Shown here: in pieces, positions 1 to 64,000 of the stretch
How positions within the stretch are numbered: the first letter of the stretch is position 1
Layout of the letters: each line of letters opens with the position of its first letter
Assembly (NCBI GenBank): GCA_030424975.1
Contig: JAUHVY010000001.1
Location: 183,093-247,092, forward strand
Origin: Alphaproteobacteria bacterium
Lineage (GTDB): Bacteria > Pseudomonadota > Alphaproteobacteria > Micavibrionales > Micavibrionaceae
Length of the DNA: 64,000 bases
Reading direction: 5' to 3'
Made by a program: the position numbers and the translations under genes
Notes under the pieces: model-generated
What the model was told of the DNA's origin: nothing
Seen by the model: only the letters and a program-made list of their open reading frames with translations
The model's database searches: none

Positions 1-1233
1 CGCCTTAATCCATGGTTCTTCGATATTCTTAATCTTTACGACTTCGGGCATGTCGACAGGGTTGTAAAGTTCGATCTGGTCACCGTTGGTCATGTTGATT
101 TTATAAACAACGGATGGCGCGGTCGGGATTAGGTCAAGATCAAATTCGCGTTCCAGACGCTCTTGAATGATTTCCATGTGCAAAAGCCCGAGGAAGCCAC
201 AGCGGAAACCTAGACCAAGTGCCTGAGAGCTTTCCATTTCGTAATGCACGGATGCATCGTTCAGGCGGATTTTGCCAAGCGAATCACGTAGCTTTTCGAA
301 ATCACCTGCATCGGCAGGATAGAATGAACAAAAAACCATCGGGATACTTGGTTTGAAACCAGCGAGGGCCTTTGCACACGGGTATTTCACATCAGTAATC
401 GTATCACCGACATTGGTTTCGCTTATATCCTTGATGCTTGCGGTGATAAAGCCCATCTCACCGGGGCCAAGTTCGGCCAGTTCAACTTTTTTCGGGGTGA
501 ACATACCAACACGGTCAATTTCACGTGTTGCACCATTGCTCATAAATTTAATTTTCTGGCCCTTCTTGAGGTGGCCGTCAATAACGCGCACCAAGACCAC
601 AACGCCAAGGTAAATGTCATACCAGCTATCAACCAGCAGCGCCTTGGTCGGCTCATCACTCTTGCCTTCATGGGGCGGTGGAAGCTTGGTAACAATCGCT
701 TCGAGGAGGTCGCCAACACCTTGTCCCGTTTTACCGGAGCAGGGAACGGCTTCATCAGCAGGCAGGCCGATAACATCTTCGATTTCTTCCTTCGCCTGAT
801 CAATATCGGCTGCGGGCAGGTCGATCTTGTTGATGACAGGAACAATTTCATGATTGTTCTCAAGTGCCATATACACATTGGCAATGGTCTGCGCCTCAAC
901 CCCTTGTGTCGAATCAACCACGAGAAGAGAGCCTTCGCACGATGCAAGCGAGCGTGATACCTCATATGCGAAGTCAACGTGGCCCGGCGTATCCATTAAA
1001 TTCAATTGATAGGTAATACCGTCTTTTGCGGTATATTCCAGGCGCACTGTTTGCGCCTTAATTGTGATGCCGCGCTCGCGCTCGATATCCATATTATCAA
1101 GCACCTGTTCGCTCATCTCGCGTTCTTCCAAACCGCCACAGGTTTGAATAAGGCGGTCGGCCAGTGTTGATTTACCGTGGTCAATATGGGCAATGATAGC
1201 GAAATTGCGAATATGTTCTAATTTATGCGACAT
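1..1233 (-). CDS. lepA: Elongation factor 4 (LepA), C-terminus cut by window edge
   Basis: Ribosome-associated translational GTPase that back-translocates or remodels stalled ribosomes. The reading frame is open from the ATG at 1233 to base 1, giving 411 residues; the family is about 600, so roughly the last third is outside the window. G-domain motifs are all visible: AHIDHGKST at residues 15-23 (G1), RGITI at 54-58 (G2), DTPGH at 81-85 (G3) and NKID near 135 (G4). The start [20 protein letters not shown] matches the usual LepA N-terminus. It is divergent from the small membrane-protein gene at 1386, so the roughly 150 bp between them should hold both promoters. Identification is secure from the motifs. 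Confidence 0.96.
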
Positions 1234-1385
1234 GAAATTTTATACTTTAATCCCTAACAGATATATTTCGAATAGGGGAGAAGATAAGGGCTTTCGTGTC
1301 AAACGTCTATCAAAATTTTATGCTTGTAATTTTATTCGGATCGGAAAGAATAGGTATCTAACATATTGGCCATGGGGATTTTGTA

Positions 1386-1661
1386 ATGGTACGTAAAAAA
1401 TCAAATGATATGAACTTGGATCCTGATGAGCAGGAAGTTGTGGACGTGCCTCAGGAGGAAGAGCAAGGGCCCGTTCTGCGCCCCGAAAGTGAGGCACTTG
1501 TTCAAAAAGGCAAGGGGCCGCCCGTTATCTTTCTTCTTTTCTTGGTATTTGCAGTTTTAACGGCGGTTTGGAAAAAGATGGTCGTGCCGGTATTGTTTCC
1601 TGCTGATAAGGTTATAGAGCAACCGTTGCAATCTAGTCAGGGTGATCGTTCAGGGGGATAG
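1386..1661 (+). CDS. Small single-pass membrane protein, unknown function
   Basis: A 91-residue protein with a very acidic N-terminal half (residues 7-35 rich in D and E) followed by one hydrophobic segment at about residues 45-63 (PPVIFLLFLVFAVLTAVW), then a short polar tail. The topology suggests a bitopic inner-membrane protein; no family is recognised. The ATG at 1386 follows a GGGG stretch about 8 bases upstream, and an earlier ATG at 1373 runs into a stop at once. The gene ends just before the palindromic terminator at 1700. Coding status is supported by the start context, the orderly composition and the fit between promoter and terminator, not by homology. Confidence 0.6.
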   Translation: MVRKKSNDMNLDPDEQEVVDVPQEEEQGPVLRPESEALVQKGKGPPVIFLLFLVFAVLTAVWKKMVVPVLFPADKVIEQPLQSSQGDRSGG

Positions 1662-1699
1662 ATTCTGCGGCCGCTTACTACGATATTATGCGAACAATA

Positions 1700-1725
1700 A
1701 AAAAGCAGGCCATGGCCTGCTTTTT
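1700..1725. terminator. Perfect 26-bp palindromic bidirectional terminator
   Basis: Both strands read the same: five A, then AGCAGGCCA pairing with TGGCCTGCT, then five T, with the centre between 1712 and 1713. The GC-rich stem flanked by A and T tracts is a typical intrinsic terminator working in both directions. It ends the plus-strand gene at 1661 and the minus-strand five-gene block whose last gene stops at 1749. Confidence 0.9.
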
Positions 1726-1748
1726 GAAACCTTAAGTACTAAACGGAA

Positions 1749-1937
1749 TTACATATCTAATCCGCTGAATGTCGCTGCCGGACCTGCCATAACAGGATCA
1801 ACACCAGACAATTGATTTGTAATGTCAACAGAAACACCATCTGTGCCCTGTGCAATAGCATGGAAAGTCTGAATGTTTAGGCTGTCTGCCCCTACACCTG
1901 CAACTGCGCTGAAATCTCCGCCATTTGATAAACTCAT
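1749..1937 (-). CDS. Small protein, last gene of the five-gene unknown block
   Basis: 62 residues starting MSLSNGGDFSAVAGVGADSL and ending in ATFSGLDM; no Cys, no membrane segment, Gly/Ala/Ser/Asp rich. I start it at the ATG at 1937 because a clear AGGAG lies 8 bases upstream; the longer reading from a GTG at 1946 would overlap that ribosome-binding site. It lies 59 bp downstream of the 122-aa gene on the same strand and 24 bp before the palindromic terminator, which fits a last gene of an operon. No family recognised. The good Shine-Dalgarno is the main support. Confidence 0.6.
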   Translation of the reverse strand: MSLSNGGDFSAVAGVGADSLNIQTFHAIAQGTDGVSVDITNQLSGVDPVMAGPAATFSGLDM

Positions 1938-1996
1938 ATATCTCACTCCTTTAGTTTTTTATTTAATACCCATGCCTGCTTTATGCAGATCTTTTT

Positions 1997-2365
1997 CTAT
2001 CCTTGATGGAGGATCAAAGGGATGTAGTGACCTTCTTTGGCGTCACCCGTTTGATCATCCAACAAAATCGCTAATACCTGATGGGTGTTATGCATATGTT
2101 TCGAAACCGATCTATGCAATGGCATACCGAAATCTCTCGTCTGCCCACTATCAAGTACAAAATCCAACTTATTCGTGCCTAAATCAAATTCCAACCACGA
2201 CAAGTCGTTTTTAAAAACTTTGTTGTGGAAGAGTATTACTCTTCCGTCTTCATTAATTGCAACTTCAACCTTTAACGGGTTTTCATCAGTAACACCGTAA
2301 ACAAAATCAACAAGCGCATTGGCCTTTGGGGTATCCCCAGATTGTTCCGTATGTTCTTTCATCAT
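1997..2365 (-). CDS. Uncharacterised 122-aa soluble protein
   Basis: Starts MMKEHTEQSGDTPKANALVD. No signal peptide or membrane segment; the alternating hydrophobic pattern (VEVAINEDGRVILFHNKVF, SWLEFDL, KLDFVLDSG) predicts a small beta-rich domain. A histidine-rich stretch near the C-terminus (HRSVSKHMHNTHQV, about residues 84-97) could bind metal, which is speculation. It is the fourth gene of the minus-strand block and follows the 165-aa gene by 68 bp. Two long open frames on the opposite strand across the same bases are shadows: they lack ribosome sites and have no protein-like pattern. Family unknown. Confidence 0.6.
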   Translation of the reverse strand: MMKEHTEQSGDTPKANALVDFVYGVTDENPLKVEVAINEDGRVILFHNKVFKNDLSWLEFDLGTNKLDFVLDSGQTRDFGMPLHRSVSKHMHNTHQVLAILLDDQTGDAKEGHYIPLILHQG

Positions 2366-2433
2366 CCCGATTCAAATCTTTTGTTAATCTTAGTATATAA
2401 AACTTTTCTAAAAAAATCCCGAAATTTTTTTAA

Positions 2434-2931
2434 TTAATTTAAAGTTTTTTCCAAATTGTCTTTTTTGATTTCAGGATCCTTTATGCGCAGGTGTACTTCA
2501 ACGCCATCAATCGGCTTTCCGTTTTGTGTGCGCACGATAAAAATATATTGTTCTTTGGCAATGTAAGGGCGTACCAACCATTGAATTTTTGTCCCTAAAT
2601 CAAGACGTTGTTTGTCATTTGTGATGACCGTAATGCGTTGTGTGTCATGATCATATTCCATGTGATCAATCGTGCAATTCAGCTCCGGCGCGTGAAAAAT
2701 ATAGTTCACACCTTTCTCACGATCACAGAAAATATCGAAGTCATCCGGACTGTCAAACAGAGCACGGCGCCCGGAACCAAAGCCGGATCCCCAATCTTGG
2801 CCCATGCTTGGTGGCTTTGAAACCTTGTCAGTACTGTTATTACTTTCTTCGGACATCGCTTTTTCTGCCAGGAACGGCACATTCGAGAAGTGTTCCGTGC
2901 CATCATAGCTATTAACACTTAACAAAATCAT
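2434..2931 (-). CDS. Uncharacterised 165-aa protein with C-terminal beta-sandwich-like region
   Basis: The N-terminal 60 residues are polar and probably disordered (EESNNSTDKVSKPPS, GSGFGSG). From about residue 65 the protein is beta-rich (VNYIFHAPELNCTIDHMEYD, RITVITNDKQRLDLG, YIFIVRTQNGKPIDGVEVHLRI). The segment RTQNGKPIDGVEVHLRI resembles Ig-like or carboxypeptidase-regulatory-like strands, but this is only a fold guess. The ATG at 2931 has AGGAC about 9 bases upstream. An internal start at MSEESNNS is possible but has no good ribosome site. It is 41 bp behind the 1488-aa gene, so co-transcription is likely. No named family. Confidence 0.6.
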   Translation of the reverse strand: MILLSVNSYDGTEHFSNVPFLAEKAMSEESNNSTDKVSKPPSMGQDWGSGFGSGRRALFDSPDDFDIFCDREKGVNYIFHAPELNCTIDHMEYDHDTQRITVITNDKQRLDLGTKIQWLVRPYIAKEQYIFIVRTQNGKPIDGVEVHLRIKDPEIKKDNLEKTLN

Positions 2932-2972
2932 AACATTTGTCCTAACTAATGGGAAGACATAAGCGAATCACC

Positions 2973-5900
2973 TTATTGACCGGTGGTTCCGTTACGCATT
3001 GGGTCTGCCAATTCTGCAACATTTCCGTCAACTGTGAAGTCAACCGTCACGCTTTGTACAACCTTGCCTTCTGCGCTGTTGAACAGAACATCCACTTCAC
3101 CTTTCAATTCCTCAGGCAAGTTACCGCCACGGCCGAGAATTGCACTACGCATATTGCTTGCACGGTCTTCAACGGCTTGATTGATGATGTTCGCTGCTTC
3201 GTCTGTAACTACAATGTCATTTGCACTGCGTGGCAATCCACCTGTTTGACTTTGAACGGTTGCAGATGTGATTGCACCTTTTTCAAAGATAACATGTGTG
3301 GCCGGATTACCGTCACGATCACGGATCGGCACTGCTAGTGTTGATGTATTGGCATCAGCGTCTTGGTTGCCGCCGCCTGAGCTATTTGCAGTATTGTTCG
3401 TTGCGCCCGGTACGTGGCTGCGCTGTGTTGCTGCACCATAAGTGTTTGATTGAACAAATGAGCTTCTGGTTGATGCACTTTTTGCCATGCCATCACCAAT
3501 AGCACCTGTTCTGTGTAACAAATATGCGCCGATCGCGAGCAATGCACCCCATTTTAGGGCAGGGGGCATTTCACCGCCAAAGCCGTATTTGTTGATCATG
3601 TTAATCATAACAAGACCACCAAAACCAAGTGCTGCGAATTCTACGCCGTTATAGAAATTTCGTTCGCCTTGTGTCTTCGCGCCAGCCTTTGTTTCTTGCC
3701 ACATTTGGCCCCATTCTTTAACCTTGTTGAAGGCTAAGCTGAGGTAGCCACCGGCAACGCTTGCGACGCCGCTTTCACCGCGACCGAAGATCTGATACGG
3801 AAGTCCGTTTTCACCACCGCCAATTGCTTTCAAAGCTTCATCAACTTTATGTGCTGTACCGAAACGATATTTCACATCTGCATTGTTGTTCATTAGCTCA
3901 GCATTTTCATCGCCTTGCGCTTTTAACTGATCAAAGATGCCTTGTGCATTTTTCATTTTCATCTCGATTTGAGATGTAATGTTGTTTAGCTGTGCCAACT
4001 TTTCTTGGCTTGCACCAAGATCCTGAGAAGCACTAAGAGCTTTGATTTCTGCTTCCAACGCCTTTGCTTGCTCAACCAATCCACCCGGCTTGTTCAAATC
4101 TTCCTGAACATCACGGATACCTTCAAGATGGTCAAATGCTTCTTGTTGGTTTGCCTTCGTATCAGCAATGATTTGGTCAAGGTTCTGCGCCTTTTGCAAT
4201 TCGTTCTGGTTGATCAGCTCCATTTGGAAATCTTCAAGAGATTTGACCTGTCCGGCAATAACCTCAAGGATTTCAGTTCCGCCAAGCTTGCGTGTATCCG
4301 CTGCGCCCGGGTTGGAAATCAATTTACCTGTAGACATCGTAAAGCTGTTCGCACGGCTTAATGAGCGTGCAGCTTCTGCTTGGTTTGCCTCGAGTTGAAC
4401 TTGCCATTCAGGCTTTGGTGGCTGCTGTGTTCCGGTTCCGGTTCCGGTTCCGGTTCCAGTTCCAGTTCCAGTTCCAGTTCCAGTTCCAGTTCCAGTTCCA
4501 GTTCCAGTGTTCTGTTGTGCACCACCACCTGTGTTCTGTTGTGCGCCACCACCTGTGTTTTGTTGTGCGCCACCACCTGTGTTTTGTTGTGTGCCACCAG
4601 GTGTGTTTTGTTGTGTGCCACCAGGTGTGTTCTGTTGTGTGCCGCCAGGTGTGTTCTGTTGTGTACCGCCAGGTGTGTTCTGTTGTGCACCACCGGGGGT
4701 GTTCTGCTGTGCGCCACCAGGTGTGTTCTGTTGTGTTGGCCCATTATTGGTGTTGGTCGAGGCATCTTCATCAGCAAAAGCCTCATCAATGCGCGTTTTT
4801 ACATATTGATCAAATGCCTCTTGCGTCCAGTCCATACCTTCGCCAATCATCAGCGGGCTACCATAACCTTCGCCTTGGTTCAAGCCTGCCATGCTTGTAC
4901 CTGCCCAAATCGGAACGCCGAGAGCATCATCTACAACAAAGTCAGTGGCACCGCCGATACCGCGCGCTGCTAACCACCAAGGTGTTGCTGCCGCTTTTGT
5001 ACCATCCCAAACGCCTTCCGCAATCCATGATGCGGGGCTTTCAGTCATCTCGTCACGGTTGTCGATAAGTGAATAAGTTAAGCCTGTTGCGCCGGCACCA
5101 CCAATAGCCCAACGCATTGGATGAACTTCTACGGGCCATGTTGTTTTAAGATTCCAGCCACCTGAGGCAATACGACCTGGAGCACGAATATACCAAGGCA
5201 AATTACTCTCAAAGTCTTCATTTTTTCCAAAGCCCCATTTCCAGCGCATACCATCTGGTTTTGAAATACCGTCCAATGTGGAGGCTGAGCGTTCAAATGT
5301 TTCCCCGCCTGTTACCCATGCGAACGGACGTCTTAAGAAATTGTTGGAAATATAATTTCCGGCAATGTTACGACCAGGCTTAGATAAACCGAATTTACGA
5401 AGGCTGAAGTCCCCCATATATGCAGTGCTAATGAGTTCAAACTTCGCAATGTCTGCTGCATATCTTAAGTTTGTAAAACGTGGACCAACTTTAACATTGT
5501 CATCATATTTATATGATGCTGCAGTGATTAGGTTTTCCCACTCTCTTTTTTCGAAGGGGGAAGAAGCACTCCTTGCTGCTGCACGCGCCTCTTTAATGAA
5601 ATCAGAAGGCAGGGTTTGAAGCGCATTTGGACCAGCTTCTAAGTTTAAGATTTTAAATGCGCGAGCCGCAATGTGTGATTGACCGGAGGCAACCATTTCT
5701 TCAACGTCACCCATAAAAAGCTTCAGTTCGTCCACGCTCCATTTTATGGCGGTGCCATTGTCTTTGGTTGGCAGTTCTCTCCAACGATTCATGATTCTGA
5801 ACATCGTTAGCTCAGAGTTGTTACTTCCATCATCAACTATAAGCGGGGAAGGTCTGTCATACTGATTGTAGTTGTAGGAATCCAGTTCCCATTCCAGTCT

Positions 5901-7439
5901 ACGAATTTCATGGCGTGGCGCTTTATCGCCTAACTGAATTGTACCGTCAGTATTTAACGCCAACTCATGATCACTATTTCTCTTCGCAACGCGGCCAGTT
6001 TGTCGCATAAATACATCATCACCAACTCTGTCAAGGCGGCTTGACATCATTGTATCAAGTGATGCAGCTATTTCGTCTGAAGATCTACCGGCATTAGTCA
6101 GGTCATCAATGGTTTGAAGATAGTTTTTTACGAAGCTGTTGTCTTCTGAACCAAGCTGCTTAACAGTGTTATCTAAGTCTTCGATGTAACGAAGAACGGT
6201 GTCTTTGTGTTCCTGCGTCCAACCGTTTTGGCTGCTGTATTTGCCAAGAGCTTCACGCGTCCTAGCTTCTTTACGCAAGGCATCAACATGCTCTCTCAGG
6301 TTGCTTATTGATGATTGATTATCTGCGTTATCTGTAAACTCTTTGAAACGTGCCTGAATAAGTTCTTTCGCTTTTTCGGCATCTACAACTTCACCGTCAA
6401 TTTTTGATCCGGATGCTAATGCATCAGTAATTTTTTGTAGATCGCCTTTTAGATCCATTGCAGCGTTACGTACGCCGGAAGATTCTAGTAAGTTGTCTGC
6501 ATGGTTAATCATGGGGCGCATGAAACGCTTTGCAACGCCAAGCTTTGCAAGGCCGCGAACAGGGCTGATACCGTCTTCGCCAAGGTTTCTGAGTGTCGCG
6601 CCAATACGAAAACGCATTAATGTACGTTCCCATGTTTCTCTGAACTTAGGAATTACATTTGATGCTTCAATCTCACCATCTGCGTTACGAGCTGCAGCAC
6701 CCAAACGTGAGTTGTTTGGAGGCGTAGGGCCGTTTGGCGTAGGGCCGTTATTTTGTGCTGCGTCATCAGCAGCATTAGTACTTGTGTCGCCGCCGTTACC
6801 ATCATTACCACCACCATTACCGTCACGGCCTGTGGCACCTTCATCCGCTGCGTTGTCTGCTGCATTTGCATTAGGTGCTGCGTTGTCAGCAGTATTTGCA
6901 TTTGGTGTTACATCGTATTGACGACTTGCACGTGCTTCTTCGCCTTCGATTAAGCGTTTATATACTTCAGAGAACTTGTTTTCTGCGTCTGCGCGGCTCA
7001 TGCCGTTTTCAGCCATGTATCGGCCGATACGCTCTTCACGTGAGGCTGCACGTTGTGCCATTCTTGTTTGAATGTCTGCAATTTCATTGGCGCTTAGGGA
7101 TGTGTTGTCACTAAGGTTTTTAACAATAGCATTAACATCAATACGACCCGCACCAAGCATTTGTGTATTGAAATCGTCCATAGTACGACTTAATGGAGCA
7201 AGCGCGTCCATACGACTTATGAACGAATCAGATTTCAGGAATGTTTCAACAGAGGATGCGACACGTCGGCCTGAATTTGGGTCGAGTATTTCATCACGCC
7301 ATTTCATAACGCTTTCTGAAATGTCGTCACCCTTACTAATGGCATCAAGAAGACCGCTACGTAGATGCTGTGGAAGCTGCGCTGCGTCGTCGAGGCCGCG
7401 TACCAGTAATTCGAATGCTGAAGCTTTAAGATTTGGCAT
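2973..7439 (-). CDS. Giant 1488-aa protein with octapeptide and Gly-Thr repeats, unknown function
   Basis: No signal peptide. Regions in order: helical 1-170; a low-complexity Asn/Ala/Asp/Gly linker 178-245; a long charged helical region 255-700; a Trp- and Gly-rich section 700-870 with hydrophobic patches; the QQNT(P/G)GG(A/T) octapeptide array 903-976; a Gly-Thr dipeptide run 977-1004; a probable coiled coil 1062-1175; two hydrophobic segments near 1265-1283 and 1293-1309; an Asn/Ser/Gly linker; and a beta-like tail 1365-1488. This looks like a modular structural, surface or effector-type protein anchored or inserted through its C-terminal third. It follows the 882-aa gene by 100 bp and shares a Trp-x-x-x-PMR plus Gly-rich element with it. 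No known family is recognised and no enzymatic motif is evident. Confidence 0.8.
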   Translation of the reverse strand: MPNLKASAFELLVRGLDDAAQLPQHLRSGLLDAISKGDDISESVMKWRDEILDPNSGRRVASSVETFLKSDSFISRMDALAPLSRTMDDFNTQMLGAGRIDVNAIVKNLSDNTSLSANEIADIQTRMAQRAASREERIGRYMAENGMSRADAENKFSEVYKRLIEGEEARASRQYDVTPNANTADNAAPNANAADNAADEGATGRDGNGGGNDGNGGDTSTNAADDAAQNNGPTPNGPTPPNNSRLGAAARNADGEIEASNVIPKFRETWERTLMRFRIGATLRNLGEDGISPVRGLAKLGVAKRFMRPMINHADNLLESSGVRNAAMDLKGDLQKITDALASGSKIDGEVVDAEKAKELIQARFKEFTDNADNQSSISNLREHVDALRKEARTREALGKYSSQNGWTQEHKDTVLRYIEDLDNTVKQLGSEDNSFVKNYLQTIDDLTNAGRSSDEIAASLDTMMSSRLDRVGDDVFMRQTGRVAKRNSDHELALNTDGTIQLGDKAPRHEIRRLEWELDSYNYNQYDRPSPLIVDDGSNNSELTMFRIMNRWRELPTKDNGTAIKWSVDELKLFMGDVEEMVASGQSHIAARAFKILNLEAGPNALQTLPSDFIKEARAAARSASSPFEKREWENLITAASYKYDDNVKVGPRFTNLRYAADIAKFELISTAYMGDFSLRKFGLSKPGRNIAGNYISNNFLRRPFAWVTGGETFERSASTLDGISKPDGMRWKWGFGKNEDFESNLPWYIRAPGRIASGGWNLKTTWPVEVHPMRWAIGGAGATGLTYSLIDNRDEMTESPASWIAEGVWDGTKAAATPWWLAARGIGGATDFVVDDALGVPIWAGTSMAGLNQGEGYGSPLMIGEGMDWTQEAFDQYVKTRIDEAFADEDASTNTNNGPTQQNTPGGAQQNTPGGAQQNTPGGTQQNTPGGTQQNTPGGTQQNTPGGTQQNTGGGAQQNTGGGAQQNTGGGAQQNTGTGTGTGTGTGTGTGTGTGTGTGTGTQQPPKPEWQVQLEANQAEAARSLSRANSFTMSTGKLISNPGAADTRKLGGTEILEVIAGQVKSLEDFQMELINQNELQKAQNLDQIIADTKANQQEAFDHLEGIRDVQEDLNKPGGLVEQAKALEAEIKALSASQDLGASQEKLAQLNNITSQIEMKMKNAQGIFDQLKAQGDENAELMNNNADVKYRFGTAHKVDEALKAIGGGENGLPYQIFGRGESGVASVAGGYLSLAFNKVKEWGQMWQETKAGAKTQGERNFYNGVEFAALGFGGLVMINMINKYGFGGEMPPALKWGALLAIGAYLLHRTGAIGDGMAKSASTRSSFVQSNTYGAATQRSHVPGATNNTANSSGGGNQDADANTSTLAVPIRDRDGNPATHVIFEKGAITSATVQSQTGGLPRSANDIVVTDEAANIINQAVEDRASNMRSAILGRGGNLPEELKGEVDVLFNSAEGKVVQSVTVDFTVDGNVAELADPMRNGTTGQ
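4429..4506. repeat. Hexanucleotide tandem repeat coding a Gly-Thr run
   Basis: Thirteen head-to-tail copies of GTTCC(A/G), the first four or so ending in G and the rest in A. On the coding (minus) strand they read Gly-Thr per unit, forming residues 977-1004 of the 1488-aa protein. Unit length is a multiple of three, so slippage would change repeat number without breaking the frame. Confidence 0.93.
4507..4733. repeat. 24-bp tandem repeat coding the QQNTPGGA/T octapeptide
   Basis: About nine and a half imperfect 24-bp units directly next to the hexamer array. On the minus strand the units translate as QQNTPGGA or QQNTPGGT (first six) and QQNTGGGA (last three), residues 903-976 of the giant protein. 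The variation between copies is mainly at third positions plus a Pro/Gly switch, suggesting expansion by unequal exchange under coding constraint. Confidence 0.92.
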
Positions 7440-7539
7440 ATAAATCTAACCCTTGCTTATCACTTTTTTTAATTTATTTTTTTTATCTTTTTATATTCAA
7501 TACCGCATATTATCTGAAAAAACAGCAATTTGTCAAATT

Positions 7540-10188
7540 TTATTGGTTTTTGATCGAGCTGTTTTCAATGGTATTGGCTACATCTTCCGGTACCTCAATT
7601 GTAAATACCGGTTGGTTTAGCGGAGATACCGTTCCGTTAGAGCGGTTATTGAATGTATTACTTGTATTTCCGCCATTTTCATTCGGCGCGGTATTGTTGC
7701 CGCCAGGAAATTCATTTTGAAGTGAGGAGGGGGCATTCCCGGTTGAGTCCAGTTCCTGCTCATATTGATCCATCAGGCTGTCGAAATCATCCTGATCAGT
7801 TCCTAATGTGCCTAAACTTTGCTCTACAAGAGATTGTGAGGATGTCATAATGGATTGACCGTTTTTGTAATCCATGTAGACGCCTAGCCCCATACCGCCT
7901 GCTGCTGCGGTGGCCTCAACCAGAGGGCTACGCATCGGATCAGCAAAGCGCCAGCTTTTATATGTACCAAGCTCGAAGCCACGACGCATACGTGCGCCTG
8001 TGTTGGCGAAGCCTGATAGATCTTCCGTTGTTTTTGTTGCTGTTTCTGCAACCTCGCGTGTGATCCGTGTTAAGCCGTTTTCAGCGTTACGGGTAAGCAT
8101 ATTTACCTGTCTGATTTCATCATCAAGCTTTGCAGATGTGCGCGCGACAGTTCTTTCCGCCCGAGCAATAGCAGACGCATTTGCGCCTGATTCTTGTAGC
8201 TCAGCGAGCTTTTTCGTCGCATCACGGAAGTCATCAGCCGATTTTGCTAAATATTCCATCAAATCGTTTTGAGTAAGTTTTTCAACGCCGTTTGAGAAGC
8301 TGCGAAGGCCCGGAATTCTCTCGGCAGCGGCGTCGCCTAATGTCCCTGAGCGGCGTGTCCCTTGTGCCACTTCGTCAGCTTTGCCGGCTGCTTTTTGCGC
8401 TTTGGTCGCATTTTGAAGATTAGTAGAGGCTTGTGCGACTTCATCTGTTAAACGCGGCAGATCATCAGCTTTTCGTGCCATGTCCGCAATCTCATCCACA
8501 TGCTTCCCTGTGAGTTCTAATATTTCATCTGCATTTTTGCCAGTGATGCGCATAATGTCATCTGCGTTTTTACCGGCTAATGATACTGCGTTATCAGCAT
8601 TTCGGCCTAATATAGACGCCACATTATCTAATTCACGACTTGCGCGGCGCGCAGTTCTCAGGGCGGAAGATGCTTCTTCCAAAGGCTTTACAAAACGCTC
8701 CAGTTTGCTTGTATAGCGCATTGCGTCCATAACCATGTCAGCACGACGAATGGTGTTAACGGTTCTGAGGCCTGTGCCACCCCATTTTGCCGCCCAAGCA
8801 CCGGCGGCTGTACCGCCTGAGCCTGCAATCGTTAGGGCTGCAACCGGAATTTCCAAAACTGCCTGAGAGCCATAGAGCATGATGCGCTCATATGTCGCCT
8901 TGTCATTGGCTTTCATTTCGGAATCAAGCGTAACGTTGCTTGTCGTTTTTCCACTGGAATCTGTCACGCTCAGGTTACTACTGCTAATACCCAGATCAAC
9001 TCTGTTATTCTCACCGTCATAGTAATAAAGCCCGCCGTCACCGATTTTAACGTCATGCTCTTCACCATTTTCGTCGGTGAATTTAAGCTCGTTATCCTCA
9101 AGTGTCAGTGTCACCAGTAACCCGTCAGGCTTTTCGCCTGTGATCGTAAGTTCGCCACTTTCGTCAATCGCAACATCGTTACCGCTTGCGTCTGTGGTTT
9201 TCAGCATAACATCAAGATATTCAGGCTCAATAGGGTCAACAAACTGTGTCGCGTCATGCGAAACTGTGGACCAATAGAAAAAACCGTTCTCACCCAAAAG
9301 GTTTTGTTTTTGGCTGTCTGCATCAATTGTAATGTCATTGATGACTGTGCCGTCTGCTGTTGTGGTTGAGAATGAGCCGTTTTTAATATCAAGCTCAATG
9401 TGCTCGTAACTCATCGGGTCAACGGTGTAGAATTTACCGTCTTCTGACCATACATTCGTTTTATTGCCTTCTGCATCAATCAGATATAGCTGCTCATCAA
9501 TAAGGTGTAATTCAATTTGCTGTGCTTCGGCACCTTCGCCGATAGTGGCTGTTAATGTAAGGTCATCACCCTCCGGGACAGCAACTTTCTCACCATTCGG
9601 ACCTGTTGTGTATACCTCAACATCAGCGCCAATGTTATAAACACTGTTTTTAGTAAGGTTTACAATGCTTCGGCCTGCATCGCCAACCATAACGACAGTA
9701 CCTACAACGGCGTCCGTCACGCCCTGTGCGGCCAAAGACCATGCACGGCCCGGATCATCCCAGCATGCCCATTTTGCAAACTTCCCGGTCTCTACAGCGG
9801 CCGTACCCAAAGCATCGCGTGTACTACGTAATCTGCTTGTTATGCCGTTTTCTTCACCAGTTACTGCTTCCGCGATTACACCGGGAACGGCTAAAGCGTA
9901 AGAACCGATATATTTCCCTGTTTCCTCAACAACGGGTGCTACATTTTCCATTGTCCAATCTGCGGCGGTGCTTATGGCTTCCCCCGTTGCGGTGGCGGCA
10001 CTTTTTATTGCGTCGCCTGCAGCATCAACAGTGGCTTCTTCTTCCCATCCAAGATCAAATGTTTTGGATACAACGCCATCGGCGAAGTCTTTTGCGGACC
10101 CGGCTGCTTCTGCAACGCTGGACGCAGCGCTAGACACGCCATCGGCGATGTTCCCTGCTGCTTTTTTTGTCCAATCCCAAAGTCCCAT
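7540..10188 (-). CDS. Large 882-aa modular protein, first gene of the unknown block
   Basis: Starts MGLWDWTKKAAGNIADG without a signal peptide. Residues 1-185 are Ala-rich amphipathic helix. Residues 186-425 are an acidic beta-rich region with repeated short strands and Asp/Gly turns (for example ITIDADSQKQ, LTLEDNELKFTDENGEEH), resembling bacterial adhesin or Ig-like modules in style only. A hydrophobic Gly/Ala segment lies near 444-466. Residues 528-571 contain four 11-residue helical repeats of the type GKNADEILELT. A second Gly-rich hydrophobic patch follows PMR at 751-753. The last 65 residues are Asn/Gly/Ser/Thr rich with a short beta tail. AAGGTA lies about 10 bases before the ATG. No family recognised; probably works with the 1488-aa protein encoded next to it. 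Confidence 0.8.
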   Translation of the reverse strand: MGLWDWTKKAAGNIADGVSSAASSVAEAAGSAKDFADGVVSKTFDLGWEEEATVDAAGDAIKSAATATGEAISTAADWTMENVAPVVEETGKYIGSYALAVPGVIAEAVTGEENGITSRLRSTRDALGTAAVETGKFAKWACWDDPGRAWSLAAQGVTDAVVGTVVMVGDAGRSIVNLTKNSVYNIGADVEVYTTGPNGEKVAVPEGDDLTLTATIGEGAEAQQIELHLIDEQLYLIDAEGNKTNVWSEDGKFYTVDPMSYEHIELDIKNGSFSTTTADGTVINDITIDADSQKQNLLGENGFFYWSTVSHDATQFVDPIEPEYLDVMLKTTDASGNDVAIDESGELTITGEKPDGLLVTLTLEDNELKFTDENGEEHDVKIGDGGLYYYDGENNRVDLGISSSNLSVTDSSGKTTSNVTLDSEMKANDKATYERIMLYGSQAVLEIPVAALTIAGSGGTAAGAWAAKWGGTGLRTVNTIRRADMVMDAMRYTSKLERFVKPLEEASSALRTARRASRELDNVASILGRNADNAVSLAGKNADDIMRITGKNADEILELTGKHVDEIADMARKADDLPRLTDEVAQASTNLQNATKAQKAAGKADEVAQGTRRSGTLGDAAAERIPGLRSFSNGVEKLTQNDLMEYLAKSADDFRDATKKLAELQESGANASAIARAERTVARTSAKLDDEIRQVNMLTRNAENGLTRITREVAETATKTTEDLSGFANTGARMRRGFELGTYKSWRFADPMRSPLVEATAAAGGMGLGVYMDYKNGQSIMTSSQSLVEQSLGTLGTDQDDFDSLMDQYEQELDSTGNAPSSLQNEFPGGNNTAPNENGGNTSNTFNNRSNGTVSPLNQPVFTIEVPEDVANTIENSSIKNQ
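8476..8607. repeat. Four 11-residue (33-bp) helical repeats inside the 882-aa protein
   Basis: Residues 528-538, 539-549, 550-560 and 561-571 of the 882-aa protein read GRNADNAVSLA, GKNADDIMRIT, GKNADEILELT and GKHVDEIADMA. The 11-residue period with hydrophobic positions spaced for one helix face is a hendecad pattern, as in some coiled coils and amphipathic lipid-binding helices. The DNA copies are diverged, so it is a protein-level repeat rather than a recent duplication. Confidence 0.85.
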
Positions 10189-10452
10189 AAACTTATACTT
10201 ACCTTATTTACACCTCTAGCTTACTCTTTTTGCTTAAAAAAAACAAAAGTAAGACAGGTTGGTCATTCTTCTGAGATAAGGGGGGAGTGTTTTCTTGAAA
10301 AAATCGAGAATTTTAGAATCCCTCTTATCACCCAATATATACGCATTTTGCGCTTTTTATAATTACTTATGGCAAGTATATGGGAAACGTAAAGGGATAT
10401 GCAAGTTTTTTTTACCTGCATATCCCTATATAAATATTACTAATATTGAATG
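10189..10452. other. Intergenic region upstream of the unknown block
   Basis: This 264-bp AT-rich stretch carries no gene that I can support. It should hold the promoter of the minus-strand five-gene block and the end of purH. Two imperfect inverted repeats are present beside the purH hairpin: 10220-10253 (CTTACT..TTTTG facing CAAAAGTAAG, in the 5' leader of the 882-aa gene) and 10275-10329 (GATAAG..GGGGA facing TCCCTCTTATC). Neither matches a known riboswitch or operator that I recognise. Confidence 0.5.
10393..10427 (-). terminator. Hairpin downstream of purH
   Basis: AGGGATATGCA (10393-10403) pairs perfectly with TGCATATCCCT (10417-10427), an 11-bp stem with a 13-base loop, 26 bp after the purH stop. 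There is only a short T stretch after the stem on the minus strand, so it may be a weak terminator or an mRNA-stabilising 3' stem. Confidence 0.55.
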
Positions 10453-12057
10453 TTAGTGGCGGAAATGGCGCATGCCTGTAAAGACCATTGCAAGACCGCG
10501 TTCATTGGCCGCGTCGATGACTTCTTGATCGCGAATTGATCCGCCCGGTTGAATAACGGCAGTTACGCCCGCATCGGCGGCAGCGATCAAACCATCGGCA
10601 AACGGGAAGAATGCGTCAGATGCCACAACAGAACCTGTAGTTAACGGCTCATCCCATCCTGCTTCTTTGGCAGCTTCTTGCGCTTTCCAAGCGGCAATGC
10701 GTGATGAATCGATACGGCTCATCTGGCCTGCGCCGATACCGACTGTTGTACCGTTCTTAGCATAGATAATAGCATTTGATTTAACGTGTTTTGCCACGCG
10801 GAAGGCGAAGAGAAGGTCTTCCATTTCCTGCTTTGTCGGTTCGCGGTCAGTCACAACTTTCAACTCGTCTTCACCTAAAAGCTGTGTGTCCGCATCTTGT
10901 ACCAATAAACCGCCTGCGATACGTTTTACAAGACGTGCTTTTTGCGTTACGTCAGGCATCGACCCTGTTGTCAGAACACGGATATTGGGCTTTTTCTTGA
11001 GGATGTCAATGGCGTTACCTTCGATGCTTGGCGCAATAATCACCTCAACAAAGCGTTCGATAATGGCGCTGGCTAAATCTGCTGTAAGGGTGCGGTTTAC
11101 GGCGATGATACCGCCAAATGCGCTAACTTGATCACAGAGTAGGGCGTTCTTATAAGCCTTTTCAATGTTTTCTGAAATTGCGACACCACATGGGTTTGCA
11201 TGTTTGATGATGGCAACTGCCGGTTCGTCAAATTCGCTCACTAATTCAAAGGCTGCATCGGTATCATTCAGATTGTTATAGGACAGTTCCTTGCCCTGAA
11301 CCTGTGATGCGCTTGCTGCGCCCGGACGAATTTGATCGTCAACCAGATAAAGCGCCGCATTTTGGTGCGGGTTTTCACCATAACGAAGCTTTTGTTTTAG
11401 TGTACCGGAGAAGCTGATGCGGCGTGGTGTGGATTCATTCATTTGAACGCCTAACCAGCTTGCGATACTTGAATCGTATGTGGCTGTCATAGAAAACGCG
11501 GTGAACGCCAAACGACGACGTAATTTATAGGTTACGCCACCACCATGCTTGTCCATGTCCTCTAAGACGTCATTGTAATCTTTAGGATCAGTCACAACGG
11601 TGACATATTTATGATTCTTCGCAGCAGCGCGGATCATCGCCGGGCCACCAATGTCGATATTTTCAATGCATTCGTTGAAATCTGCACCGCTATGCATTGT
11701 TTTTACAAACGGATATAAATTTACGACCAGCATGTCGATTGAGCTGATGTCATTGTCGACCATTGCTTGTTTGTGTTGGTCATTATCTTTCTTTGCAAGA
11801 ATACCACCGTGAATTTTCGGATGTAGTGTTTTGACGCGACCTTCCATGATTTCCGGAAAACCGGTGTGGTCAGATACGTCGATAACATTGACGCCTTCTT
11901 CGCGTAGTGTTTTGGCCGTGCCGCCGGTCGACAGGATTTCAACACCCCGCTCTTGTAATTTTTTTGCAAATTCAACTATGCCGTCTTTTGCCGATACTGA
12001 AATGAGGGCGCGTTTAACATCAATCGCGCTAGGGTCTTTGATTACGTTATCAGTCAT
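10453..12057 (-). CDS. purH: Bifunctional AICAR formyltransferase / IMP cyclohydrolase
   Basis: Catalyses the last two steps of purine synthesis: formylation of AICAR using 10-formyl-THF, then ring closure of FAICAR to IMP. The 534 residues match the full-length enzyme. The N-terminal IMP cyclohydrolase/MGS-like domain contains the diagnostic ISVSAKDGIVEFAKKL, STGGTAKTL, and GRVKTLHPKIHGGIL. The C-terminal formyltransferase domain contains KLRYGENPHQNAALY, IKHANPCGVA and SDAFFPFADG. It stands alone, 120 bp downstream of cheR on the same strand, with its own probable 3' hairpin. No upstream purine riboswitch is visible. Confidence 0.97.
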   Translation of the reverse strand: MTDNVIKDPSAIDVKRALISVSAKDGIVEFAKKLQERGVEILSTGGTAKTLREEGVNVIDVSDHTGFPEIMEGRVKTLHPKIHGGILAKKDNDQHKQAMVDNDISSIDMLVVNLYPFVKTMHSGADFNECIENIDIGGPAMIRAAAKNHKYVTVVTDPKDYNDVLEDMDKHGGGVTYKLRRRLAFTAFSMTATYDSSIASWLGVQMNESTPRRISFSGTLKQKLRYGENPHQNAALYLVDDQIRPGAASASQVQGKELSYNNLNDTDAAFELVSEFDEPAVAIIKHANPCGVAISENIEKAYKNALLCDQVSAFGGIIAVNRTLTADLASAIIERFVEVIIAPSIEGNAIDILKKKPNIRVLTTGSMPDVTQKARLVKRIAGGLLVQDADTQLLGEDELKVVTDREPTKQEMEDLLFAFRVAKHVKSNAIIYAKNGTTVGIGAGQMSRIDSSRIAAWKAQEAAKEAGWDEPLTTGSVVASDAFFPFADGLIAAADAGVTAVIQPGGSIRDQEVIDAANERGLAMVFTGMRHFRH

Positions 12058-12177
12058 GATTCTGCTTCGTTTGTAAATATTTATGTTCTTTATTTACGGC
12101 ACACGCCGCTACGGGCGAATTTATAAGCAGAAATATACGTTGAAGCAATAGGCAGGCGGATTTTTATTTCGGTAATA

Positions 12178-13017
12178 CTATGCTGCCACGATGTGCTGGC
12201 TTTTTGATTTTGCATAAAGGCCGCGACAATTCGGCACATTTTGGAATGTATTAGTGATACCCAAAACCGTTTCCGCGCCACCTAAGAAATAAAAACCATC
12301 ATCTTCCAGAAGATTAGCAGATCGCTCCATAACATCTTTTTTCGTTGGCTGATCAAAATAAATAAGAACATTACGGCAGAAGATAATGTCATATTTACCA
12401 AGCATCACCATATTATCGAGCAAGTTAAAGTACTTGAACGTAATCATGTCTTTTATGTCTTGGTTGATGCCCCATTTATTATCAGGCATCTGTTTGAAAT
12501 ATTTCATCAGATAGGTAATAGGGAGGCCACGCTGAATCTCAAATTGTGTGTAAAGCCCTTCTTTTGCTTGCTCTAAAATTTCATGAGAAATGTCGGTCGC
12601 CGTAATTTGAAACTTCCATCCGGGAAGATGCATAGCAGCCTCTTCTTTTAAGAGCATCGCGATAGAATAGGGCTCTTGTCCGCTGGATGCGGCCGCACAC
12701 CAAATACGAAGTGTCTTGTTCGGGCGCGGGTTCTGCTTAAAGTATGGTATGACCTTTGATTTCAGGTTTTCAAACGGGGTGTTATCCCGAAAGAAAGATG
12801 TTTCATTTGTTGTCATTGCCTCGACAATATCATTCACAAGCTCTTTCGGTGGGACACCGCGCAGAATCTTTGTTAAGGCGCCAATATTCTCATATCCCCA
12901 TTTTTTTGAGACGGGGTTTAGGCGTGATTCAATAAGATATGCTTTATCTTGCGTGAGGGTCAGTCCTGATTTTGCTTTCAGAAGGTCTCTGTATATGTCG
13001 AAATCTGCAATATTCAT
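12178..13017 (-). CDS. cheR: Chemotaxis protein methyltransferase CheR
   Basis: Transfers methyl groups from S-adenosylmethionine to glutamates on chemoreceptors, setting adaptation together with CheB. 279 residues. The N-terminal all-helical domain contains AMTTNETSFFRDNTPF; the SAM-binding motif is LRIWCAAASSGQEPYSIAML, slightly changed from the usual CSTGEEPYS; further on are ATDISHEILEQAKEG and the IIFCRNVLIYFD motif. AGGAC lies 4-5 bases upstream of the ATG. It is the last gene of the chpT-cheA-cheW-cheY-cheB-cheR run, 21 bp after cheB. Confidence 0.96.
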   Translation of the reverse strand: MNIADFDIYRDLLKAKSGLTLTQDKAYLIESRLNPVSKKWGYENIGALTKILRGVPPKELVNDIVEAMTTNETSFFRDNTPFENLKSKVIPYFKQNPRPNKTLRIWCAAASSGQEPYSIAMLLKEEAAMHLPGWKFQITATDISHEILEQAKEGLYTQFEIQRGLPITYLMKYFKQMPDNKWGINQDIKDMITFKYFNLLDNMVMLGKYDIIFCRNVLIYFDQPTKKDVMERSANLLEDDGFYFLGGAETVLGITNTFQNVPNCRGLYAKSKSQHIVAA

Positions 13018-13038
13018 TTTAGTCCTACTTATGTATTC

Positions 13039-14157
13039 TTATTTTAAACATGCTCTTTTTAACCAAGGCCCGATTTCTGATAACGGTAAGACCGCACTAC
13101 AGATACCGTCTGATGCAACAGCGCCGGGCATGCCCCAAACAACGCTTGTCTTCTCATCTTGGGCAATTAATCGGCCTTTTTCTTTTACGAGGACGCGCGC
13201 GCCCTCTAAACCATCCTGCCCCATTCCTGTTAAGATCGTGCATAGTACACGGGATCCGTAAATTGAAACAAGGGATCGTAACATAGGATCGACTGCCGGT
13301 TTACAAAAGTTTTCCGCCGGGCCGTCATTTAATTTTATTATAAGATCGGCTCCGCTTTTTTCAAAGAGCATGTGCTTCCCACCCGGTGCAACATAAACTT
13401 TTCCTGCCTCTACGCGCATACCATCGGCACCTTCAAACGCGGTTAAGCCTGTTTGAAGGTTAATATGGCTGGCAAGGATTTTCGTAAATGTTCCGGGCAT
13501 GTGTTGCGTAATCACAACGGGAATATCTAGTTGCCCAAGATCTTTGAGAACTTGGAACAGGGCTTGTGGCCCTCCGGTTGAGCTACCGATGGCAAGAACT
13601 GAGGGCTTTCCCTTATATGCCATTGGATCGTTTAATAAACGAATATTTTTCTCTCCCGCGAATGCAGGTGGAGCTGTTTTACCGGGTTTTGCTTGTTGAC
13701 TGGTCGCTTGTGGTGCGCTCATCGCTGTTTGTGAAGCTGGCTGCTTTCCGCCCAGGGTTCTGACTAAGTTGATCAAGGTGGTATGAAAAAGAGAGTTTGG
13801 ACCACTTTCTTGTGCACTGCTGGGTTTTACCAAGCATTCAACTGCACCCAATGTCATGGCTTTCAATGTGGTGTCAGCACCTTTTGCGGTTAAGCTTGAG
13901 CACATGACGACTTTTGTTTTTGGTGATGTTTTAAGAATTTCCGGAAGAGCTGTTAAACCATCCATTACAGGCATTTCAACATCAAGAATCATAACATCCG
14001 GCTGTTTTGTGCGCGCTGTTGATATCGCCATCTCGCCGTTTGCGACAGATGCCACGATCTCGATCTCCGGATCAGTTTTAATAATTCGCGTGAGCGCCCC
14101 ACGGATGACACTGGAATCATCAACAAGAGCTACTCTGATTTTCTCATTACCTTGCAT
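13039..14157 (-). CDS. cheB: Chemotaxis response regulator protein-glutamate methylesterase CheB
   Basis: Removes methyl esters from (and can deamidate) chemoreceptors when phosphorylated by CheA. Receiver domain at residues 1-125 with the acidic pair VDD near 12-14 and phospho-acceptor D59 in MILDVEMPVMDG; a Gln/Ala/Pro-rich linker around 140-170; then the methylesterase domain with nucleophile Ser in AIGSSTGGPQAL, His in TQHMPGTF and Asp in LTGMGQDGLEGA. 372 residues is normal. It lies between cheY and cheR in the operon. Confidence 0.97.
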   Translation of the reverse strand: MQGNEKIRVALVDDSSVIRGALTRIIKTDPEIEIVASVANGEMAISTARTKQPDVMILDVEMPVMDGLTALPEILKTSPKTKVVMCSSLTAKGADTTLKAMTLGAVECLVKPSSAQESGPNSLFHTTLINLVRTLGGKQPASQTAMSAPQATSQQAKPGKTAPPAFAGEKNIRLLNDPMAYKGKPSVLAIGSSTGGPQALFQVLKDLGQLDIPVVITQHMPGTFTKILASHINLQTGLTAFEGADGMRVEAGKVYVAPGGKHMLFEKSGADLIIKLNDGPAENFCKPAVDPMLRSLVSIYGSRVLCTILTGMGQDGLEGARVLVKEKGRLIAQDEKTSVVWGMPGAVASDGICSAVLPLSEIGPWLKRACLK

Positions 14158-14208
14158 GATATAATTTATTTTCCGTTACCTGAAAAATCCAGGAACTAGT
14201 CATTGAGT

Positions 14209-14586
14209 TTATTGTTGTTGTTCAAGTAAACCAACCTGAATAAATTTAGTTTCAATGATTTCACTATCGAACGGCTTCATAATATATTCATTTGCACCGG
14301 CTTGCATAGCTCTTTGAATGTGCGAGATGTCATTTTCTGTTGTGCAGAAGACAACTTTAGGATGATTTCCGTTTTCCATCTGTCTAAGTTTTTCAAGAAA
14401 CTCAATACCGCTCATGATCGGCATATTCCAATCGAGTATAATCGCGTCAGGCATTGATTCTAAACATGCCTCATAAGCTTTCTGCCCATCCTCAGCTTCG
14501 CGAATTCCAAACCCAAGATCATGGGCTATTCTACTGGCAACCTTCCTAACGACACGGCTGTCATCGACAATCAAACAAGACTTCAT
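14209..14586 (-). CDS. cheY: Single-domain response regulator CheY
   Basis: Stand-alone receiver of 125 residues that carries phosphate from CheA to the flagellar switch or acts as a phosphate sink. Visible: acidic pair VDDS at 7-10, phospho-acceptor D52 in IILDWNMPIMSG, conserved Thr in VFCTTEND and Lys in YIMKPFD. AGGGGATAGT precedes the ATG, a good ribosome site. It lies between cheW (83 bp) and cheB (51 bp) in the operon, so a chemotaxis role is likely rather than general signalling. Confidence 0.93.
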   Translation of the reverse strand: MKSCLIVDDSRVVRKVASRIAHDLGFGIREAEDGQKAYEACLESMPDAIILDWNMPIMSGIEFLEKLRQMENGNHPKVVFCTTENDISHIQRAMQAGANEYIMKPFDSEIIETKFIQVGLLEQQQ

Positions 14587-14669
14587 ACTATCCCCTAAAT
14601 TATTGCATAAAAAATGCTCAAAATCATACTACACCATAAATGTAAAAAATTTATTTAGTTTTGTCTTTA

Positions 14670-15137
14670 TTAAATTTTTTCTCCGCCGACGTTATCAAGT
14701 AGTTTTGATACGTCCATTACTACTAAAAGCTCATCTTTTAGTTGATATATGCCTGTGGATACATCGCGCCACGTTTGATCCAAAGTGCTTGGGTTTTTTT
14801 CAAAGCTGGCATCATTAAAGTTCAGAACATCACCAACACGATCAATAATTAAACTAAATAACTCTTCTTTATGCTCTACGACAACACTCATACTTGATTT
14901 TGGTTTGTTGTCATCTTTAATGTTCAGGCGTTTTCTAACGTCAATAGCGGTAACGATTCGCCCGCGTAAATTGAGTGACCCTGCAATTTCAGGGGGGGCG
15001 AGAGGAATTCTCGTTACTTTCTGCTCTCGCAAGACATCTTGAACCTGTAATACAGGAATGCCGAATTTTTGATCGGCGATCATAACGGTTAGATAATCTC
15101 TGGAGGAGCTGTTGGTTTTAATGTCTTCTGCGTTCAT
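14670..15137 (-). CDS. cheW: Chemotaxis coupling protein CheW
   Basis: Scaffold protein that links CheA to chemoreceptors. 155 residues of a single CheW-like SH3-type domain: YLTVMIADQKFGIPVLQVQD, REQKVTRIPLAPPEIAGSLNLRGRIVTAIDVRKRL and VVVEHKEELFSLIIDRVGDVL are typical. GGAGG lies 10 bases upstream of the start. It directly follows cheA (20 bp gap). CheA itself carries two further CheW-like regions, so this operon encodes three. Confidence 0.95.
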   Translation of the reverse strand: MNAEDIKTNSSSRDYLTVMIADQKFGIPVLQVQDVLREQKVTRIPLAPPEIAGSLNLRGRIVTAIDVRKRLNIKDDNKPKSSMSVVVEHKEELFSLIIDRVGDVLNFNDASFEKNPSTLDQTWRDVSTGIYQLKDELLVVMDVSKLLDNVGGEKI

Positions 15138-15157
15138 AAGATTTAATCCTCCGTCCT

Positions 15158-17989
15158 CTAATTACTAAGGGTTTGCGCAAGTGTGTTTAGCAGCGTATCT
15201 TTGTCAAACTTTGCGACATATTGCGTGAAACCGACAGACCGCCCACGCTCAATATCTTGCGGCGTGGCATGAGAGGATAAGGCCACGATTGGGGTATTTG
15301 CCCATCGGCTTTCCTGGCTTTTTACGTGTTGTGCGAATTGAAATCCATCCATTTCCGGCATTTCAATATCACTAATGATAACGTCAAAATGGGCGCCTTT
15401 TTCACGGAGTTCAAGTGCATCCGCAGGGCGTTCCAAAGAGGTGACTTCATATCCTGCGACACTTAGTAACGGCGTTAACATATTGCGGAAAAACGGACTG
15501 TCATCAACAAGCAAAAGCTTTTTCTTTGTTTTACCACTATTTACCCCGGAGTCAGAGTTAAACGGGGTGTCATCATGGTCTTTAAACCACTCACGGTTAA
15601 TACCATTAAGGAAGTGCGCAATATCAACCACATCTGTGGCGTGGTTGTTTATAATGGCACTGCCGAGTAAGCCCGGTTGTGTGGAGCTAAGCTTTACATC
15701 GATGCGTTCTTCAATGATGTCGACGATTTCATCAACAATAATACCCATTGATTGCACTTTGTCTGCGAAAACTAAAACAGGTTTTTCACCTTCGTGCGAT
15801 ACTTGAACTGATGAGTTAAAGGGAATAAGTGGCATTAATGTTCCGCGGTATTGCACCATCATTTGCCCGCTGGAATATTCAACGTCTTCCATTTTTACGT
15901 TTTCTAAACGCGCTACCAATGAAAGCGGGACAGCCTTTGGCGTGTTGTCGCCGACATTAAATAGTAAGAGAGAGGTTTTCTTGTCTGAGTCGGCGTGAAG
16001 AACAGCGTCTGTTTGAGCATCTTCTTGAAGGTCGGTATCAATCGAGCCTGATGCTCCGGCAATACCGTTCGGGTCGAGAATCATGATGACGCTACCATCG
16101 CCGAGAATTGTGTTTCCGGAGAAAATCTTAAGGTTCTTTAGTATGCCGGCAACAGGTTTAACAACGATCTCTTCTGTGTCGAAGACGCGGTCGACGATAA
16201 TGCCAAATTCATAACCGCCTACCTGAGCGATAACAATATACAGATTGCGAGGCGTTGTTTTGTCATCTTCTGCGCCATCACCGACGCTTACACTTTCTTT
16301 TTCTTCACTATCTTTTGTGACGGGGCCTTTCTTTTTTGCGTCTTCTGCAAATGCCTGAAGGTGCACGCTCGGCCTTAAGTTGAGGACTTCGCTCAGAGAT
16401 ACCAGAGGTAATAGGCGATCACGTAAGCGGAATACGGGAGAGCCTTTGATATATTCAATGCGGTTTTCACTGTGTTCCGAAACCATCACAAGCTCGCGCA
16501 CGGCAAGTTGTGGAATTGCAAATTTTTCACCTGCGGTTTCAACAATAAGGGCTGAAACAATAGCAAGTGTAAGCGGGATTTTAATCGTAAAGGTGGAGCC
16601 TTTGCCCTCAACCGACTTTAATTCAATCGAACCGCCGATCTTTTCAATGTTTGTGCGGACAACATCCATACTAACGCCACGTCCGGAAACGGATGTAACG
16701 GCTTCTGCTGTTGAGAAGCCGGCCTTGAAGATGAATTGCTGAATTTGCTGCGTTGACATTTCCTCAAGCTCTTCTTCGGTGGCAAGGCCATTAGAAATGA
16801 TTTTATTTTTGATTTTTTCTTCTGATAACCCCTTACCGTCATCCGATATTTTGATAATGATATGACCGCCTTCATGGAACGCTTCGAGAACGATCTTCCC
16901 TGTTTCATTTTTGCCTGCGGCAAGGCGTTCTGCGGGTTTTTCAATGCCGTGATCACCCGAGTTACGCACCATATGCGTTAGTGGATCTTTGATCATCTCA
17001 AGAACCTGACGGTCAAGCTCGGTTTCCTGTCCGCGCATCACAAGTTCGATTTTTTTATTCAATTCAAGGGCAAGGTCTCGAATAATACGCGGCAGTTTTG
17101 ACCAAGCGTTGCCGATTGGTTGCATGCGTGTTTTCATTACACCTTCTTGCAAATCGGAAACAACATGATTCAGGCGTTGCAACGGCGCGGAGAACATAGT
17201 CTCTCCCTCTGCGCGCGCAATTTGTAATAACTGGTTACGCGTTAAGACCATTTCACTGACCATGGTCATCAGGTCTTCAAGAACGTCAACATTCACGCGA
17301 AGCGTTTGTGTTGATTTTCCTTTTGATTCCGTTGATTTTTCTTCAGGCTCTTCGTCTTTCTTTTTGGGTGTAGGCGGTGGCGGAGGAGGTGGTGCAGCCG
17401 CAGCAGGTTCTTCCTCTTTTACATCCGCAGGGTTAACAATGCCATCCATTCCCGGTGCAGCGGCGAAAGCCGCCTCTAATTCTTCCAATGAAACTTCACC
17501 CGGCGCGAGGTCTTTTTGTACAATGTTAACAACTATGGCTTCTTCTTCTTTTTCTTGTGGCTCTTCTGCCACGGCGTCGGCAGCGGCGGGGGCGCTTTCA
17601 CCTGAAATATCTTTCCCTTCATACGCGGCGTCCAGCTTCGCGATTAAGGCACTATCATCGCCATCAGGTTCAGCGCCTGTTTCTTCGATTTCACCGACGA
17701 TATATTTAATTTGGTCAATTGATTCAAAAATAAGGGTCACATATCCGGGGGTAACCTCCAGGTCGCCATCACGGAAACGACCCAAAACATTTTCTGCGTG
17801 GTGGGCAACTTTTTCAAGGCGAGGCAGGCTAAGGAAACCACAGGTCCCTTTGATCGTATGCATAAGACGGAAGATTTTACCAAGTAAATCCTTGTCATTC
17901 GGGTTCTGTTCAAGATTTACAAGGTCAAGATCCAGCTCTTCTAAGCTTTCGTTTGTTTCAGTCAAAAACTCAACGATCAAGTCATCCAT
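15158..17989 (-). CDS. cheA: Hybrid chemotaxis histidine kinase CheA with second CheW-like domain and receiver
   Basis: 943 residues from the ATG at 17989, chosen because GAGGA lies 6 bases upstream; the longer open frame adds 18 unlikely residues. Order: Hpt domain with phosphorylated H44 in RLMHTIKGTCGFL; a low-complexity acidic/Pro linker around 150-230; dimerisation helices; the HATPase with N box THMVRNSGDHGIE and glycine boxes SDDGKGL and GRGVSMDVV; a P5 CheW-like regulatory domain; a second, diverged CheW-like domain at roughly residues 670-800; and a C-terminal receiver (LLLVDDSPFF, IISDIEMPEMDG). The receiver could act as an internal phosphate sink. The N box has Gly where many CheAs have Ile or Val. 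Autophosphorylates and phosphorylates CheY and CheB. Confidence 0.96.
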   Translation of the reverse strand: MDDLIVEFLTETNESLEELDLDLVNLEQNPNDKDLLGKIFRLMHTIKGTCGFLSLPRLEKVAHHAENVLGRFRDGDLEVTPGYVTLIFESIDQIKYIVGEIEETGAEPDGDDSALIAKLDAAYEGKDISGESAPAAADAVAEEPQEKEEEAIVVNIVQKDLAPGEVSLEELEAAFAAAPGMDGIVNPADVKEEEPAAAAPPPPPPPTPKKKDEEPEEKSTESKGKSTQTLRVNVDVLEDLMTMVSEMVLTRNQLLQIARAEGETMFSAPLQRLNHVVSDLQEGVMKTRMQPIGNAWSKLPRIIRDLALELNKKIELVMRGQETELDRQVLEMIKDPLTHMVRNSGDHGIEKPAERLAAGKNETGKIVLEAFHEGGHIIIKISDDGKGLSEEKIKNKIISNGLATEEELEEMSTQQIQQFIFKAGFSTAEAVTSVSGRGVSMDVVRTNIEKIGGSIELKSVEGKGSTFTIKIPLTLAIVSALIVETAGEKFAIPQLAVRELVMVSEHSENRIEYIKGSPVFRLRDRLLPLVSLSEVLNLRPSVHLQAFAEDAKKKGPVTKDSEEKESVSVGDGAEDDKTTPRNLYIVIAQVGGYEFGIIVDRVFDTEEIVVKPVAGILKNLKIFSGNTILGDGSVIMILDPNGIAGASGSIDTDLQEDAQTDAVLHADSDKKTSLLLFNVGDNTPKAVPLSLVARLENVKMEDVEYSSGQMMVQYRGTLMPLIPFNSSVQVSHEGEKPVLVFADKVQSMGIIVDEIVDIIEERIDVKLSSTQPGLLGSAIINNHATDVVDIAHFLNGINREWFKDHDDTPFNSDSGVNSGKTKKKLLLVDDSPFFRNMLTPLLSVAGYEVTSLERPADALELREKGAHFDVIISDIEMPEMDGFQFAQHVKSQESRWANTPIVALSSHATPQDIERGRSVGFTQYVAKFDKDTLLNTLAQTLSN

Positions 17990-18176
17990 GTTCATTCCTC
18001 GTACGGATTGTGTGTTGCATACAATCTTGTGCATTCTGCACAAAATAAAATTTTTCGCATGTTCATAAAATGCAGCAAAAAGTTTAAATAAACGTAAGTA
18101 ACGCAGTAAAAGACGCAGAAAAAGGAAGGATTAGCTTTATCAGAATACTATAATCCATTGATATGAAAAGTATCTC

Positions 18177-18824
18177 TTATTCTGGGGAATTAGACAACTT
18201 TAATCTTAAGAAAATCTGGTTTGCGCCTGTTTCTTCGGTAGAAATTGTGAAACCGTATTTTTGTGCAATTAAGCCTGTTACATATGGATGGACAAGTTTC
18301 GGATCGATTGAGGATATCGGAAGCTGGTGATGAAGTGCGGCAACGAAGTTATCACGGTAGTGCGCATTTTCGCCCGAGCCGGTAATGAGAGTTGTGTTAT
18401 CGCCATCATTTGAAACGCTCAATATGCCGCCTTTGGGAAGGCCTTCAGACACGAAAATAAGTCCGCAGAGCAAAAGTTTGCAATACCCCTTAACCGGCTC
18501 GATTCCTAAATCTGCATATGGGTCCCAGCTTTGAGATAAGCGCTTTTCGCCCGATATCAGTTCACCGAATGTTTTGTGTGTATCTTCGATGCGCATAGAT
18601 TCATCTGCACCGCCAAGGCCGTATGCCATACGCAGGGCTTTTAGCTTCGCATTCGCTTGTGATGCGCTGAAGGCGATAAGGTCGGTGACATCTTCGCCTG
18701 CATCGGGGCCTAATTCCTCAAGGATCTCAACGCCGTTTGAAACTGCGCCTACGGGGCTGATGATGTCGTGGCATATTTTTGATGCTACCAGTTCAAGAAG
18801 TGTTACCGTATTCAGGTCTTGCAT
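18177..18824 (-). CDS. chpT: Histidine phosphotransferase ChpT
   Basis: ChpT relays phosphate from the hybrid kinase CckA to CtrA and CpdR in alphaproteobacteria. It is built like a histidine-kinase DHp/CA pair without ATP binding. Here, 215 residues start with the conserved helix LELVASKICHDIISPVGAVSNGVEIL; the phosphorylated His is in KICHDIISPVGA, at about residue 18. The C-terminal half has the pseudo-ATPase pattern without intact glycine boxes. The ribosome site AAAGGA is inside the third arm of the hairpin system at 18834-18875. The gene precedes cheA by 187 bp; ctrA is in this window at 58.9 kb. Confidence 0.9.
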   Translation of the reverse strand: MQDLNTVTLLELVASKICHDIISPVGAVSNGVEILEELGPDAGEDVTDLIAFSASQANAKLKALRMAYGLGGADESMRIEDTHKTFGELISGEKRLSQSWDPYADLGIEPVKGYCKLLLCGLIFVSEGLPKGGILSVSNDGDNTTLITGSGENAHYRDNFVAALHHQLPISSIDPKLVHPYVTGLIAQKYGFTISTEETGANQIFLRLKLSNSPE

Positions 18825-18833
18825 AATTTTATC

Positions 18834-18875
18834 CTTTCGCCCCGCTAAGATGACAGGGCGAAAGTGATTCGCCCC
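18834..18875 (-). promoter_or_regulatory. Two mutually exclusive stem-loops over the chpT ribosome-binding site
   Basis: In the 50 bases between the mutase stop and the chpT ATG the transcript contains three arms: A (GGGCGAA, 18868-18874), B (CTTTCGCCC, 18856-18864) and C (GGGCGAAAG, 18834-18842). B can pair with A (7 bp, 5-base loop) or with C (9 bp, 13-base loop). Arm C includes the AAAG of the AAAGGA ribosome site of chpT. A ribosome ending translation at the mutase stop, which abuts arm A, could shift the pairing, so translational coupling is a reasonable inference. Confidence 0.6.
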
Positions 18876-20266
18876 TAGAAGGGCAGAGTATAGCCTATAT
18901 TTTTGACTTCATCACCTGCCATTTGTTTCAGGCGTTCCAGTCCTTCAGCGCTGCTGGCTTCGATGCGCGCCACAAGTACGTTTTGTGTATTGGACGGGCG
19001 TAACAGCCACCAACCGTCAGGTGTTGAAACACGCACACCGTCAATATCATCAAGCGCAGCATTATCATTAGCCTGTTTTTTTAGGTTTTCAAAAACACGT
19101 GGAACAAGGTCAAACTTCTCTTCTTCGTCGACTTCGATACGCATTTCAGGCGTATTAAACAGAACTGGTAAGTGCGATGTCAGGCTGGATAATCCGCCAT
19201 TTGCCTTGGATAGCTCATTCAGCAAGCGCACACCGCAATACAGCGCATCATCATAGCCGTAATATTTATCGGCAAAGAAGATATGGCCTGAAAGTTCGCC
19301 CGCCAACGGGGCCTGCAGTTCACGCATTTTATCTTTGATCAATGAGTGTCCGGTTTTCCACATAACGGCGTTACCGCCCATGTTGTTAATTTCATCAAAC
19401 ATAACCTGAGAACATTTAACATCCCCGATAATGGCCGCGCCCGGTGCGTTTTTTAATACCTCGCGGGCGTAGATGGTCATCAGGATATCACAACGTAAAA
19501 CCGTGCCGTTTTCATCAACAACCCCAATGCGGTCACCATCACCGTCAAAGGCAATGCCAAGGTCGCAATTTTTTTCGCTCACGAGCTTTTGCAAATCGAC
19601 AAGGTTTTCATCAACCGTAGGGTCAGGGTGGTGGTTCGGGAAATTGCCATCGATATCTTCGAAGAGAAGGAAGTGTTCACCCGGCATTTTATCCGTCAGC
19701 ATTTTCAAAACTTCACCGGCCGCACCATTTCCTGCGTCCCAAGCAACACGCATGTCACGGCTCAGATCAAGGTCTTGCATCAAACGGTCAACATAGGCGT
19801 CTTTGATGTCTTGCTCTGTGACGCTGCCTGTGCCCTCTGCCAGATCACCGCCGGCAGAAATTTTGCCGATTTTTTGAATGGTTTCACCAAACACAGGTGA
19901 TTTATTCAGGGTCATTTTAAACCCGTTGTAATCGGGCGGGTTGTGTGACCCTGTGACCATGATGCCGCCATCTGCGTTTAAATGTTTCACAGAAAAATAT
20001 AGCATGGGCGTGGGGCCAAGGCCGACGGCCGTGACATTTGCACCTGAATCTTTCATGCCGTTTTGCAGCGCTGCTGCCAAACCCGGGGAGCTAAGGCGTC
20101 CGTCATACCCAACACAAAGGGTAGGGGTTGCATTTCCTGTTTCGTTGATTACGAATGTGGCAAAGGCACGACCCAAGGCATAAGCATCGTCTTCGGATAA
20201 GTTTTTATCGATCTGGCCGCGAATATCATATTCACGCAAAATCGTCGGATTAAATGTATAAGACAT
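18875..20266 (-). CDS. Phosphomannomutase / phosphoglucomutase
   Basis: Interconverts hexose 6- and 1-phosphates through a phosphoserine, feeding sugar-nucleotide synthesis for polysaccharide and LPS. 463 residues, the usual length for the AlgC/ManB type. Seen: TILREYDIRGQI at the N-terminus, the active-site phosphoserine S107 in VTGSHNPPDYNGFK, the Mg-binding loop in AFDGDGDRIGVV, the sugar-binding GELSGHIFF and the C-terminal phosphate-binding RPSNTQN. It is 32 bp downstream of galU; together they would turn glucose 6-phosphate into UDP-glucose. Sugar specificity (Glc or Man) cannot be read from the sequence, so no symbol is given. Confidence 0.94.
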   Translation of the reverse strand: MSYTFNPTILREYDIRGQIDKNLSEDDAYALGRAFATFVINETGNATPTLCVGYDGRLSSPGLAAALQNGMKDSGANVTAVGLGPTPMLYFSVKHLNADGGIMVTGSHNPPDYNGFKMTLNKSPVFGETIQKIGKISAGGDLAEGTGSVTEQDIKDAYVDRLMQDLDLSRDMRVAWDAGNGAAGEVLKMLTDKMPGEHFLLFEDIDGNFPNHHPDPTVDENLVDLQKLVSEKNCDLGIAFDGDGDRIGVVDENGTVLRCDILMTIYAREVLKNAPGAAIIGDVKCSQVMFDEINNMGGNAVMWKTGHSLIKDKMRELQAPLAGELSGHIFFADKYYGYDDALYCGVRLLNELSKANGGLSSLTSHLPVLFNTPEMRIEVDEEEKFDLVPRVFENLKKQANDNAALDDIDGVRVSTPDGWWLLRPSNTQNVLVARIEASSAEGLERLKQMAGDEVKNIGYTLPF

Positions 20267-20298
20267 TGATGTTAAATCTCTCTCTTCTCTTAACGTTA

Positions 20299-21180
20299 TT
20301 ATTTATACTGTTCTAACAACGCGGAAACACCTTTGCCGATCTCTTTGTCTTTCAGACCATAAGCAAGGTTAGCCGCGATAAACCCTAAACGGCTACCGCA
20401 GTCAAAATGTTCCCCTTTGAAACGTAATCCGTGGAATTCCTGCTTGCCAAGCAATTTCGCCATCGCATCGGTGAGCTGGATTTCATTTCCTGCGCCTTTT
20501 TCAAAGACGGCCAAGTGGTCAAAAATTTCAGGCTGTAGGATATAACGACCGATAATTGAAAGGGTAGATGGTGCATCTTCCGGATTTGGCTTTTCAACCA
20601 ATCCATTGATAGATACGGCATCGCCTTTTTCCTCGCCGATATCAAGAATACCGTATTTTTTTGTTTCTTCGCGTGGAACGTCCTTTACCGCAACAACGTT
20701 ACCGCCATATTGGTTATAGGAATCAATCATTTGTGATAAACAGCCCTTTTCGTAATTTACGATGTCATCAGGCAACATGATGGCAAATGGCTCATTGCCG
20801 ACAAGCTTTGCTGCACACCATACTGCATGACCAAGGCCAAGAGGGCGGGGTTGACGCGTTAGGAATAGTTTACCTGCAGGCATTTCGGAGTCGCGTACTT
20901 TTTGTAGCATGTCTACTTTGCCGCGCTCTTCCAATGTTTGTTCTAATTCAGGTTGGAAATCGAAATGTTCTTCCAACATATTTTTATAACGACCGGTCAC
21001 AAAGATGAATTCTTCGATCCCTGCTTCGCGTGCTTCCTCGAAAACATGTTGGATCAACGGACGGTCGTTAATCGGTAACATCTCCTTTGGCATCACCTTT
21101 GTCGCAGGTAAGAATCGGGTCCCTAAACCTGCAACGGGGAAGACAGCTTTTCGAACGGGTTTAAATGTATTTTGTGACAT
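20299..21180 (-). CDS. galU: UTP-glucose-1-phosphate uridylyltransferase
   Basis: Makes UDP-glucose from UTP and glucose 1-phosphate. 293 residues with the signature KAVFPVAGLGTRFLPATKVM and PKEMLPINDRPLIQ, then FAIMLPDDIV (metal-binding aspartates), GLVEKPNPEDAPS and the C-terminal LRFKGEHFDCGSRLGFIAANL. Located directly upstream of the phosphohexomutase on the same strand, the two forming a short UDP-sugar supply operon that also runs into chpT. Confidence 0.96.
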   Translation of the reverse strand: MSQNTFKPVRKAVFPVAGLGTRFLPATKVMPKEMLPINDRPLIQHVFEEAREAGIEEFIFVTGRYKNMLEEHFDFQPELEQTLEERGKVDMLQKVRDSEMPAGKLFLTRQPRPLGLGHAVWCAAKLVGNEPFAIMLPDDIVNYEKGCLSQMIDSYNQYGGNVVAVKDVPREETKKYGILDIGEEKGDAVSINGLVEKPNPEDAPSTLSIIGRYILQPEIFDHLAVFEKGAGNEIQLTDAMAKLLGKQEFHGLRFKGEHFDCGSRLGFIAANLAYGLKDKEIGKGVSALLEQYK

Positions 21181-21257
21181 TATTACTCATCTTTTGTTGG
21201 TTAGAGATGGGCGAATCAATGCCATACTTTATGCTGCGATGCAAGGCGGTAGGTTTT

Positions 21258-21539
21258 TTATTCTTCGGAGTCGTCTTGCTTTTCGATTTGCTTTAACCGC
21301 TTTTCTTCCTTTTGTTTTCGGCGGTAATGGCCGATGACGAAAGGAATGCTTAGGGCAATAAAACCCAAGGAAATATAAAAACGACCTGTCAGGGCAAAGA
21401 AGATTAAAACTAGTGCAAAGAGGGTGATGCCCAATACGGAAAAAAGGAATTTTATCTGTTCGACATTCGCCCATAAACAGAACCTGTAAAGCGCATAAAG
21501 CGTGGCCAAAATACCAAAGATAAGAATGATGTAGGGCAT
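21258..21539 (-). CDS. Small three-segment membrane protein downstream of mipZ
   Basis: 93 residues with hydrophobic stretches at about 4-20, 31-48 and 54-70, followed by a charged tail GHYRRKQKEEKRLKQIEKQDD. MipZ in several alphaproteobacteria is neighboured by a membrane-anchored J-domain protein. The present protein looks like the membrane part of such a protein with no J domain, but that relation is inference. It starts 17 bp after mipZ and ends 78 bp before galU. No function can be assigned. Confidence 0.65.
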   Translation of the reverse strand: MPYIILIFGILATLYALYRFCLWANVEQIKFLFSVLGITLFALVLIFFALTGRFYISLGFIALSIPFVIGHYRRKQKEEKRLKQIEKQDDSEE

Positions 21540-21555
21540 AATAGTATCTTATACG

Positions 21556-22401
21556 TCAGGCTTGTTTTTTTGCATCTGTGGGGGTTGCGTATCCTTTTGC
21601 CAGTTCCGGTTTTATGGTTACAATCAGGTTGCGTACCTCTTGGCGTGCAGTGATTTGTGACATGGTCAGGCCGCCGTCTTGCTCTTCTTTCAGGTCAAGT
21701 AATGTCAGGCCTTTTAAGAATAATTCTTTGAACACTACGCGCTCACCGAAACCGGGAGCCAGACGAAAACCGGCGAGCTCAGAAATTTGATCAAGCAAGC
21801 CGGCAATGATTTTGTTGTTGTTTGTATTGAGCGGGGTAACGCGATTACGCATGACAATCCAATCCATGCCTGATCCGTCGCGCATTTTTTTCTTTACGCG
21901 GGCTTCATTCACCATTTTGGAATAGATAGACGGGCCGAGAACATCATAATTCTTCATGTGAATATCAGCCAATAGATCAAGGTCGATGAAGCTGTCGTTC
22001 ATTGGCGTAATTAAAGTATCAGCAAAGCTGTGGGCGAGGCGGCTCAGGAATGTATCTGTACCGGGGGTATCTACGATAATAAAATCGCAGACATGATTCA
22101 GTTCGTCCAGCGCCATCATAAGGAAGCTTTCTTCTTCGAACTGTTGGTTTGATACGCTTTCTTGCATGCTGCGCTCAATGGCCATATGCGCCGGGCTCGG
22201 TAAATGTTCGTGGTTGCGTGTGATATAATCAAAGCGCTTTTTCAGGTAGCGCGTTAATGTTCCCTGACGGGCATCCAGATCAATTGTTCCGACGCGATAG
22301 CCAAGACGCAGGAGACCTATAGCCGTATGCATTGCGGTCGTTGATTTACCTGATCCACCTTTTTCGTTGCCGAAAACTATAATATGCGCTGTCTTTTTCA
22401 T
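21556..22401 (-). CDS. mipZ: Division-plane positioning ATPase MipZ
   Basis: ParA/MinD-superfamily ATPase that forms a gradient from the ParB-bound poles and inhibits FtsZ, placing the septum at midcell. 281 residues. The deviant Walker A motif FGNEKGGSGKSTTAMH is at residues 10-25, the following IDLDARQGTLTRYL is diagnostic of MipZ, and FIIVDTPGTDTFLSRLAHSFADTLITPMNDSFIDLDLL gives Walker B. GLTLLDLKE near the C-terminus is typical. Divergent from pepP by 59 bp; both promoters must lie there. Confidence 0.95.
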   Translation of the reverse strand: MKKTAHIIVFGNEKGGSGKSTTAMHTAIGLLRLGYRVGTIDLDARQGTLTRYLKKRFDYITRNHEHLPSPAHMAIERSMQESVSNQQFEEESFLMMALDELNHVCDFIIVDTPGTDTFLSRLAHSFADTLITPMNDSFIDLDLLADIHMKNYDVLGPSIYSKMVNEARVKKKMRDGSGMDWIVMRNRVTPLNTNNNKIIAGLLDQISELAGFRLAPGFGERVVFKELFLKGLTLLDLKEEQDGGLTMSQITARQEVRNLIVTIKPELAKGYATPTDAKKQA

Positions 22402-22460
22402 GTGGCTCGCTTTATCCTAAAGATATTGAAAAATGCTTTAAATTAAATTGAGTTTATACA

Positions 22461-24230
22461 ATGCCAGAAAATCATATTGAATATCAAGAACGACTGTTAT
22501 CTTTACGAAAAGAAATAGAAAAACGTGGTTTGGACGGTGTTGTTTTGCCAAGAACTGATGAGTTTCAGGGGGAGTTTTTGGCGCCATATGCGGAATGTTT
22601 ACAATGGCTTAGTGGGTTTACAGGCAGCGCCGGTGTTGCAATCGTGTTACGAGATCGCGCCGTAGTCATGAGTGATGGGCGCTATACTATTCAATTAAAA
22701 GACCAGGTCCCGTCGACATTGTTTGAAACAGCGAATTCCGTAGATGTATCTGTTGGGGATTGGCTGGCGAAAAATGCAAAATCCCTGCGTATAGGTTATA
22801 ATCCATGGCTTCATACCCCGAAGCAAATTGATGCTATTGAAGATAAGATTGCTGATAATGGTATCATTTTAGAACCTATGGCAGATGATATTTTGGATGT
22901 GGTTTGGGAAGGGCGTCCGCCAAAGCCGCGTGCGCCTTTATCAATTTTTCCTCATGATGTAGCCGGAAAAACATCTATTCAAAAACGTATTGAAATCGGT
23001 GAGCGGATAACAAACCTCTCATGTGATTATGCGTTATTGACGATGGGGGATTCTATATGCTGGCTTTTGAATGTGCGTGGGAATGATATCGCGTTTTCGC
23101 CGTTGATGCTCTCTTATGCATTGATTCATAAAAATGGTGATGTTGATTGGTTTGTAGATAAATTAAAGGCTACACGTGATGTTATGGCGCATATTGGTGC
23201 AGGCGTTACAATTCATGATTTTAATGATTTGCCGAGTATTCTGGATACGTTACGGGGCAAGATTTTATTTGATCGCGGTAGTGCCCCTGTTTGGTTTGAA
23301 AGCTTTTTCAAAGAGAAGAGAATTCCAAGGCATGAGGCAGAAGATCTTTGTTTATTGCCTAAGGCCATGAAAACGCCGCCTGAAATTGAAGCGATTAAGC
23401 AAGCACATGTCATTGATGGTGTGGCGGTTACAAAGTTTTTATATTGGTTGGATAAGGCGGTTGAGCGCGGTGAGGTATTGGACGAATTGATAGTTGAAGA
23501 AAAACTCGAATCTTTTCGCGCGGCACATCCTGATTATTTGGGGCCAAGCTTTTCAACTATAGCGGGTTTTAATGCAAATGGCGCTATTGTCCATTATCGC
23601 GCGACGGAAAAGACCAATGCAAAAATTAATAGCGATGGATTGCTTTTGATTGATAGTGGTGGCCAGTATCAGTGGGGAACAACTGATATTACCCGTACGG
23701 TTGCGGTCGGTGAGCCGACAGATGAAATGATTGAGGCGTATACCTTGGTTTTGAAAGGGCATATAGCGGTGTCTGATGCGGTTTTTGATGATGAAACAAC
23801 GGGCAAGGATATTGATGCTTTGGCACGGGCCCCTTTACAGGCGCAGGGTATGGATTATGCGCACGGCACGGGGCATGGGGTCGGCTGTTATTTGTGTGTG
23901 CATGAAGCTGCTGCAAGTATTTCTCCGCGCGGTGAGCGCGTGTTTAGTGAGGGGATGCTGATTTCAAATGAGCCGGGATATTACAAAGAGCAGGCGTTTG
24001 GTATTCGTATTGAAAATTTAATTTTGGTACAACGAAGTGCAGGACAACGTGACCGCTTTATGTTCGAAACGGTTACTCTTGCGCCCTATGATGTGCGTTT
24101 AATTGATAACAAGATGCTTTCATTGCGCGAAAAGGCGTGGTTACGGGAATACAATAAAAGTCTATGCGATATGCTTTGCTCCTATCTTGATGATGCAGAA
24201 AAAGATTGGCTCGAGCAAAGATGTCTTTAG
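22461..24230 (+). CDS. Xaa-Pro aminopeptidase (M24B family)
   Basis: Cytosolic metallopeptidase releasing N-terminal residues ahead of proline. 589 residues, the long three-domain form similar to eukaryotic aminopeptidase P1: two creatinase-like N-terminal domains (DGVVLPRTDEFQGEFL, LSGFTGSAG, MSDGRYTIQ) and a catalytic pita-bread domain from about 330. Metal ligands are recognisable: the two Asp in LIDSGGQYQWGTTDITR, His in HGTGHGVGCYLCVHE, Glu in ISNEPGYY and Glu in IRIENLILV. It is the only plus-strand gene for some 20 kb and ends 5 bp before the convergent gene at 24236, with no terminator visible between. Confidence 0.95.
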   Translation: MPENHIEYQERLLSLRKEIEKRGLDGVVLPRTDEFQGEFLAPYAECLQWLSGFTGSAGVAIVLRDRAVVMSDGRYTIQLKDQVPSTLFETANSVDVSVGDWLAKNAKSLRIGYNPWLHTPKQIDAIEDKIADNGIILEPMADDILDVVWEGRPPKPRAPLSIFPHDVAGKTSIQKRIEIGERITNLSCDYALLTMGDSICWLLNVRGNDIAFSPLMLSYALIHKNGDVDWFVDKLKATRDVMAHIGAGVTIHDFNDLPSILDTLRGKILFDRGSAPVWFESFFKEKRIPRHEAEDLCLLPKAMKTPPEIEAIKQAHVIDGVAVTKFLYWLDKAVERGEVLDELIVEEKLESFRAAHPDYLGPSFSTIAGFNANGAIVHYRATEKTNAKINSDGLLLIDSGGQYQWGTTDITRTVAVGEPTDEMIEAYTLVLKGHIAVSDAVFDDETTGKDIDALARAPLQAQGMDYAHGTGHGVGCYLCVHEAAASISPRGERVFSEGMLISNEPGYYKEQAFGIRIENLILVQRSAGQRDRFMFETVTLAPYDVRLIDNKMLSLREKAWLREYNKSLCDMLCSYLDDAEKDWLEQRCL

Positions 24231-24235
24231 CTTGA

Positions 24236-25426
24236 CTATTCTTCGGGCGTGCTTCGCGGCTTAATAGGAGTGTATTTTTCAGGGTGGAAATCAAGTAAGC
24301 CGAAAAGTGTACTGTTTATACTTGCTTCCGCATGACGAGGTCCGCATAAGAATTCTTGCACAATTGCATAATCACCATAGTAGCGCATTTCAAAGAAAAT
24401 CGTGTTTATATATGGTGTTTGCTTGAGCGGTGCGATAACAAGTTTTGTGCGCAGGTACATAATACCGTCTTTTTCTTCGTTATCAATTTGAAGGCTGTTG
24501 GGGTCAACCGCGCCGACATATTTTGCAATGTGTTGTGCAAATAAAATAGATTTAGCACTCAGGAAATTAACTTTTTCGTCTAATTTATATGCTGCGACAT
24601 TATAGAATACGCGCTCATCATAAATGGGGTCATTAATATGAAAGTTCATTTCGTCTTTCTGGTGCCCGACCTTAAATTTCGGAGGTTCAGGAACCATCAC
24701 GCTATTTAGCGGGGGGAGTTTTACAGAAAAGAAGTTTTGCTTTGATGTGTAATCAACCCAACCTTGGCCCAATTTATAATTTTGATCTGTAATAGTAACG
24801 CGCCCGTCACGTAATTTAAGAGAATCAAAGTAGTCGTCTGATCTAAAGGAATACATACCCTCTGACGGGCCGGTGAGTACTTGCTCTACTTTGGCGTAGT
24901 CGGTCACGAAAATACGAATACGAATACCGTATTTTTGATTATCAACATTATACGAAATGTATATATTTTTTCCCGGAAAACCTTCCAGTTCAATATCATC
25001 GTCACTCACAACATAGCCGTTAATAGCTTCTGCAGCTCCTTTATAACGCAAGCCTTCACGGTAAAGGATTTCTTTTGCTTTACGTAGTGAAATGGGGGTT
25101 CCGAAAGTTTGTGACGCCTTAATGATAATGTTTTTATCTTTTGTAATTTCCTCATTATTTTCCAATGATGAGACGATCTCGCTGGAAAACGCGATATCCT
25201 TATTGTTGAACATAAAAGGATAAAGGTTATATTTATATTTGTCAGGAAATTTGACGGAATATATGCCCGTTACGGAATCGTGAATTTGCCATTCAACTTT
25301 GGTTGCATCTTTTGGAGGGGCAATTTGAGCGCTGACGGGAGATAGCTGCACAAATATTGCAAAAGCGAGGCAAAATAATGTGGCTGAAAGTAAAAATGTA
25401 TAAGGTTTTTTACGTTCTTTGAACAA
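24236..25426 (-). CDS. Exported protein of unknown function
   Basis: 396 residues from a TTG at 25426 that has GGGAG 7 bases upstream; the longer frame starts at another TTG with no ribosome site. The choice yields a clean signal peptide: FKERKKPYTF, a hydrophobic core LLSATLFCLAFAIFVQL and cleavage after SPVSA. The mature part has repeated beta patterns with paired Tyr/Phe (for example GIYSVKFPDKYKYNLYPF and SKQNFFSVKLPPLNS), suggesting two similar halves, and no cysteines at enzyme-like sites. Likely periplasmic. Family not recognised. It lies after the rpsU terminator on the same strand. Confidence 0.8.
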   Translation of the reverse strand: MFKERKKPYTFLLSATLFCLAFAIFVQLSPVSAQIAPPKDATKVEWQIHDSVTGIYSVKFPDKYKYNLYPFMFNNKDIAFSSEIVSSLENNEEITKDKNIIIKASQTFGTPISLRKAKEILYREGLRYKGAAEAINGYVVSDDDIELEGFPGKNIYISYNVDNQKYGIRIRIFVTDYAKVEQVLTGPSEGMYSFRSDDYFDSLKLRDGRVTITDQNYKLGQGWVDYTSKQNFFSVKLPPLNSVMVPEPPKFKVGHQKDEMNFHINDPIYDERVFYNVAAYKLDEKVNFLSAKSILFAQHIAKYVGAVDPNSLQIDNEEKDGIMYLRTKLVIAPLKQTPYINTIFFEMRYYGDYAIVQEFLCGPRHAEASINSTLFGLLDFHPEKYTPIKPRSTPEE

Positions 25427-25493
25427 GAGGCATCTCCCGGAAATTTCCAATGAGGGGAAATTCTATCATATTCGGGCTCAAGATACACCCATA

Positions 25494-25530
25494 AAAAAAG
25501 CTGCTATCTTATTAAAAACAGCAGCTTTTA
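25494..25530 (-). terminator. rpsU intrinsic terminator
   Basis: AAAAGCTGCT (25496-25505) pairs with AGCAGCTTTT (25520-25529), with a 14-base loop and T-rich ends on both strands. It is 26 bp past the rpsU stop in the direction of transcription. Confidence 0.88.
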
Positions 25531-25555
25531 TAGAATTTTTGAACACTATTAAAAT

Positions 25556-25762
25556 TTAATAGCCGTCACGATCGCGACGTTTGCGTTCCATTTTACGACA
25601 ACGACGTACCGCTTCGGCGCCTTCGCGTGCTTTTTTCTCGGATGGCTTCTCGTAATGACGACGAAGTTTCATCTCGCGAAAAATACCTTCACGCTGCATT
25701 TTCTTTTTCAGAACGCGCAGAGCTTGATCGACATTGTTATCACGTACGTTTACACTGACCAC
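25556..25762 (-). CDS. rpsU: 30S ribosomal protein S21
   Basis: Small basic protein of the 30S subunit near the anti-Shine-Dalgarno end of 16S rRNA. The conserved [21 protein letters not shown] and the Arg/Lys-rich tail ending [13 protein letters not shown] identify it. I start it at the GTG at 25762, giving [10 protein letters not shown] as in other S21 proteins, with AGAGGTGA 5-8 bases upstream; a GTG three codons earlier lies inside that ribosome site. Monocistronic, with its own terminator. Confidence 0.95.
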
Positions 25763-25868
25763 AGTGCTCACCTCTTTCTAGATTGGTTTAAAAGTTAATT
25801 GTACCTTTTAAAGGTTGAGAAGTGTTTAACATGTTTTTGGCGCGAAAGGCAAAGAGTTTTTTCAGCTT

Positions 25869-27485
25869 TTACGCACTCTGTCTTGCTTTCAGGTTCATTG
25901 CTGCCTCTAGTAATGCCTTAGTGTATTCCTGTCGCGGGTTGTTGAAGACATCTTCAGCAGTGCCAAATTCAACTACTTTGCCGCTTTTCATCACCATGAG
26001 TTTATGGCTCATAGCGCGCACGACGCGTAAATCATGGCTGATAAACATGTATGACAATGTATGCTTTTGCTGTAGCTCTCGCAAAAGTTCGACGATTTCC
26101 GCCTGTACGGAAACATCTAACGCACTTGTCGGCTCATCGAGGACAACAAATTCAGGGGCCAGAACCATTGCCCGCGCAACACAGATACGTTGGCGTTGGC
26201 CGCCCGAAAATTCATGCGGATAGCGGTGACGTGTTTCAGGGTTCATATGGACGTCTTGTAGTGCCTGTATCACCAAATCATCACGATCTTTATCGGATAA
26301 CTCAGGCTTGTGCAGTTTTAAACCTTCTTCGATAATTTGTGCAACGCTCATGCGCGGCGATAGTGACGCGTAGGGGTCTTGGAAGACAATCTGCATTTGG
26401 GAGCGCAAAGGGCGCATTTGTCTACGGTTCAGGGCGGAGATATCCGTATCTTCGAATTTTATAATGCCCTCTGAGCGCAGCAAGCGTAAAACCGCCAGAC
26501 CGAGTGTGCTTTTCCCTGATCCTGATTCCCCGACAACCCCAAGGGTTTCACCGCGTTTAATGGTCAGGTCGATTTCATCAACCGCCTTTACAAAGCTTGT
26601 CGGCTTCCCAAAGAAGTTTTTCGTTTTCGGGAAATGTACCTTGATGTCATCGCCCTGCAATATCATACGGGCATTGTCATTAATCGGTTTCACACTGCCC
26701 TTGGGGATCGTATTGATCAGCATTTTTGTATATTCATGCTGCGGGTTTGTGAAAATGGATTTCACGTCATTCTGCTCCAGAATTTCACCATGACGCATCA
26801 CGCAGACGTAATCCGCCATTTTCTCAACAACAGATAAATCATGCGTAATCAAGAGCATAGAAAGCCCGATTTCTTCTTTCAGTTTTAAAAGAAGCTCGAG
26901 GATTTGAGCCTGAATGGTGACATCCAATGCGGTTGTCGGTTCATCTGCAATCAAGAGTTCGGGGTTGTTTGCAAGAGCCATCGCTATCATCACGCGCTGG
27001 CGTTGTCCGCCTGATAATTCATGCGGATAGGCATTGAGGCGATCCTTAATCATCGGAAGGCCAACCATGTCCAAAAGCTCTAGAACACGGCTGCGTGCCT
27101 TTTTTTGTGACATCCCTTGATGGATTTTTAAAACTTCGCTGATTTGTTTTTCAATCGTATGCAACGGATTTAGGGCGCTTTGCGGCTCTTGAAAAATCAT
27201 GCCGATCTGTTGGCCGCGAATATTATTCATATACAGCTCGCCCTTATTGATCATTTCTTTGCCTTCGAAAACAATGGATGATTCCGGTGAGTGCGAGGCC
27301 ATTGGGTAGGGTAGGAGCTTCATGGCCGAAAGTGCGCTGACCGATTTTCCTGAGCCTGATTCACCGACAAGTGCAACAGTTTTTCCCTTTGGTATGTCAA
27401 AGCTGATGCCCTTTACGGCATGGAAATCACCCGAAGGGGTATTAAAATGAACATGAAGATTCTTGATTTCCAGTATGTTTTTCAT
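25869..27485 (-). CDS. yejF: Fused two-domain peptide ABC transporter ATPase (YejF type)
   Basis: 538 residues containing both ATPases of a peptide importer in one chain. Domain 1: Walker [11 protein letters not shown], signature [12 protein letters not shown], Walker [13 protein letters not shown]. Domain 2: [38 protein letters not shown]. Each is followed by the oligopeptide C-terminal element ([24 protein letters not shown]). The start at 27485 ([14 protein letters not shown]) is chosen because the preceding 52 residues of open frame are not protein-like. The homologues of its partners are at 45.9, 49.7 and 53.3 kb on the same strand. Divergent from the gene at 27533. Confidence 0.93.
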
Positions 27486-27532
27486 TAGCAATGCACATGT
27501 GTTTAACGGATTAAAATAAGGTAAGCTAAACC

Positions 27533-28171
27533 ATGTCACAGGACAAGAGCGGAAGCCCGCCATGCGGTATTTATGTGCGGATAGATGATTATTCAAACAT
27601 GTTGGATTTAATTGGCTATATCCGTCAATTGGCTTTCGCAATCAACAGAGCGTCAGGATATGAGAAGAACTTGGTGGTGGTTGAGGTTGCTTTTGATCCC
27701 GAGAACCCTGAACGTCATGCCGATATTCTGCCTGTCATTCGTTCACAAGGCGTTGTCGCAATAGTTAGCGGAAAAATAGACCCGACCCTTGAGGCGGACG
27801 GCGCATTGGTTGATGATGTTTCTTCTTACGCGGAGGCGCGTGCTGCGCTAGGGGAGGATGCGATTATAGGTATCGTTTGTGATGACAGAAGTGCATGTGA
27901 AAAGGCAAAAGCCACAGATGCGGATTATGTTGTTTTAAATGCCGATCCGGCGCTTGTGTCTTGGTGGGCATCGCAAAGCGATATGATGAATGTTGTGCGC
28001 GCAAAAAAAGGTATAACACCTGATAATTGCGGGGCAGTGGTGCGAAGCGGCGCCGGATTTGTTGATGTGAGTGATTATATCCTGAAGCATAAAAAGGGCA
28101 TCATGCAGGGGACGGTAAATATTTTGCATGAAATAGATTTGGCAACACAAACCCCTAAGCAATTAAACTAG
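27533..28171 (+). CDS. Thiamine-phosphate-synthase-like TIM-barrel protein
   Basis: 212 residues. The central part follows the ThiE/TenI pattern: EADGALVDDVSSYAEAR, ALGEDAIIGIVCDDRSACEKAKATDADYVVLNADP corresponds to the ThiE series ADG-HLG-D, AR-LG--IIG-S, A---GADYV. However the usual pyrophosphate-binding and GPVF-T-TK motifs are not evident, so activity as thiamine-phosphate synthase is doubtful; it may be a diverged paralogue with another role. It is divergent from yejF by 47 bp and overlaps the convergent gene at 28168 by 4 bp. The fold assignment is moderate and the function unknown. Confidence 0.6.
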   Translation: MSQDKSGSPPCGIYVRIDDYSNMLDLIGYIRQLAFAINRASGYEKNLVVVEVAFDPENPERHADILPVIRSQGVVAIVSGKIDPTLEADGALVDDVSSYAEARAALGEDAIIGIVCDDRSACEKAKATDADYVVLNADPALVSWWASQSDMMNVVRAKKGITPDNCGAVVRSGAGFVDVSDYILKHKKGIMQGTVNILHEIDLATQTPKQLN

Positions 28172-28926
28172 GGGGTGTTTTCAGCTGCTGTCGGTTCTTT
28201 TTTCTGCAATTCCTCAGATTCCGTAATCTCTTCCATCAGTTCTTCTTCGCTGAGGCTTTGTGGGGCAACTTCGGGCAAATCCTCGACCGACCCGTGTTCA
28301 TAGATCGATAAGCCCATGACGTACATTAATTCATTTGATCCTTCACCGGCATCATAAAGCGATAGTGAGCTTTTGATGACCTTTGTGTGATATTGGGAAT
28401 ATTCATTATAGTTTACCAAATATCCGGCCATGGTTACGCGATCGCCCGGGCGAATGTTTTTGATGGTATTCCATATTTCTATATTCGCAGGGATAACGCT
28501 TACATTTGCAAAATTAGCAATGATTTGGTTTTTTTTGATGGTGGTTGAACCACTATACGCAGCGAGCCTGTTGTGATGCCCGAATTTTAAATGCCCGTAT
28601 ATTTCAGGCTCGGACATGTATTGCCAACCGATCGTTAAATCAATAGGTGCGATGTGAGAATAAGCATCATCGCTGACATAGGTTTTCAATAGTACGGCAC
28701 CGCTGATTTTGAACTTGGCCATAAATTGCAGCTTGCCGAATTTATATTTAATGCCTTTGGTGCCCGGTTGTTCTTTTTGCAAAGGCTCCTGCCAATGCGG
28801 TAAATATTCTGCGTTAGGCGGTGGATATTTGGGCGGCGTTGTCTGCGCAAACATGAAGGCCAGCACGATTGTTATCAATGCTACCATGCCTAAAAAGAAG
28901 TAATTTTTTACATCATCGACATTCAT
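28168..28926 (-). CDS. Membrane-anchored protein of unknown function
   Basis: 252 residues: a signal-anchor helix at about 11-27 (FLGMVALITIVLAFMFA), a Pro-rich linker, then a periplasmic domain with PIDLTIGWQYMSEPEIYG, VSVIPANIEIWNTIKNIRPGDRVTMAGYLV and a Glu-rich tail. The domain resembles widespread proteobacterial hypothetical proteins with an IDL-LGWG-MS element and an OB/SH3-like RPGD-V-L-GYLV element; recognition is from memory only. It is 3 bp after arsC on the strand (read minus) so arsC, argH and this gene may be co-transcribed. Confidence 0.7.
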   Translation of the reverse strand: MNVDDVKNYFFLGMVALITIVLAFMFAQTTPPKYPPPNAEYLPHWQEPLQKEQPGTKGIKYKFGKLQFMAKFKISGAVLLKTYVSDDAYSHIAPIDLTIGWQYMSEPEIYGHLKFGHHNRLAAYSGSTTIKKNQIIANFANVSVIPANIEIWNTIKNIRPGDRVTMAGYLVNYNEYSQYHTKVIKSSLSLYDAGEGSNELMYVMGLSIYEHGSVEDLPEVAPQSLSEEELMEEITESEELQKKEPTAAENTP

Positions 28927-28929
28927 GTC

Positions 28930-29277
28930 TTAGATAATATTCATAATTTTTTCAGGCGGTCGACAAATTTCTGCACCTTTGTCTGTAATGACGATGGGGC
29001 GTTCCAATAATTTCGGATACGTCGCAATACCGTGCAGTAATTCTTCATCAGATGATGTTTTGCTCAAGCCCGCGTCTTTGAATTCCGGCTCTTTAATGCG
29101 GACCATCGGTAGGGCCGCATTAAGGTTTAAGCGTTGAAACAGGTCTTTTGCTTCGTCATATGATATGCCGTTTTCCAAATAGAGCATGATCTGCGGATCA
29201 ATCCCTTTTTCTTTTAATAGCTCAAGGGCTTGGCGTGATTTAGAGCAACGCGGATTGTGATATATCTTTACGCTCAT
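28930..29277 (-). CDS. ArsC-family arsenate-reductase-like protein
   Basis: 115-residue thioredoxin-fold protein of the ArsC/Spx/YffB superfamily. The N-terminal IYHNPRCSKSRQALELL holds Cys11 in the CxxS-like active-site position of glutaredoxin-dependent arsenate reductases, and the C-terminal end ICRPPEKIM is the family's usual close. There is no ars operon nearby, so a general redox role is as likely as arsenate reduction. Its start overlaps the argH stop by 4 bases, indicating translational coupling with argH. Confidence 0.88.
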   Translation of the reverse strand: MSVKIYHNPRCSKSRQALELLKEKGIDPQIMLYLENGISYDEAKDLFQRLNLNAALPMVRIKEPEFKDAGLSKTSSDEELLHGIATYPKLLERPIVITDKGAEICRPPEKIMNII

Positions 29278-30596
29278 TTTTTCTTCACACTCAGGACTGA
29301 ATAGATATCTTCGCTGATGTCGGCATAGATAGCCTGCATATCAGCAAGTGGAAGCTCGTCCAGTTTACAGCCTTTATTCTCTGCCATCTTCACAATCGCC
29401 CCTGTGACATGGTGCGCATCACGGAAAGGAAGGCCTAAATTCATGACCAACCAGTCCGCCAAAGCGGTTGCGGTCGTATATCCCATCTCAGCAGAATTCA
29501 GCATCGCCTCAGTGTTGAATTTGGCACTTTCCAGCATGCCTTTCATGGCCTGAATACATAAAGAGATTGTATCGAAACTGTCGAAGACAGATTCCTTGTC
29601 TTCCTGCAGGTCTTTGTTATATGCCAGAGGCAAACCTTTCAAAACGGTCATCATTTGAATAAGGTTTCCGTTTAAGCGGCCAGTTTTACCGCGTACCAAT
29701 TCTGCTGCATCGGGGTTTTTCTTTTGCGGCATGATAGAGCTGCCTGTGCTCCAGGCATCGGAAAGCTGTATGAAGTTAAATTGCGGCGTCGCCCAGATGA
29801 TAATCTCTTCGGCTAGGCGCGAGAGGTGCAACCCGCATTGTGCAGCGCAGAATAAAAATTCATTTGCGAAATCACGCGCCGATACACCGTCCATCGTATT
29901 TTCAGTCGGGCGATCGAACCCTAGTTTTTCTGCGGTAAATTCACGATCAATCGGGTAGGGCGTGCCGGCCAAAGCAGCAGAGCCAAGCGGACATGTATTA
30001 ACGCGTTTACGTGCATCAAGAAAACGTGACCTGTCACGGTGTAGCATACGTGAGTATGCTTCAAGGTGTAGGGCCAATGTAATTGGCTGCGCGGCCTGAA
30101 GGTGGGTGAAACCCGGCATTACATCATCTTTATGCTTTTCACAAAGGTCGCTAAGCACATCTTGCAAGTCTTCGATTTGGTGGGCGACTTCATCTATGGC
30201 ATCGCGTACCCACATGCGGAAATCTGTTGCCACCTGATCATTACGTGAGCGCGCAGTGTGCAGTTTACCTGCCGTGTCGCCAATCATTTCACGCAGGCGC
30301 GCTTCGATATTCATGTGAATGTCTTCAAGTGATGTTTTAAATTCGAATTGTCCGCTTTTGATTTCTTCTGCAATAGCATTTAAACCGTTAACGATTTCAA
30401 CGGCCTCATCTTTTGAAATAATGCCTTGCTTCGATAGCATTGTCGCATGCGCAATAGAGCCGCGTATATCTTGGCGCCACATGCGTTTATCAACACCGAT
30501 AGAAGCATTAATCTGTTCCATGATATCGGATGGTTTCTCTTCAAAACGGCCGCCCCACATTTGGTTGGCGTTTTGCGATTTCGAATTTTGCGTCAT
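29274..30596 (-). CDS. argH: Argininosuccinate lyase
   Basis: Splits argininosuccinate to arginine and fumarate, the last step of arginine synthesis. 440 residues. MWGGRFEEKPSDIMEQINASI at the N-terminus, HTARSRNDQVATDFRMW, GFTHLQAAQPITLALHLEAY and the superfamily signature GSSIMPQKKNPDAAEL are all present. The ribosome site AGGTGA, 6 bases ahead of the ATG, is buried in a 12-bp stem (30602-30639). It is separated from the main arginine cluster by about 4 kb and sits between osmC and arsC. Confidence 0.97.
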   Translation of the reverse strand: MTQNSKSQNANQMWGGRFEEKPSDIMEQINASIGVDKRMWRQDIRGSIAHATMLSKQGIISKDEAVEIVNGLNAIAEEIKSGQFEFKTSLEDIHMNIEARLREMIGDTAGKLHTARSRNDQVATDFRMWVRDAIDEVAHQIEDLQDVLSDLCEKHKDDVMPGFTHLQAAQPITLALHLEAYSRMLHRDRSRFLDARKRVNTCPLGSAALAGTPYPIDREFTAEKLGFDRPTENTMDGVSARDFANEFLFCAAQCGLHLSRLAEEIIIWATPQFNFIQLSDAWSTGSSIMPQKKNPDAAELVRGKTGRLNGNLIQMMTVLKGLPLAYNKDLQEDKESVFDSFDTISLCIQAMKGMLESAKFNTEAMLNSAEMGYTTATALADWLVMNLGLPFRDAHHVTGAIVKMAENKGCKLDELPLADMQAIYADISEDIYSVLSVKKK

Positions 30597-30639
30597 AAAA
30601 AATCACCTATATTTCAGTATGACCGAGAATATAGGTGAT
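30597..30639 (-). promoter_or_regulatory. argH leader hairpin masking its ribosome site, followed by a U tract
   Basis: ATCACCTATATT (on the transcript) pairs perfectly with AATATAGGTGAT, a 12-bp stem with a 14-base loop, followed at once by T5-6 and then the argH ATG. The right arm contains the whole AGGTGA ribosome site. The structure can serve as an intrinsic terminator for osmC and as a block on argH translation. No peptide leader or known riboswitch is seen. Confidence 0.75.
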
Positions 30640-30670
30640 GATGAGGGTATACGCAATATCTTGTATGCGT

Positions 30671-31099
30671 TTATGTTTCGATGCTGATCTCGATGGAAAT
30701 GTCGGCATTAAACAATTTTGAAATCGGACAGCCTTCTTTGGCTTTCTTTGCGCATTCCTCGACTTTTGCCTTATCCGCGCCTTTGACCGTGATTTCTGTG
30801 GTCAGGTGAACTTTCGTAACGGTAAATCCGCTATCGAGTTTTTCTAATGTCACCGTGGATGTCGTGTTGATTGCATCAGCTTTTAAATCCTCAGATCCAA
30901 GGATGTTGGACAATGCCATAGAAAAACATCCGGCATGCGCCGCGCCGATCAATTCCTCGGGGTTTGTTCCTTTTTCACCATCAAAGCGCGTGTTAAATCC
31001 AAACGGCACAGTGTCCAACACGCCGCTTTCAGATGAAATCGTGCCTTTTCCGGTTTTAATGTCGCCTTGCCATGTGGCGGACCCTGTTTTGGTAATCAT
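30671..31099 (-). CDS. OsmC/Ohr-family peroxiredoxin
   Basis: 142 residues. OsmC-family proteins reduce organic hydroperoxides using two cysteines. Both are here: one in IGAAHAGCFSMALSNILG and one in AKEGCPISKLF. GTNPEELIGAAHAGC is the family signature, and TGKGTISSESGVLDTVPFGF the OsmC N-terminal pattern, closer to OsmC (YhfA/OsmC) than to Ohr. It lies 74 bp upstream of argH on the same strand, with the leader hairpin between. Confidence 0.92.
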   Translation of the reverse strand: MITKTGSATWQGDIKTGKGTISSESGVLDTVPFGFNTRFDGEKGTNPEELIGAAHAGCFSMALSNILGSEDLKADAINTTSTVTLEKLDSGFTVTKVHLTTEITVKGADKAKVEECAKKAKEGCPISKLFNADISIEISIET

Positions 31100-31167
31100 G
31101 GTAATCCCTTTCTTTGTGTTGAACGTTTTAACTAATGCTACGCAGAGATAATTGTTCCATGATCATC

Positions 31168-32133
31168 CTACATGGCCTGCGGATTCAGGACGTAGTGAAT
31201 GGTTAATGCCATCGCCACAGATACGCCCAGACCGATCATCATTTTCAAGAAGTCTTTCCCAATCAGCGGGAAGACGTATCCGGCCTTGTATGTGGCACGA
31301 TATGTTGTTGCAATCGCTAATTCTCGACCTGTCAGCAAACCAACGAAAACCCATGTTGTTGACATCGGAATAGAATTCCATTCCTTGAAGAAGATCAGGA
31401 TCAAAGCATAGATAAAGTCGATAATGGTTGCGGAACGCATAAAGCGTGTACCTGATTTTTCCAAGACGACATTTTGAATTTTTCCGCCGTTGCTCCAGAA
31501 AATAAAGGCGAGCCAACCACTCAGGACGATTAAAACACCGCCGAACATTTCAAGCGGTAATTGGCGCGGTAGGTAAACGGCGATATTGGCCATATCATGG
31601 CTAAGCCAGCTATACCAAAGGAAGCCGGTCGCCAGCCATTGTAAGACACGCCATTTTGCTCGGTTTTCCTTTTTCACCATATTGTATTTTTCATTCATGA
31701 AGCGGGAAATAACCATCCATAAGCTGTAGGCAATAACAGCGGACAGACCGTACCCGATTACACTTTTGACCAGCATTTTTTCAAGCACAAGCGTGCTGGC
31801 GAATGTTGAAAGGACAAGGAATGTTGTCGATACAGGAATACCCACGCGCGTTAGAAGTACAAGTACAAACGGCGCTGCCGCATGATACCATTGAATTTCT
31901 ATCGGCGGGATTTTGCTCAAACGGCCAAAGGATATATCGCCGTCGTGTGTAACCCAACCATAAGATAGGGTGATCACCATCACGAGTGTTGCGGCGGCCC
32001 AAAGCCAGTACCATTTGAAAACTTTGTTATTCGAGGCAATAAATGTCCCCAGTGTTTGAACGGCATCATTTCCGATTACGGCATATGCGGCCATTAAAAA
32101 ACCGATTAGGGCATAAATTGTATGTATGTCCAT
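31168..32133 (-). CDS. PiT-family inorganic phosphate transporter-like protein
   Basis: 321-residue multi-pass membrane protein. Two inverted PiT signatures are visible: IGNDAVQTLGTFIASN near the N-terminus and LSHDMANIAVYLPRQL in the middle, each followed by the STT motif (GIPVSTTFLVLSTFAST and SIPMSTTWVFVGLLTGRELA). At least eight hydrophobic helices. The usual first motif GAND is GND here, so the substrate may not be phosphate, although ion-coupled transport is expected. Divergent from the plus-strand gene at 32278. Confidence 0.85.
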   Translation of the reverse strand: MDIHTIYALIGFLMAAYAVIGNDAVQTLGTFIASNNKVFKWYWLWAAATLVMVITLSYGWVTHDGDISFGRLSKIPPIEIQWYHAAAPFVLVLLTRVGIPVSTTFLVLSTFASTLVLEKMLVKSVIGYGLSAVIAYSLWMVISRFMNEKYNMVKKENRAKWRVLQWLATGFLWYSWLSHDMANIAVYLPRQLPLEMFGGVLIVLSGWLAFIFWSNGGKIQNVVLEKSGTRFMRSATIIDFIYALILIFFKEWNSIPMSTTWVFVGLLTGRELAIATTYRATYKAGYVFPLIGKDFLKMMIGLGVSVAMALTIHYVLNPQAM

Positions 32134-32277
32134 TTTCTCTAAACCTTTTCTATTTTCCGTTATGCCGAGTTAGCACATGGCCGTAAAAAAAGCAAATATG
32201 ACAAGCGTATAGCCGTTTTTTATTTTTTATAAAAAAAGTTGTATTATGGAAGGTGTTTAGACTATTTTGTGAGGATT

Positions 32278-33342
32278 ATGAGCTCGGACACGACACATAT
32301 TAAGGATCTTTACGTTGCGGATTTTCGCGATGCATCGCATACGCCTGAATCACAAAAGTGGAAAGTGCGAAACCTTAGTAATAAGGTTTTTCGTGCAGAG
32401 GCCTGCGCGCGTCAGATTTGGGTCGGATCAAAAGAGCGTTTTGCTGACTTTCCTGAATTGGAATATGATCCGCGTAATCAGATGTTTGAAGGCGAGGAGG
32501 GCTATGCACAGCTCTTGCGTTATGTTCTCGGGCTTGTGAATGAAGGTGAATATGATCCCGCTGCGGAAAAACGTTTTTTTGACGGTTGGTCGGCTATTAA
32601 TCGTACCTGTCCGCAATATGCTGCGCCATATAATATGATTGTCGCCAATATCGTTGCTGACGCGGAAATGATTAAGAAGAATGTGTTCTCGCAAATGTTG
32701 CCTGATCGTCCATGGATGATCGCAAGGGATATCGCAGGCCATAAGCGCGGAAGTACGGCGCTTGTTATCGGTGAAATGGATAAGAAAGCGGAAGGTCGTG
32801 CAAGTGCGCTGACGGAACGGATGTCCGGAACGCTTTACGGGCGGGGGGTAAATGCCGTTGATCGTGTTCTTATTTCGCATCCGGATGAAGAAACACGTAA
32901 TGTCTTAAACAAAAGCATATTTGATATGTTTGATAAGAAAGACATTATTCTGATACCTGAGCCTGTTGATTTTTACAGTCGCTTGCCGGAATTAGTAGAG
33001 CGCGCAGATCAGGTTTATGTCACGATGGATTGTAACGAAAATCCTTCCGATTATGCATATCTGATGACATGTTGGATGAAGCGATCACGTTTGGATAACA
33101 CATTGGTTGATCTAAAGAATGATTTAAATGATGCAAAACATCATATGTCCTTGAGCAGTAAGGCCATACGCAATGGCGGTGTTTATTGGGCGGACACTGT
33201 TCAAGATGAAAAGGATTTGCGCATAAAGCATAATCAGGTTGTTATGCATAACGTATACGAAGCAATTGATCTGTGTGCACAAATGCGGGCGCAGGATCAG
33301 AAACCAAACGCCCATTCATTTGATAATTTATCGCCAGAATAA
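32278..33342 (+). CDS. Uncharacterised 354-aa soluble protein
   Basis: No signal peptide or membrane segment; mixed alpha/beta. The segment WMIARDIAGHKRGSTALVIGEMDKKAEGRASALTERMSG and the following VDRVLISHPDEETRNVLNKSIFDMFDKKDIILIPEPVDFY suggest a Rossmann-like nucleotide-binding region, but no exact motif can be named. I start at the ATG at 32278 (AGGA close upstream); the longer frame opens with a TTG at 32239 and a GTG at 32269 is also possible. It is divergent from the PiT gene and ends 4 bp from the convergent PhnA-like gene. Function unknown. Confidence 0.75.
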   Translation: MSSDTTHIKDLYVADFRDASHTPESQKWKVRNLSNKVFRAEACARQIWVGSKERFADFPELEYDPRNQMFEGEEGYAQLLRYVLGLVNEGEYDPAAEKRFFDGWSAINRTCPQYAAPYNMIVANIVADAEMIKKNVFSQMLPDRPWMIARDIAGHKRGSTALVIGEMDKKAEGRASALTERMSGTLYGRGVNAVDRVLISHPDEETRNVLNKSIFDMFDKKDIILIPEPVDFYSRLPELVERADQVYVTMDCNENPSDYAYLMTCWMKRSRLDNTLVDLKNDLNDAKHHMSLSSKAIRNGGVYWADTVQDEKDLRIKHNQVVMHNVYEAIDLCAQMRAQDQKPNAHSFDNLSPE

Positions 33343-33346
33343 TTTG

Positions 33347-33781
33347 TTATATCTTCTTAACAAAACAGGTTTTCAGAACAAGTCCCTTAACTTCTTTTGT
33401 GCGGCAATCAATAAGCTCGGGATCATTTGTGAGGGAAATGTTTTTAACGGTTGTACCGCGTTTTAACGTCACGCCTGCACCCTTGACGTCCAAATCCTTG
33501 ATCAAAGTCACGGTGTCGCCGTCTTGTAATTCCGTGCCGTTACAATCAACGGTTTTTGATTTATCGCCTGCGCCTTCCGCACTCCAATCAAGGGGGCTGA
33601 CACCGTAATCATTGCTGGCTTGTTCTTGTGCATCTTCTTTGCTCATATGCCAAAGTTCAAGTGTCGGCGCGTCGTTTTGACCGTCATACACATACAAAAA
33701 CCATCCGTCAGAGGGCTGATCAAATTCAATTACAAGGTGATCGACATTATCGTGACCGGAAATTTTTGCTGTGCTTTTCAT
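33347..33781 (-). CDS. PhnA-domain protein with an atypical N-terminal domain
   Basis: 144 residues. The C-terminal 70 residues are a PhnA (YjdM-type) domain: VDCNGTELQDGDTVTLIKDLDVKGAG, LKRGTTVKNISLTNDPELIDC and GLVLKTCFVKKI. The N-terminal Cys-rich zinc ribbon that usually precedes it is missing. In its place are 70 residues with no Cys (VIEFDQPSDGWFLYVYDGQND, HMSKEDAQEQASNDYGV) that look like a separate small beta-alpha domain. The family's link to phosphonoacetate does not hold generally, so function is open. The upstream neighbour on the strand is the 269-aa gene. Confidence 0.85.
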   Translation of the reverse strand: MKSTAKISGHDNVDHLVIEFDQPSDGWFLYVYDGQNDAPTLELWHMSKEDAQEQASNDYGVSPLDWSAEGAGDKSKTVDCNGTELQDGDTVTLIKDLDVKGAGVTLKRGTTVKNISLTNDPELIDCRTKEVKGLVLKTCFVKKI

Positions 33782-33852
33782 TGTGTTTTACTTTTTTCTG
33801 AATGTTAATTGCGAAAGAATATAACGAATTTTTCAAGGGAGTATAGCCCATT

Positions 33853-34662
33853 CTATTCAATTACCAAATCATGGCGCAATGTCAGGCGACTTTCGGGCGT
33901 GTCATCCGGGTTACCGATACCATGCGCATGCACGGCAGGACGTGCGCCCATACGATCATTGATAATTGATGGCGTACGAAAGATTACGGATGAGCCCTGT
34001 GTCAGGGTCCAACATGTAATATTCGTATTAATCATGTCTAGGCCGTCACCGCCATAATAGCTGAAGTCTTCATCATTGAAGACAACTGTACCGGATCCGT
34101 TCGCGCATTCAACGATGCGCAGGTCAAAGGTCGATTTTGCGGCATCAATATGGGCGTTTATATGCGCATTCGGCTTTGTTCTGTGTCCTGAATAATCGGG
34201 AAAGAAAGCAATTATGCTCTGGCTAAGATAGGTGTTTTCGGCGTTTTCGGCATCTTTCATTGACTCATGCCAAAGCGCTGCGGTTTTTCCCGCAATCGCA
34301 ACAAGACTTTGATCGATCAAGGGGTTATCAAGACCCGTATTACGGCGTTCAAGGTAGTTTTTCAAATTTTCATACGCACCGCCGGGAGAGGCGCCTTCTG
34401 ATAGGTCATGCGTAGATCGAATACGTGTTCCCTCTGATCCGTTAGAGAGCGATTTTATGATCTTGTTGATGCCTTTACGCTGCTCTTCGAGCAATATAAC
34501 TGTATTAACCTCGGGGCGGTCGAGCAAAATGCCAACGGCATTATTTCGGCGTTCTTCACGCGTATCCCCGGGAGCAAAAACGATGTTGTCAGGCAGGCCG
34601 ATCGCCGTAGAGTTTAGCTCTACGATCGAAGATACTTGAGAAAAGGGAAGTTTGTACCTCAT
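33853..34662 (-). CDS. Putative non-haem-iron oxygenase-like protein (DUF1826-like)
   Basis: 269 residues from the ATG at 34662 (a GTG one codon earlier is equally possible). The C-terminal half shows a beta-helix pattern with metal-type residues: H171-x-D173 in NAHINAHIDAA, a distal His at 245 or 247 in AVHAHG and an Arg about 12 residues later, spacing that fits an HxD...H...R 2-oxoglutarate oxygenase core. The run FDLRIVECANGSGTVVFND and the ending are also reminiscent of DUF1826 proteins. Both are inferences from pattern. The N-terminal half is helical (LLEEQRKGINKIIKSL). Confidence 0.6.
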   Translation of the reverse strand: MRYKLPFSQVSSIVELNSTAIGLPDNIVFAPGDTREERRNNAVGILLDRPEVNTVILLEEQRKGINKIIKSLSNGSEGTRIRSTHDLSEGASPGGAYENLKNYLERRNTGLDNPLIDQSLVAIAGKTAALWHESMKDAENAENTYLSQSIIAFFPDYSGHRTKPNAHINAHIDAAKSTFDLRIVECANGSGTVVFNDEDFSYYGGDGLDMINTNITCWTLTQGSSVIFRTPSIINDRMGARPAVHAHGIGNPDDTPESRLTLRHDLVIE

Positions 34663-34752
34663 CACCCTGCATTTTTATATTTATATTTCAAAATATGTTA
34701 AGTATTTGAAATACGTAATGCAAGAACATAATGAGGTACAAGAATATCGCTA

Positions 34753-36000
34753 TTATGCTGCTTTATCTTTTTTCAATGGCTTGCCGTGTACGCTTGTGTT
34801 GTTTTTCAAGCGCACTGCATTGATTTTGATAAATCCGTCTGCATCTTTTTGGTCGTATCCACCTGTAACATCCATTGATGATTGCTCGGGATCATACAGT
34901 GCAATCGGGCTTTTACGTGCAATCGGATAGGCCATGCCTTTGATCAAACGAACCTGAACAGAGCCTGTGTTTGTTTCTTGTGCCTTGTCCATAAAGGTCG
35001 AAAGCAGATCAAATTCAGGAGAGAACCAGAAACCGTTATAAATAAGCTCAGCCACCTTTAATGCCATTTGGTCACGTAATTTCATGACTTCACGATCAAG
35101 TGTTAGGCCTTCAAGGTCACGATGCGCTTTATATAGGATCTCACCGCCCGGTGTTTCATATACGCCGCGAGATTTAATACCGACAAAGCGGTTTTCAACC
35201 ATGTCCAAGCGTCCGATACCGTGCTTTGTGCCAAGTTCGTTAAGATATTGGAACAGCTCAACAGCGCCGCTTACAGTTTTACCGTCGGTTTCATTTGTAA
35301 CCTTTACAGGAACGCCTTGTTCAAAATCGATTGTTACGATATCAGCGGTGTCAGGTTGTTTATCAACGCCGTTTGTACGTGAATAAACATCTTCGTCTGC
35401 GGCCGCGTTCGGGTCTTCCAAAATACCTGCTTCGTGAGAGATGTGCAGCATATTATCATCTTCGGAATACGGCTTTTTGCGTGTCGCTGTTACCGGAATG
35501 CCGTATTGGTCGGCATAATTCAACATATCCTGACGGCCTTCGAAACGGGTCAGGAACTCTTCCATTTTCCATGGTGCCAAAACTTTGATGTCCGGCTTTA
35601 GGGAATAGTATGACAATTCAAAGCGAACCTGATCGTTCCCTTTGCCTGTTGCGCCGTGTGATACGAATTGCGCGCCTTCTTTTTCAGCGATTTCAATTTG
35701 GCGTTTTGCAATGATCGGGCGTGCAACAGATGTGCCGAGTAAGTAACGGCCTTCGTAAATGGCCTGTGATTTTACGGCACGGAAAATATATTCTTTGACG
35801 AATTCTTCTTTTAAGTCTTCGACGTAAACTTTCGCTGCGCCGACTTTCAACGCTTTTTCTTCTGCGGCTTTGAAATCTTCTTCCTGACCGACATCTGCGA
35901 TATAGGCGATGACTTCGTAACCTTCTTCGATGAACCATTTTAAGATGACAGATGTATCCAAGCCACCGGAATAGGCGAGAACGATTTTACCTTTGCTCAT
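34753..36000 (-). CDS. argG: Argininosuccinate synthase
   Basis: ATP-dependent joining of citrulline and aspartate. 415 residues from [20 protein letters not shown]; the 11 residues upstream in the open frame are excluded because AAAAGGAC lies 8-9 bases before this ATG. The PP-loop [27 protein letters not shown], and [20 protein letters not shown] are diagnostic. It is last in the arginine cluster, 102 bp after argF. Its leader holds the inverted repeat at 36022-36042. Confidence 0.97.
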
Positions 36001-36021
36001 TTTCTTTTGTCCTTTTCGCAT

Positions 36022-36042
36022 AGATCTGTCCAATCCAGATCT
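36022..36042. promoter_or_regulatory. Inverted repeat in the argG leader
   Basis: AGATCTG, 7-base spacer, CAGATCT, perfect 7-bp arms, 22 bp upstream of the argG ATG and flanked by a T5 run on the plus strand (A5 on the transcript). It could be an operator or leader hairpin; as a terminator it would only serve the plus strand, where no gene is expressed. Confidence 0.45.
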
Positions 36043-36102
36043 TTTTAATAATCTCTATAGCGAGAGTGTTGATAGCACAAAGCTTATGTATACTACAAGC
36101 GG

Positions 36103-37014
36103 CTAAAACCCAAGCGGTTTTGCAAGTTTTACGCCCGCGTCTTTGAGGCACCAAGCCAAGATGGCTTTTTGTGCGTGCAGACGGTTTTCTGCTTCGTCGA
36201 AAATAACGCTCGCAGGAGATTTTGCAACCTCTTCACTGACTTCTTCCCATTCATGGATAGGTAGGCAATGCATGAAAATGGCATTGTCATTTCCAAGCGC
36301 CATAAGCTCCGCATTTACTTGATACGGCCAAAATTTATCAATATTTTTGCCTTCTTGCCCCAATGATACCCATGTGTCGGTGACCAATACATCGGCGCCT
36401 TTTGCCGCGACTTTTGCGTCGTTTGTGAAGTTTACACCCTTTGGCACATTGTCATTTAAATCTTCGGGTAGTGCCATAACAAAATCAAAGTCCCAGATTT
36501 TAGAGGCATCAATATAGGATTGACAGACATTGTTATAATCGCCGAACCACGCGATGCGTTTGCCTTGTGCCGTTTCCATCTTTTCTTCGATGGTCATGAT
36601 GTCGGCCATAATTTGGCAGGGGTGCGATTGGTTTGTCATGCCGTTGATCACGGGGATTTCCGCATATTTTGCCAGCTCCTGCATGTTTTCGTGGTCGCTC
36701 ATTCTGACCATGATGGCATCAACATAACGTGAAAGAACTTTTGCCGTGCTTTCAATGCTTTCCGCGCCGCCGATTTGCATTTCGCCTTTGCTCATTACAA
36801 TTGTATGTCCGCCCAGTTGTTTCATCGCAACATCAAAGGAGACACGTGTTCTGGTTGAGAGTTTATCGAAAACCATGGCAAGGGATAGCCCCTCCATAAC
36901 TTGCGGCGGAGAGAATTTCTCTGCTTTTAAGGCGTGGGCATGCTTCATGATACCTTTTACGACTTCCGGATCTATTTCCGGTAAATCAATGAAGTGATTA
37001 ATTGTTTTGGTCAC
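36103..37014 (-). CDS. argF: Ornithine carbamoyltransferase
   Basis: Forms citrulline from ornithine and carbamoyl phosphate. 303 residues starting at a GTG with AGGAG 8 bases upstream. Carbamoyl-phosphate-binding FDKLSTRTRVSFD, the HPCQ motif in NQSHPCQIMADIMT, WFGDYNNVCQS and the ornithine-binding MHCLPIHEWEE followed by DEAENRLHAQKAIL are all present. These fit ordinary ornithine rather than acetylornithine carbamoyltransferase. It lies between the amidinotransferase-like gene and argG. Confidence 0.96.
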   Translation of the reverse strand: MTKTINHFIDLPEIDPEVVKGIMKHAHALKAEKFSPPQVMEGLSLAMVFDKLSTRTRVSFDVAMKQLGGHTIVMSKGEMQIGGAESIESTAKVLSRYVDAIMVRMSDHENMQELAKYAEIPVINGMTNQSHPCQIMADIMTIEEKMETAQGKRIAWFGDYNNVCQSYIDASKIWDFDFVMALPEDLNDNVPKGVNFTNDAKVAAKGADVLVTDTWVSLGQEGKNIDKFWPYQVNAELMALGNDNAIFMHCLPIHEWEEVSEEVAKSPASVIFDEAENRLHAQKAILAWCLKDAGVKLAKPLGF

Positions 37015-37064
37015 TGTTACTGCTCCTGTTTTCAGGGGTGTTCATAAAATTCTGTTTCTCATAA

Positions 37065-38150
37065 TTACGCAGGTGAGGTGTCGGGATTATGCAGATCGCG
37101 AGGCGATCGCATTTGATTAATGCGGTTCGTCAAGCAATGTGGCCCGCCGCCCGAAAGGGCAACATATTGGCTTAGGTCGACTTCGGTTACACTAAACCCG
37201 ATATCCTCAATCCGCTTTTTAAGCGGTGCGCTGATAACAGGCATAATAAGGTTTTTATCATCCATGACAATCAGGTTGCAGGCATAATTTTTTGCATCTT
37301 GTTCATCGACACAAATTAAATTCTCTTTGCCCGCGATGGCTTCAATTGTTTGAAAACCTTCTTGTGTTACACCGCCGGGATAAACCAAAACATGGCCACT
37401 CGGTAGTGGGGCGAGGGTTGTATCAATATGAAAGAACGGTTTTTGCACCTCAATCGGAACCGTTCTGTTATCCATGTTGAGACGTGCCTGCAGCAGTTTA
37501 TGAAAGTCAGGGTCAGATCGCCCCGCGCTGGGGTCATGCGCGCCACCTTTGGGTTTGAAACCGCACCAGAAAATATCACGCGCGGGGTCATAAACGTTAT
37601 CACCTGTGCCTTCGCCATGCAGATCAACATAGGTTTCCACCGTAGAAACGCCGATGTTAAAATCTTCAATCATTTTATTACGGAAGAATTGGATATCACC
37701 CATTTGTTGGGTGACCTCGGGGTTTCGTGCATGGTGATAAAACTTGCTGCCGATGGTTTTCAATGTGACCTTGCTAATTGCACCATCGTCAGTATATGAC
37801 GGCGTAGCGATGGTCAGGGATGGATCAGCCTTAAATACGTTATCAAGCATTCCCGCTTGTCCGGGATTGAGAACAATCGACCCGCCAAGACTAAGGATCG
37901 CCTGACGCAAATTGGCGTGTTGTTGCTTAGCCAGTCCGGGGTCAAATGTTTCATCTGCGCTGCTTTCGCACATGTCGTTTTCGGCATATCCGTTTACTTC
38001 GATGCGGGTTTTTTTGCGCGGGTCATAATGTGCCGGATCGCACATCAGGAAAACCGGCTTCAGGATCAGATCCTCGCCGTTTTCTACACCATTACCAAGG
38101 ATGAGGCTTTGCACGTCTTTGGATGGATCTCTGAAGTTTAATGTCGACAT
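37065..38150 (-). CDS. Amidinotransferase / arginine-deiminase superfamily protein
   Basis: 361 residues of the pentein (beta/alpha propeller) superfamily. The catalytic His is in KPFFHIDTTLAPLPSGHVLVY and the nucleophilic Cys in SGGGPHCLTNRINQMRSP near the C-terminus; the acidic substrate ligands are likely in LDNVFKAD and DLHGEGTGDN. Members hydrolyse or transfer the guanidino group of arginine or its derivatives. Position between argD and argF (51 bp to argF) points to arginine or ornithine as substrate, for example an arginine- or N-methylarginine-hydrolase that recycles into the pathway, but the exact reaction cannot be read. Confidence 0.85.
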   Translation of the reverse strand: MSTLNFRDPSKDVQSLILGNGVENGEDLILKPVFLMCDPAHYDPRKKTRIEVNGYAENDMCESSADETFDPGLAKQQHANLRQAILSLGGSIVLNPGQAGMLDNVFKADPSLTIATPSYTDDGAISKVTLKTIGSKFYHHARNPEVTQQMGDIQFFRNKMIEDFNIGVSTVETYVDLHGEGTGDNVYDPARDIFWCGFKPKGGAHDPSAGRSDPDFHKLLQARLNMDNRTVPIEVQKPFFHIDTTLAPLPSGHVLVYPGGVTQEGFQTIEAIAGKENLICVDEQDAKNYACNLIVMDDKNLIMPVISAPLKKRIEDIGFSVTEVDLSQYVALSGGGPHCLTNRINQMRSPRDLHNPDTSPA

Positions 38151-38187
38151 ATTATCTTACTTGCAACCCGTCTTATGTTAATTGCGC

Positions 38188-39387
38188 CTATTCACTCATA
38201 TTTTTAAGTGTTTTGTCAATAATTTGCAGCGCTTCTTCCGCTTGCTCTTCGTTCAAAATCAATGGCGGTGTTAAACGCAATGTGCTTTTGCCTGCTTGCG
38301 TTGCCATCAGACCGTTTGCCTGAAGGTTGCGCAAGACATCCTTAATTTCAAATGCGGTGTCCACACCAATCATCAAGCCTTTACCACGGATTTCAGTGAT
38401 CTTGTTTGACTCTCTCTGTATTTTGGCCAAACCGTCAAACAGGATTTTCGAAACCTTGTTAACGTTTTCCATGAAGCCATCACGCAGCATTTCTTCCATC
38501 ACGCAGGCCGCAACCGCGCAGGCGAGGGGGTTTCCGCCATAGGTCGTGCCGTGTGTTCCCACAACAATGGCTTTACCGAATTTTGTCTTTGCGGCCATTG
38601 CCCCAACGGGGAAGCCACTGCCCATACCTTTTGCCCATGCGGCCAAATCGGGTTCAACGCCGAATGCTTCATAGGCATGGAGCGTTCCAAGGCGGCCAAA
38701 ACCTGCTTGCACTTCGTCAAAGATCAGGCAGATATTTTCCTCATCACAAAGGGCACGAAGCGCCTTCAGGAATGCAACATCCGCAGGGGTTAATCCGCCT
38801 TCGCCTTGTACGGGTTCAATGATAATCGCTGCTGTTTTATCAGAAACCAGTTCCTTGACACTGTCGATGTCGTTGAAGGTTGCGAAATGCACATTGGGAA
38901 TATACGGGCCGAAGAAAGGTTGCGCGTGACGTTTTTCGGTAACGCTCGCCGATCCGTATGTTCGTCCGTGGAATGAACTGCGGAATGAGATGATTTCATT
39001 ACAATCTTCGCCTTTTTCGTCATAGGCCCATTTGCGCGCACATTTCAGGCAGGCTTCAACGCTCTCTGTTCCGCTGTTTGAAAAATAAACAAGATCAAAG
39101 CAGCTGTGATCAATCAATAATTCTGCGGCCTTTAACTTTTCCTGCGTTGCATAGGATGCCTGACAGGTCATCATGCGTGCGGCTTGTGTTGAAATGGTTT
39201 CCATCAATTTCGGGTGGTTATGCCCCAATGATGCCACGGCGATACCTGCCGCAAAGTCCAGATATTTTTTACCATCTGTATCCCATGCATAAACGCCGTC
39301 GCCGTGATCCATTACAACGGGTTGTGCGTTATATGTGGCAACCAAAAGTTCTTCGGTTTTTTTGATGATGTCTTGTGCGTTTGACAT
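38188..39387 (-). CDS. argD: Acetylornithine aminotransferase
   Basis: PLP enzyme making N-acetylornithine (and able to act on succinyldiaminopimelate). 399 residues, class III aminotransferase. The cofactor Lys is in DLAAWAKGMGSGFPVGAM; LIFDEVQAGFGRLGTLHAYE, FSNSGTESVEACLKCAR and GTHGTTYGGNPLACAVA are diagnostic. AAAGGAACAGAT precedes the ATG. In the cluster it follows two DUF805-like genes (19 bp gap) and precedes the amidinotransferase by 37 bp. Confidence 0.95.
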   Translation of the reverse strand: MSNAQDIIKKTEELLVATYNAQPVVMDHGDGVYAWDTDGKKYLDFAAGIAVASLGHNHPKLMETISTQAARMMTCQASYATQEKLKAAELLIDHSCFDLVYFSNSGTESVEACLKCARKWAYDEKGEDCNEIISFRSSFHGRTYGSASVTEKRHAQPFFGPYIPNVHFATFNDIDSVKELVSDKTAAIIIEPVQGEGGLTPADVAFLKALRALCDEENICLIFDEVQAGFGRLGTLHAYEAFGVEPDLAAWAKGMGSGFPVGAMAAKTKFGKAIVVGTHGTTYGGNPLACAVAACVMEEMLRDGFMENVNKVSKILFDGLAKIQRESNKITEIRGKGLMIGVDTAFEIKDVLRNLQANGLMATQAGKSTLRLTPPLILNEEQAEEALQIIDKTLKNMSE

Positions 39388-39405
39388 ATCTGTTCCTTTC
39401 TTAAA

Positions 39406-39822
39406 TTACTCTTCTATCGTCTTAAATTCGTATGTCGTTTCGTATTCTTTATCAATCAGGAGCGTGAAAAAGCTTAGCAGTGAAAACAGGTAAAGCGGTA
39501 TAAATATAAAAAACAAAACCACCGGATATATCAGGTAGAGCGCGTTATCTTCTCTGATGATGCCCGAAACCATAGCGGCCAGTGCGCAAACGGTAATATA
39601 ACCAAAAAGGGCAGATGCAATGGTTAAACCTTTGCGTATTATCCGATCTTTGTATTTCGTATCATTCAGGCGTTGGTTCATGACAAAGCCCATAATAATC
39701 AAAAGCGGGATCGTCATAATACCAAAGGTCGCGACCGTGATCAGTTGAAGAACGATAAGATGCGCCAAAAAATCAAGGCGCCCGCGTTTCTTCTTCAGGA
39801 TCGCACCGAATTTTAAACCCAC
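39406..39822 (-). CDS. DUF805-like membrane protein inside the arginine cluster
   Basis: 138 residues starting at a GTG with AGGAGG 10 bases upstream. Four hydrophobic segments. The N-terminal KKKRGRLDFLAHL and, after the second segment, NQRLNDTKYKDR correspond to the G-R--F and RLHD-G elements of DUF805 proteins. Function of the family is unknown. It lies 35 bp after the next DUF805-like gene and 19 bp before argD. Confidence 0.7.
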   Translation of the reverse strand: MGLKFGAILKKKRGRLDFLAHLIVLQLITVATFGIMTIPLLIIMGFVMNQRLNDTKYKDRIIRKGLTIASALFGYITVCALAAMVSGIIREDNALYLIYPVVLFFIFIPLYLFSLLSFFTLLIDKEYETTYEFKTIEE

Positions 39823-39857
39823 CTGTTATTTTCCTCCTGTTTTTGTGTATGCCATTT

Positions 39858-40430
39858 TCATCTTCCTTTAAATTCAAATTGTTCAGATGTGCTCGCGCTT
39901 GGTGGCGAAGAATTTTGCTCGCTTATGACCTTTTCGACTTCGGATTTGGCGTGTTCGGAATAGTCATTTACTTGCGGCGCTAAGATATTCCAGCCTTCTT
40001 GCGGGGATCCATATTCGTTGACGAGCGGATCACCTCTTTTAAAATGCAAAGTGAGTATAAAGTACGTTGCCACAAGAGCCATTGGGAGAAAACAGATAAA
40101 TATACAGTCAAATATAACTAATATTGTTTCAGATAACGCAAAATCAAAGTAGTCTATAATTTTATGTGTTACGGTCAAAAATAAATAGGGAGATATTAAA
40201 CACAGTAAAAATTTTATTGTAGTTCTATCGTCATACCCTAAATCTCTTGATCTCTTAATTGCGATATTAATGAATAAGCATAAAAACACAATAAATGTTG
40301 TTGTTTCTAAAACTTCATTATCAATATTCACTGTGACCAAGAGGTTGGCAGTTTGCAGCACAATAACAGCAAGCAGAAATTGCACTCTATTTGCTCTCCC
40401 TTTTGATATGTCTGACAGAGACAGCTCCAT
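39858..40430 (-). CDS. Second DUF805-like membrane protein inside the arginine cluster
   Basis: 190 residues with four hydrophobic segments. GRANRVQFLLAVIV, IKRSRDLGYDDRT and the C-terminal HFKRGDPLVNEYGSPQ match the DUF805 pattern (G-R--F, R-RDLG, F-RGD--N-YG-P). The last 50 residues are polar and probably disordered. Its ATG lies 1 base after the argB stop, so it is almost certainly translated from the argB message. The region has visibly higher AT than its neighbours. Confidence 0.75.
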   Translation of the reverse strand: MELSLSDISKGRANRVQFLLAVIVLQTANLLVTVNIDNEVLETTTFIVFLCLFINIAIKRSRDLGYDDRTTIKFLLCLISPYLFLTVTHKIIDYFDFALSETILVIFDCIFICFLPMALVATYFILTLHFKRGDPLVNEYGSPQEGWNILAPQVNDYSEHAKSEVEKVISEQNSSPPSASTSEQFEFKGR

Positions 40431-40431
40431 C

Positions 40432-41340
40432 TTACATGCCCCCTATGGCCTTTTGTACATTGACTTCGTTCATGTAATTTTCACATTCGCTTTCCCGTAA
40501 AATCATTGTGCCCGGGCCCATGGATTCGAAGATTTCCTTGTACAGGGCGTCTTCACGCAGGCCGTTAATCAGGTGAATACGTTTCACACCCGCATTTAAT
40601 GCCTCCAAGCAATTTTCCATTTTAACCTTCATGCCATCGGTAACCGTACCGTTATCAATCAATGTCGGGATGTCCTCTGCCGTCAGCATAAGCGCGGTTT
40701 CACCGTCAACTTTGACGCCGTCAACATTGCTCATGAAGATCAATTTATCGGCCTTTAACCCTGCGGCGAGTTCGGTGGCGATTGTATCGGCGTTGATATT
40801 ACACAAATCGCCGTCCTCACTAATGGCAAGGCAAGGGCACGCCACGAAATCAGCCATGCGCAGGCTGCGCATTACAGGGCGGGTATTGATGTCTTTTATG
40901 TCGCCGACAAAGCCGAAATCGATTGGCTTTTTCGGGCGCAACTCAACATCCATCCAATGGGACGGAACGGCGTTATAGCTCATCCCCTCTATGTTGTGGC
41001 GATGCATGGCCTCATAGATTTTAAGCGATAAATCACCGCCGATAACCTCGCGGATGACCTGCATGGTGGCGGCATCGGTGATGCGGCGTCCATCGTGTTT
41101 CTTAACCTCAATTTGACGTTCGGCCAGGGCTTCGTCAATCGCGTGTCCACCGCCATAAATCAAGATCACCTTGATTCCGACCAGGTTTAGCTCGCGGATA
41201 TTGGCAATTAGGGAATCGCGCGCTTTGTCGTCTTCGATAACGCTACCGCTTGCTTTTACAACGAAAAGTGCATCACGAAATTTACTTTCGTAAAAAGCGT
41301 TCAGGAAAAATTCCGGTAATGTGTTTTTGTTTTTACTCAT
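40432..41340 (-). CDS. argB: Acetylglutamate kinase
   Basis: Phosphorylates N-acetylglutamate, the controlled step in many bacteria. 302 residues. Amino-acid-kinase pattern: FVVKASGSVIEDD, ILIYGGGHAIDEAL, GRRITDAATMQVI, CNINADTIATELAAGLKADKLIFMSNVDGV and GTVTDGMKVKMENCLEAL. The first two motifs deviate: KASG for KYGG and YGGG for HGGG. The ligand-binding Asn/Asp and the C-terminal G-VTDGM--K are intact, so activity is expected. It is 17 bp after argC with AAGGA before the ATG. Confidence 0.92.
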   Translation of the reverse strand: MSKNKNTLPEFFLNAFYESKFRDALFVVKASGSVIEDDKARDSLIANIRELNLVGIKVILIYGGGHAIDEALAERQIEVKKHDGRRITDAATMQVIREVIGGDLSLKIYEAMHRHNIEGMSYNAVPSHWMDVELRPKKPIDFGFVGDIKDINTRPVMRSLRMADFVACPCLAISEDGDLCNINADTIATELAAGLKADKLIFMSNVDGVKVDGETALMLTAEDIPTLIDNGTVTDGMKVKMENCLEALNAGVKRIHLINGLREDALYKEIFESMGPGTMILRESECENYMNEVNVQKAIGGM

Positions 41341-41357
41341 GGTTTTATCCTTTTCCT

Positions 41358-42356
41358 TTACGGGTAGAGCGGGGCGAGTTGTTTTAAACCCGTTGTTTCA
41401 TCATACCCGCAGATCAAATTCATATTTTGCACCGCGCATCCGGCGGCACCCTTCACAAGGTTATCAAGCGCGCCTTGCACAATGACGGTATGGTCATCAA
41501 CTTTTTGATAGTTCAAATCACAAAAGTTTGACCCGACAATATTCGCCAATGCGACGCTGTCTTGCAGGCGCATAAACGGTGCGTTTTCATAAACATCGCC
41601 CGCACATTTCGGCGTGCTGTCAGGCTTTAACGTCACAAAGGCGGTGGCGAAAATGCCGCGCACAAACGGGCCTGAGGTCGGCACAAAGTTCAGTTGCTGC
41701 GCTGTGATATTCGCCGATCTGCAAATTTCAGGGATATGCCTGTGCTTGTTAATATTGTAGCTCTTCATGTTGTGGCTTCTTATCGGGTGGTGCGTGCCGT
41801 CAGATGCGGATTTTCCAGATCCGCTGGAGCCTGTCACCGCCATAATGTCTGCCTTTTCAATCGTGCCCGCAAACGGAAAGAGCATAAGCTGAGCCAAGAG
41901 GGCAAAGCACCCCGGGTTAGCAATAATATCGGCCTGCGCAATTTTTTCTGCCCCTACAATTTCAGGTGCGCCGTAAACGGCCTTATCCAGAAGGTCAGGG
42001 TAGTTATGCGGCGTGGCATAATATTTTTCATAGGTCGCCACATCGTCCAAACGGAAATCCGCAGATAGGTCAATGATTTTTACCTTGCCATGCAGCGCCG
42101 CCACGGTGTCTTGCGCCGTTTTATGCGGCAGGCACAAGAAGACAATATCGCTGTCTGTTGCGATTTGATCGAGGTCGGGATTACTTACCGTTAGATCGAC
42201 ATGCGATAAATGCGGGTAAATACTGCCGATGGGCTCACCATCTGATGCACGAGAGGTCACATGCGCAATCTCTACATGCGGATGCGCGAGTAACAGCCGA
42301 AGAAGCTCGAGCCCTGTGTAACCTGTTATGCCGATAATTGATACGCGTGTAACCAT
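41358..42356 (-). CDS. argC: N-acetyl-gamma-glutamyl-phosphate reductase
   Basis: NADPH-dependent reduction of the acyl phosphate made by ArgB. 332 residues from MVTRVSIIGITGYTGLELLRLL; the open frame reaches 8 residues further upstream but GGTGA lies 7 bases before this ATG. The nucleotide-binding GITGYTGLEL, the catalytic Cys in DIIANPGCFALLAQL, and HRHIPEICRSANI and PTSGPFVRGIFAT are typical. Its first 31 bases overlap the end of the P-loop gene upstream. Confidence 0.95.
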   Translation of the reverse strand: MVTRVSIIGITGYTGLELLRLLLAHPHVEIAHVTSRASDGEPIGSIYPHLSHVDLTVSNPDLDQIATDSDIVFLCLPHKTAQDTVAALHGKVKIIDLSADFRLDDVATYEKYYATPHNYPDLLDKAVYGAPEIVGAEKIAQADIIANPGCFALLAQLMLFPFAGTIEKADIMAVTGSSGSGKSASDGTHHPIRSHNMKSYNINKHRHIPEICRSANITAQQLNFVPTSGPFVRGIFATAFVTLKPDSTPKCAGDVYENAPFMRLQDSVALANIVGSNFCDLNYQKVDDHTVIVQGALDNLVKGAAGCAVQNMNLICGYDETTGLKQLAPLYP

Positions 42357-43390
42357 CTTGAAATCACCAAATCCATCCATTCTGTTGTCGGGTTAAATGC
42401 GTTGTAAACAATCACATCCAATTCATCCCGAATAATTGCCTTACCGACCTCGTTGTCGGTTACGGGGCCGCTGATAACATCAATCGGTACGCTCAATTCT
42501 TTACATCCTTTTGCTAGTCCAATTGCTGCAACGGGATCACCCGCACACCCGATATGCAGGCGTACATTTGCCTTGATCTCCGGTGTGTCAAGAACCGCTG
42601 CAACACCGTAGCGCCCCATCAAACCGTCACCGAATTCAATGATAATCGCATCCGGGTTATCTTTGCTCAGGTGGTCAAGTGCACCTTTGGTCACGCGTTT
42701 CATTGTTTCAGCGTCAATATTTGCCGTTGAGGTAATACCGGCATCAAGGAAAGAGACGCCGTTATATACGCCGTAATCTTGCATTTTGTACAGGTCACGC
42801 AGCGCGCCAACACCCGTTAGCTTTGCGCCTGCAAGCTTCATGCCCATACGTGTTAATGTCTTTGTGATTTCAATCGCAACGGTTGTTTTACCGCTATCCA
42901 TGCTTGTACCAGTGACAATAATCAACGGTACTTTGCTCTTCATAGTATCGCTTGGCTCGTACAATGTTTTTTGATTGATGTTGAGCTGCTGACCTTTTCT
43001 GATGATGCCGCCAAGGATTCTGATCCGTAAGGGGTTGCCGACCTCTTTTGTATTTGCGCTTGTGCATACGCCTGCAACGCCGCCCATGTTCAACAGGTGG
43101 ATAATATCACCGGGATACAGGCTGGTTGGCAGGTTGCCGACAAAACCTTTTAGAGCCGCACGTTCACCGAGCGCTACGGCAATGATGTCGCCTTTCTTAA
43201 GTTTGGACATTCTGCCAGTCGGAAGCTCCATTTCATTATAGATGGATTTATCTTCCAACACTTCGGCCGCCAAAACCGTGCCCATATCACAGGGCAGGGG
43301 CGTATTCGTGTCGTCCATGATTTTTTCATTATGTTTCAGCTCCAGATTTTTGGTTACTGCGCTGATTTTGTCGATGTAAATCTTTGTCAT
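42326..43390 (-). CDS. P-loop NTPase of unknown function heading the arginine operon
   Basis: 354 residues. An N-terminal domain (1-140) has short beta strands (GTVLAAEVLEDKS, KKGDIIAVALGERAALKGFVG); the C-terminal domain opens with Walker A VTGTSMDSGKTTVAIEITKTL at about 155-175, then AGAKLTGVGALRDLYKMQDYG and IIIEFGDGLMGRYGVAAVLD. The order resembles dethiobiotin-synthetase/MobB-like and DUF1611-like proteins, without being a clear member. It overlaps argC by 31 bases and so is probably translated with it. It may have an accessory or regulatory role in arginine synthesis; nothing proves this. Confidence 0.75.
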   Translation of the reverse strand: MTKIYIDKISAVTKNLELKHNEKIMDDTNTPLPCDMGTVLAAEVLEDKSIYNEMELPTGRMSKLKKGDIIAVALGERAALKGFVGNLPTSLYPGDIIHLLNMGGVAGVCTSANTKEVGNPLRIRILGGIIRKGQQLNINQKTLYEPSDTMKSKVPLIIVTGTSMDSGKTTVAIEITKTLTRMGMKLAGAKLTGVGALRDLYKMQDYGVYNGVSFLDAGITSTANIDAETMKRVTKGALDHLSKDNPDAIIIEFGDGLMGRYGVAAVLDTPEIKANVRLHIGCAGDPVAAIGLAKGCKELSVPIDVISGPVTDNEVGKAIIRDELDVIVYNAFNPTTEWMDLVISRWLHAYQLSA

Positions 43391-43692
43391 TTTTTGTGTT
43401 CTTTATAATTTTTCGTTTTAGTAAAATGCCGTAAACACGGCGCATAAGCAACGGATTTTTAAGGCAAAAGCCCCAAAGCGAAAATATTATAAATGTCAGG
43501 AAAAGTACTGCAGCACAAACACTTCGCTAAAGGGGGGAGCCTAGCGGGTTTCTCGTCGTCGTGAATGTGCATTTATCTTAATCATGAACATTACATCGCG
43601 CATTTACCCCCACTATGTCAATATTTTTTTGACAAGATGTTTGTATTTTCAGTACTCTTAAAAGAAAAAACATAAAAATACGGGTGATATAT
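43391..43692. other. Divergent intergenic region with promoters
   Basis: 302 bp without a gene between the minus-strand P-loop/arginine operon and the plus-strand 308-aa gene. It must hold the promoter of the arginine operon. An imperfect hairpin (CGCTA-aa-GG facing CCTAGCG, about 43525-43546) and the inverted pair TGTCAA/TTGACA near 43617-43634 are visible. No tRNA or small RNA is recognised. Confidence 0.5.
43629..43658 (+). promoter_or_regulatory. Probable sigma-70-type promoter of the 308-aa gene
   Basis: Consensus -35 TTGACA at 43629-43634, 18-base spacer, -10-like TACTCT at 43653-43658, 34 bp ahead of the ATG at 43693. The -35 is also half of an inverted pair with TGTCAA upstream, which could be an operator. 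Confidence 0.5.
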
Positions 43693-44619
43693 ATGAATAC
43701 GCTTCCTTATTCGGATAAGTACAGAGATTTTGCTGTTGAGACGTATAATCGTTTTGATAATGACGTGAATTTGGCTCTTGCTCAAAATAAAACAGGTAAA
43801 AGTCTTTTGATTGTTGTTGGTCAGGAGGGCAAAGATTCCGATTATGAATTAAAGCGCAATGCGACAATTGCACCGGAAGATCAAGAACCGGCCATAGCCG
43901 GGGCAATCGCCGAAATTTCTGCACTTGAGGCATCGGCCAGAGCGGTCGGCGCAGAAAATGTAACCTTATCCGTTGAATTGAATGACCGAACTCTACGTGC
44001 ATTATCTAAAATAATTCGTGAGAATGAAGGGGCCGTGCCTGCAAGGCTTGCCGATAGCACGGTTTTTCATACGGTGGCCTATGCCATGGAGCGCGGTATC
44101 AATATTGTACCTAACTCACCTTTCACATATAAGGGGGAGGAGGCGACGAATTTTACGATAGATGCGGTGCGCGGTATGGCAACCGAAAGTAACGGCACGC
44201 CAAATGTTGTTGTGCATGTTGCATCAATGCATAATATTTCCAATTTCGCAGGGTATTCTGATGCGGACGTCGTTGCAAAACGCGGTGAAATTGATGCGGA
44301 TGATGGCCGCAGCCCGTTTAATGGTGTCTATGACCAGACATTGATGTACAACGCGGCGCGTTTGCCGGAATCAATGTATAATGATTTTACAAGAGTGAGT
44401 TATAGCCCGGGCGCTGCGCAAACTTTGATCAGTGAAACGAATTTTGCGACCAACCCGAATAACGCGGAGCAAATTGATGCGCCGGGTGCGTTTGATGAAA
44501 AACCGCAAATGATTAATGTTGGTGAGTTTGTGGTTGATGCTGTCGACACAAATCTCAGTAATAATCGTGATGAAGGTCTTGCTCCAAGAGGGACAAATAT
44601 CGCGATGAGAGGGTTTTAG
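43693..44619 (+). CDS. Uncharacterised 308-aa protein
   Basis: Starts at MNTLPYSDKYRDFAVETYNRF (ATG with GGTGA 6 bases upstream; a GTG three codons earlier is in the same frame). No signal peptide. The core reads like an alpha/beta enzyme: SLLIVVGQEGKDSDYE, NVTLSVELNDRTL, YAMERGINIVPNSPF, IDAVRGMATESNGTPNVVVHVASMHNISNFAG. The R-x-M-A...VVVHVA-xH arrangement is weakly like TraB/GumN/ChaN-type proteins, where such residues bind metal or haem; this is a guess. The C-terminal 60 residues are probably disordered. It converges with the M20 gene, sharing 4 bases at the stops. Confidence 0.75.
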   Translation: MNTLPYSDKYRDFAVETYNRFDNDVNLALAQNKTGKSLLIVVGQEGKDSDYELKRNATIAPEDQEPAIAGAIAEISALEASARAVGAENVTLSVELNDRTLRALSKIIRENEGAVPARLADSTVFHTVAYAMERGINIVPNSPFTYKGEEATNFTIDAVRGMATESNGTPNVVVHVASMHNISNFAGYSDADVVAKRGEIDADDGRSPFNGVYDQTLMYNAARLPESMYNDFTRVSYSPGAAQTLISETNFATNPNNAEQIDAPGAFDEKPQMINVGEFVVDAVDTNLSNNRDEGLAPRGTNIAMRGF

Positions 44620-45818
44620 GCCGCTTCGCGACCTGAACCCAAATGATATTCAACCAGGCGTGCCCAATATTCCATAGTGATAGGAATAATTTCGTCATTG
44701 AAATCATATTTCGGGTTATGCAGTCCCTTACTACAGGGGTGGTCGGCATCATTCATAATGCCTTGCCCGATTTTAACATACGCTCCCGGAACATGTTGCA
44801 GGAATGCACCGAAATCTTCGCCGCCCATAGACGGGCGAGCATCGGTAACAACCATAAGCTCACCCGCCAACGATTTTGCCAAATCAGAACAGATTTTTGC
44901 GTGTGTGCTGTCATTGATCGTGGCATCACTCATACGTTTATATGTGCAATTTGCAACTGCGCGGTGACTGTTGGCTATTTCTGATGATATTTGCTTTATA
45001 CGGTTTTCTATGCGTGTTCTTAGGGCCGGGCAATAGGTGCGCACCGTACCGCTAAATACGGCTTTGGCGGGGGTGACGTTGAATGCGCCTGCGCCGCTTT
45101 TGATGTTTGTCACGCTCAATACGGCGGGTTCAAACGGGTCAACTTCGCGGCTTACGACCATTTGTAAGGCATTGATAATTTGGGCGGAGATCATGATCGG
45201 GTCGATAAATGTATGCGGTTTTGATGCATGACCGCCGCGCCCGCCAACGGTGACCTCAAAGAAATCAACATTTGCCATGCTGGCGCCGTCATTTATTTCG
45301 AAATACCCGATCGGGGAATAGGGCCAGTTATGCATCGCGTACATTGCATCACATGGAAAACGATCCAAAAAGCCGTCATCAATCATGGCTTTTGCACCTT
45401 CACCTGTTTCTTCTGCAGGTTGAAATATTAGATGAACTTTACCATTAAAGTCATTGTTTTCTTTTAGGTATTTAGCAGTTCCGAGTAGGGTGGTTGTGTG
45501 TCCGTCGTGACCGCATCCATGCATTTTTCCCGGCGTTAACGAAACCCATTCCTGATGACCTTCTTCGACAATGTCCAACGCATCCATATCGGCGCGGATG
45601 CCGATGGATTTTCCGGTCGTTGATTTACCCTCTATTGTTGCGACAATACCGGTCTTCGCTATGCCGCGTATATGGGTGATGTCCCATTCCTCTAGCTTGC
45701 GCGCGACGAGATCGCTGGCATAGTTTTCTTCGAATGATGTTTGCGGGTTTTGGTGCATGTCGCGGCGATAGGCGGTTAATTCATCATGCATGTCCAATAT
45801 GGGTTTGCGGATATTCAT
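44616..45818 (-). CDS. M20-family amidohydrolase (hippurate-hydrolase type)
   Basis: 400 residues of the M20D group. Metal-binding motifs are GKMHGCGHDGHTT, FQPAEETGEGAKAMI and PSMGGEDFGAFLQ; the dimerisation domain lies at about 185-300. Such enzymes remove acyl groups from amino acids or cleave auxin conjugates. Placed next to the arginine cluster with no argJ in view, it could be the deacetylase acting on N-acetylornithine, but true ArgE belongs to another M20 subgroup, so this is only a possibility. GAGG is 7 bases before the ATG. It ends 56 bp after yejE. Confidence 0.9.
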   Translation of the reverse strand: MNIRKPILDMHDELTAYRRDMHQNPQTSFEENYASDLVARKLEEWDITHIRGIAKTGIVATIEGKSTTGKSIGIRADMDALDIVEEGHQEWVSLTPGKMHGCGHDGHTTTLLGTAKYLKENNDFNGKVHLIFQPAEETGEGAKAMIDDGFLDRFPCDAMYAMHNWPYSPIGYFEINDGASMANVDFFEVTVGGRGGHASKPHTFIDPIMISAQIINALQMVVSREVDPFEPAVLSVTNIKSGAGAFNVTPAKAVFSGTVRTYCPALRTRIENRIKQISSEIANSHRAVANCTYKRMSDATINDSTHAKICSDLAKSLAGELMVVTDARPSMGGEDFGAFLQHVPGAYVKIGQGIMNDADHPCSKGLHNPKYDFNDEIIPITMEYWARLVEYHLGSGREAA

Positions 45819-45873
45819 TGCGCTGCCTCGTCCCTGTTATCTGTGTGTGGTTTTATGTGTGTTGATTACATCA

Positions 45874-46911
45874 TTACAGCGTTGTTTTGCGCGGGTCAAA
45901 TGCATCGCGCACCGCTTCGCCTGCAAATGTGAGGAGGGTCAGCATGGTTGCCAATGAAACAAAAGCGGTAATGCCAAGCCACGGAGCCTGTAGATTGTTT
46001 TTACCTTGCGCCAGCAACTCGCCTAATGACGGGCTGCCGGGGGGCATGCCAAGACCAAGGAAGTCGAGCGCCGTTAAGGATGTAATGGATGCCGTTAAGA
46101 TAAAGGGCATGAACGTAATTGTTGCCACCATCGCATTGGGGAGAACATGACGCCACATAATGACGGGATTTGATACACCAAGGGCGGCCGCCGCGCGGAC
46201 ATAGTCAAAATTACGCGCACGCAAAAATTCTGCACGCACAACATCAACCAATGTAATCCATGAGAACAGCAGCAGGATAAACAACAAAATCCAAAACCCC
46301 GGGGTAAACATGCTTGCGAAGATAATAAGAATATAAAGCTTAGGCTGGCTGCCCCAGACCTCGATCACGCGCTGCATGATGATATCAATTTTACCGCCGT
46401 AATATCCCTGAATTGCGCCTGCCGTTATACCGATAACCGAGCTGATGAATGTCAGAATAAGGCCGAATAAAACAGAGATACGAAAACCGTAGATCACGCG
46501 CGCCAGAACATCGCGGCCCTGATCATCCGTCCCGAGCCAGTTTTCACCGCTAGGCGGTGTGGGGGCGGGTTTATCAAGGTTATAATTTATGGTGTCGTAG
46601 GAGTAAGGAATTAGTGGCCATAAAATCCACCCTTTGCTTCCGTCCTCACCCTCAATCAGCTCTTGTACAAATTCATCCCTGTATTCAGCCTCGGTTTCAA
46701 AGTCTCCGCCAAAGGCCGTTTCAGGATATGTTTGCAGAACGGGAAAGTAATATTGTCCGTCATAATTCACGATAAGGGGCTTATCATTGGATATGAAGTT
46801 TGCACCAAGGCTAAGGACAAGCAACACCATAAACAGCCAAAAGCTCCAATAGCCACGTTTGTTGCGGCGGAACTGTTGCAATCTGCGACGGGTGAGCGGT
46901 GTTAATTCCAT
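45874..46911 (-). CDS. yejE: Peptide ABC transporter permease (YejE type)
   Basis: 345 residues, inner-membrane permease of the DppC group. YejE features are the long periplasmic insert after the first helix (YYFPVLQTYPETAFGGDFETEAEY, WPLIPYSYDTINYNL, GENWLGTDDQGRDVLARVIYGFR) and the EAA-like loop RAAAALGVSNPVIMWRHVLPNA. Five or six helices. It pairs with the YejB-type permease at 49.7 kb, from which it is separated by two MFS genes. Confidence 0.92.
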   Translation of the reverse strand: MELTPLTRRRLQQFRRNKRGYWSFWLFMVLLVLSLGANFISNDKPLIVNYDGQYYFPVLQTYPETAFGGDFETEAEYRDEFVQELIEGEDGSKGWILWPLIPYSYDTINYNLDKPAPTPPSGENWLGTDDQGRDVLARVIYGFRISVLFGLILTFISSVIGITAGAIQGYYGGKIDIIMQRVIEVWGSQPKLYILIIFASMFTPGFWILLFILLLFSWITLVDVVRAEFLRARNFDYVRAAAALGVSNPVIMWRHVLPNAMVATITFMPFILTASITSLTALDFLGLGMPPGSPSLGELLAQGKNNLQAPWLGITAFVSLATMLTLLTFAGEAVRDAFDPRKTTL

Positions 46912-46951
46912 GCGCCTGATTATAGGTAAAAACCATGCTACGACAAAGCGT

Positions 46952-48322
46952 TTATGGTTTTTTATCCTCTTTGTTTTTTGTTTCTGATGTCGCGTCGTCG
47001 AGATGCGGCGGATTTTTCGTGTCGGTGTCTTCTATAACCAAGCTGCCGACAGCGGAGGGCGGTGCCTCTGTGGGCGGCGGCGGAGTGATTTCAGGTTGTA
47101 AACGCATCACAGATGGTGCGGCCATCGTCGGCACCTGCACAAAATCGTGCTTAGGTTTAACGTGCTTGCCGACAATGTTGCGGTAAACTGCCAAGCAGAA
47201 CATGGCGACCATAATGACCATGCACAGCGCAAAGATGCTCTTTGGCCCGAGATAAGAGAGCAGAATACCGCCGATAAGCGGGCCGAGCGTCGCCCCGACA
47301 GCATTAAACAGGATAAGTGTTCGGCTTGCGGATACGACTTGTGATTTTTTGATCTGATCATTCAGGAAAGTGATCGATACACTGTATAGTGAGGCGACGA
47401 TCCCCCCGAAGACAAAGAATAACGCAAAATGATGGCCGTAAAACCACATTGCGGTAGCGCATGCAATACCAACCACACAGGCGGCCTCAATGATTATGCG
47501 GCGGTCCATTTTATCGGATAAAATACCAAGCATAAGCGGGATCAGTGCCGTTCCCAAGACGAAAGCCCCCATGAGGAAGGATACATCGCTTTTGCTCAGT
47601 TGGACCAAGCTGGCGTAAACGGGGCCAAGACTGAGGATTGTGCTGGAGCAAAAGCCCGAAACGAACACCCCGACCATCGGAACGGGATATTTTTTGAGCA
47701 TGCTTTTGAAGTCAAAGGACGCAGGTTTGCGGTATTTCGGTGCGGGCTTGTTTGTTAGGGTGATCGGTGCCAACGCAATCGAAATTAAAACCGAAACCAG
47801 AATAAATAGTGATGTACCCTCTAGCGGGGCGAGGTTAATCATGAATTGCCCGGCAAAAAGGCCGATATTCACAATAGCGATATAGGCGCTGAAGATTGTT
47901 CCGCGCTGTTTTTTCTTTGCTGTTTGGTTGAGCCAGCTTTCTGTGATGATGAAAAGGCCACAAAAACAAAATCCGGAGATTAAGCGGATCGGGATCCATA
48001 AAAACGGGTTCACAAATAATCCATGTAGCAAGACCGTTGTTGAGGCCATAGATGCCAGCGCCGCAAAGACACGAATATGGCCGACGGAAATCATCAGGTT
48101 CGGTACGATCCGGCACGCCGCAAGATATCCGGCGTAATATGTTGCCATGATGATACCGATGATCGAAACGGGAAAGCCTTCGTATTCTGCTCGTAAACCA
48201 AGCAACGTCCCTTGCAGGCCGTTACTGGTGGTTAGGCATGCAATACCGAATAAGAGTGGCCAAATCGAAAACAGGATTTCATTAACGGATTTTTCTTTTT
48301 TAATTTTCTTTTGAGTGCTCAT
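46952..48322 (-). CDS. MFS transporter, first of a tandem pair
   Basis: About 456 residues from the ATG at 48322 (a GTG three codons earlier is possible). Twelve-helix major facilitator with FGIACLTTSNGLQGTLLGLRAEYEGFPVSIIGIIMATYYAGYL, the YcaD-like N-terminal pattern. The conserved cytoplasmic loop after helix 8 is LGILSDKMDRRIII. It has a roughly 50-residue Pro/Glu-rich tail absent from the neighbour. It shares most of its sequence pattern with the next gene and clearly arose from a tandem duplication. Substrate unknown. Confidence 0.9.
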   Translation of the reverse strand: MSTQKKIKKEKSVNEILFSIWPLLFGIACLTTSNGLQGTLLGLRAEYEGFPVSIIGIIMATYYAGYLAACRIVPNLMISVGHIRVFAALASMASTTVLLHGLFVNPFLWIPIRLISGFCFCGLFIITESWLNQTAKKKQRGTIFSAYIAIVNIGLFAGQFMINLAPLEGTSLFILVSVLISIALAPITLTNKPAPKYRKPASFDFKSMLKKYPVPMVGVFVSGFCSSTILSLGPVYASLVQLSKSDVSFLMGAFVLGTALIPLMLGILSDKMDRRIIIEAACVVGIACATAMWFYGHHFALFFVFGGIVASLYSVSITFLNDQIKKSQVVSASRTLILFNAVGATLGPLIGGILLSYLGPKSIFALCMVIMVAMFCLAVYRNIVGKHVKPKHDFVQVPTMAAPSVMRLQPEITPPPPTEAPPSAVGSLVIEDTDTKNPPHLDDATSETKNKEDKKP

Positions 48323-48353
48323 ATTGGGCACTATAGGAAAATGCGCGCCGTGA

Positions 48354-49601
48354 TTAAACCTGTTTTTTGGATTGTTTTGATTTCGTATGCGAAGAATTCA
48401 GCTTTAACACAGATGGGGCGGAGAATGCCGGCAAATGGATAAAGTTTCTTTTTTGCACCACTTTCTCACCGATGATCGCGCGATAGCCGGAGATGATCAG
48501 TAGAACACTTAGGTAGGCGCACATCATGCCAAAGAAGCTGTGTATACCCAGATGAGAGAGCAGGAAGCCGCCCAAAATCGGACCTGTCATTGAGCCCATA
48601 GAGTTAAACAGGATTAAGCCGCGGCTGGCCGAAACAATTTGCGATCGGCTGATTTTATCATTCATATGCGTGATTGAAACGCTATAGAGTGAGGTTAGCA
48701 TGCCGCCAAGAATGAATATTAATGCATAGTAATGGGTCGTGAACAGGATGCTCAAGGTTGTTAAAATTGCCGTGCTTGTTGCAAAAATAATAACATAGCG
48801 ACGGTCAACGCGATCGGAAACGCTGCCTAAGATCATCGGGATGATTGTGTTGCCTAAGATATATATCCCCATAAATACAGAGATATGGTGTTTCTCTACA
48901 CCTGCCATATCGGCATAAATCGGGCCAAGGCTGAGCATTGTTCCGTTACACAAACCCGCAATAAACACGCCTGACATCGCAAGCGGTGATATTGCAATCA
49001 TTTCCTTAAATGAAATGGTTTCGGGCTTTTGGTATCCGGGGGTGCGCGTATTCGTAAGGGTGATCGGGGCAAGTGCAAAAGAGATCAGCACAGAGACCAG
49101 TACAAAGAGGTGCATATTATCTAGTGGGGCAAGGTTGATTAGGAACTGGCCCAAAAACAAACCGCCATAAACGATGGACACATAAGCGCTGAAGATTGTG
49201 CCGCGTTGTTCTTTGTTCGCAATTTTATTCAGCCAGCTTTCCGCGATAATAAATAAACCGGAAAAACAAAAGCCGGTCATCAAGCGCACGGGAATCCAAA
49301 GATACGGGTTTACAAATAAACCGTGGATTAAAACCGTGGTCGATGCCATGGATGCCAGCGCCGCAAATACGCGAATATGGCCAACCTTGGAAATCATTTG
49401 CGGGATGTAGCGACAGCCGATCAAAAATCCTGCGTAATACATCGCCATGATGATACCCGTGATTTCAACCGGGAACCCTTCGGCGTTAGCGCGCAAACCC
49501 AAAAGCGTACCTTGCAAACCGTTACTGGTGGTTAGAACACCGATGCCAAATAGCAAGGGCCAGACTACTAAAAGTCGTTTAAATGCAGATGATGAAGACA
49601 T
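48354..49601 (-). CDS. MFS transporter, second of a tandem pair
   Basis: 415 residues. Same layout as the neighbour: FGIGVLTTSNGLQGTLLGLRANAEGFPVEITGIIMAMYYAGFL and, after helix 8, LGSVSDRVDRRYVI. AGGA lies 10 bases upstream of the ATG. Members near YcaD have no firmly known substrate. Position inside a broken Yej-type transporter locus may suggest a link to peptide or antibiotic transport, which is inference. Confidence 0.91.
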   Translation of the reverse strand: MSSSSAFKRLLVVWPLLFGIGVLTTSNGLQGTLLGLRANAEGFPVEITGIIMAMYYAGFLIGCRYIPQMISKVGHIRVFAALASMASTTVLIHGLFVNPYLWIPVRLMTGFCFSGLFIIAESWLNKIANKEQRGTIFSAYVSIVYGGLFLGQFLINLAPLDNMHLFVLVSVLISFALAPITLTNTRTPGYQKPETISFKEMIAISPLAMSGVFIAGLCNGTMLSLGPIYADMAGVEKHHISVFMGIYILGNTIIPMILGSVSDRVDRRYVIIFATSTAILTTLSILFTTHYYALIFILGGMLTSLYSVSITHMNDKISRSQIVSASRGLILFNSMGSMTGPILGGFLLSHLGIHSFFGMMCAYLSVLLIISGYRAIIGEKVVQKRNFIHLPAFSAPSVLKLNSSHTKSKQSKKQV

Positions 49602-49721
49602 AATTCTTTTTTCCTAAACCGTTTCGGGCGGACATATATTCCTGTGTTCAGGATACGTCAAGAAAATATTAAAAATCACTAATGTTCATTTTGCATGTGT
49701 GGCATGATGTATGCGAATGCC

Positions 49722-50831
49722 TTAGATATCGCGGCTTTCGAAGTCGATGCGTGGATCAACCATGACATAAATAACATCACGCAGTAAATTGGCAATCAAG
49801 CCAATTAAGGACACAATATACAAATACCCCAAAACAACGGGATAGTCTCGGTTTATAATGCTTTCAAAGGCCATGAGGCCCATCCCGTCAAGAGAGAAGA
49901 TTACCTCGATCAGGAGTGATCCTGTAAAGAAAACCATGACAAAAAGCGCAGGGAAGGCAGCAATAACGATAATCATCGCGTTACGAAAGACATGACCGTA
50001 AAGTACTTGTTTCTCGTTCAGGCCTTTTGCACGTGCGGTTAGAACATATAATTTTCCGACCTCATCAAGGAATGAGTTTTTGGTCAACATTGTCTTGGTG
50101 GCGAAGCCGCTAATGACCATTGCGGCAGTAGGTAAGACCATATGCCATGCATAATCAGTAATTTTTCCCAATAGGGTCATGTCTTCCCACCCTTCGGAGG
50201 TCAGGCCGCGCAAGGGGAAGATGTTCCAATATCGCTCGCCTGCGAACAGAATAATCAGTAAAATTGCGAACATGAAGGAGGGGATCGCATAGCCGATGAA
50301 AATGGCGGCGCTTGTCCAGACATCGAATGCCGTTCCGTCGCGTACGGCCTTTTTTATGCCAAGCGGAATGGAAATCATATAGATGATAATCATTGACCAC
50401 AGGCCAAGAGAGATAGAGACGGGCATTTTCTCGAGCACCAGTTCGACGACATCAATATCTCTGTAATAACTTTTGCCAAGGTTGAAGGTGGCGTAATTTT
50501 TGACCATTTGTAAAAAACGCTCATGCGCAGGCTTGTCAAAGCCGTACATGGCCTCTAGCTCGGCAATGAGTTCAGGATCGAGTCCTTGTGCTCCGCGATA
50601 AGAGCTGCTGCTACTGCCTCCGGAGCTTGCGGAGGAAGAGCTTGATCCGCCTGCATCACTGCCGGAGCCGCTAATGCGGGCGGTGGCCGATGTGTTGTGC
50701 CCCTGCAATTCGGCGATCATTTTTTCGACCGGTCCGCCCGGAACAAATTGGATGATAACAAAACTGATTAGCATAATGCCAAGCAGGGTGGGAATCATCA
50801 GGAGTAATCGTTTCAGAATATATACGGCCAT
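49722..50831 (-). CDS. yejB: Peptide ABC transporter permease (YejB type)
   Basis: 369 residues. The typical start MAVYILKRLLLMIPTLLGIMLISFVIIQFVPGGPVEK, then a low-complexity Ser/Gly periplasmic insert (about 48-80) leading to YRGAQGLDPELIAELEAMYGFDKPA, which is the YejB hallmark. The EAA loop ARAKGLNEKQVLYGHVFRNA is near 260. Together with YejE, YejF and YejA it would import oligopeptides, including microcin-C-like peptides. Confidence 0.94.
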   Translation of the reverse strand: MAVYILKRLLLMIPTLLGIMLISFVIIQFVPGGPVEKMIAELQGHNTSATARISGSGSDAGGSSSSSASSGGSSSSSYRGAQGLDPELIAELEAMYGFDKPAHERFLQMVKNYATFNLGKSYYRDIDVVELVLEKMPVSISLGLWSMIIIYMISIPLGIKKAVRDGTAFDVWTSAAIFIGYAIPSFMFAILLIILFAGERYWNIFPLRGLTSEGWEDMTLLGKITDYAWHMVLPTAAMVISGFATKTMLTKNSFLDEVGKLYVLTARAKGLNEKQVLYGHVFRNAMIIVIAAFPALFVMVFFTGSLLIEVIFSLDGMGLMAFESIINRDYPVVLGYLYIVSLIGLIANLLRDVIYVMVDPRIDFESRDI

Positions 50832-50872
50832 GGGCGGTATGATAAAAGGGCAGGCGCAGTGTGTCTATCAAC

Positions 50873-50907
50873 AAAAACGGCGTAAAGGAGTTTTACGCCG
50901 TTTTTTT
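50873..50907. terminator. Terminator after the TPR gene
   Basis: AAAAACGGCGTAAA pairs with TTTACGCCGTTTTT (14 bp, 5-base loop GGAGT), with A and T runs on the two sides. It lies 34 bp after the TPR gene stop and 42 bp ahead of yejB, so it separates the two transcripts on the minus strand. Confidence 0.9.
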
Positions 50908-50940
50908 CGCTTACTTGTATTTTATTTTGTATTTATGTTT

Positions 50941-51687
50941 TTAGTGAACCATTTGAGATTCATTAAACCCGCTATGCGCATTGAATTCATCGAAAGCAGA
51001 CGGCATATCCGCATCCATGAACAGCGATTCCATATCACGAAGAAGTTTTGCTTCTTGCTTTTCAAGCTCTTCCAGTCTGTGCTGTGCAGAAACGTTATAG
51101 GCTTGAACCAATGTCTTTTCTCTCATCTCATCACGGCCAAGCAATTTCGCGACATAGGCTTTATTGCTCAAAACGGTGAGGTTATCAGGATCGATGCGCA
51201 ATGCCTTGTCCGCAATTTGTAGTGCTTCTTCTTCGCGGTTTAGGTTGGCAAGTGCAAAGCCTTTGTTAATCAAGGCATTCACGTTTTCAGGGTCTGTTTT
51301 CAAGATCTTGTCTTCACGCTCAAGCAAGCGTTGGTATTCCTGTTTCAGGTGCTGAATGAATGCTTTTTGGAATTGTGCTTTTTCATTTTCAGGATCAGCT
51401 AATAATCTGTGATCCGCTAAAATTTCTGCTTCCTTGTAAAAACCGTCAATAATCATGATGTCAATTTCATCATCACTGTTATTCGGATTGTAACCTGCAA
51501 GGGAGTCAGGGCTGATGAAATAGTTACAGTCAGAGCGGCGCATAAAGGCCATCAAATCATATGCCAAACGAGCGCGCATCGCACCATCATCAACCGGAGT
51601 GTGGTTCAACGGGTGTGAATACTTGAAATTTGATGAAGAGGCACTACTGGCGTAGATTTCATCTGGTATCATATTTAAAAACCCCAT
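50941..51687 (-). CDS. TPR-containing protein
   Basis: 248 residues. An N-terminal Ser/Asn-rich 80 residues is followed by TPR motifs between about 85 and 190: KEAEILADHRLLADPENEKA, REDKILKTDPENVNALINKGFALANLNREEEALQ and IADKALRIDPDNLTVLSNKAYVAKLLGRDE. The tail is charged and helical. TPRs bind other proteins; the partner is unknown. An internal start at MIPDEIY five codons on is possible. It has its own terminator. Confidence 0.85.
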   Translation of the reverse strand: MGFLNMIPDEIYASSASSSNFKYSHPLNHTPVDDGAMRARLAYDLMAFMRRSDCNYFISPDSLAGYNPNNSDDEIDIMIIDGFYKEAEILADHRLLADPENEKAQFQKAFIQHLKQEYQRLLEREDKILKTDPENVNALINKGFALANLNREEEALQIADKALRIDPDNLTVLSNKAYVAKLLGRDEMREKTLVQAYNVSAQHRLEELEKQEAKLLRDMESLFMDADMPSAFDEFNAHSGFNESQMVH

Positions 51688-51748
51688 ATTTATATTTGTT
51701 TTATTTATATTTTTTATTTATTAGCTTTTTAGCCTTAATTAGATAGTA

Positions 51749-51800
51749 CCGCTTTTGGTTATGTAGGGCAAACATTTTTTAAATTTTAATCCAAAAGCGG
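51749..51800 (-). repeat. Inverted repeat spanning the end of the histidine-phosphatase gene
   Basis: CCGCTTTTGG at 51749-51758 and CCAAAAGCGG at 51791-51800, perfect 10-bp arms with a 32-base loop. The right arm lies in the last codons of the phosphatase gene; the left is about 30 bp beyond its stop. No T run follows, so it may be a 3' stem of the mRNA rather than a full terminator. Confidence 0.55.
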
Positions 51801-52439
51801 AACTACCCCCCATTCTAAAATGTTCCATTTCCCATCTGTATGGTGCAGAATTCCTAGGGATCCGGTCTTTAGCTTGATGTTGTAGTTTTTTTTGAATTCA
51901 TCAAAGTTTTCGGTGATATAAGGCGCGAATCGCGCGATTCCGTTTGATGTTACAACCAAGACTGTTTCTTCAATATTCATGACATTATTTGTCATCGTAT
52001 CATGTGTCTTTGTTATTTGATTGGCAAAGCGTGCCCAATCTTCTTTGGCTTGTTGCGGGTCGAAGTTCCATCCTTGCGGTACGATCGCGTTTTCATCCCA
52101 TTGGATGATGGCCTCTTTTCCGATGCGGGCGATTACTTTATCTTCGCTCAGGTTTTCATCGGGGCCGTAATCAATTTCATCAAATATATCCAGCGCATAG
52201 ACAGGTAATTTGCAGGCTGCGTTCTCAAGGGCGATTTGCGCCGTTTCTTTGGTTCGTTGAAGTGTTGAGCTATAGGCGACATCAGGTAAAAGATCATTTT
52301 TCCGAAGATAACGCCCCAGAGCCGCCGCTTGCGCGCGCCCCTTATCAACCAGCGGTATATCTGTATGTTTGCCAACGCGTGTCGGAGTGTCTTCGGGGCC
52401 GAATGTATTTCCGTGACGTGCGATAATCAAGGTCGTCAT
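51786..52439 (-). CDS. Histidine phosphatase (phosphoglycerate-mutase-like)
   Basis: 217 residues. The catalytic RHG motif is in TLIIARHGNTFGPEDTPTRVGKHTDIPL near the N-terminus, followed by DKGRAQAAALGRYL and the second-Arg region YSSTLQRTKETAQIAL; the Glu proton donor is probably in FDEIDYGPDENLSED. The C-terminal His is replaced or shifted (TSNGIARFAPY where VSHG is common), so activity needs caution. Its ATG shares one base with the kdsB stop (TAATG), so it is translationally coupled to kdsB. Confidence 0.88.
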   Translation of the reverse strand: MTTLIIARHGNTFGPEDTPTRVGKHTDIPLVDKGRAQAAALGRYLRKNDLLPDVAYSSTLQRTKETAQIALENAACKLPVYALDIFDEIDYGPDENLSEDKVIARIGKEAIIQWDENAIVPQGWNFDPQQAKEDWARFANQITKTHDTMTNNVMNIEETVLVVTSNGIARFAPYITENFDEFKKNYNIKLKTGSLGILHHTDGKWNILEWGVVPLLD

Positions 52440-53248
52440 TATTGCGGTTCACCGTGTTCAAATAAAAAACGTTCTGCGCGTTCAATGTCCTCGGGGCTAT
52501 CGATACCCGATTGAATTGTGCCTTCGGCCAGATCAAGTTTAATGGTTTGTACATGGATACCGTTTTCGAGCATACGTAATTGCTCGAGGCCTTCGATTTG
52601 CTCATATATGCCTTGATCGAGGGTGCAGAATTTTTCTAAAATTTCTGATCGAAATCCGTATAGGCCGATATGTTGATGGACAGGGGACAGTTCATTTTCT
52701 TGTCGCATAACCTGCTCTTTGCGGATGGCCGGTAATATGTTTTTGGAAAACCACAGGGCGCGACCTTGCGCATTAATAACGGCGGTTGTGCCGCTAAACG
52801 GTGTTTGGCTTTTTGATTGGCGCAGGCGGTCTAAATCCTGCCAGCTTAGCTGGTGGACGGGAGTTATGACCTCGGCATTCGGGTTTTCCTCAAATGCCTG
52901 AAACATTTTTTTAATGATAGACGGTGGTGTAAATGGTGCATCACCTTGCAGGTTCACAATAAAATCGGGCCAAGTGCTGAGTTGTCTGAGGGCTGACAAA
53001 ACGCGATCTGATCCCGTGGGGCATGACGGCGGGGTTTGGATGCAGGGGATATCAATTTCAGCGGCGTGATCGGCTATGCGTTTATCTTCTGTTGTGACAA
53101 AAACCTCGATGTCATCGAAATCTTCCGCTGCGCGCCGCGCCGTTTCTACAACGCGTTGTAGCATCGTTTTTCCGTTAATCAGAGCAAGAGGTTTGCCCGG
53201 AAAGCGGGTTGAGGCATAACGCGCGGGAATAGCAATTGCAAATTTCAT
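52439..53248 (-). CDS. kdsB: 3-deoxy-manno-octulosonate cytidylyltransferase
   Basis: Activates KDO as CMP-KDO for the lipid A inner core. 269 residues starting at MKFAIAIPARYASTRFPGKPL; the second of two consecutive ATGs is chosen because GAGGG is 5 bases before it. IPARYASTRFPGKPL (CTP-binding), VFVTTEDKRIADHA, GSDRVLSALRQL, VNLQGDAPFTPPSII and QHIGLYGFRSEILEKF are conserved in the family. It confirms a Gram-negative KDO-bearing envelope. Its neighbours are yejA upstream (12 bp) and the phosphatase downstream. Confidence 0.96.
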   Translation of the reverse strand: MKFAIAIPARYASTRFPGKPLALINGKTMLQRVVETARRAAEDFDDIEVFVTTEDKRIADHAAEIDIPCIQTPPSCPTGSDRVLSALRQLSTWPDFIVNLQGDAPFTPPSIIKKMFQAFEENPNAEVITPVHQLSWQDLDRLRQSKSQTPFSGTTAVINAQGRALWFSKNILPAIRKEQVMRQENELSPVHQHIGLYGFRSEILEKFCTLDQGIYEQIEGLEQLRMLENGIHVQTIKLDLAEGTIQSGIDSPEDIERAERFLFEHGEPQ

Positions 53249-53260
53249 CATGACCCTCGC

Positions 53261-55168
53261 TTATTTTGGCGCGTTTGTTTCGTCATACCACCATGTTTCC
53301 GTGATTAATGGTGATATTCCTGACAGTTTTTCCGGGCGTTGAATGTAATTCCAATGTGCGATACGCCATTTCGGATAGTGCCACATCGGAATGATGTAGT
53401 GATTCCAAAGCAAAATACGGTCAAGCGCGCGGGTCTTTGTGACCAAATCTTCGCGTGATGTTGCATGAATGATTTGGGTCACGATCTCGTCAATAACGGG
53501 ATCTTTAATACCGATAAGGTTTCGTGAACCTTCGATATCGGCTTTGTCAGATCCCCAAAATTCACGCTGTTCATTGCCCGGGGATGATGACTGGCCAAAA
53601 CCGCTGATGATGACATCGTAATCAAAGCTCATTGTACGGCGTTGGAATTGTGACGGATCAACAACACGGAAATTCGCCTTTGCACCGATACGTTTCAAGT
53701 TTTGTACGAAGGGAAGCACCCAACGCTCAAATGTGTTGGAGTAATAGAGGATTTCAAATTCTAAGCGGCGTGTTTCGCCGTTTTCCAATGTTTTGTAACG
53801 GATACCTTCTTTGTCTAATTGTGTGTATCCGGCGTCTTCCAGTAATTTAACGGCTGTTTTCATGTTTTCACGTAACTTGCCGTTACCCTGTGTTTGCGGT
53901 GCCTTGTAAACATCGGTGAAAACACGCGGTGGTATTTTATCTTTGTGCGGGTTAAGGATTTTCAGCTCTTCCTCAGCAGGTAGGCCGCCCAAATATGACG
54001 CAAGATCAGAGTTATCAAAGTAGCTGTTTGTGCGGACATATTCACCATAGGCAAATTGTTTGTTTGACCATTCAAAGTCAAAAACATAACCCAACGCTTC
54101 TCTGACCTTTATATCTTGGAAGAGGGGGCGGCGAATATTGAAAACAAATGCCTGCATGCCGGATGGGCGCGTATGTTCAATTTCCTCCATCATCAGGGCG
54201 TCTTTTTTCGCATCTGATACCTTATAGTTTTCATGCCAAATCTTTGCCATGTTCTCTAGCTTTACATCAAAGGCTTGCGCCAGAAATGCTTCGTGACGCA
54301 CTGATTCATCACGGTAATACTCATAGACTATACGGTCGAAATTATACATCCCCTTATAGAACGGCAGGTCCTTTCCCCACCAATTCGGGTCACGGATATA
54401 TTCAATTGATCTGCCCGGATCTATTTTGCCGATTTTATACGGGCCGCTGCCGAGTGGCGCTTCAAGTGTTGTTTCACCAAATTTACGACCTTCTGCGGTC
54501 CAGTAATGTTTCGGAAGGACGACCATTTCCGCAACAATTAACGGTAATTCCGCATTACCCTTTACGCCGAAGTTAAATTTAACGGTTTTTTCGTTGATTG
54601 CTTCGACGGAAGAAACGTCATGCCAGTATGCCTTAAAAAACGGCTGCCCGTCAGTGGTGAGTGCATTAAATGTCCAAATCACATCTTCGGCGGTGATCGG
54701 TTTTCCATCGGCCCATTTGGCCTCATCGCGCAAGGTGAATTGTACCCATGATTTATCATTGGCGATTGTGATGTCTTTGGCCAGAATACCATAGAGGGTA
54801 AAGGGCTCATCCCATGCATTTTGCATCAGGCTTTCATAGACCAGACCGCTGCGAAGGTAGTTTAAACCGCCTGCGGGGCTGCCCTTTGCAATGAACGGGT
54901 TTAAGGAATCAAATGTACCCACATCACTGAGTTTGATTTGACCGCCTTTCGGGGCATCAGGGTTCACAAAATCTAGGTGTTTGAAGTCGGCAGGATATTT
55001 GGGCTCGCCATGCAGGGCGATGGCATGTTGTGCTTGGGGGGCAACTTGCGCGCCTTGCGTTTCATCGGCAAAGGCGGGGGCGCTCGCGAAGGTGATCGCC
55101 GTGATAAATGTAAAAGCAAAAATTTTGGTAAATGATTGTTTTATAAGATTTCGCATGCGGTGAACCAT
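53261..55168 (-). CDS. yejA: Extracellular solute-binding protein of a peptide ABC transporter (YejA type)
   Basis: 635 residues from the ATG at 55168 (MVHRMRNLIKQSFTKIF); starts five residues upstream or at MRNL four codons later are possible, and none has an ideal ribosome site. Signal peptide: basic n-region, FAFTFITAITFASAPAFA, cleavage before DETQ. The SBP family-5 fold is shown by LKYPADFKHLDFVNPDAPKGG, VWTFNALTTDGQPFFKAYW and FGEWxNP-like later motifs; the YejA-type DAPKGGQIKLS is clear. Periplasmic receptor for oligopeptides working with the YejB/E permeases and YejF. Confidence 0.92.
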   Translation of the reverse strand: MVHRMRNLIKQSFTKIFAFTFITAITFASAPAFADETQGAQVAPQAQHAIALHGEPKYPADFKHLDFVNPDAPKGGQIKLSDVGTFDSLNPFIAKGSPAGGLNYLRSGLVYESLMQNAWDEPFTLYGILAKDITIANDKSWVQFTLRDEAKWADGKPITAEDVIWTFNALTTDGQPFFKAYWHDVSSVEAINEKTVKFNFGVKGNAELPLIVAEMVVLPKHYWTAEGRKFGETTLEAPLGSGPYKIGKIDPGRSIEYIRDPNWWGKDLPFYKGMYNFDRIVYEYYRDESVRHEAFLAQAFDVKLENMAKIWHENYKVSDAKKDALMMEEIEHTRPSGMQAFVFNIRRPLFQDIKVREALGYVFDFEWSNKQFAYGEYVRTNSYFDNSDLASYLGGLPAEEELKILNPHKDKIPPRVFTDVYKAPQTQGNGKLRENMKTAVKLLEDAGYTQLDKEGIRYKTLENGETRRLEFEILYYSNTFERWVLPFVQNLKRIGAKANFRVVDPSQFQRRTMSFDYDVIISGFGQSSSPGNEQREFWGSDKADIEGSRNLIGIKDPVIDEIVTQIIHATSREDLVTKTRALDRILLWNHYIIPMWHYPKWRIAHWNYIQRPEKLSGISPLITETWWYDETNAPK

Positions 55169-55237
55169 AATCCTTTTTCTCAAAATTGAAAAAGCATTCT
55201 AGCAAGCGGGCAATGATTGTCACGTTTAAAATATGTT

Positions 55238-56209
55238 TTATGAACCGCCGTTATAGACGCTACGGAAATCGGGTCGACCGAATAAAAACCCTTGGCCATA
55301 TTTAAAATCATAATCGAGCAAGCTTATGACTTGTTTTTCGGTTTCAACTTTTTCAATGATGATATCAATGCCGTTCACATTCAGATTGTGCTTTTTGGTT
55401 AATATTTGAGAGAAGCCTGTCTCCGTTTCGCCTTTGCTCAAAATGTCTTTTGCATCAATTTTGACAAACGATATGTGCCGTGCATTCAGATATTTTATAT
55501 CTGTCGGGATACCGCCGATATTATCGACCGAAATACGGCACCCGATCTGCACCAGCCCGTCAATGATCTTTTGCTCCATGGGCGAGAGGGTCATCATATC
55601 GGCATAATGCAGTTCAAAAATCAGGTTTTGAGCAATGTATTTATTGTTTTTTAAAACGCCGAGTAATCGATTCATGAATAATCGATTGCGTAATGTGAAC
55701 GGGTTTATATTTATAAAATACCCTACATTGATGTGATGTTTTTCTTGATGGTGGCGCATAATTTTCAGGCAGTTCGCCAATAATAATGTATCGAGGTCAG
55801 TGATAATCCGTTCCTCGGATGCTAACGGCATATATTCGCGCGCGCCCAGATAAATGCCGGGTTTTGCGCGCAGGCGTCCGAACAGTTCGTAAAATTCGTG
55901 TTTTCGTGCGGGCAAGCTTACAATCGGTTGCAAGAAAACATCCATTTTATCATGGGCAATGGCGTTATGCAGTTTTTCACGGATGACGAAATCACTTACG
56001 CCATGATTGGCAGGTTGTGTTTCGTCAAAGTCAATATCAACAACAGGGCGTTGCGATGGTTTTGTAATATCTTGATTATTATTTATGTGCTCGGGGGTTA
56101 AGAAAGCAGGGATGACATCCAAATCAAAATCTGCCGATGCGGCATAATCTTCCATACGCCCGGGCATAAAGGGAATATTTTTCTGCTTTTTTCCTTCATT
56201 CATCGTCAT
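55238..56209 (-). CDS. Degenerate EAL-domain protein
   Basis: 323 residues: a polar N-terminal 85, then an EAL fold. The catalytic signature EAL is replaced (FYELFGRLR) and the metal-binding DDFG-type loop is DNIGGIP, although QPIVSL, FININPFTL, FELHYAD, FVKIDAKD, IEKVETEKQ and YGQGFLFGRPD keep the overall pattern. Such proteins often bind c-di-GMP without cleaving it, as with TipF in Caulobacter flagellar assembly. A c-di-GMP effector role in motility fits the fli/ctr/che genes nearby but is inference. Confidence 0.85.
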   Translation of the reverse strand: MTMNEGKKQKNIPFMPGRMEDYAASADFDLDVIPAFLTPEHINNNQDITKPSQRPVVDIDFDETQPANHGVSDFVIREKLHNAIAHDKMDVFLQPIVSLPARKHEFYELFGRLRAKPGIYLGAREYMPLASEERIITDLDTLLLANCLKIMRHHQEKHHINVGYFININPFTLRNRLFMNRLLGVLKNNKYIAQNLIFELHYADMMTLSPMEQKIIDGLVQIGCRISVDNIGGIPTDIKYLNARHISFVKIDAKDILSKGETETGFSQILTKKHNLNVNGIDIIIEKVETEKQVISLLDYDFKYGQGFLFGRPDFRSVYNGGS

Positions 56210-56235
56210 TTGCTACGCATTCTATAACTAGTAGA

Positions 56236-56247
56236 TGCATATATGCA
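56236..56247. repeat. 12-bp perfect palindrome upstream of the EAL gene
   Basis: TGCATATATGCA, 27 bp ahead of the ATG of the EAL-domain gene and 11-25 bp after the pyrD stop region on the minus strand. It could be an operator; no known regulator is named. Confidence 0.35.
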
Positions 56248-56271
56248 AAATCCGTTCCAACAGGAGATGGG

Positions 56272-57342
56272 CTATTTGTGGTCGGCGCCAATGGCTTCGG
56301 AAATATGATTGAAACCATCCTTATCAAGTAATTCCAATAGCCCCTTGTTGATGTTATTGGCAATTTCTGGCCCCTGATAAATCATGCCTGTATAGAGTTG
56401 TACAAGAGATGCACCGGCCTTAATTTTTTCGTAAGCATGCGCGGCATTCGATATGCCGCCAACCCCGATAATAGGTAGCTTACCATCGGTGAGCTTATAA
56501 AAATTACGGATGATTTGCGTTGATTTTTCGCGCACCGGCACACCGCTCAGGCCGCCTTTTTGCGCTCTGAAATCTTCGGGCAAGCTTTCCGGGCGATCTA
56601 ATGTTGTATTGCTCAGGATGACGCCATCAACTTTGTTTTCCATTAATGTCTGCGCAATCTCTTCTTGTTGTTGCTCACTCAGGTCAGGAGCAAGTTTGAT
56701 TAGGAGTGCGGGCGGAAAATTCGGGCTGGCGATATGCAAGGCGTTCTTCATCGCTTTGATGAGTTCGGTAAGCGGCTCTTTCTCTTGCAGGTTACGAAGG
56801 CCGGGTGTATTGGGTGAGGAGATATTCACCGTTAGGTAATCGGCCTGTTCAGATAGTTCCTTAATCAAATGGCAATAGTCTTTTGCAGGGTCCGGCTGCT
56901 CTTTGTTCATACCGATATTAATGCCGACAAGACCGCCTTTACGGTTGCCGTCGGCAAGGTAAGAGGTGATGTTTGATTTGAAAACACGTAAGCCGCCATT
57001 CGGAAACCCCATGCGATTAATCACTGATTCTGATTTCGGGTCACGGAAAATGCGCGGGCGTGGGTTGCCTGCTTGTGGTTTTGGGGTAACTGTTCCAACC
57101 TCTGTGAAGCCGAAGCCCAGATTAAGGATTGGTGCGATGACTTCTGCGTTTTTATCAAAACCCGCAGACAGGCCGACGGGGTTTATAAAGTCTTCGTTAA
57201 AAATGCGTTGCTTCAAGCGGTCAGATTCAATTGGTTTGCATGACTTTATCATGCCCGTTTTTAAGGCCTTAATCGTCATGCCGTGCGCGGTTTCAGGATC
57301 GATTTTGAAAATGGCGGGTTTAACGAGTGCGTAAAGGCTCAT
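56272..57342 (-). CDS. pyrD: Dihydroorotate dehydrogenase (quinone), class 2
   Basis: Membrane-associated FMN enzyme oxidising dihydroorotate to orotate with quinone. 356 residues; the N-terminal helical membrane-association region is SLYALVKPAIFKIDPETAHGM. NPVGLSAGFDKNAEV, NRMGFPNGG, the catalytic-Ser region NISSPNTPGLRNLQ, IKLAPDLSE and GVGGISNA identify class 2. Its ATG overlaps the pgsA stop by 4 bases (ATGA), so the two are translated together. Confidence 0.96.
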   Translation of the reverse strand: MSLYALVKPAIFKIDPETAHGMTIKALKTGMIKSCKPIESDRLKQRIFNEDFINPVGLSAGFDKNAEVIAPILNLGFGFTEVGTVTPKPQAGNPRPRIFRDPKSESVINRMGFPNGGLRVFKSNITSYLADGNRKGGLVGINIGMNKEQPDPAKDYCHLIKELSEQADYLTVNISSPNTPGLRNLQEKEPLTELIKAMKNALHIASPNFPPALLIKLAPDLSEQQQEEIAQTLMENKVDGVILSNTTLDRPESLPEDFRAQKGGLSGVPVREKSTQIIRNFYKLTDGKLPIIGVGGISNAAHAYEKIKAGASLVQLYTGMIYQGPEIANNINKGLLELLDKDGFNHISEAIGADHK

Positions 57343-57923
57343 AGTTCTTCTTTCAGTTGTGCTTTTTTAAAGTGGCGCAGGCTGGCGCGCATGTAATTAA
57401 ATCCTGTCAGAACAGTTAGAACTGTTGCAGCGGAAAGCATGAACATACCCAGTTCACGCATATAGGGCGCATGGTCACCAACAATCAAGAAGCCGAGGCT
57501 CAGCATTTGTACCGTTGTTTTCCATTTCGCCAATTTTGTTACCGGCACTTTGATATTCATCGGGCCCATAAATTCGCGTAAGCCCGAGATCAGGAATTCC
57601 CGTGCAAAGATGATAATCACCAAAATAATGCCAAGGTCTGCGACTTTGCCAAACGCAACGAGGAGTACCAGAATGCTGGCGACAAAAATTTTATCTGATA
57701 TGGGATCAAGAAAAGTTCCGAATGCGCTGATCTGATTTAATTTTCTTGCGATGTATCCATCAAGGAAGTCTGTTATCGATGCCACGATATAAACGACTAA
57801 ACATAGCCAGGCTGCGACTGCGCCCCATTGGTCTTCGGCAAAGAAAAGGACGATCATTACGGGCAATAGAAAAAGCCGCGCAACGGTTAAAATATTGGCA
57901 AGGTTGTTTTTGATAAAATTCAT
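57339..57923 (-). CDS. pgsA: CDP-diacylglycerol-glycerol-3-phosphate 3-phosphatidyltransferase
   Basis: Makes phosphatidylglycerol phosphate. 194 residues, four or five hydrophobic segments. The CDP-alcohol phosphotransferase motif is complete: D-x2-DG-x2-AR-x8-G-x3-D-x3-D in TDFLDGYIARKLNQISAFGTFLDPISDK. N-terminal NILTVARLFLLPVMIVLFF is typical of PgsA. Coupled to pyrD by overlapping stop and start, and 10 bp after the EEP-family gene. Confidence 0.93.
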   Translation of the reverse strand: MNFIKNNLANILTVARLFLLPVMIVLFFAEDQWGAVAAWLCLVVYIVASITDFLDGYIARKLNQISAFGTFLDPISDKIFVASILVLLVAFGKVADLGIILVIIIFAREFLISGLREFMGPMNIKVPVTKLAKWKTTVQMLSLGFLIVGDHAPYMRELGMFMLSAATVLTVLTGFNYMRASLRHFKKAQLKEEL

Positions 57924-57933
57924 GACGCGGAGT

Positions 57934-58905
57934 TTAGGGTGTTAAAATGAATTCTGCAATAAGGGAGTAGTGGTCAGAGTGAAATGCTTCGCCTCTTTTT
58001 TTTTCTATCAATTCAATTTGCCCTTTATGCATGATGTGATCAATTGGAATTTGTAGGGCTTGCGCGGTGAATTGTCGCGGCCATGTGGGCGGTGGCAAGA
58101 GCGACGTATATTCGTTTTTCAGATGTGTTTTTTCTTTGAATTTTTTGAAATAGGGAGAATAGGGCGTAATGTTGAAATCACCCATTACGATGATGGTTTT
58201 GCTATGATCTTCTGCGATTTTATCGGCGAGTGTTTGTAATTTGTAATTCCTGTGCGCGGCGCGGATCGGGTGGCCCGGTGATGCAGGGTGCGCCGCATAG
58301 AGTGATATTTCACCGTAATCAGGGATATCAATAATGAAATGCCCGCTGATATTGCCGTAGACTATATTCGTATCAACCGTGATGTCTTTTTCGATGATCG
58401 GATATTTGCTGAGCAGTATAAAACCATAGGGGTTATCCGGTATCTTGTGCGCTACATGCGGGTAGGGTGCAAGCGTTTTGAGTTCCTTTAATGTGTCATG
58501 GTTCGGTTCATGAATGATCGCAATATCAGGGGATTGGCTGTTTATCCATCGTAGGAAGTTTTCCGGCTCCCTTTTCATCACCAACTGGTTGTATTGTATA
58601 ACTTTCAGCCGTATGCCTGCTGTTTCGCTTTGTGGTGTAATACGTGTTAGGGACGCCAATTCAAATCCACAGCTTAGTAATACGAGAGCCATTAATCCGC
58701 CATAAAGCCAAGATTTCTTGAACATGAAGAGCACACCGAAAAGAACGGCGCCGATTGCATATTGTAAAATGAAATGACGTAATAAATCCGCCAGCCAAAA
58801 ATGCAGCGCCAGAAATGAAAACGCATAACATGCACAAAGGAAAAGAGCCAAAAACTTGGCTCCTTTTAAAATATCGTTTGTTTGCTTGGATGGAGTGCTA
58901 TCCAT
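57934..58905 (-). CDS. Membrane-anchored endonuclease/exonuclease/phosphatase-family protein
   Basis: 323 residues from the ATG at 58905; the longer open frame of 377 residues would read into ctrA and is rejected. Three hydrophobic segments at about 17-34, 42-60 and 65-80, then a catalytic EEP domain: [45 protein letters not shown] and [13 protein letters not shown]. These are the Mg and catalytic residues of DNase I/sphingomyelinase-type hydrolases. The likely site is the membrane or periplasm; substrate unknown. The ATG overlaps the ctrA stop by 8 bases, so ctrA and this gene are coupled. Confidence 0.87.
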
Positions 58906-59602
58906 TGGCGGCTTTTTTGTCACCTTCATGCGGATCACGCAGCACGTAACCACGGCCCCATACAGTTTCAATATAGTTTGAGCCATCTGTGGCATCGGCC
59001 AACTTCTTGCGCAATTTACAGATGAAAACGTCGATGATTTTTGCTTCGGGCTCGTCCATGCCGCCATAAAGGTGGTTCAGGAACATTTCCTTCGTCAACG
59101 TAGAGCCTTTACGTAACGATAATAGCTCAAGAATTCCGTATTCTTTACCCGTCAGGTGCAATGGCTTGCCTGCGGCCTCGATTGTGCGCGTATCAAGGTT
59201 AACTTTGATTTGACCTGTTTCGATGATGCTTTGGGCGTGGCCCTGTGAACGACGAACGATCGCCTGAATACGGGCAACAAGCTCGCGCTTATCGAATGGT
59301 TTTGTCAAATAATCATCTGCGCCGAAGCCAAGGCCTTTTAGCTTGTTATCAAGCTCCGTTAGGCCGGAAAGAATAAGGATCGGTGTTTCGACTTTTGATG
59401 CGCGGAAGCCCTTTAATACGTCGTATCCGTCCATATCCGGTAACATCAGGTCAAGAATAATGATGTCGTAATCATAGATTTTCCCAAGATCCAAGCCGTC
59501 TTCGCCTAAATCGGTTGTATCAACAATATAGCCTTCTGATTTGAGCATAAGCTCAATACTTTTGGCGGTTGATGAATCATCTTCTACAAGTAATACGCGC
59601 AT
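58898..59602 (-). CDS. ctrA: Cell-cycle and motility response regulator CtrA
   Basis: OmpR-type response regulator that controls flagellar, chemotaxis and cell-cycle genes in alphaproteobacteria. 234 residues. The receiver has [19 protein letters not shown] and phospho-acceptor D51 in [17 protein letters not shown], Lys in [15 protein letters not shown]; the winged helix has [33 protein letters not shown] and [11 protein letters not shown]. These are highly typical of CtrA. AGGGGAGAATCC precedes the ATG. Its promoter region is shared with fliI and has a cluster of TTAA motifs, possibly autoregulatory. Confidence 0.95.
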
Positions 59603-59651
59603 GGATTCTCCCCTAATGCATAAGAAAACAAAGGACAGGAAAACGGAGTTG

Positions 59652-59708
59652 TTAACCTTTATTAACGTCTATATTAACAAATATTAAAAAGGTTAACAAA
59701 TTGTTTAA
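59652..59708. promoter_or_regulatory. TTAA cluster between ctrA and fliI (possible CtrA sites)
   Basis: Six TTAA tetramers at 59652, 59662, 59674, 59684, 59693 and 59705, four of them TTAAC. CtrA in Caulobacter binds TTAA-N7-TTAA (start-to-start 11) and TTAACC-type half sites. No pair here is exactly 11 apart (10, 12, 10, 9, 12), though 59652/59674 and 59662/59684 are 22 apart. A CtrA-binding or AT-rich promoter element is therefore plausible, not proved. Confidence 0.4.
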
Positions 59709-59818
59709 ACGCATCTATGTGTTTTTTATTAAGAAAAATGTATTTCTGTCTGGAATGATTTGTTTTTTCCTTAGAGCAAGTTACACTATACGAAGCGAAA
59801 AGCGTAAGAGTTTGAACC

Positions 59819-61156
59819 ATGGATCGTCTGTCCAAACAAATTGAAATTGCGATTAGAGATGTTCCCACCCATGAAACATTTGGGCGGGTGACGAAAATCC
59901 TTGGCCTTTTGGTAGAGATTTCCGGCTTCGGAGAGGGGTTAACGATTGGTGCAATGGTGCATTTAAAACCGTCTGTCGATATTGATATTCCATGTGAAGT
60001 GATCGGGTTTCGTGACGGGCAGGCATTGCTTATGCCTTTTGGCACGTTGGAAGGCGTTGGTTTAGGTTGCAAAGCGGTGATCCAGCAATCAGCACCATCT
60101 ATTATGCCGTCTGATCGCTGGCTTGGGCGTGTTATTAATGGCATGGCCGAGCCGATTGATGGAAAAGGGGCTTTGCCGCATGGGGCGTATGCCGTGCCTT
60201 TGCGCAACAAACCACCACCGCCGCATTCACGTCAACGCCTTGGCGGCCAGCTTGATTTAGGGGTGCGCGCCGTGAATACGTTTTTGGCCACATGTCAGGG
60301 GCAACGTATGGGGATTTTCTCAGGATCGGGCGTCGGTAAATCGGTGCTGCTCTCTATGATGGCACGCTATACGGCGGCGGATGTATCCATTATCGGCCTG
60401 GTGGGGGAGCGTGGACGAGAGGTGCAGGAATTTCTGGAAGATGATCTTGGGGAAGATGGTTTAGCGCGCTCTGTTGTGGTTGTCGCAACGGGTGATGAGC
60501 CGGCCCTTATGCGCAGACAGGCCGCATATACGACGATGGCGCTGGCCGAATATTTCCGCGATCAGGGCAAACAGGTTTTGTGTCTGATTGATTCTTTGAC
60601 GCGATTTGCCATGGCACAGCGTGAGATTGGTTTGAGCGCGGGGGAGCCCCCGACGTCAAAAGGGTATCCGCCAACGACCTTTGGTGAATTAGCCAGATTG
60701 TTAGAACGCGCAGGGCCGGGCGCGCCCGATCAGGGGGCTATTACGGGTTTGTTTTCAGTTCTTGTTGAGGGGGATGACCATAACGAGCCTGTATCTGATG
60801 CCGTGCGCGGTATTGTCGACGGGCATATTGTTATGGAGCGTGCGATTGCCGACCGTGGGCGTTATCCTGCGATCAATGTTTTGAAATCTGTTTCACGTTC
60901 TTTGCCAGGGGCTATAACGCCGCAGCAAAATGAAATTTTGCGTTATGCCAAGAAAATCATTACAACATATGAAGATATGGCCGAGCTTATCAGGCTGGGG
61001 GCCTATCGTAAGGGAAGTGACCCTGCCGTTGATGAGGCGATTATTTTGTATCCTGATTTGGAGCGTTTTTTAACCCAGAACAAGGATGAGCGCACATCAA
61101 TCGAAGACGGGTTCAGGATAATGGCTGATATTTTACAAATTGATTATGTGCCGTAG
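59819..61156 (+). CDS. fliI: Flagellum-specific ATP synthase FliI
   Basis: Hexameric ATPase of the flagellar type III export machine. 445 residues, F1-beta-like. Walker A FSGSGVGKSVLLSMMAR, IIGLVGERGREVQEFL, LIDSLTRFAMAQREIGLSAGEPP and GHIVMERAIADRGRYPAINVLKSVSRSLP are conserved. Plus strand, divergent from ctrA by 216 bp and followed by the CheD-like gene and fliJ. Confidence 0.97.
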   Translation: MDRLSKQIEIAIRDVPTHETFGRVTKILGLLVEISGFGEGLTIGAMVHLKPSVDIDIPCEVIGFRDGQALLMPFGTLEGVGLGCKAVIQQSAPSIMPSDRWLGRVINGMAEPIDGKGALPHGAYAVPLRNKPPPPHSRQRLGGQLDLGVRAVNTFLATCQGQRMGIFSGSGVGKSVLLSMMARYTAADVSIIGLVGERGREVQEFLEDDLGEDGLARSVVVVATGDEPALMRRQAAYTTMALAEYFRDQGKQVLCLIDSLTRFAMAQREIGLSAGEPPTSKGYPPTTFGELARLLERAGPGAPDQGAITGLFSVLVEGDDHNEPVSDAVRGIVDGHIVMERAIADRGRYPAINVLKSVSRSLPGAITPQQNEILRYAKKIITTYEDMAELIRLGAYRKGSDPAVDEAIILYPDLERFLTQNKDERTSIEDGFRIMADILQIDYVP

Positions 61157-61173
61157 GCGCGTGGGTGTTTAAA

Positions 61174-61881
61174 ATGAGCGTAAATTTAAGAGATTTCAAA
61201 GATAACGAGAAACGCATGGCCGCACTTGAGGCATTGCCAAAAGCAGATTATGCACCGAATGTGGTTGAACGTTATGATGCAAAAGATATCGTCGGCGTTG
61301 ATATGTATGAGGCAGGCGTCGTAGATAATCGCGGTGATTTTTCTGTTATCGGCACAACGGCCTTGGCAACATGTATTGGTGTTGCCGTTCATAATCCGAA
61401 GACGAAAGCCACAGGTGTTTGTCATGTTGTCGGTGATGGCGCGCGTTCTTACCCGTCACCTGATAGTGAGGAAGCTTTGGTCGCAATGTTAAAAAATGCA
61501 TCAGGCCCAGACTATGAACCGTTGGAGGCACGACTTGTCGGTGCGCATATGGGCGGAGAGTTAAATAATGATTTTCTAAACCGTATTTATGATCTTCTGG
61601 CGGAATTTGATACAACGGTGTTAAGTGCCGATGTGAAAGGTAAGCCAGGCCCAAAAGACTTTGCTGTTGATGCGGCAAATTGGGAACAGGGGTTAATTCG
61701 CGGTAGTGTTGATATGGTTGATTTCAGAGCAGACCCGAATACGGGTGGCTTTGCCGAAATGATTAAGCAGAAAATGGAATCCGTTGATTTGACAAATATG
61801 CGATATTTTGAAACCGGTGCAAATAATCTGGTGTATTCCGTATCGCCACAATCCACGCCTGCGCCGGGTTACGAATTATAG
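61174..61881 (+). CDS. CheD-like deamidase-fold protein between fliI and fliJ
   Basis: 235 residues from the ATG at 61174 (GGGTG 6 bases upstream). A CheD-type pattern is seen from residue 50: Thr61, Cys67 and His84 in GTTALATCIGVAVHNPKTKATGVCHVV keep the spacing of the Thr-Cys-His triad of CheD (in Thermotoga 21/27/44, from memory), and LEARLVGAHMGG, FDTTVLSADVKGKPGPKDFAVDAANWEQGLIRGS cover the later CheD elements. CheD deamidates chemoreceptor glutamines. The N-terminal 50 residues and the C-terminal 55 are extra. Position in a flagellar export operon, not in the che operon, is unusual. Confidence 0.7.
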   Translation: MSVNLRDFKDNEKRMAALEALPKADYAPNVVERYDAKDIVGVDMYEAGVVDNRGDFSVIGTTALATCIGVAVHNPKTKATGVCHVVGDGARSYPSPDSEEALVAMLKNASGPDYEPLEARLVGAHMGGELNNDFLNRIYDLLAEFDTTVLSADVKGKPGPKDFAVDAANWEQGLIRGSVDMVDFRADPNTGGFAEMIKQKMESVDLTNMRYFETGANNLVYSVSPQSTPAPGYEL

Positions 61882-61889
61882 ATAATATC

Positions 61890-62315
61890 ATGGCCGAGCT
61901 GGAATCACTCATCAAAGTGCGCAGGCACGATATAGAACAAAAACAAAAGGCGCTCGCGGCACTCTATAAACAATCGCAAGATTTAAAAGATATGCGCGAT
62001 GAAATTGAAACACAGCTTGCGATCGAAACGGAAAAATCTAAGGAAATGGGGGCGGAAATGCTCTCTTATTTCGGGCCGTATGCGAAAGCCTCTCGTAAAA
62101 AGATAGAGCATATAGATTATCAGCGTCAACAACTGGAAAATCATATTCGCATGGCACAAGATGCGATGCGTGATGCCTTTGCCGAAATGAAAAAAATTGA
62201 AATTATTGATGAGCGCCGTAAAGAAGAAGAGCTTGCCGCATTAGAGAAAAAACTCTCTGCTGAGCTTGATGAAATTGCAATTAACGGGTTTCGCCGTAAT
62301 ACCGAAGAGCCGTAG
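61890..62315 (+). CDS. fliJ: FliJ-like flagellar export chaperone
   Basis: 141 residues, nearly all predicted coiled coil (Lys/Glu/Gln rich heptads), length and position (after fliI, with one gene between) fitting FliJ, the coiled-coil protein in the FliI ring that promotes gating of the export apparatus. There is no sequence motif to prove it; the coiled coil plus operon are the evidence. Ends 1 base before the convergent FliK-like gene. Confidence 0.75.
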   Translation: MAELESLIKVRRHDIEQKQKALAALYKQSQDLKDMRDEIETQLAIETEKSKEMGAEMLSYFGPYAKASRKKIEHIDYQRQQLENHIRMAQDAMRDAFAEMKKIEIIDERRKEEELAALEKKLSAELDEIAINGFRRNTEEP

Positions 62316-62316
62316 T

Positions 62317-64000
62317 TTAAATATCAGTATCAAATTCTTGCGCATTTTTTTGCGTAATTTTAACCCAGCTATCAATCTCGCCCTGAAATGATAACTCACC
62401 CGTGATCTGTGTTTCCTGTAATGCTTTTTTGTATCCTTCGCGCATCTGTTGTTTCATGGCGGCGGAAAATGATTGCTCGGTGCGCAAAACCAAATCAAGT
62501 CTTCCGATGGCGTTTTCCTTTTGCCCGATAAAGAGGGCATCCAGTTGAACCTTGCCCATTTGACTGAGGGATAAATCCATAACAAAGCGTGTTTTTGTAC
62601 CGCCTCTTTGCTCGTCTTCAGATGCGCTGCGGTCTTCACGCCGGTAATGAACAACCATTTTATGGACTTCGTTTTGCCATGCCAAAGGAATGGAGAATGC
62701 GCGCCAATCTTGTGATACGGGTTCACGGCTCAGGCGGTAGAGGGCGTTTAATTCTGATCCTAAGCGAGAGAGAATATCGCCTTTTCCTGCTTTGCGAAGT
62801 GTATTGACGGCGCGCTCCCCCAGCCAGCTTTGCACATCACCAGATCGGATGGCGGCGATGAAAAACATGGCAGCACTCCCCAGGTTTTGGGGCGATGCTG
62901 CATTGGGGATGATGGTTTGTGCGGCGCTCGCCGAGGTCGCCGCTTGTGGCGAGGTATTCATCAGGCTTTGCTGTATATCCTGCATAAACGGCCACAGATC
63001 AGGCGTGAGTAAATAGGCCGTCGTGATCGGCGGGTAGTAGGGCGGTGCGGGTGTTGTGATGTGTGTTGCTGTGCCTGATTGCAATGTTTCTGTATCAGGC
63101 AAAACATTCAAAACACGTAATGTGATTTCTGACCCTATGGGAAGGGTACTTTTGATAATCGGGAAATCAAAATGAAAAACTTGAGAGGTTTGTTTTACGT
63201 TTTCAGATTCGCTTGGCGGCGAATGTATCACCAGTACAGGGAAATGGCGATCAGGCGTATACCCCACAAGCGTTGCGGATTTCGTATCGCGCGGTGTGAT
63301 GTTTTCCTCAAATATACTTGCCTTGGACGTGTCTGTTATAATCGGCGCTGTCGGTTCGCCGCTTTTGGGCTTTAATGTAATTTGCGGTGGCGAAATCTCC
63401 GTGACATCAATTTGTGTCGGTTCCGCAATGAGGGGGGGGATTTCTGTGCCGTTTGTAAGTGGAGTATGCGTTGTAATGAGCTGCGCTGCTATGGCTTTAA
63501 AGGGGACAATCACATTGTTTTCGGGAATCGGTTGCATGGTTATAACATGCTCCGAATCTGCTGGCGGCGGTAAACTGGTTATATTCGGCGCTGACGTTAG
63601 TAAGACATCGTTAACGAAGGTTGGCGGCAGCGTTCCCGTAGCTAATAGCTGTGGCATTTTTGCAGTGTTGTTAATCAATAAATTTTGTGCTTTTTCAGCA
63701 ATCTGATTTTGCACAACATTGTCTGTTGTGGTTGGTGGCATGCTCGGCATGAGGTTTTGCGACGGCATTTGAGCTGCTTCAACTTCAATATATGGCACAA
63801 TGACATCTGGCAATTGTCCATGCGGTGTCGGCAAAATGACGATTGGCGGCGCGTCCTCAGGGTGGGCAATGATTTGATCCGCCGTGATGGCCGGGGGCAG
63901 TTTTGTTGTCGGCGTATAAGGCTGTGGCGGCGGGGCGTCGATATCAGGCGTGATGACCTTTATAACGACGCTGGGTTGTTTTTCACGTGATTGCGCTTGA
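62317..64000 (-). CDS. FliK-like flagellar hook-length control protein, N-terminus cut by window edge
   Basis: Open to the window edge on the minus strand (first complete codon at 63999), so about 560 residues are seen and the true start is outside; the first in-window start candidate (a TTG at 63834) is not the real one. The N-terminal 300 residues are a Pro/Thr/Ile/Gln-rich disordered region, the kind that makes FliK a molecular ruler. The C-terminal 110 residues (FVMDLSLSQMGKVQLDALF, QSFSAAMKQQMREGYKKAL) resemble the Flg_hook domain that acts on FlhB. Symbol is not assigned because similarity is weak. Confidence 0.7.
   Translation of the reverse strand, partial: QAQSREKQPSVVIKVITPDIDAPPPQPYTPTTKLPPAITADQIIAHPEDAPPIVILPTPHGQLPDVIVPYIEVEAAQMPSQNLMPSMPPTTTDNVVQNQIAEKAQNLLINNTAKMPQLLATGTLPPTFVNDVLLTSAPNITSLPPPADSEHVITMQPIPENNVIVPFKAIAAQLITTHTPLTNGTEIPPLIAEPTQIDVTEISPPQITLKPKSGEPTAPIITDTSKASIFEENITPRDTKSATLVGYTPDRHFPVLVIHSPPSESENVKQTSQVFHFDFPIIKSTLPIGSEITLRVLNVLPDTETLQSGTATHITTPAPPYYPPITTAYLLTPDLWPFMQDIQQSLMNTSPQAATSASAAQTIIPNAASPQNLGSAAMFFIAAIRSGDVQSWLGERAVNTLRKAGKGDILSRLGSELNALYRLSREPVSQDWRAFSIPLAWQNEVHKMVVHYRREDRSASEDEQRGGTKTRFVMDLSLSQMGKVQLDALFIGQKENAIGRLDLVLRTEQSFSAAMKQQMREGYKKALQETQITGELSFQGEIDSWVKITQKNAQEFDTDI

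Follow-up and report, generated by a model that had tools for sequence, protein, structure and literature searches.

What does the gene between the flagellar export genes fliI and fliJ of this genome encode, and does its position reveal what the product acts on? A sequence-only reading had described the product, here called X, as a CheD-like protein with an intact catalytic triad and had proposed a flagellar export or motor protein, rather than chemoreceptors, as its substrate. In the window (the whole analysed stretch of 64,000 nucleotides) the X open reading frame is intact, with an ATG and an alternative GTG start (61165), and its placement between fliI and fliJ was borne out (Table 1). The FliI profile match exceeds its cut-off, and as judged by sequence the identity of fliI is certain. 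The fliJ product scores below the cut-offs of TIGR02473 (33 bits versus 50.45) and PF02050 (28.1 versus 28.4), but its position, length, and N-terminal motif are those expected of FliJ. All three genes lie on the plus strand, and strand and spacing (17 bp between fliI and the ATG of X, 8 bp between X and fliJ) suggest that X is read together with its two neighbours. A promoter and terminator scan found no excess over shuffled sequences. The G+C content of X equals that of the window (0.455 in both), and thus gives no sign of foreign origin. Elsewhere in the window, two long open reading frames on the minus strand (2973-7439, 1488 aa; 7540-10188, 882 aa) had no Pfam match at 1e-4.

Table 1 Positions in the window of X, its predicted triad codons, its neighbours, and the chemotaxis genes
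Feature	Position	Strand	Basis and remarks
fliI, flagellar export ATPase	59819..61156	+	TIGR03498 FliI_clade3, 632 bits (cut-off 587); upstream of X
X, NTAN1/CheD-type cysteine deamidase (predicted), 235 aa	61174..61881	+	open reading frame, AlphaFold2 model, structure matches
Thr61 codon of X	61354..61356	+	predicted triad residue; corresponds to Ser69 of NTAN1 and Thr21 of CheD
Cys67 codon of X	61372..61374	+	predicted nucleophile; in 5/8 copies
His84 codon of X	61423..61425	+	predicted base; in 8/8 copies
fliJ, flagellar export protein	61890..62315	+	profile matches under cut-off; downstream of X
chemotaxis cluster	12178..18043	-	CheR 12178-13017, CheB 13039-14157, CheW 14670-15137, CheA 15158-18043; Pfam

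Counted from the ATG, residues 61, 67, and 84 of X are Thr, Cys, and His. The spacing T-x5-C-x16-H has four matches among the 226 open reading frames of the window, X and CheB among them, and two in a non-overlapping set of 59 versus 0.25 in shuffles; by itself it is thus poor evidence and not significant. The relationship of X to CheD and NTAN1 is real as judged by homology and predicted fold, not by triad spacing. In the alignments the three residues are in register with Ser69, Cys75, and His92 of NTAN1 and with Thr21, Cys27, and His44 of CheD, which are the reported triads of both proteins (PMC7022378), and this bears out the triad first read from the letters. Activity of NTAN1 is reported to be abolished in C75A and H92A, about fivefold lower in S69A, and also abolished by mutations of Thr73, Thr74, Thr255, and Glu260 (PMC7022378). 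X has Thr66 at the position of Thr74, which binds Asn in NTAN1, and Ala65 at the position of Thr73 in all five Cys-bearing copies; its loop TTALATC thus resembles a mixture of the CheD loop (T-x-x-L-G-S-C) and that of NTAN1. In NTAN1 the C-terminal Thr255 and Glu260 cover the active site; X is about 70 residues shorter than NTAN1, and the last 12 residues of X have a pLDDT <50. Six CheD-type proteins share invariant GSC and NHF residues, and X has ATC and CHV at these places.

X was found in six of 143 genomes, this one included, all in a single family, which appears to be that of Micavibrio; NCBI taxonomy places Micavibrio in Bdellovibrionota. Three belong to one genus (G000, the genome studied here, G003, and G005) and three to another (g6; G016, G053, and G071); X was not found in G062 of the same family. 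In an order-wide profile search at E 0.01 ten of 142 genomes had matches and the six X genomes ranked first. The other four comprised three matches inside larger proteins and, in G069, a 140-aa open reading frame (L094 2509-2931, E 0.0066) that lacks the triad Cys and lies beside one of these larger, NTAN1-like proteins. A scan with a second profile (A2) returned four loci, in G003, G005, G053, and G016. Class-wide, profile A1 matched three of 385 genomes, namely this one and two weakly (8.9e-4 and 9.2e-4). Inspected by eye, neither weak match was retained as a distant orthologue: that in G224 falls in a gene of CheD type flanked by a CheR-like and a CheB-like gene, and that in G378 is a short stretch over an aminotransferase-like open reading frame, probably matched by chance. 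No convincing X was thus found outside the family among these 385 genomes, of which two, both in X's own family, matched PF14736.

G016 and G053 carry tandem pairs of X, in which the first copies keep Thr, Cys, and His and the second copies have Ser or Gly in place of Cys and keep His. Only a Cys-less copy was seen in G071, where the contig that carries fliI ends 113 bp beyond it, so the assembly may lack a first copy; an open reading frame of 241-254 aa without a Pfam match over cut-off (L089 5424-6188) lies directly upstream of the Cys-less copy, at the contig end. Retention of Cys and His in orthologues, which the CheD-like assignment implied, therefore held for the first copies (all three triad residues in 5/5) and failed for the Cys in the three other copies (Cys in 5/8 and His in 8/8 of all copies), and part of the X family would thus work without catalysis. 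The G003–G005 pair has a dN/dS of 0.14, and three Cys-less pairs have rough values of 0.21-0.28 at a dS of 1.3-1.6; the majority of the remaining pairs are at or near saturation. Cys-bearing and Cys-less copies thus both look constrained at the sequence level, and the predicted structure of the Cys-less copy still has the fold of X (pLDDT 85; Z 14.5 to NTAN1 and 12.2 to CheD).

The sole Pfam match of X is N_Asn_amidohyd (NTAN1, PF14736) at 19.6 bits, below the cut-off of 24, and Pfam CheD (PF03975) did not match X at E 10, within HMMER's filters, or any other protein of the genome at E 0.001. The orthologues in G016 (36.1 bits) and G053 (28.9) pass the PF14736 cut-off and that in G003 (18.0) falls under it; genome searches with PF14736 at E 0.001 had no match in G003 and G005. 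The best NCBIfam match is XopAK (NF041406; E 5.9e-6, 25.9 bits versus a cut-off of 150), covering residues 32-84, followed further down by CheD (0.015), and XopAK is likewise best for four of the five other X-family proteins scanned (16-28 bits versus 150). Against the sequences of the PDB, a profile of eight X proteins favoured Thermotoga maritima CheD (E 7.5e-4) over NTAN1 (E 0.95), and the G016 orthologue searched as a single sequence matched human NTAN1 at E 2.1e-4. In profile–profile comparisons, the five Cys-bearing X proteins matched the NTAN1-like paralogues of the family at 97.7% (E 1.4e-12) and CheD-type CheD at 84% (E 7.6e-6).

The AlphaFold2 model of X (pLDDT 83, pTM 0.85) was built from an alignment of seven sequences, with five models ranging from 64.7 to 83.0 pLDDT and three of them at about 65-67. 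Foldseek ranked NTAN1 (1.8e-8) before CheD (3.3e-6). The model aligns with human NTAN1 (6a0e_A) over 187 residues spanning positions 3-229 (Z 15.6, rmsd 3.4) and with CheD (2f9z_C) over 135 residues spanning 33-183 (Z 12.8, rmsd 3.1); the next matches are YlmD/YfiH (Z about 8) and CNF1 (about 5). Both comparisons with CheD, by profile and by predicted structure, support a related fold, and the label CheD-like stands insofar as X has a predicted CheD-superfamily fold with an intact triad, but in fold and in Pfam family X is nearer to NTAN1. The terminal regions that had been called extra are so with respect to CheD only; since the NTAN1 alignment covers residues 3-229, they are at least partly NTAN1-like. 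On model and sequence evidence, the architecture of X is probably closer to NTAN1 than to CheD.

X thus shares with NTAN1 (PF14736, 6a0e) the best fold match, Cys and His in register, an aligned N-terminal region before the core, and a Thr directly before the Cys. It differs by a low identity (16%), by its shorter chain, by a triad Thr where NTAN1 has Ser, by Ala in place of the essential Thr73, and in that no N-degron transferase was found in its genome. With CheD (PF03975, 2f9z) it shares the core fold, the Thr-Cys-His spacing, and an L-x-[ST]-C loop, but it has no CheD-model match and no GSC or NHF signature, lies outside the che cluster, and has additional N- and C-terminal regions. XopAK (NF041406), a putative Xanthomonas type III effector, resembles X as its best NCBIfam match, far under the cut-off, and is listed in one source as not confirmed as an effector in Xanthomonas (PMC3071791). 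The larger NTAN1-like proteins of the same family (301-521 aa; L108 952-2457, which is near 896.8 kb on C2 of the present genome, L112, L113, and L090-L094) keep Thr, Cys, and His in 8/8 cases and are the paralogues matched at 97.7%, but most have long N-terminal (partly TPR-like) and long C-terminal regions, and no adjoining flagellar gene was noticed by eye among those whose surroundings were inspected. The one in the present genome adjoins a gene resembling an efflux-pump gene. Another family related to CheD, with proteins of about 200-220 aa (L052, L055-L057, L059-L066, L068, L070, and L071) has Gly for the catalytic Cys in all 15 aligned members and has lost the His in 12 of them; by eye, its genes adjoin nucleotide-sugar (GDP-fucose type) synthesis-like genes at the six loci inspected, and it looks like a CheD pseudoenzyme recruited elsewhere.

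The arrangement fliI-X-fliJ recurs in other genomes, namely in G003 and G005 and, with a second X copy, in G016 and G053. No description of it was found in the open-licence literature (titles and beginnings of abstracts, among the matches listed). The comparison covered 98 fliI loci: 79 from the 83 family genomes that have FliI, and 19 from the 43 such genomes outside the family. None of the 19 outside the family has an open reading frame of >=90 aa between fliI and fliJ, whereas the family loci comprise 58 that likewise have none of this length, 17 with at least one of >=90 aa, and four in which fliJ was not seen, so that 17 of the 75 family genomes with both genes seen have intervening genes. 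X occupies five of these 17 junctions. Grouped by eye, the genes in the remaining 12 fall into at least nine kinds, including a DUF4886 gene (G004 and G007), an acetyltransferase gene (G011), a zinc-ribbon protein gene (G049), and membrane-protein-like ones; ten junction proteins from nine genomes were scanned against Pfam, and three kinds (DUF4886, acetyltransferase, and zinc-ribbon) exceeded the cut-off. Within X's own genus the junction is either empty or contains X, the acetyltransferase, or a gene of the DUF4886 type. The fliI-fliJ junction is insertion-prone in this family, which makes the position of X weak evidence and weakens guilt by association; chance may in part explain why X sits among flagellar genes. 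Three changes are needed to place X on a FliI tree of 77 rows, from which G053 was left out as its fliI is incomplete, corresponding to two gains or to fewer gains with losses. An opposite-strand open reading frame lies between fliI and X in G016 and G053 and between X and fliJ in G003, so co-transcription of X with fliI and fliJ is not conserved. The opposite-strand protein of G053 (L004 888-1400) and G016 (L017 4647-5189) has 170-180 aa and, by eye, combines a signal peptide with a repetitive, charged body.

Deamidation by X of a flagellar export or motor protein such as FliJ, which would set export or the switch from swimming to attached cells, accords with the position of X between fliI and fliJ in two lineages and with a Gln in the FliJ EQKQK motif of all six X genomes compared with 28 of 69 others (four of the 79 loci, without a recognised FliJ motif, left out), many relatives having Glu or Asp there. 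The same Gln is, however, present in all 27 non-X genomes with a recognised FliJ in the clade of the FliI tree to which both X lineages belong; it therefore provides no X-specific link, and we rejected it as a target signature. X was moreover not found in 120 of the 126 FliI-bearing genomes, and 12 other family genomes carry unrelated genes at the junction, so the substrate first proposed from position is at best partly supported, and we regard it as unlikely. A more specific version, in which X and its Cys-less twin in Micavibrio-type predators edit a flagellar export component at the transition from swimming to attachment, is very doubtful; if true, side-chain deamidation would control the flagellar export ATPase complex. 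X might instead be the functional CheD of this genome, deamidating methylation-site Gln of chemoreceptors from an incidental flagellar location. The genome encodes four MCPs, and CheA, CheW, CheB, and CheR lie in the window with no CheD-model match to accompany them; X has the CheD-type core fold and an active-site loop (T-x-x-L-A-T-C) resembling that of CheD. The neighbourhood nonetheless gave no reason to name X CheD, the che cluster being without X and the genome without a CheD-model match. We read the consensus methylation sites of 30 of 70 MCP matches (two of them without a site or open reading frame) and of the four MCPs of this genome. By strict consensus most sites in the X genomes are Glu-Glu. 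Gln occurs at some sites in the X genomes G003 and G005 as well as in G042, G136, and G127, which have CheD-type CheD. In three of the four own MCPs a Gln adjoins the Glu pair at the C-terminal-side site, where a register one residue on would read Glu-Gln, but every consensus site in the four is readable as Glu-Glu and requires no deamidation. Glu-Glu also prevails in genomes with CheD-type CheD, so this comparison discriminates little. As the invariant GSC and NHF are absent from X and two genomes of the same genus carry X together with a separate CheD homologue that lacks the Cys, we consider the chemoreceptor role distinctly improbable.

The remaining alternatives concern chemistry and location. 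With NTAN1 ranking first by fold and alone in Pfam, and with Thr66 at the place of the Asn-binding Thr74, X could be a genuine N-terminal Asn amidohydrolase that supplies an N-degron pathway, but the essential Thr73 (PMC7022378) is Ala65 in all Cys-bearing copies and X is about 70 residues shorter than NTAN1. The leucyl/arginyl transferase (Bpt/ATE, PF04377) that would read the Asp product was found in none of ten genomes, with a positive Caulobacter control; the Ala and the missing transferase together make a full NTAN1 role doubtful, and we rate it very unlikely. X might also be non-catalytic in practice, a CheD-fold binding protein like CheD of Bacillus subtilis, which is reported to act in chemotaxis mainly by binding (PMC3513319). 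The constraint on the Cys-less copies and their retained predicted fold agree with this, but the intact triads of all five first copies do not, and it is decidedly improbable for X itself. Least probable of all is an effector role, in which X would leave the cell through the flagellar type III machinery or by another route and deamidate a protein of the prey. The appeal of this reading lies in XopAK as best NCBIfam match, in a family that seems to include the predator Micavibrio, and in the CNF1 and BLF1 toxins, which belong to the same fold class at lower Z; yet the XopAK match is far under its cut-off, and the least saturated X pair shows constraint, not diversification. NTAN1 is an intracellular protein, and the N-terminal region of X aligns with it.

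With moderate confidence, we interpret X as a compact cysteine deamidase of the NTAN1/CheD type that acts on a cytosolic protein and is probably made with the flagellum in this organism. The gene, its homology, predicted fold, conserved triad, and signs of purifying selection are what the analysis shows; catalysis, joint transcription with fliI and fliJ, and the role of the twin are inferences. On this view X is a compact cysteine amidohydrolase of the NTAN1/CheD branch. Thr61 would orient His84, which would deprotonate Cys67; the Cys would then attack an Asn or Gln side-chain amide in a cytosolic protein, and the reaction would free ammonia and leave Asp or Glu. In genus g6, a Cys-less copy of the same predicted fold beside X in two of three genomes presumably is a binding or regulatory partner. 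In its own genome X is probably transcribed with fliI and fliJ. In Micavibrio aeruginosavorus ARL-13, flagellar and chemotaxis genes are reported to be highly expressed in the attack phase and off in attachment (PMC3189940), and in a Micavibrio-type predator X would accordingly be made in the swimming phase. The insertion-prone junction means that this reading of X as a deamidase carries no commitment to a flagellar substrate. Against it stand the sub-cut-off NTAN1 scores of X and its G003 orthologue, the preference of the eight-protein profile for CheD, the three copies of eight without the Cys, the co-transcription that is not conserved, and a model derived from seven sequences.

NTAN1 is known as an enzyme of the eukaryotic N-degron pathway. 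X, found to date only in the apparent family of Micavibrio, represents a small bacterial NTAN1-like group with an intact triad, an inactive twin that has been retained, and no transferase found, which suggests a different role for this fold in bacteria, and the group partly closes the gap between CheD and NTAN1. For the Micavibrio-type family, the insertion-prone fliI-fliJ junction calls for caution against inferring function from flagellar neighbours.
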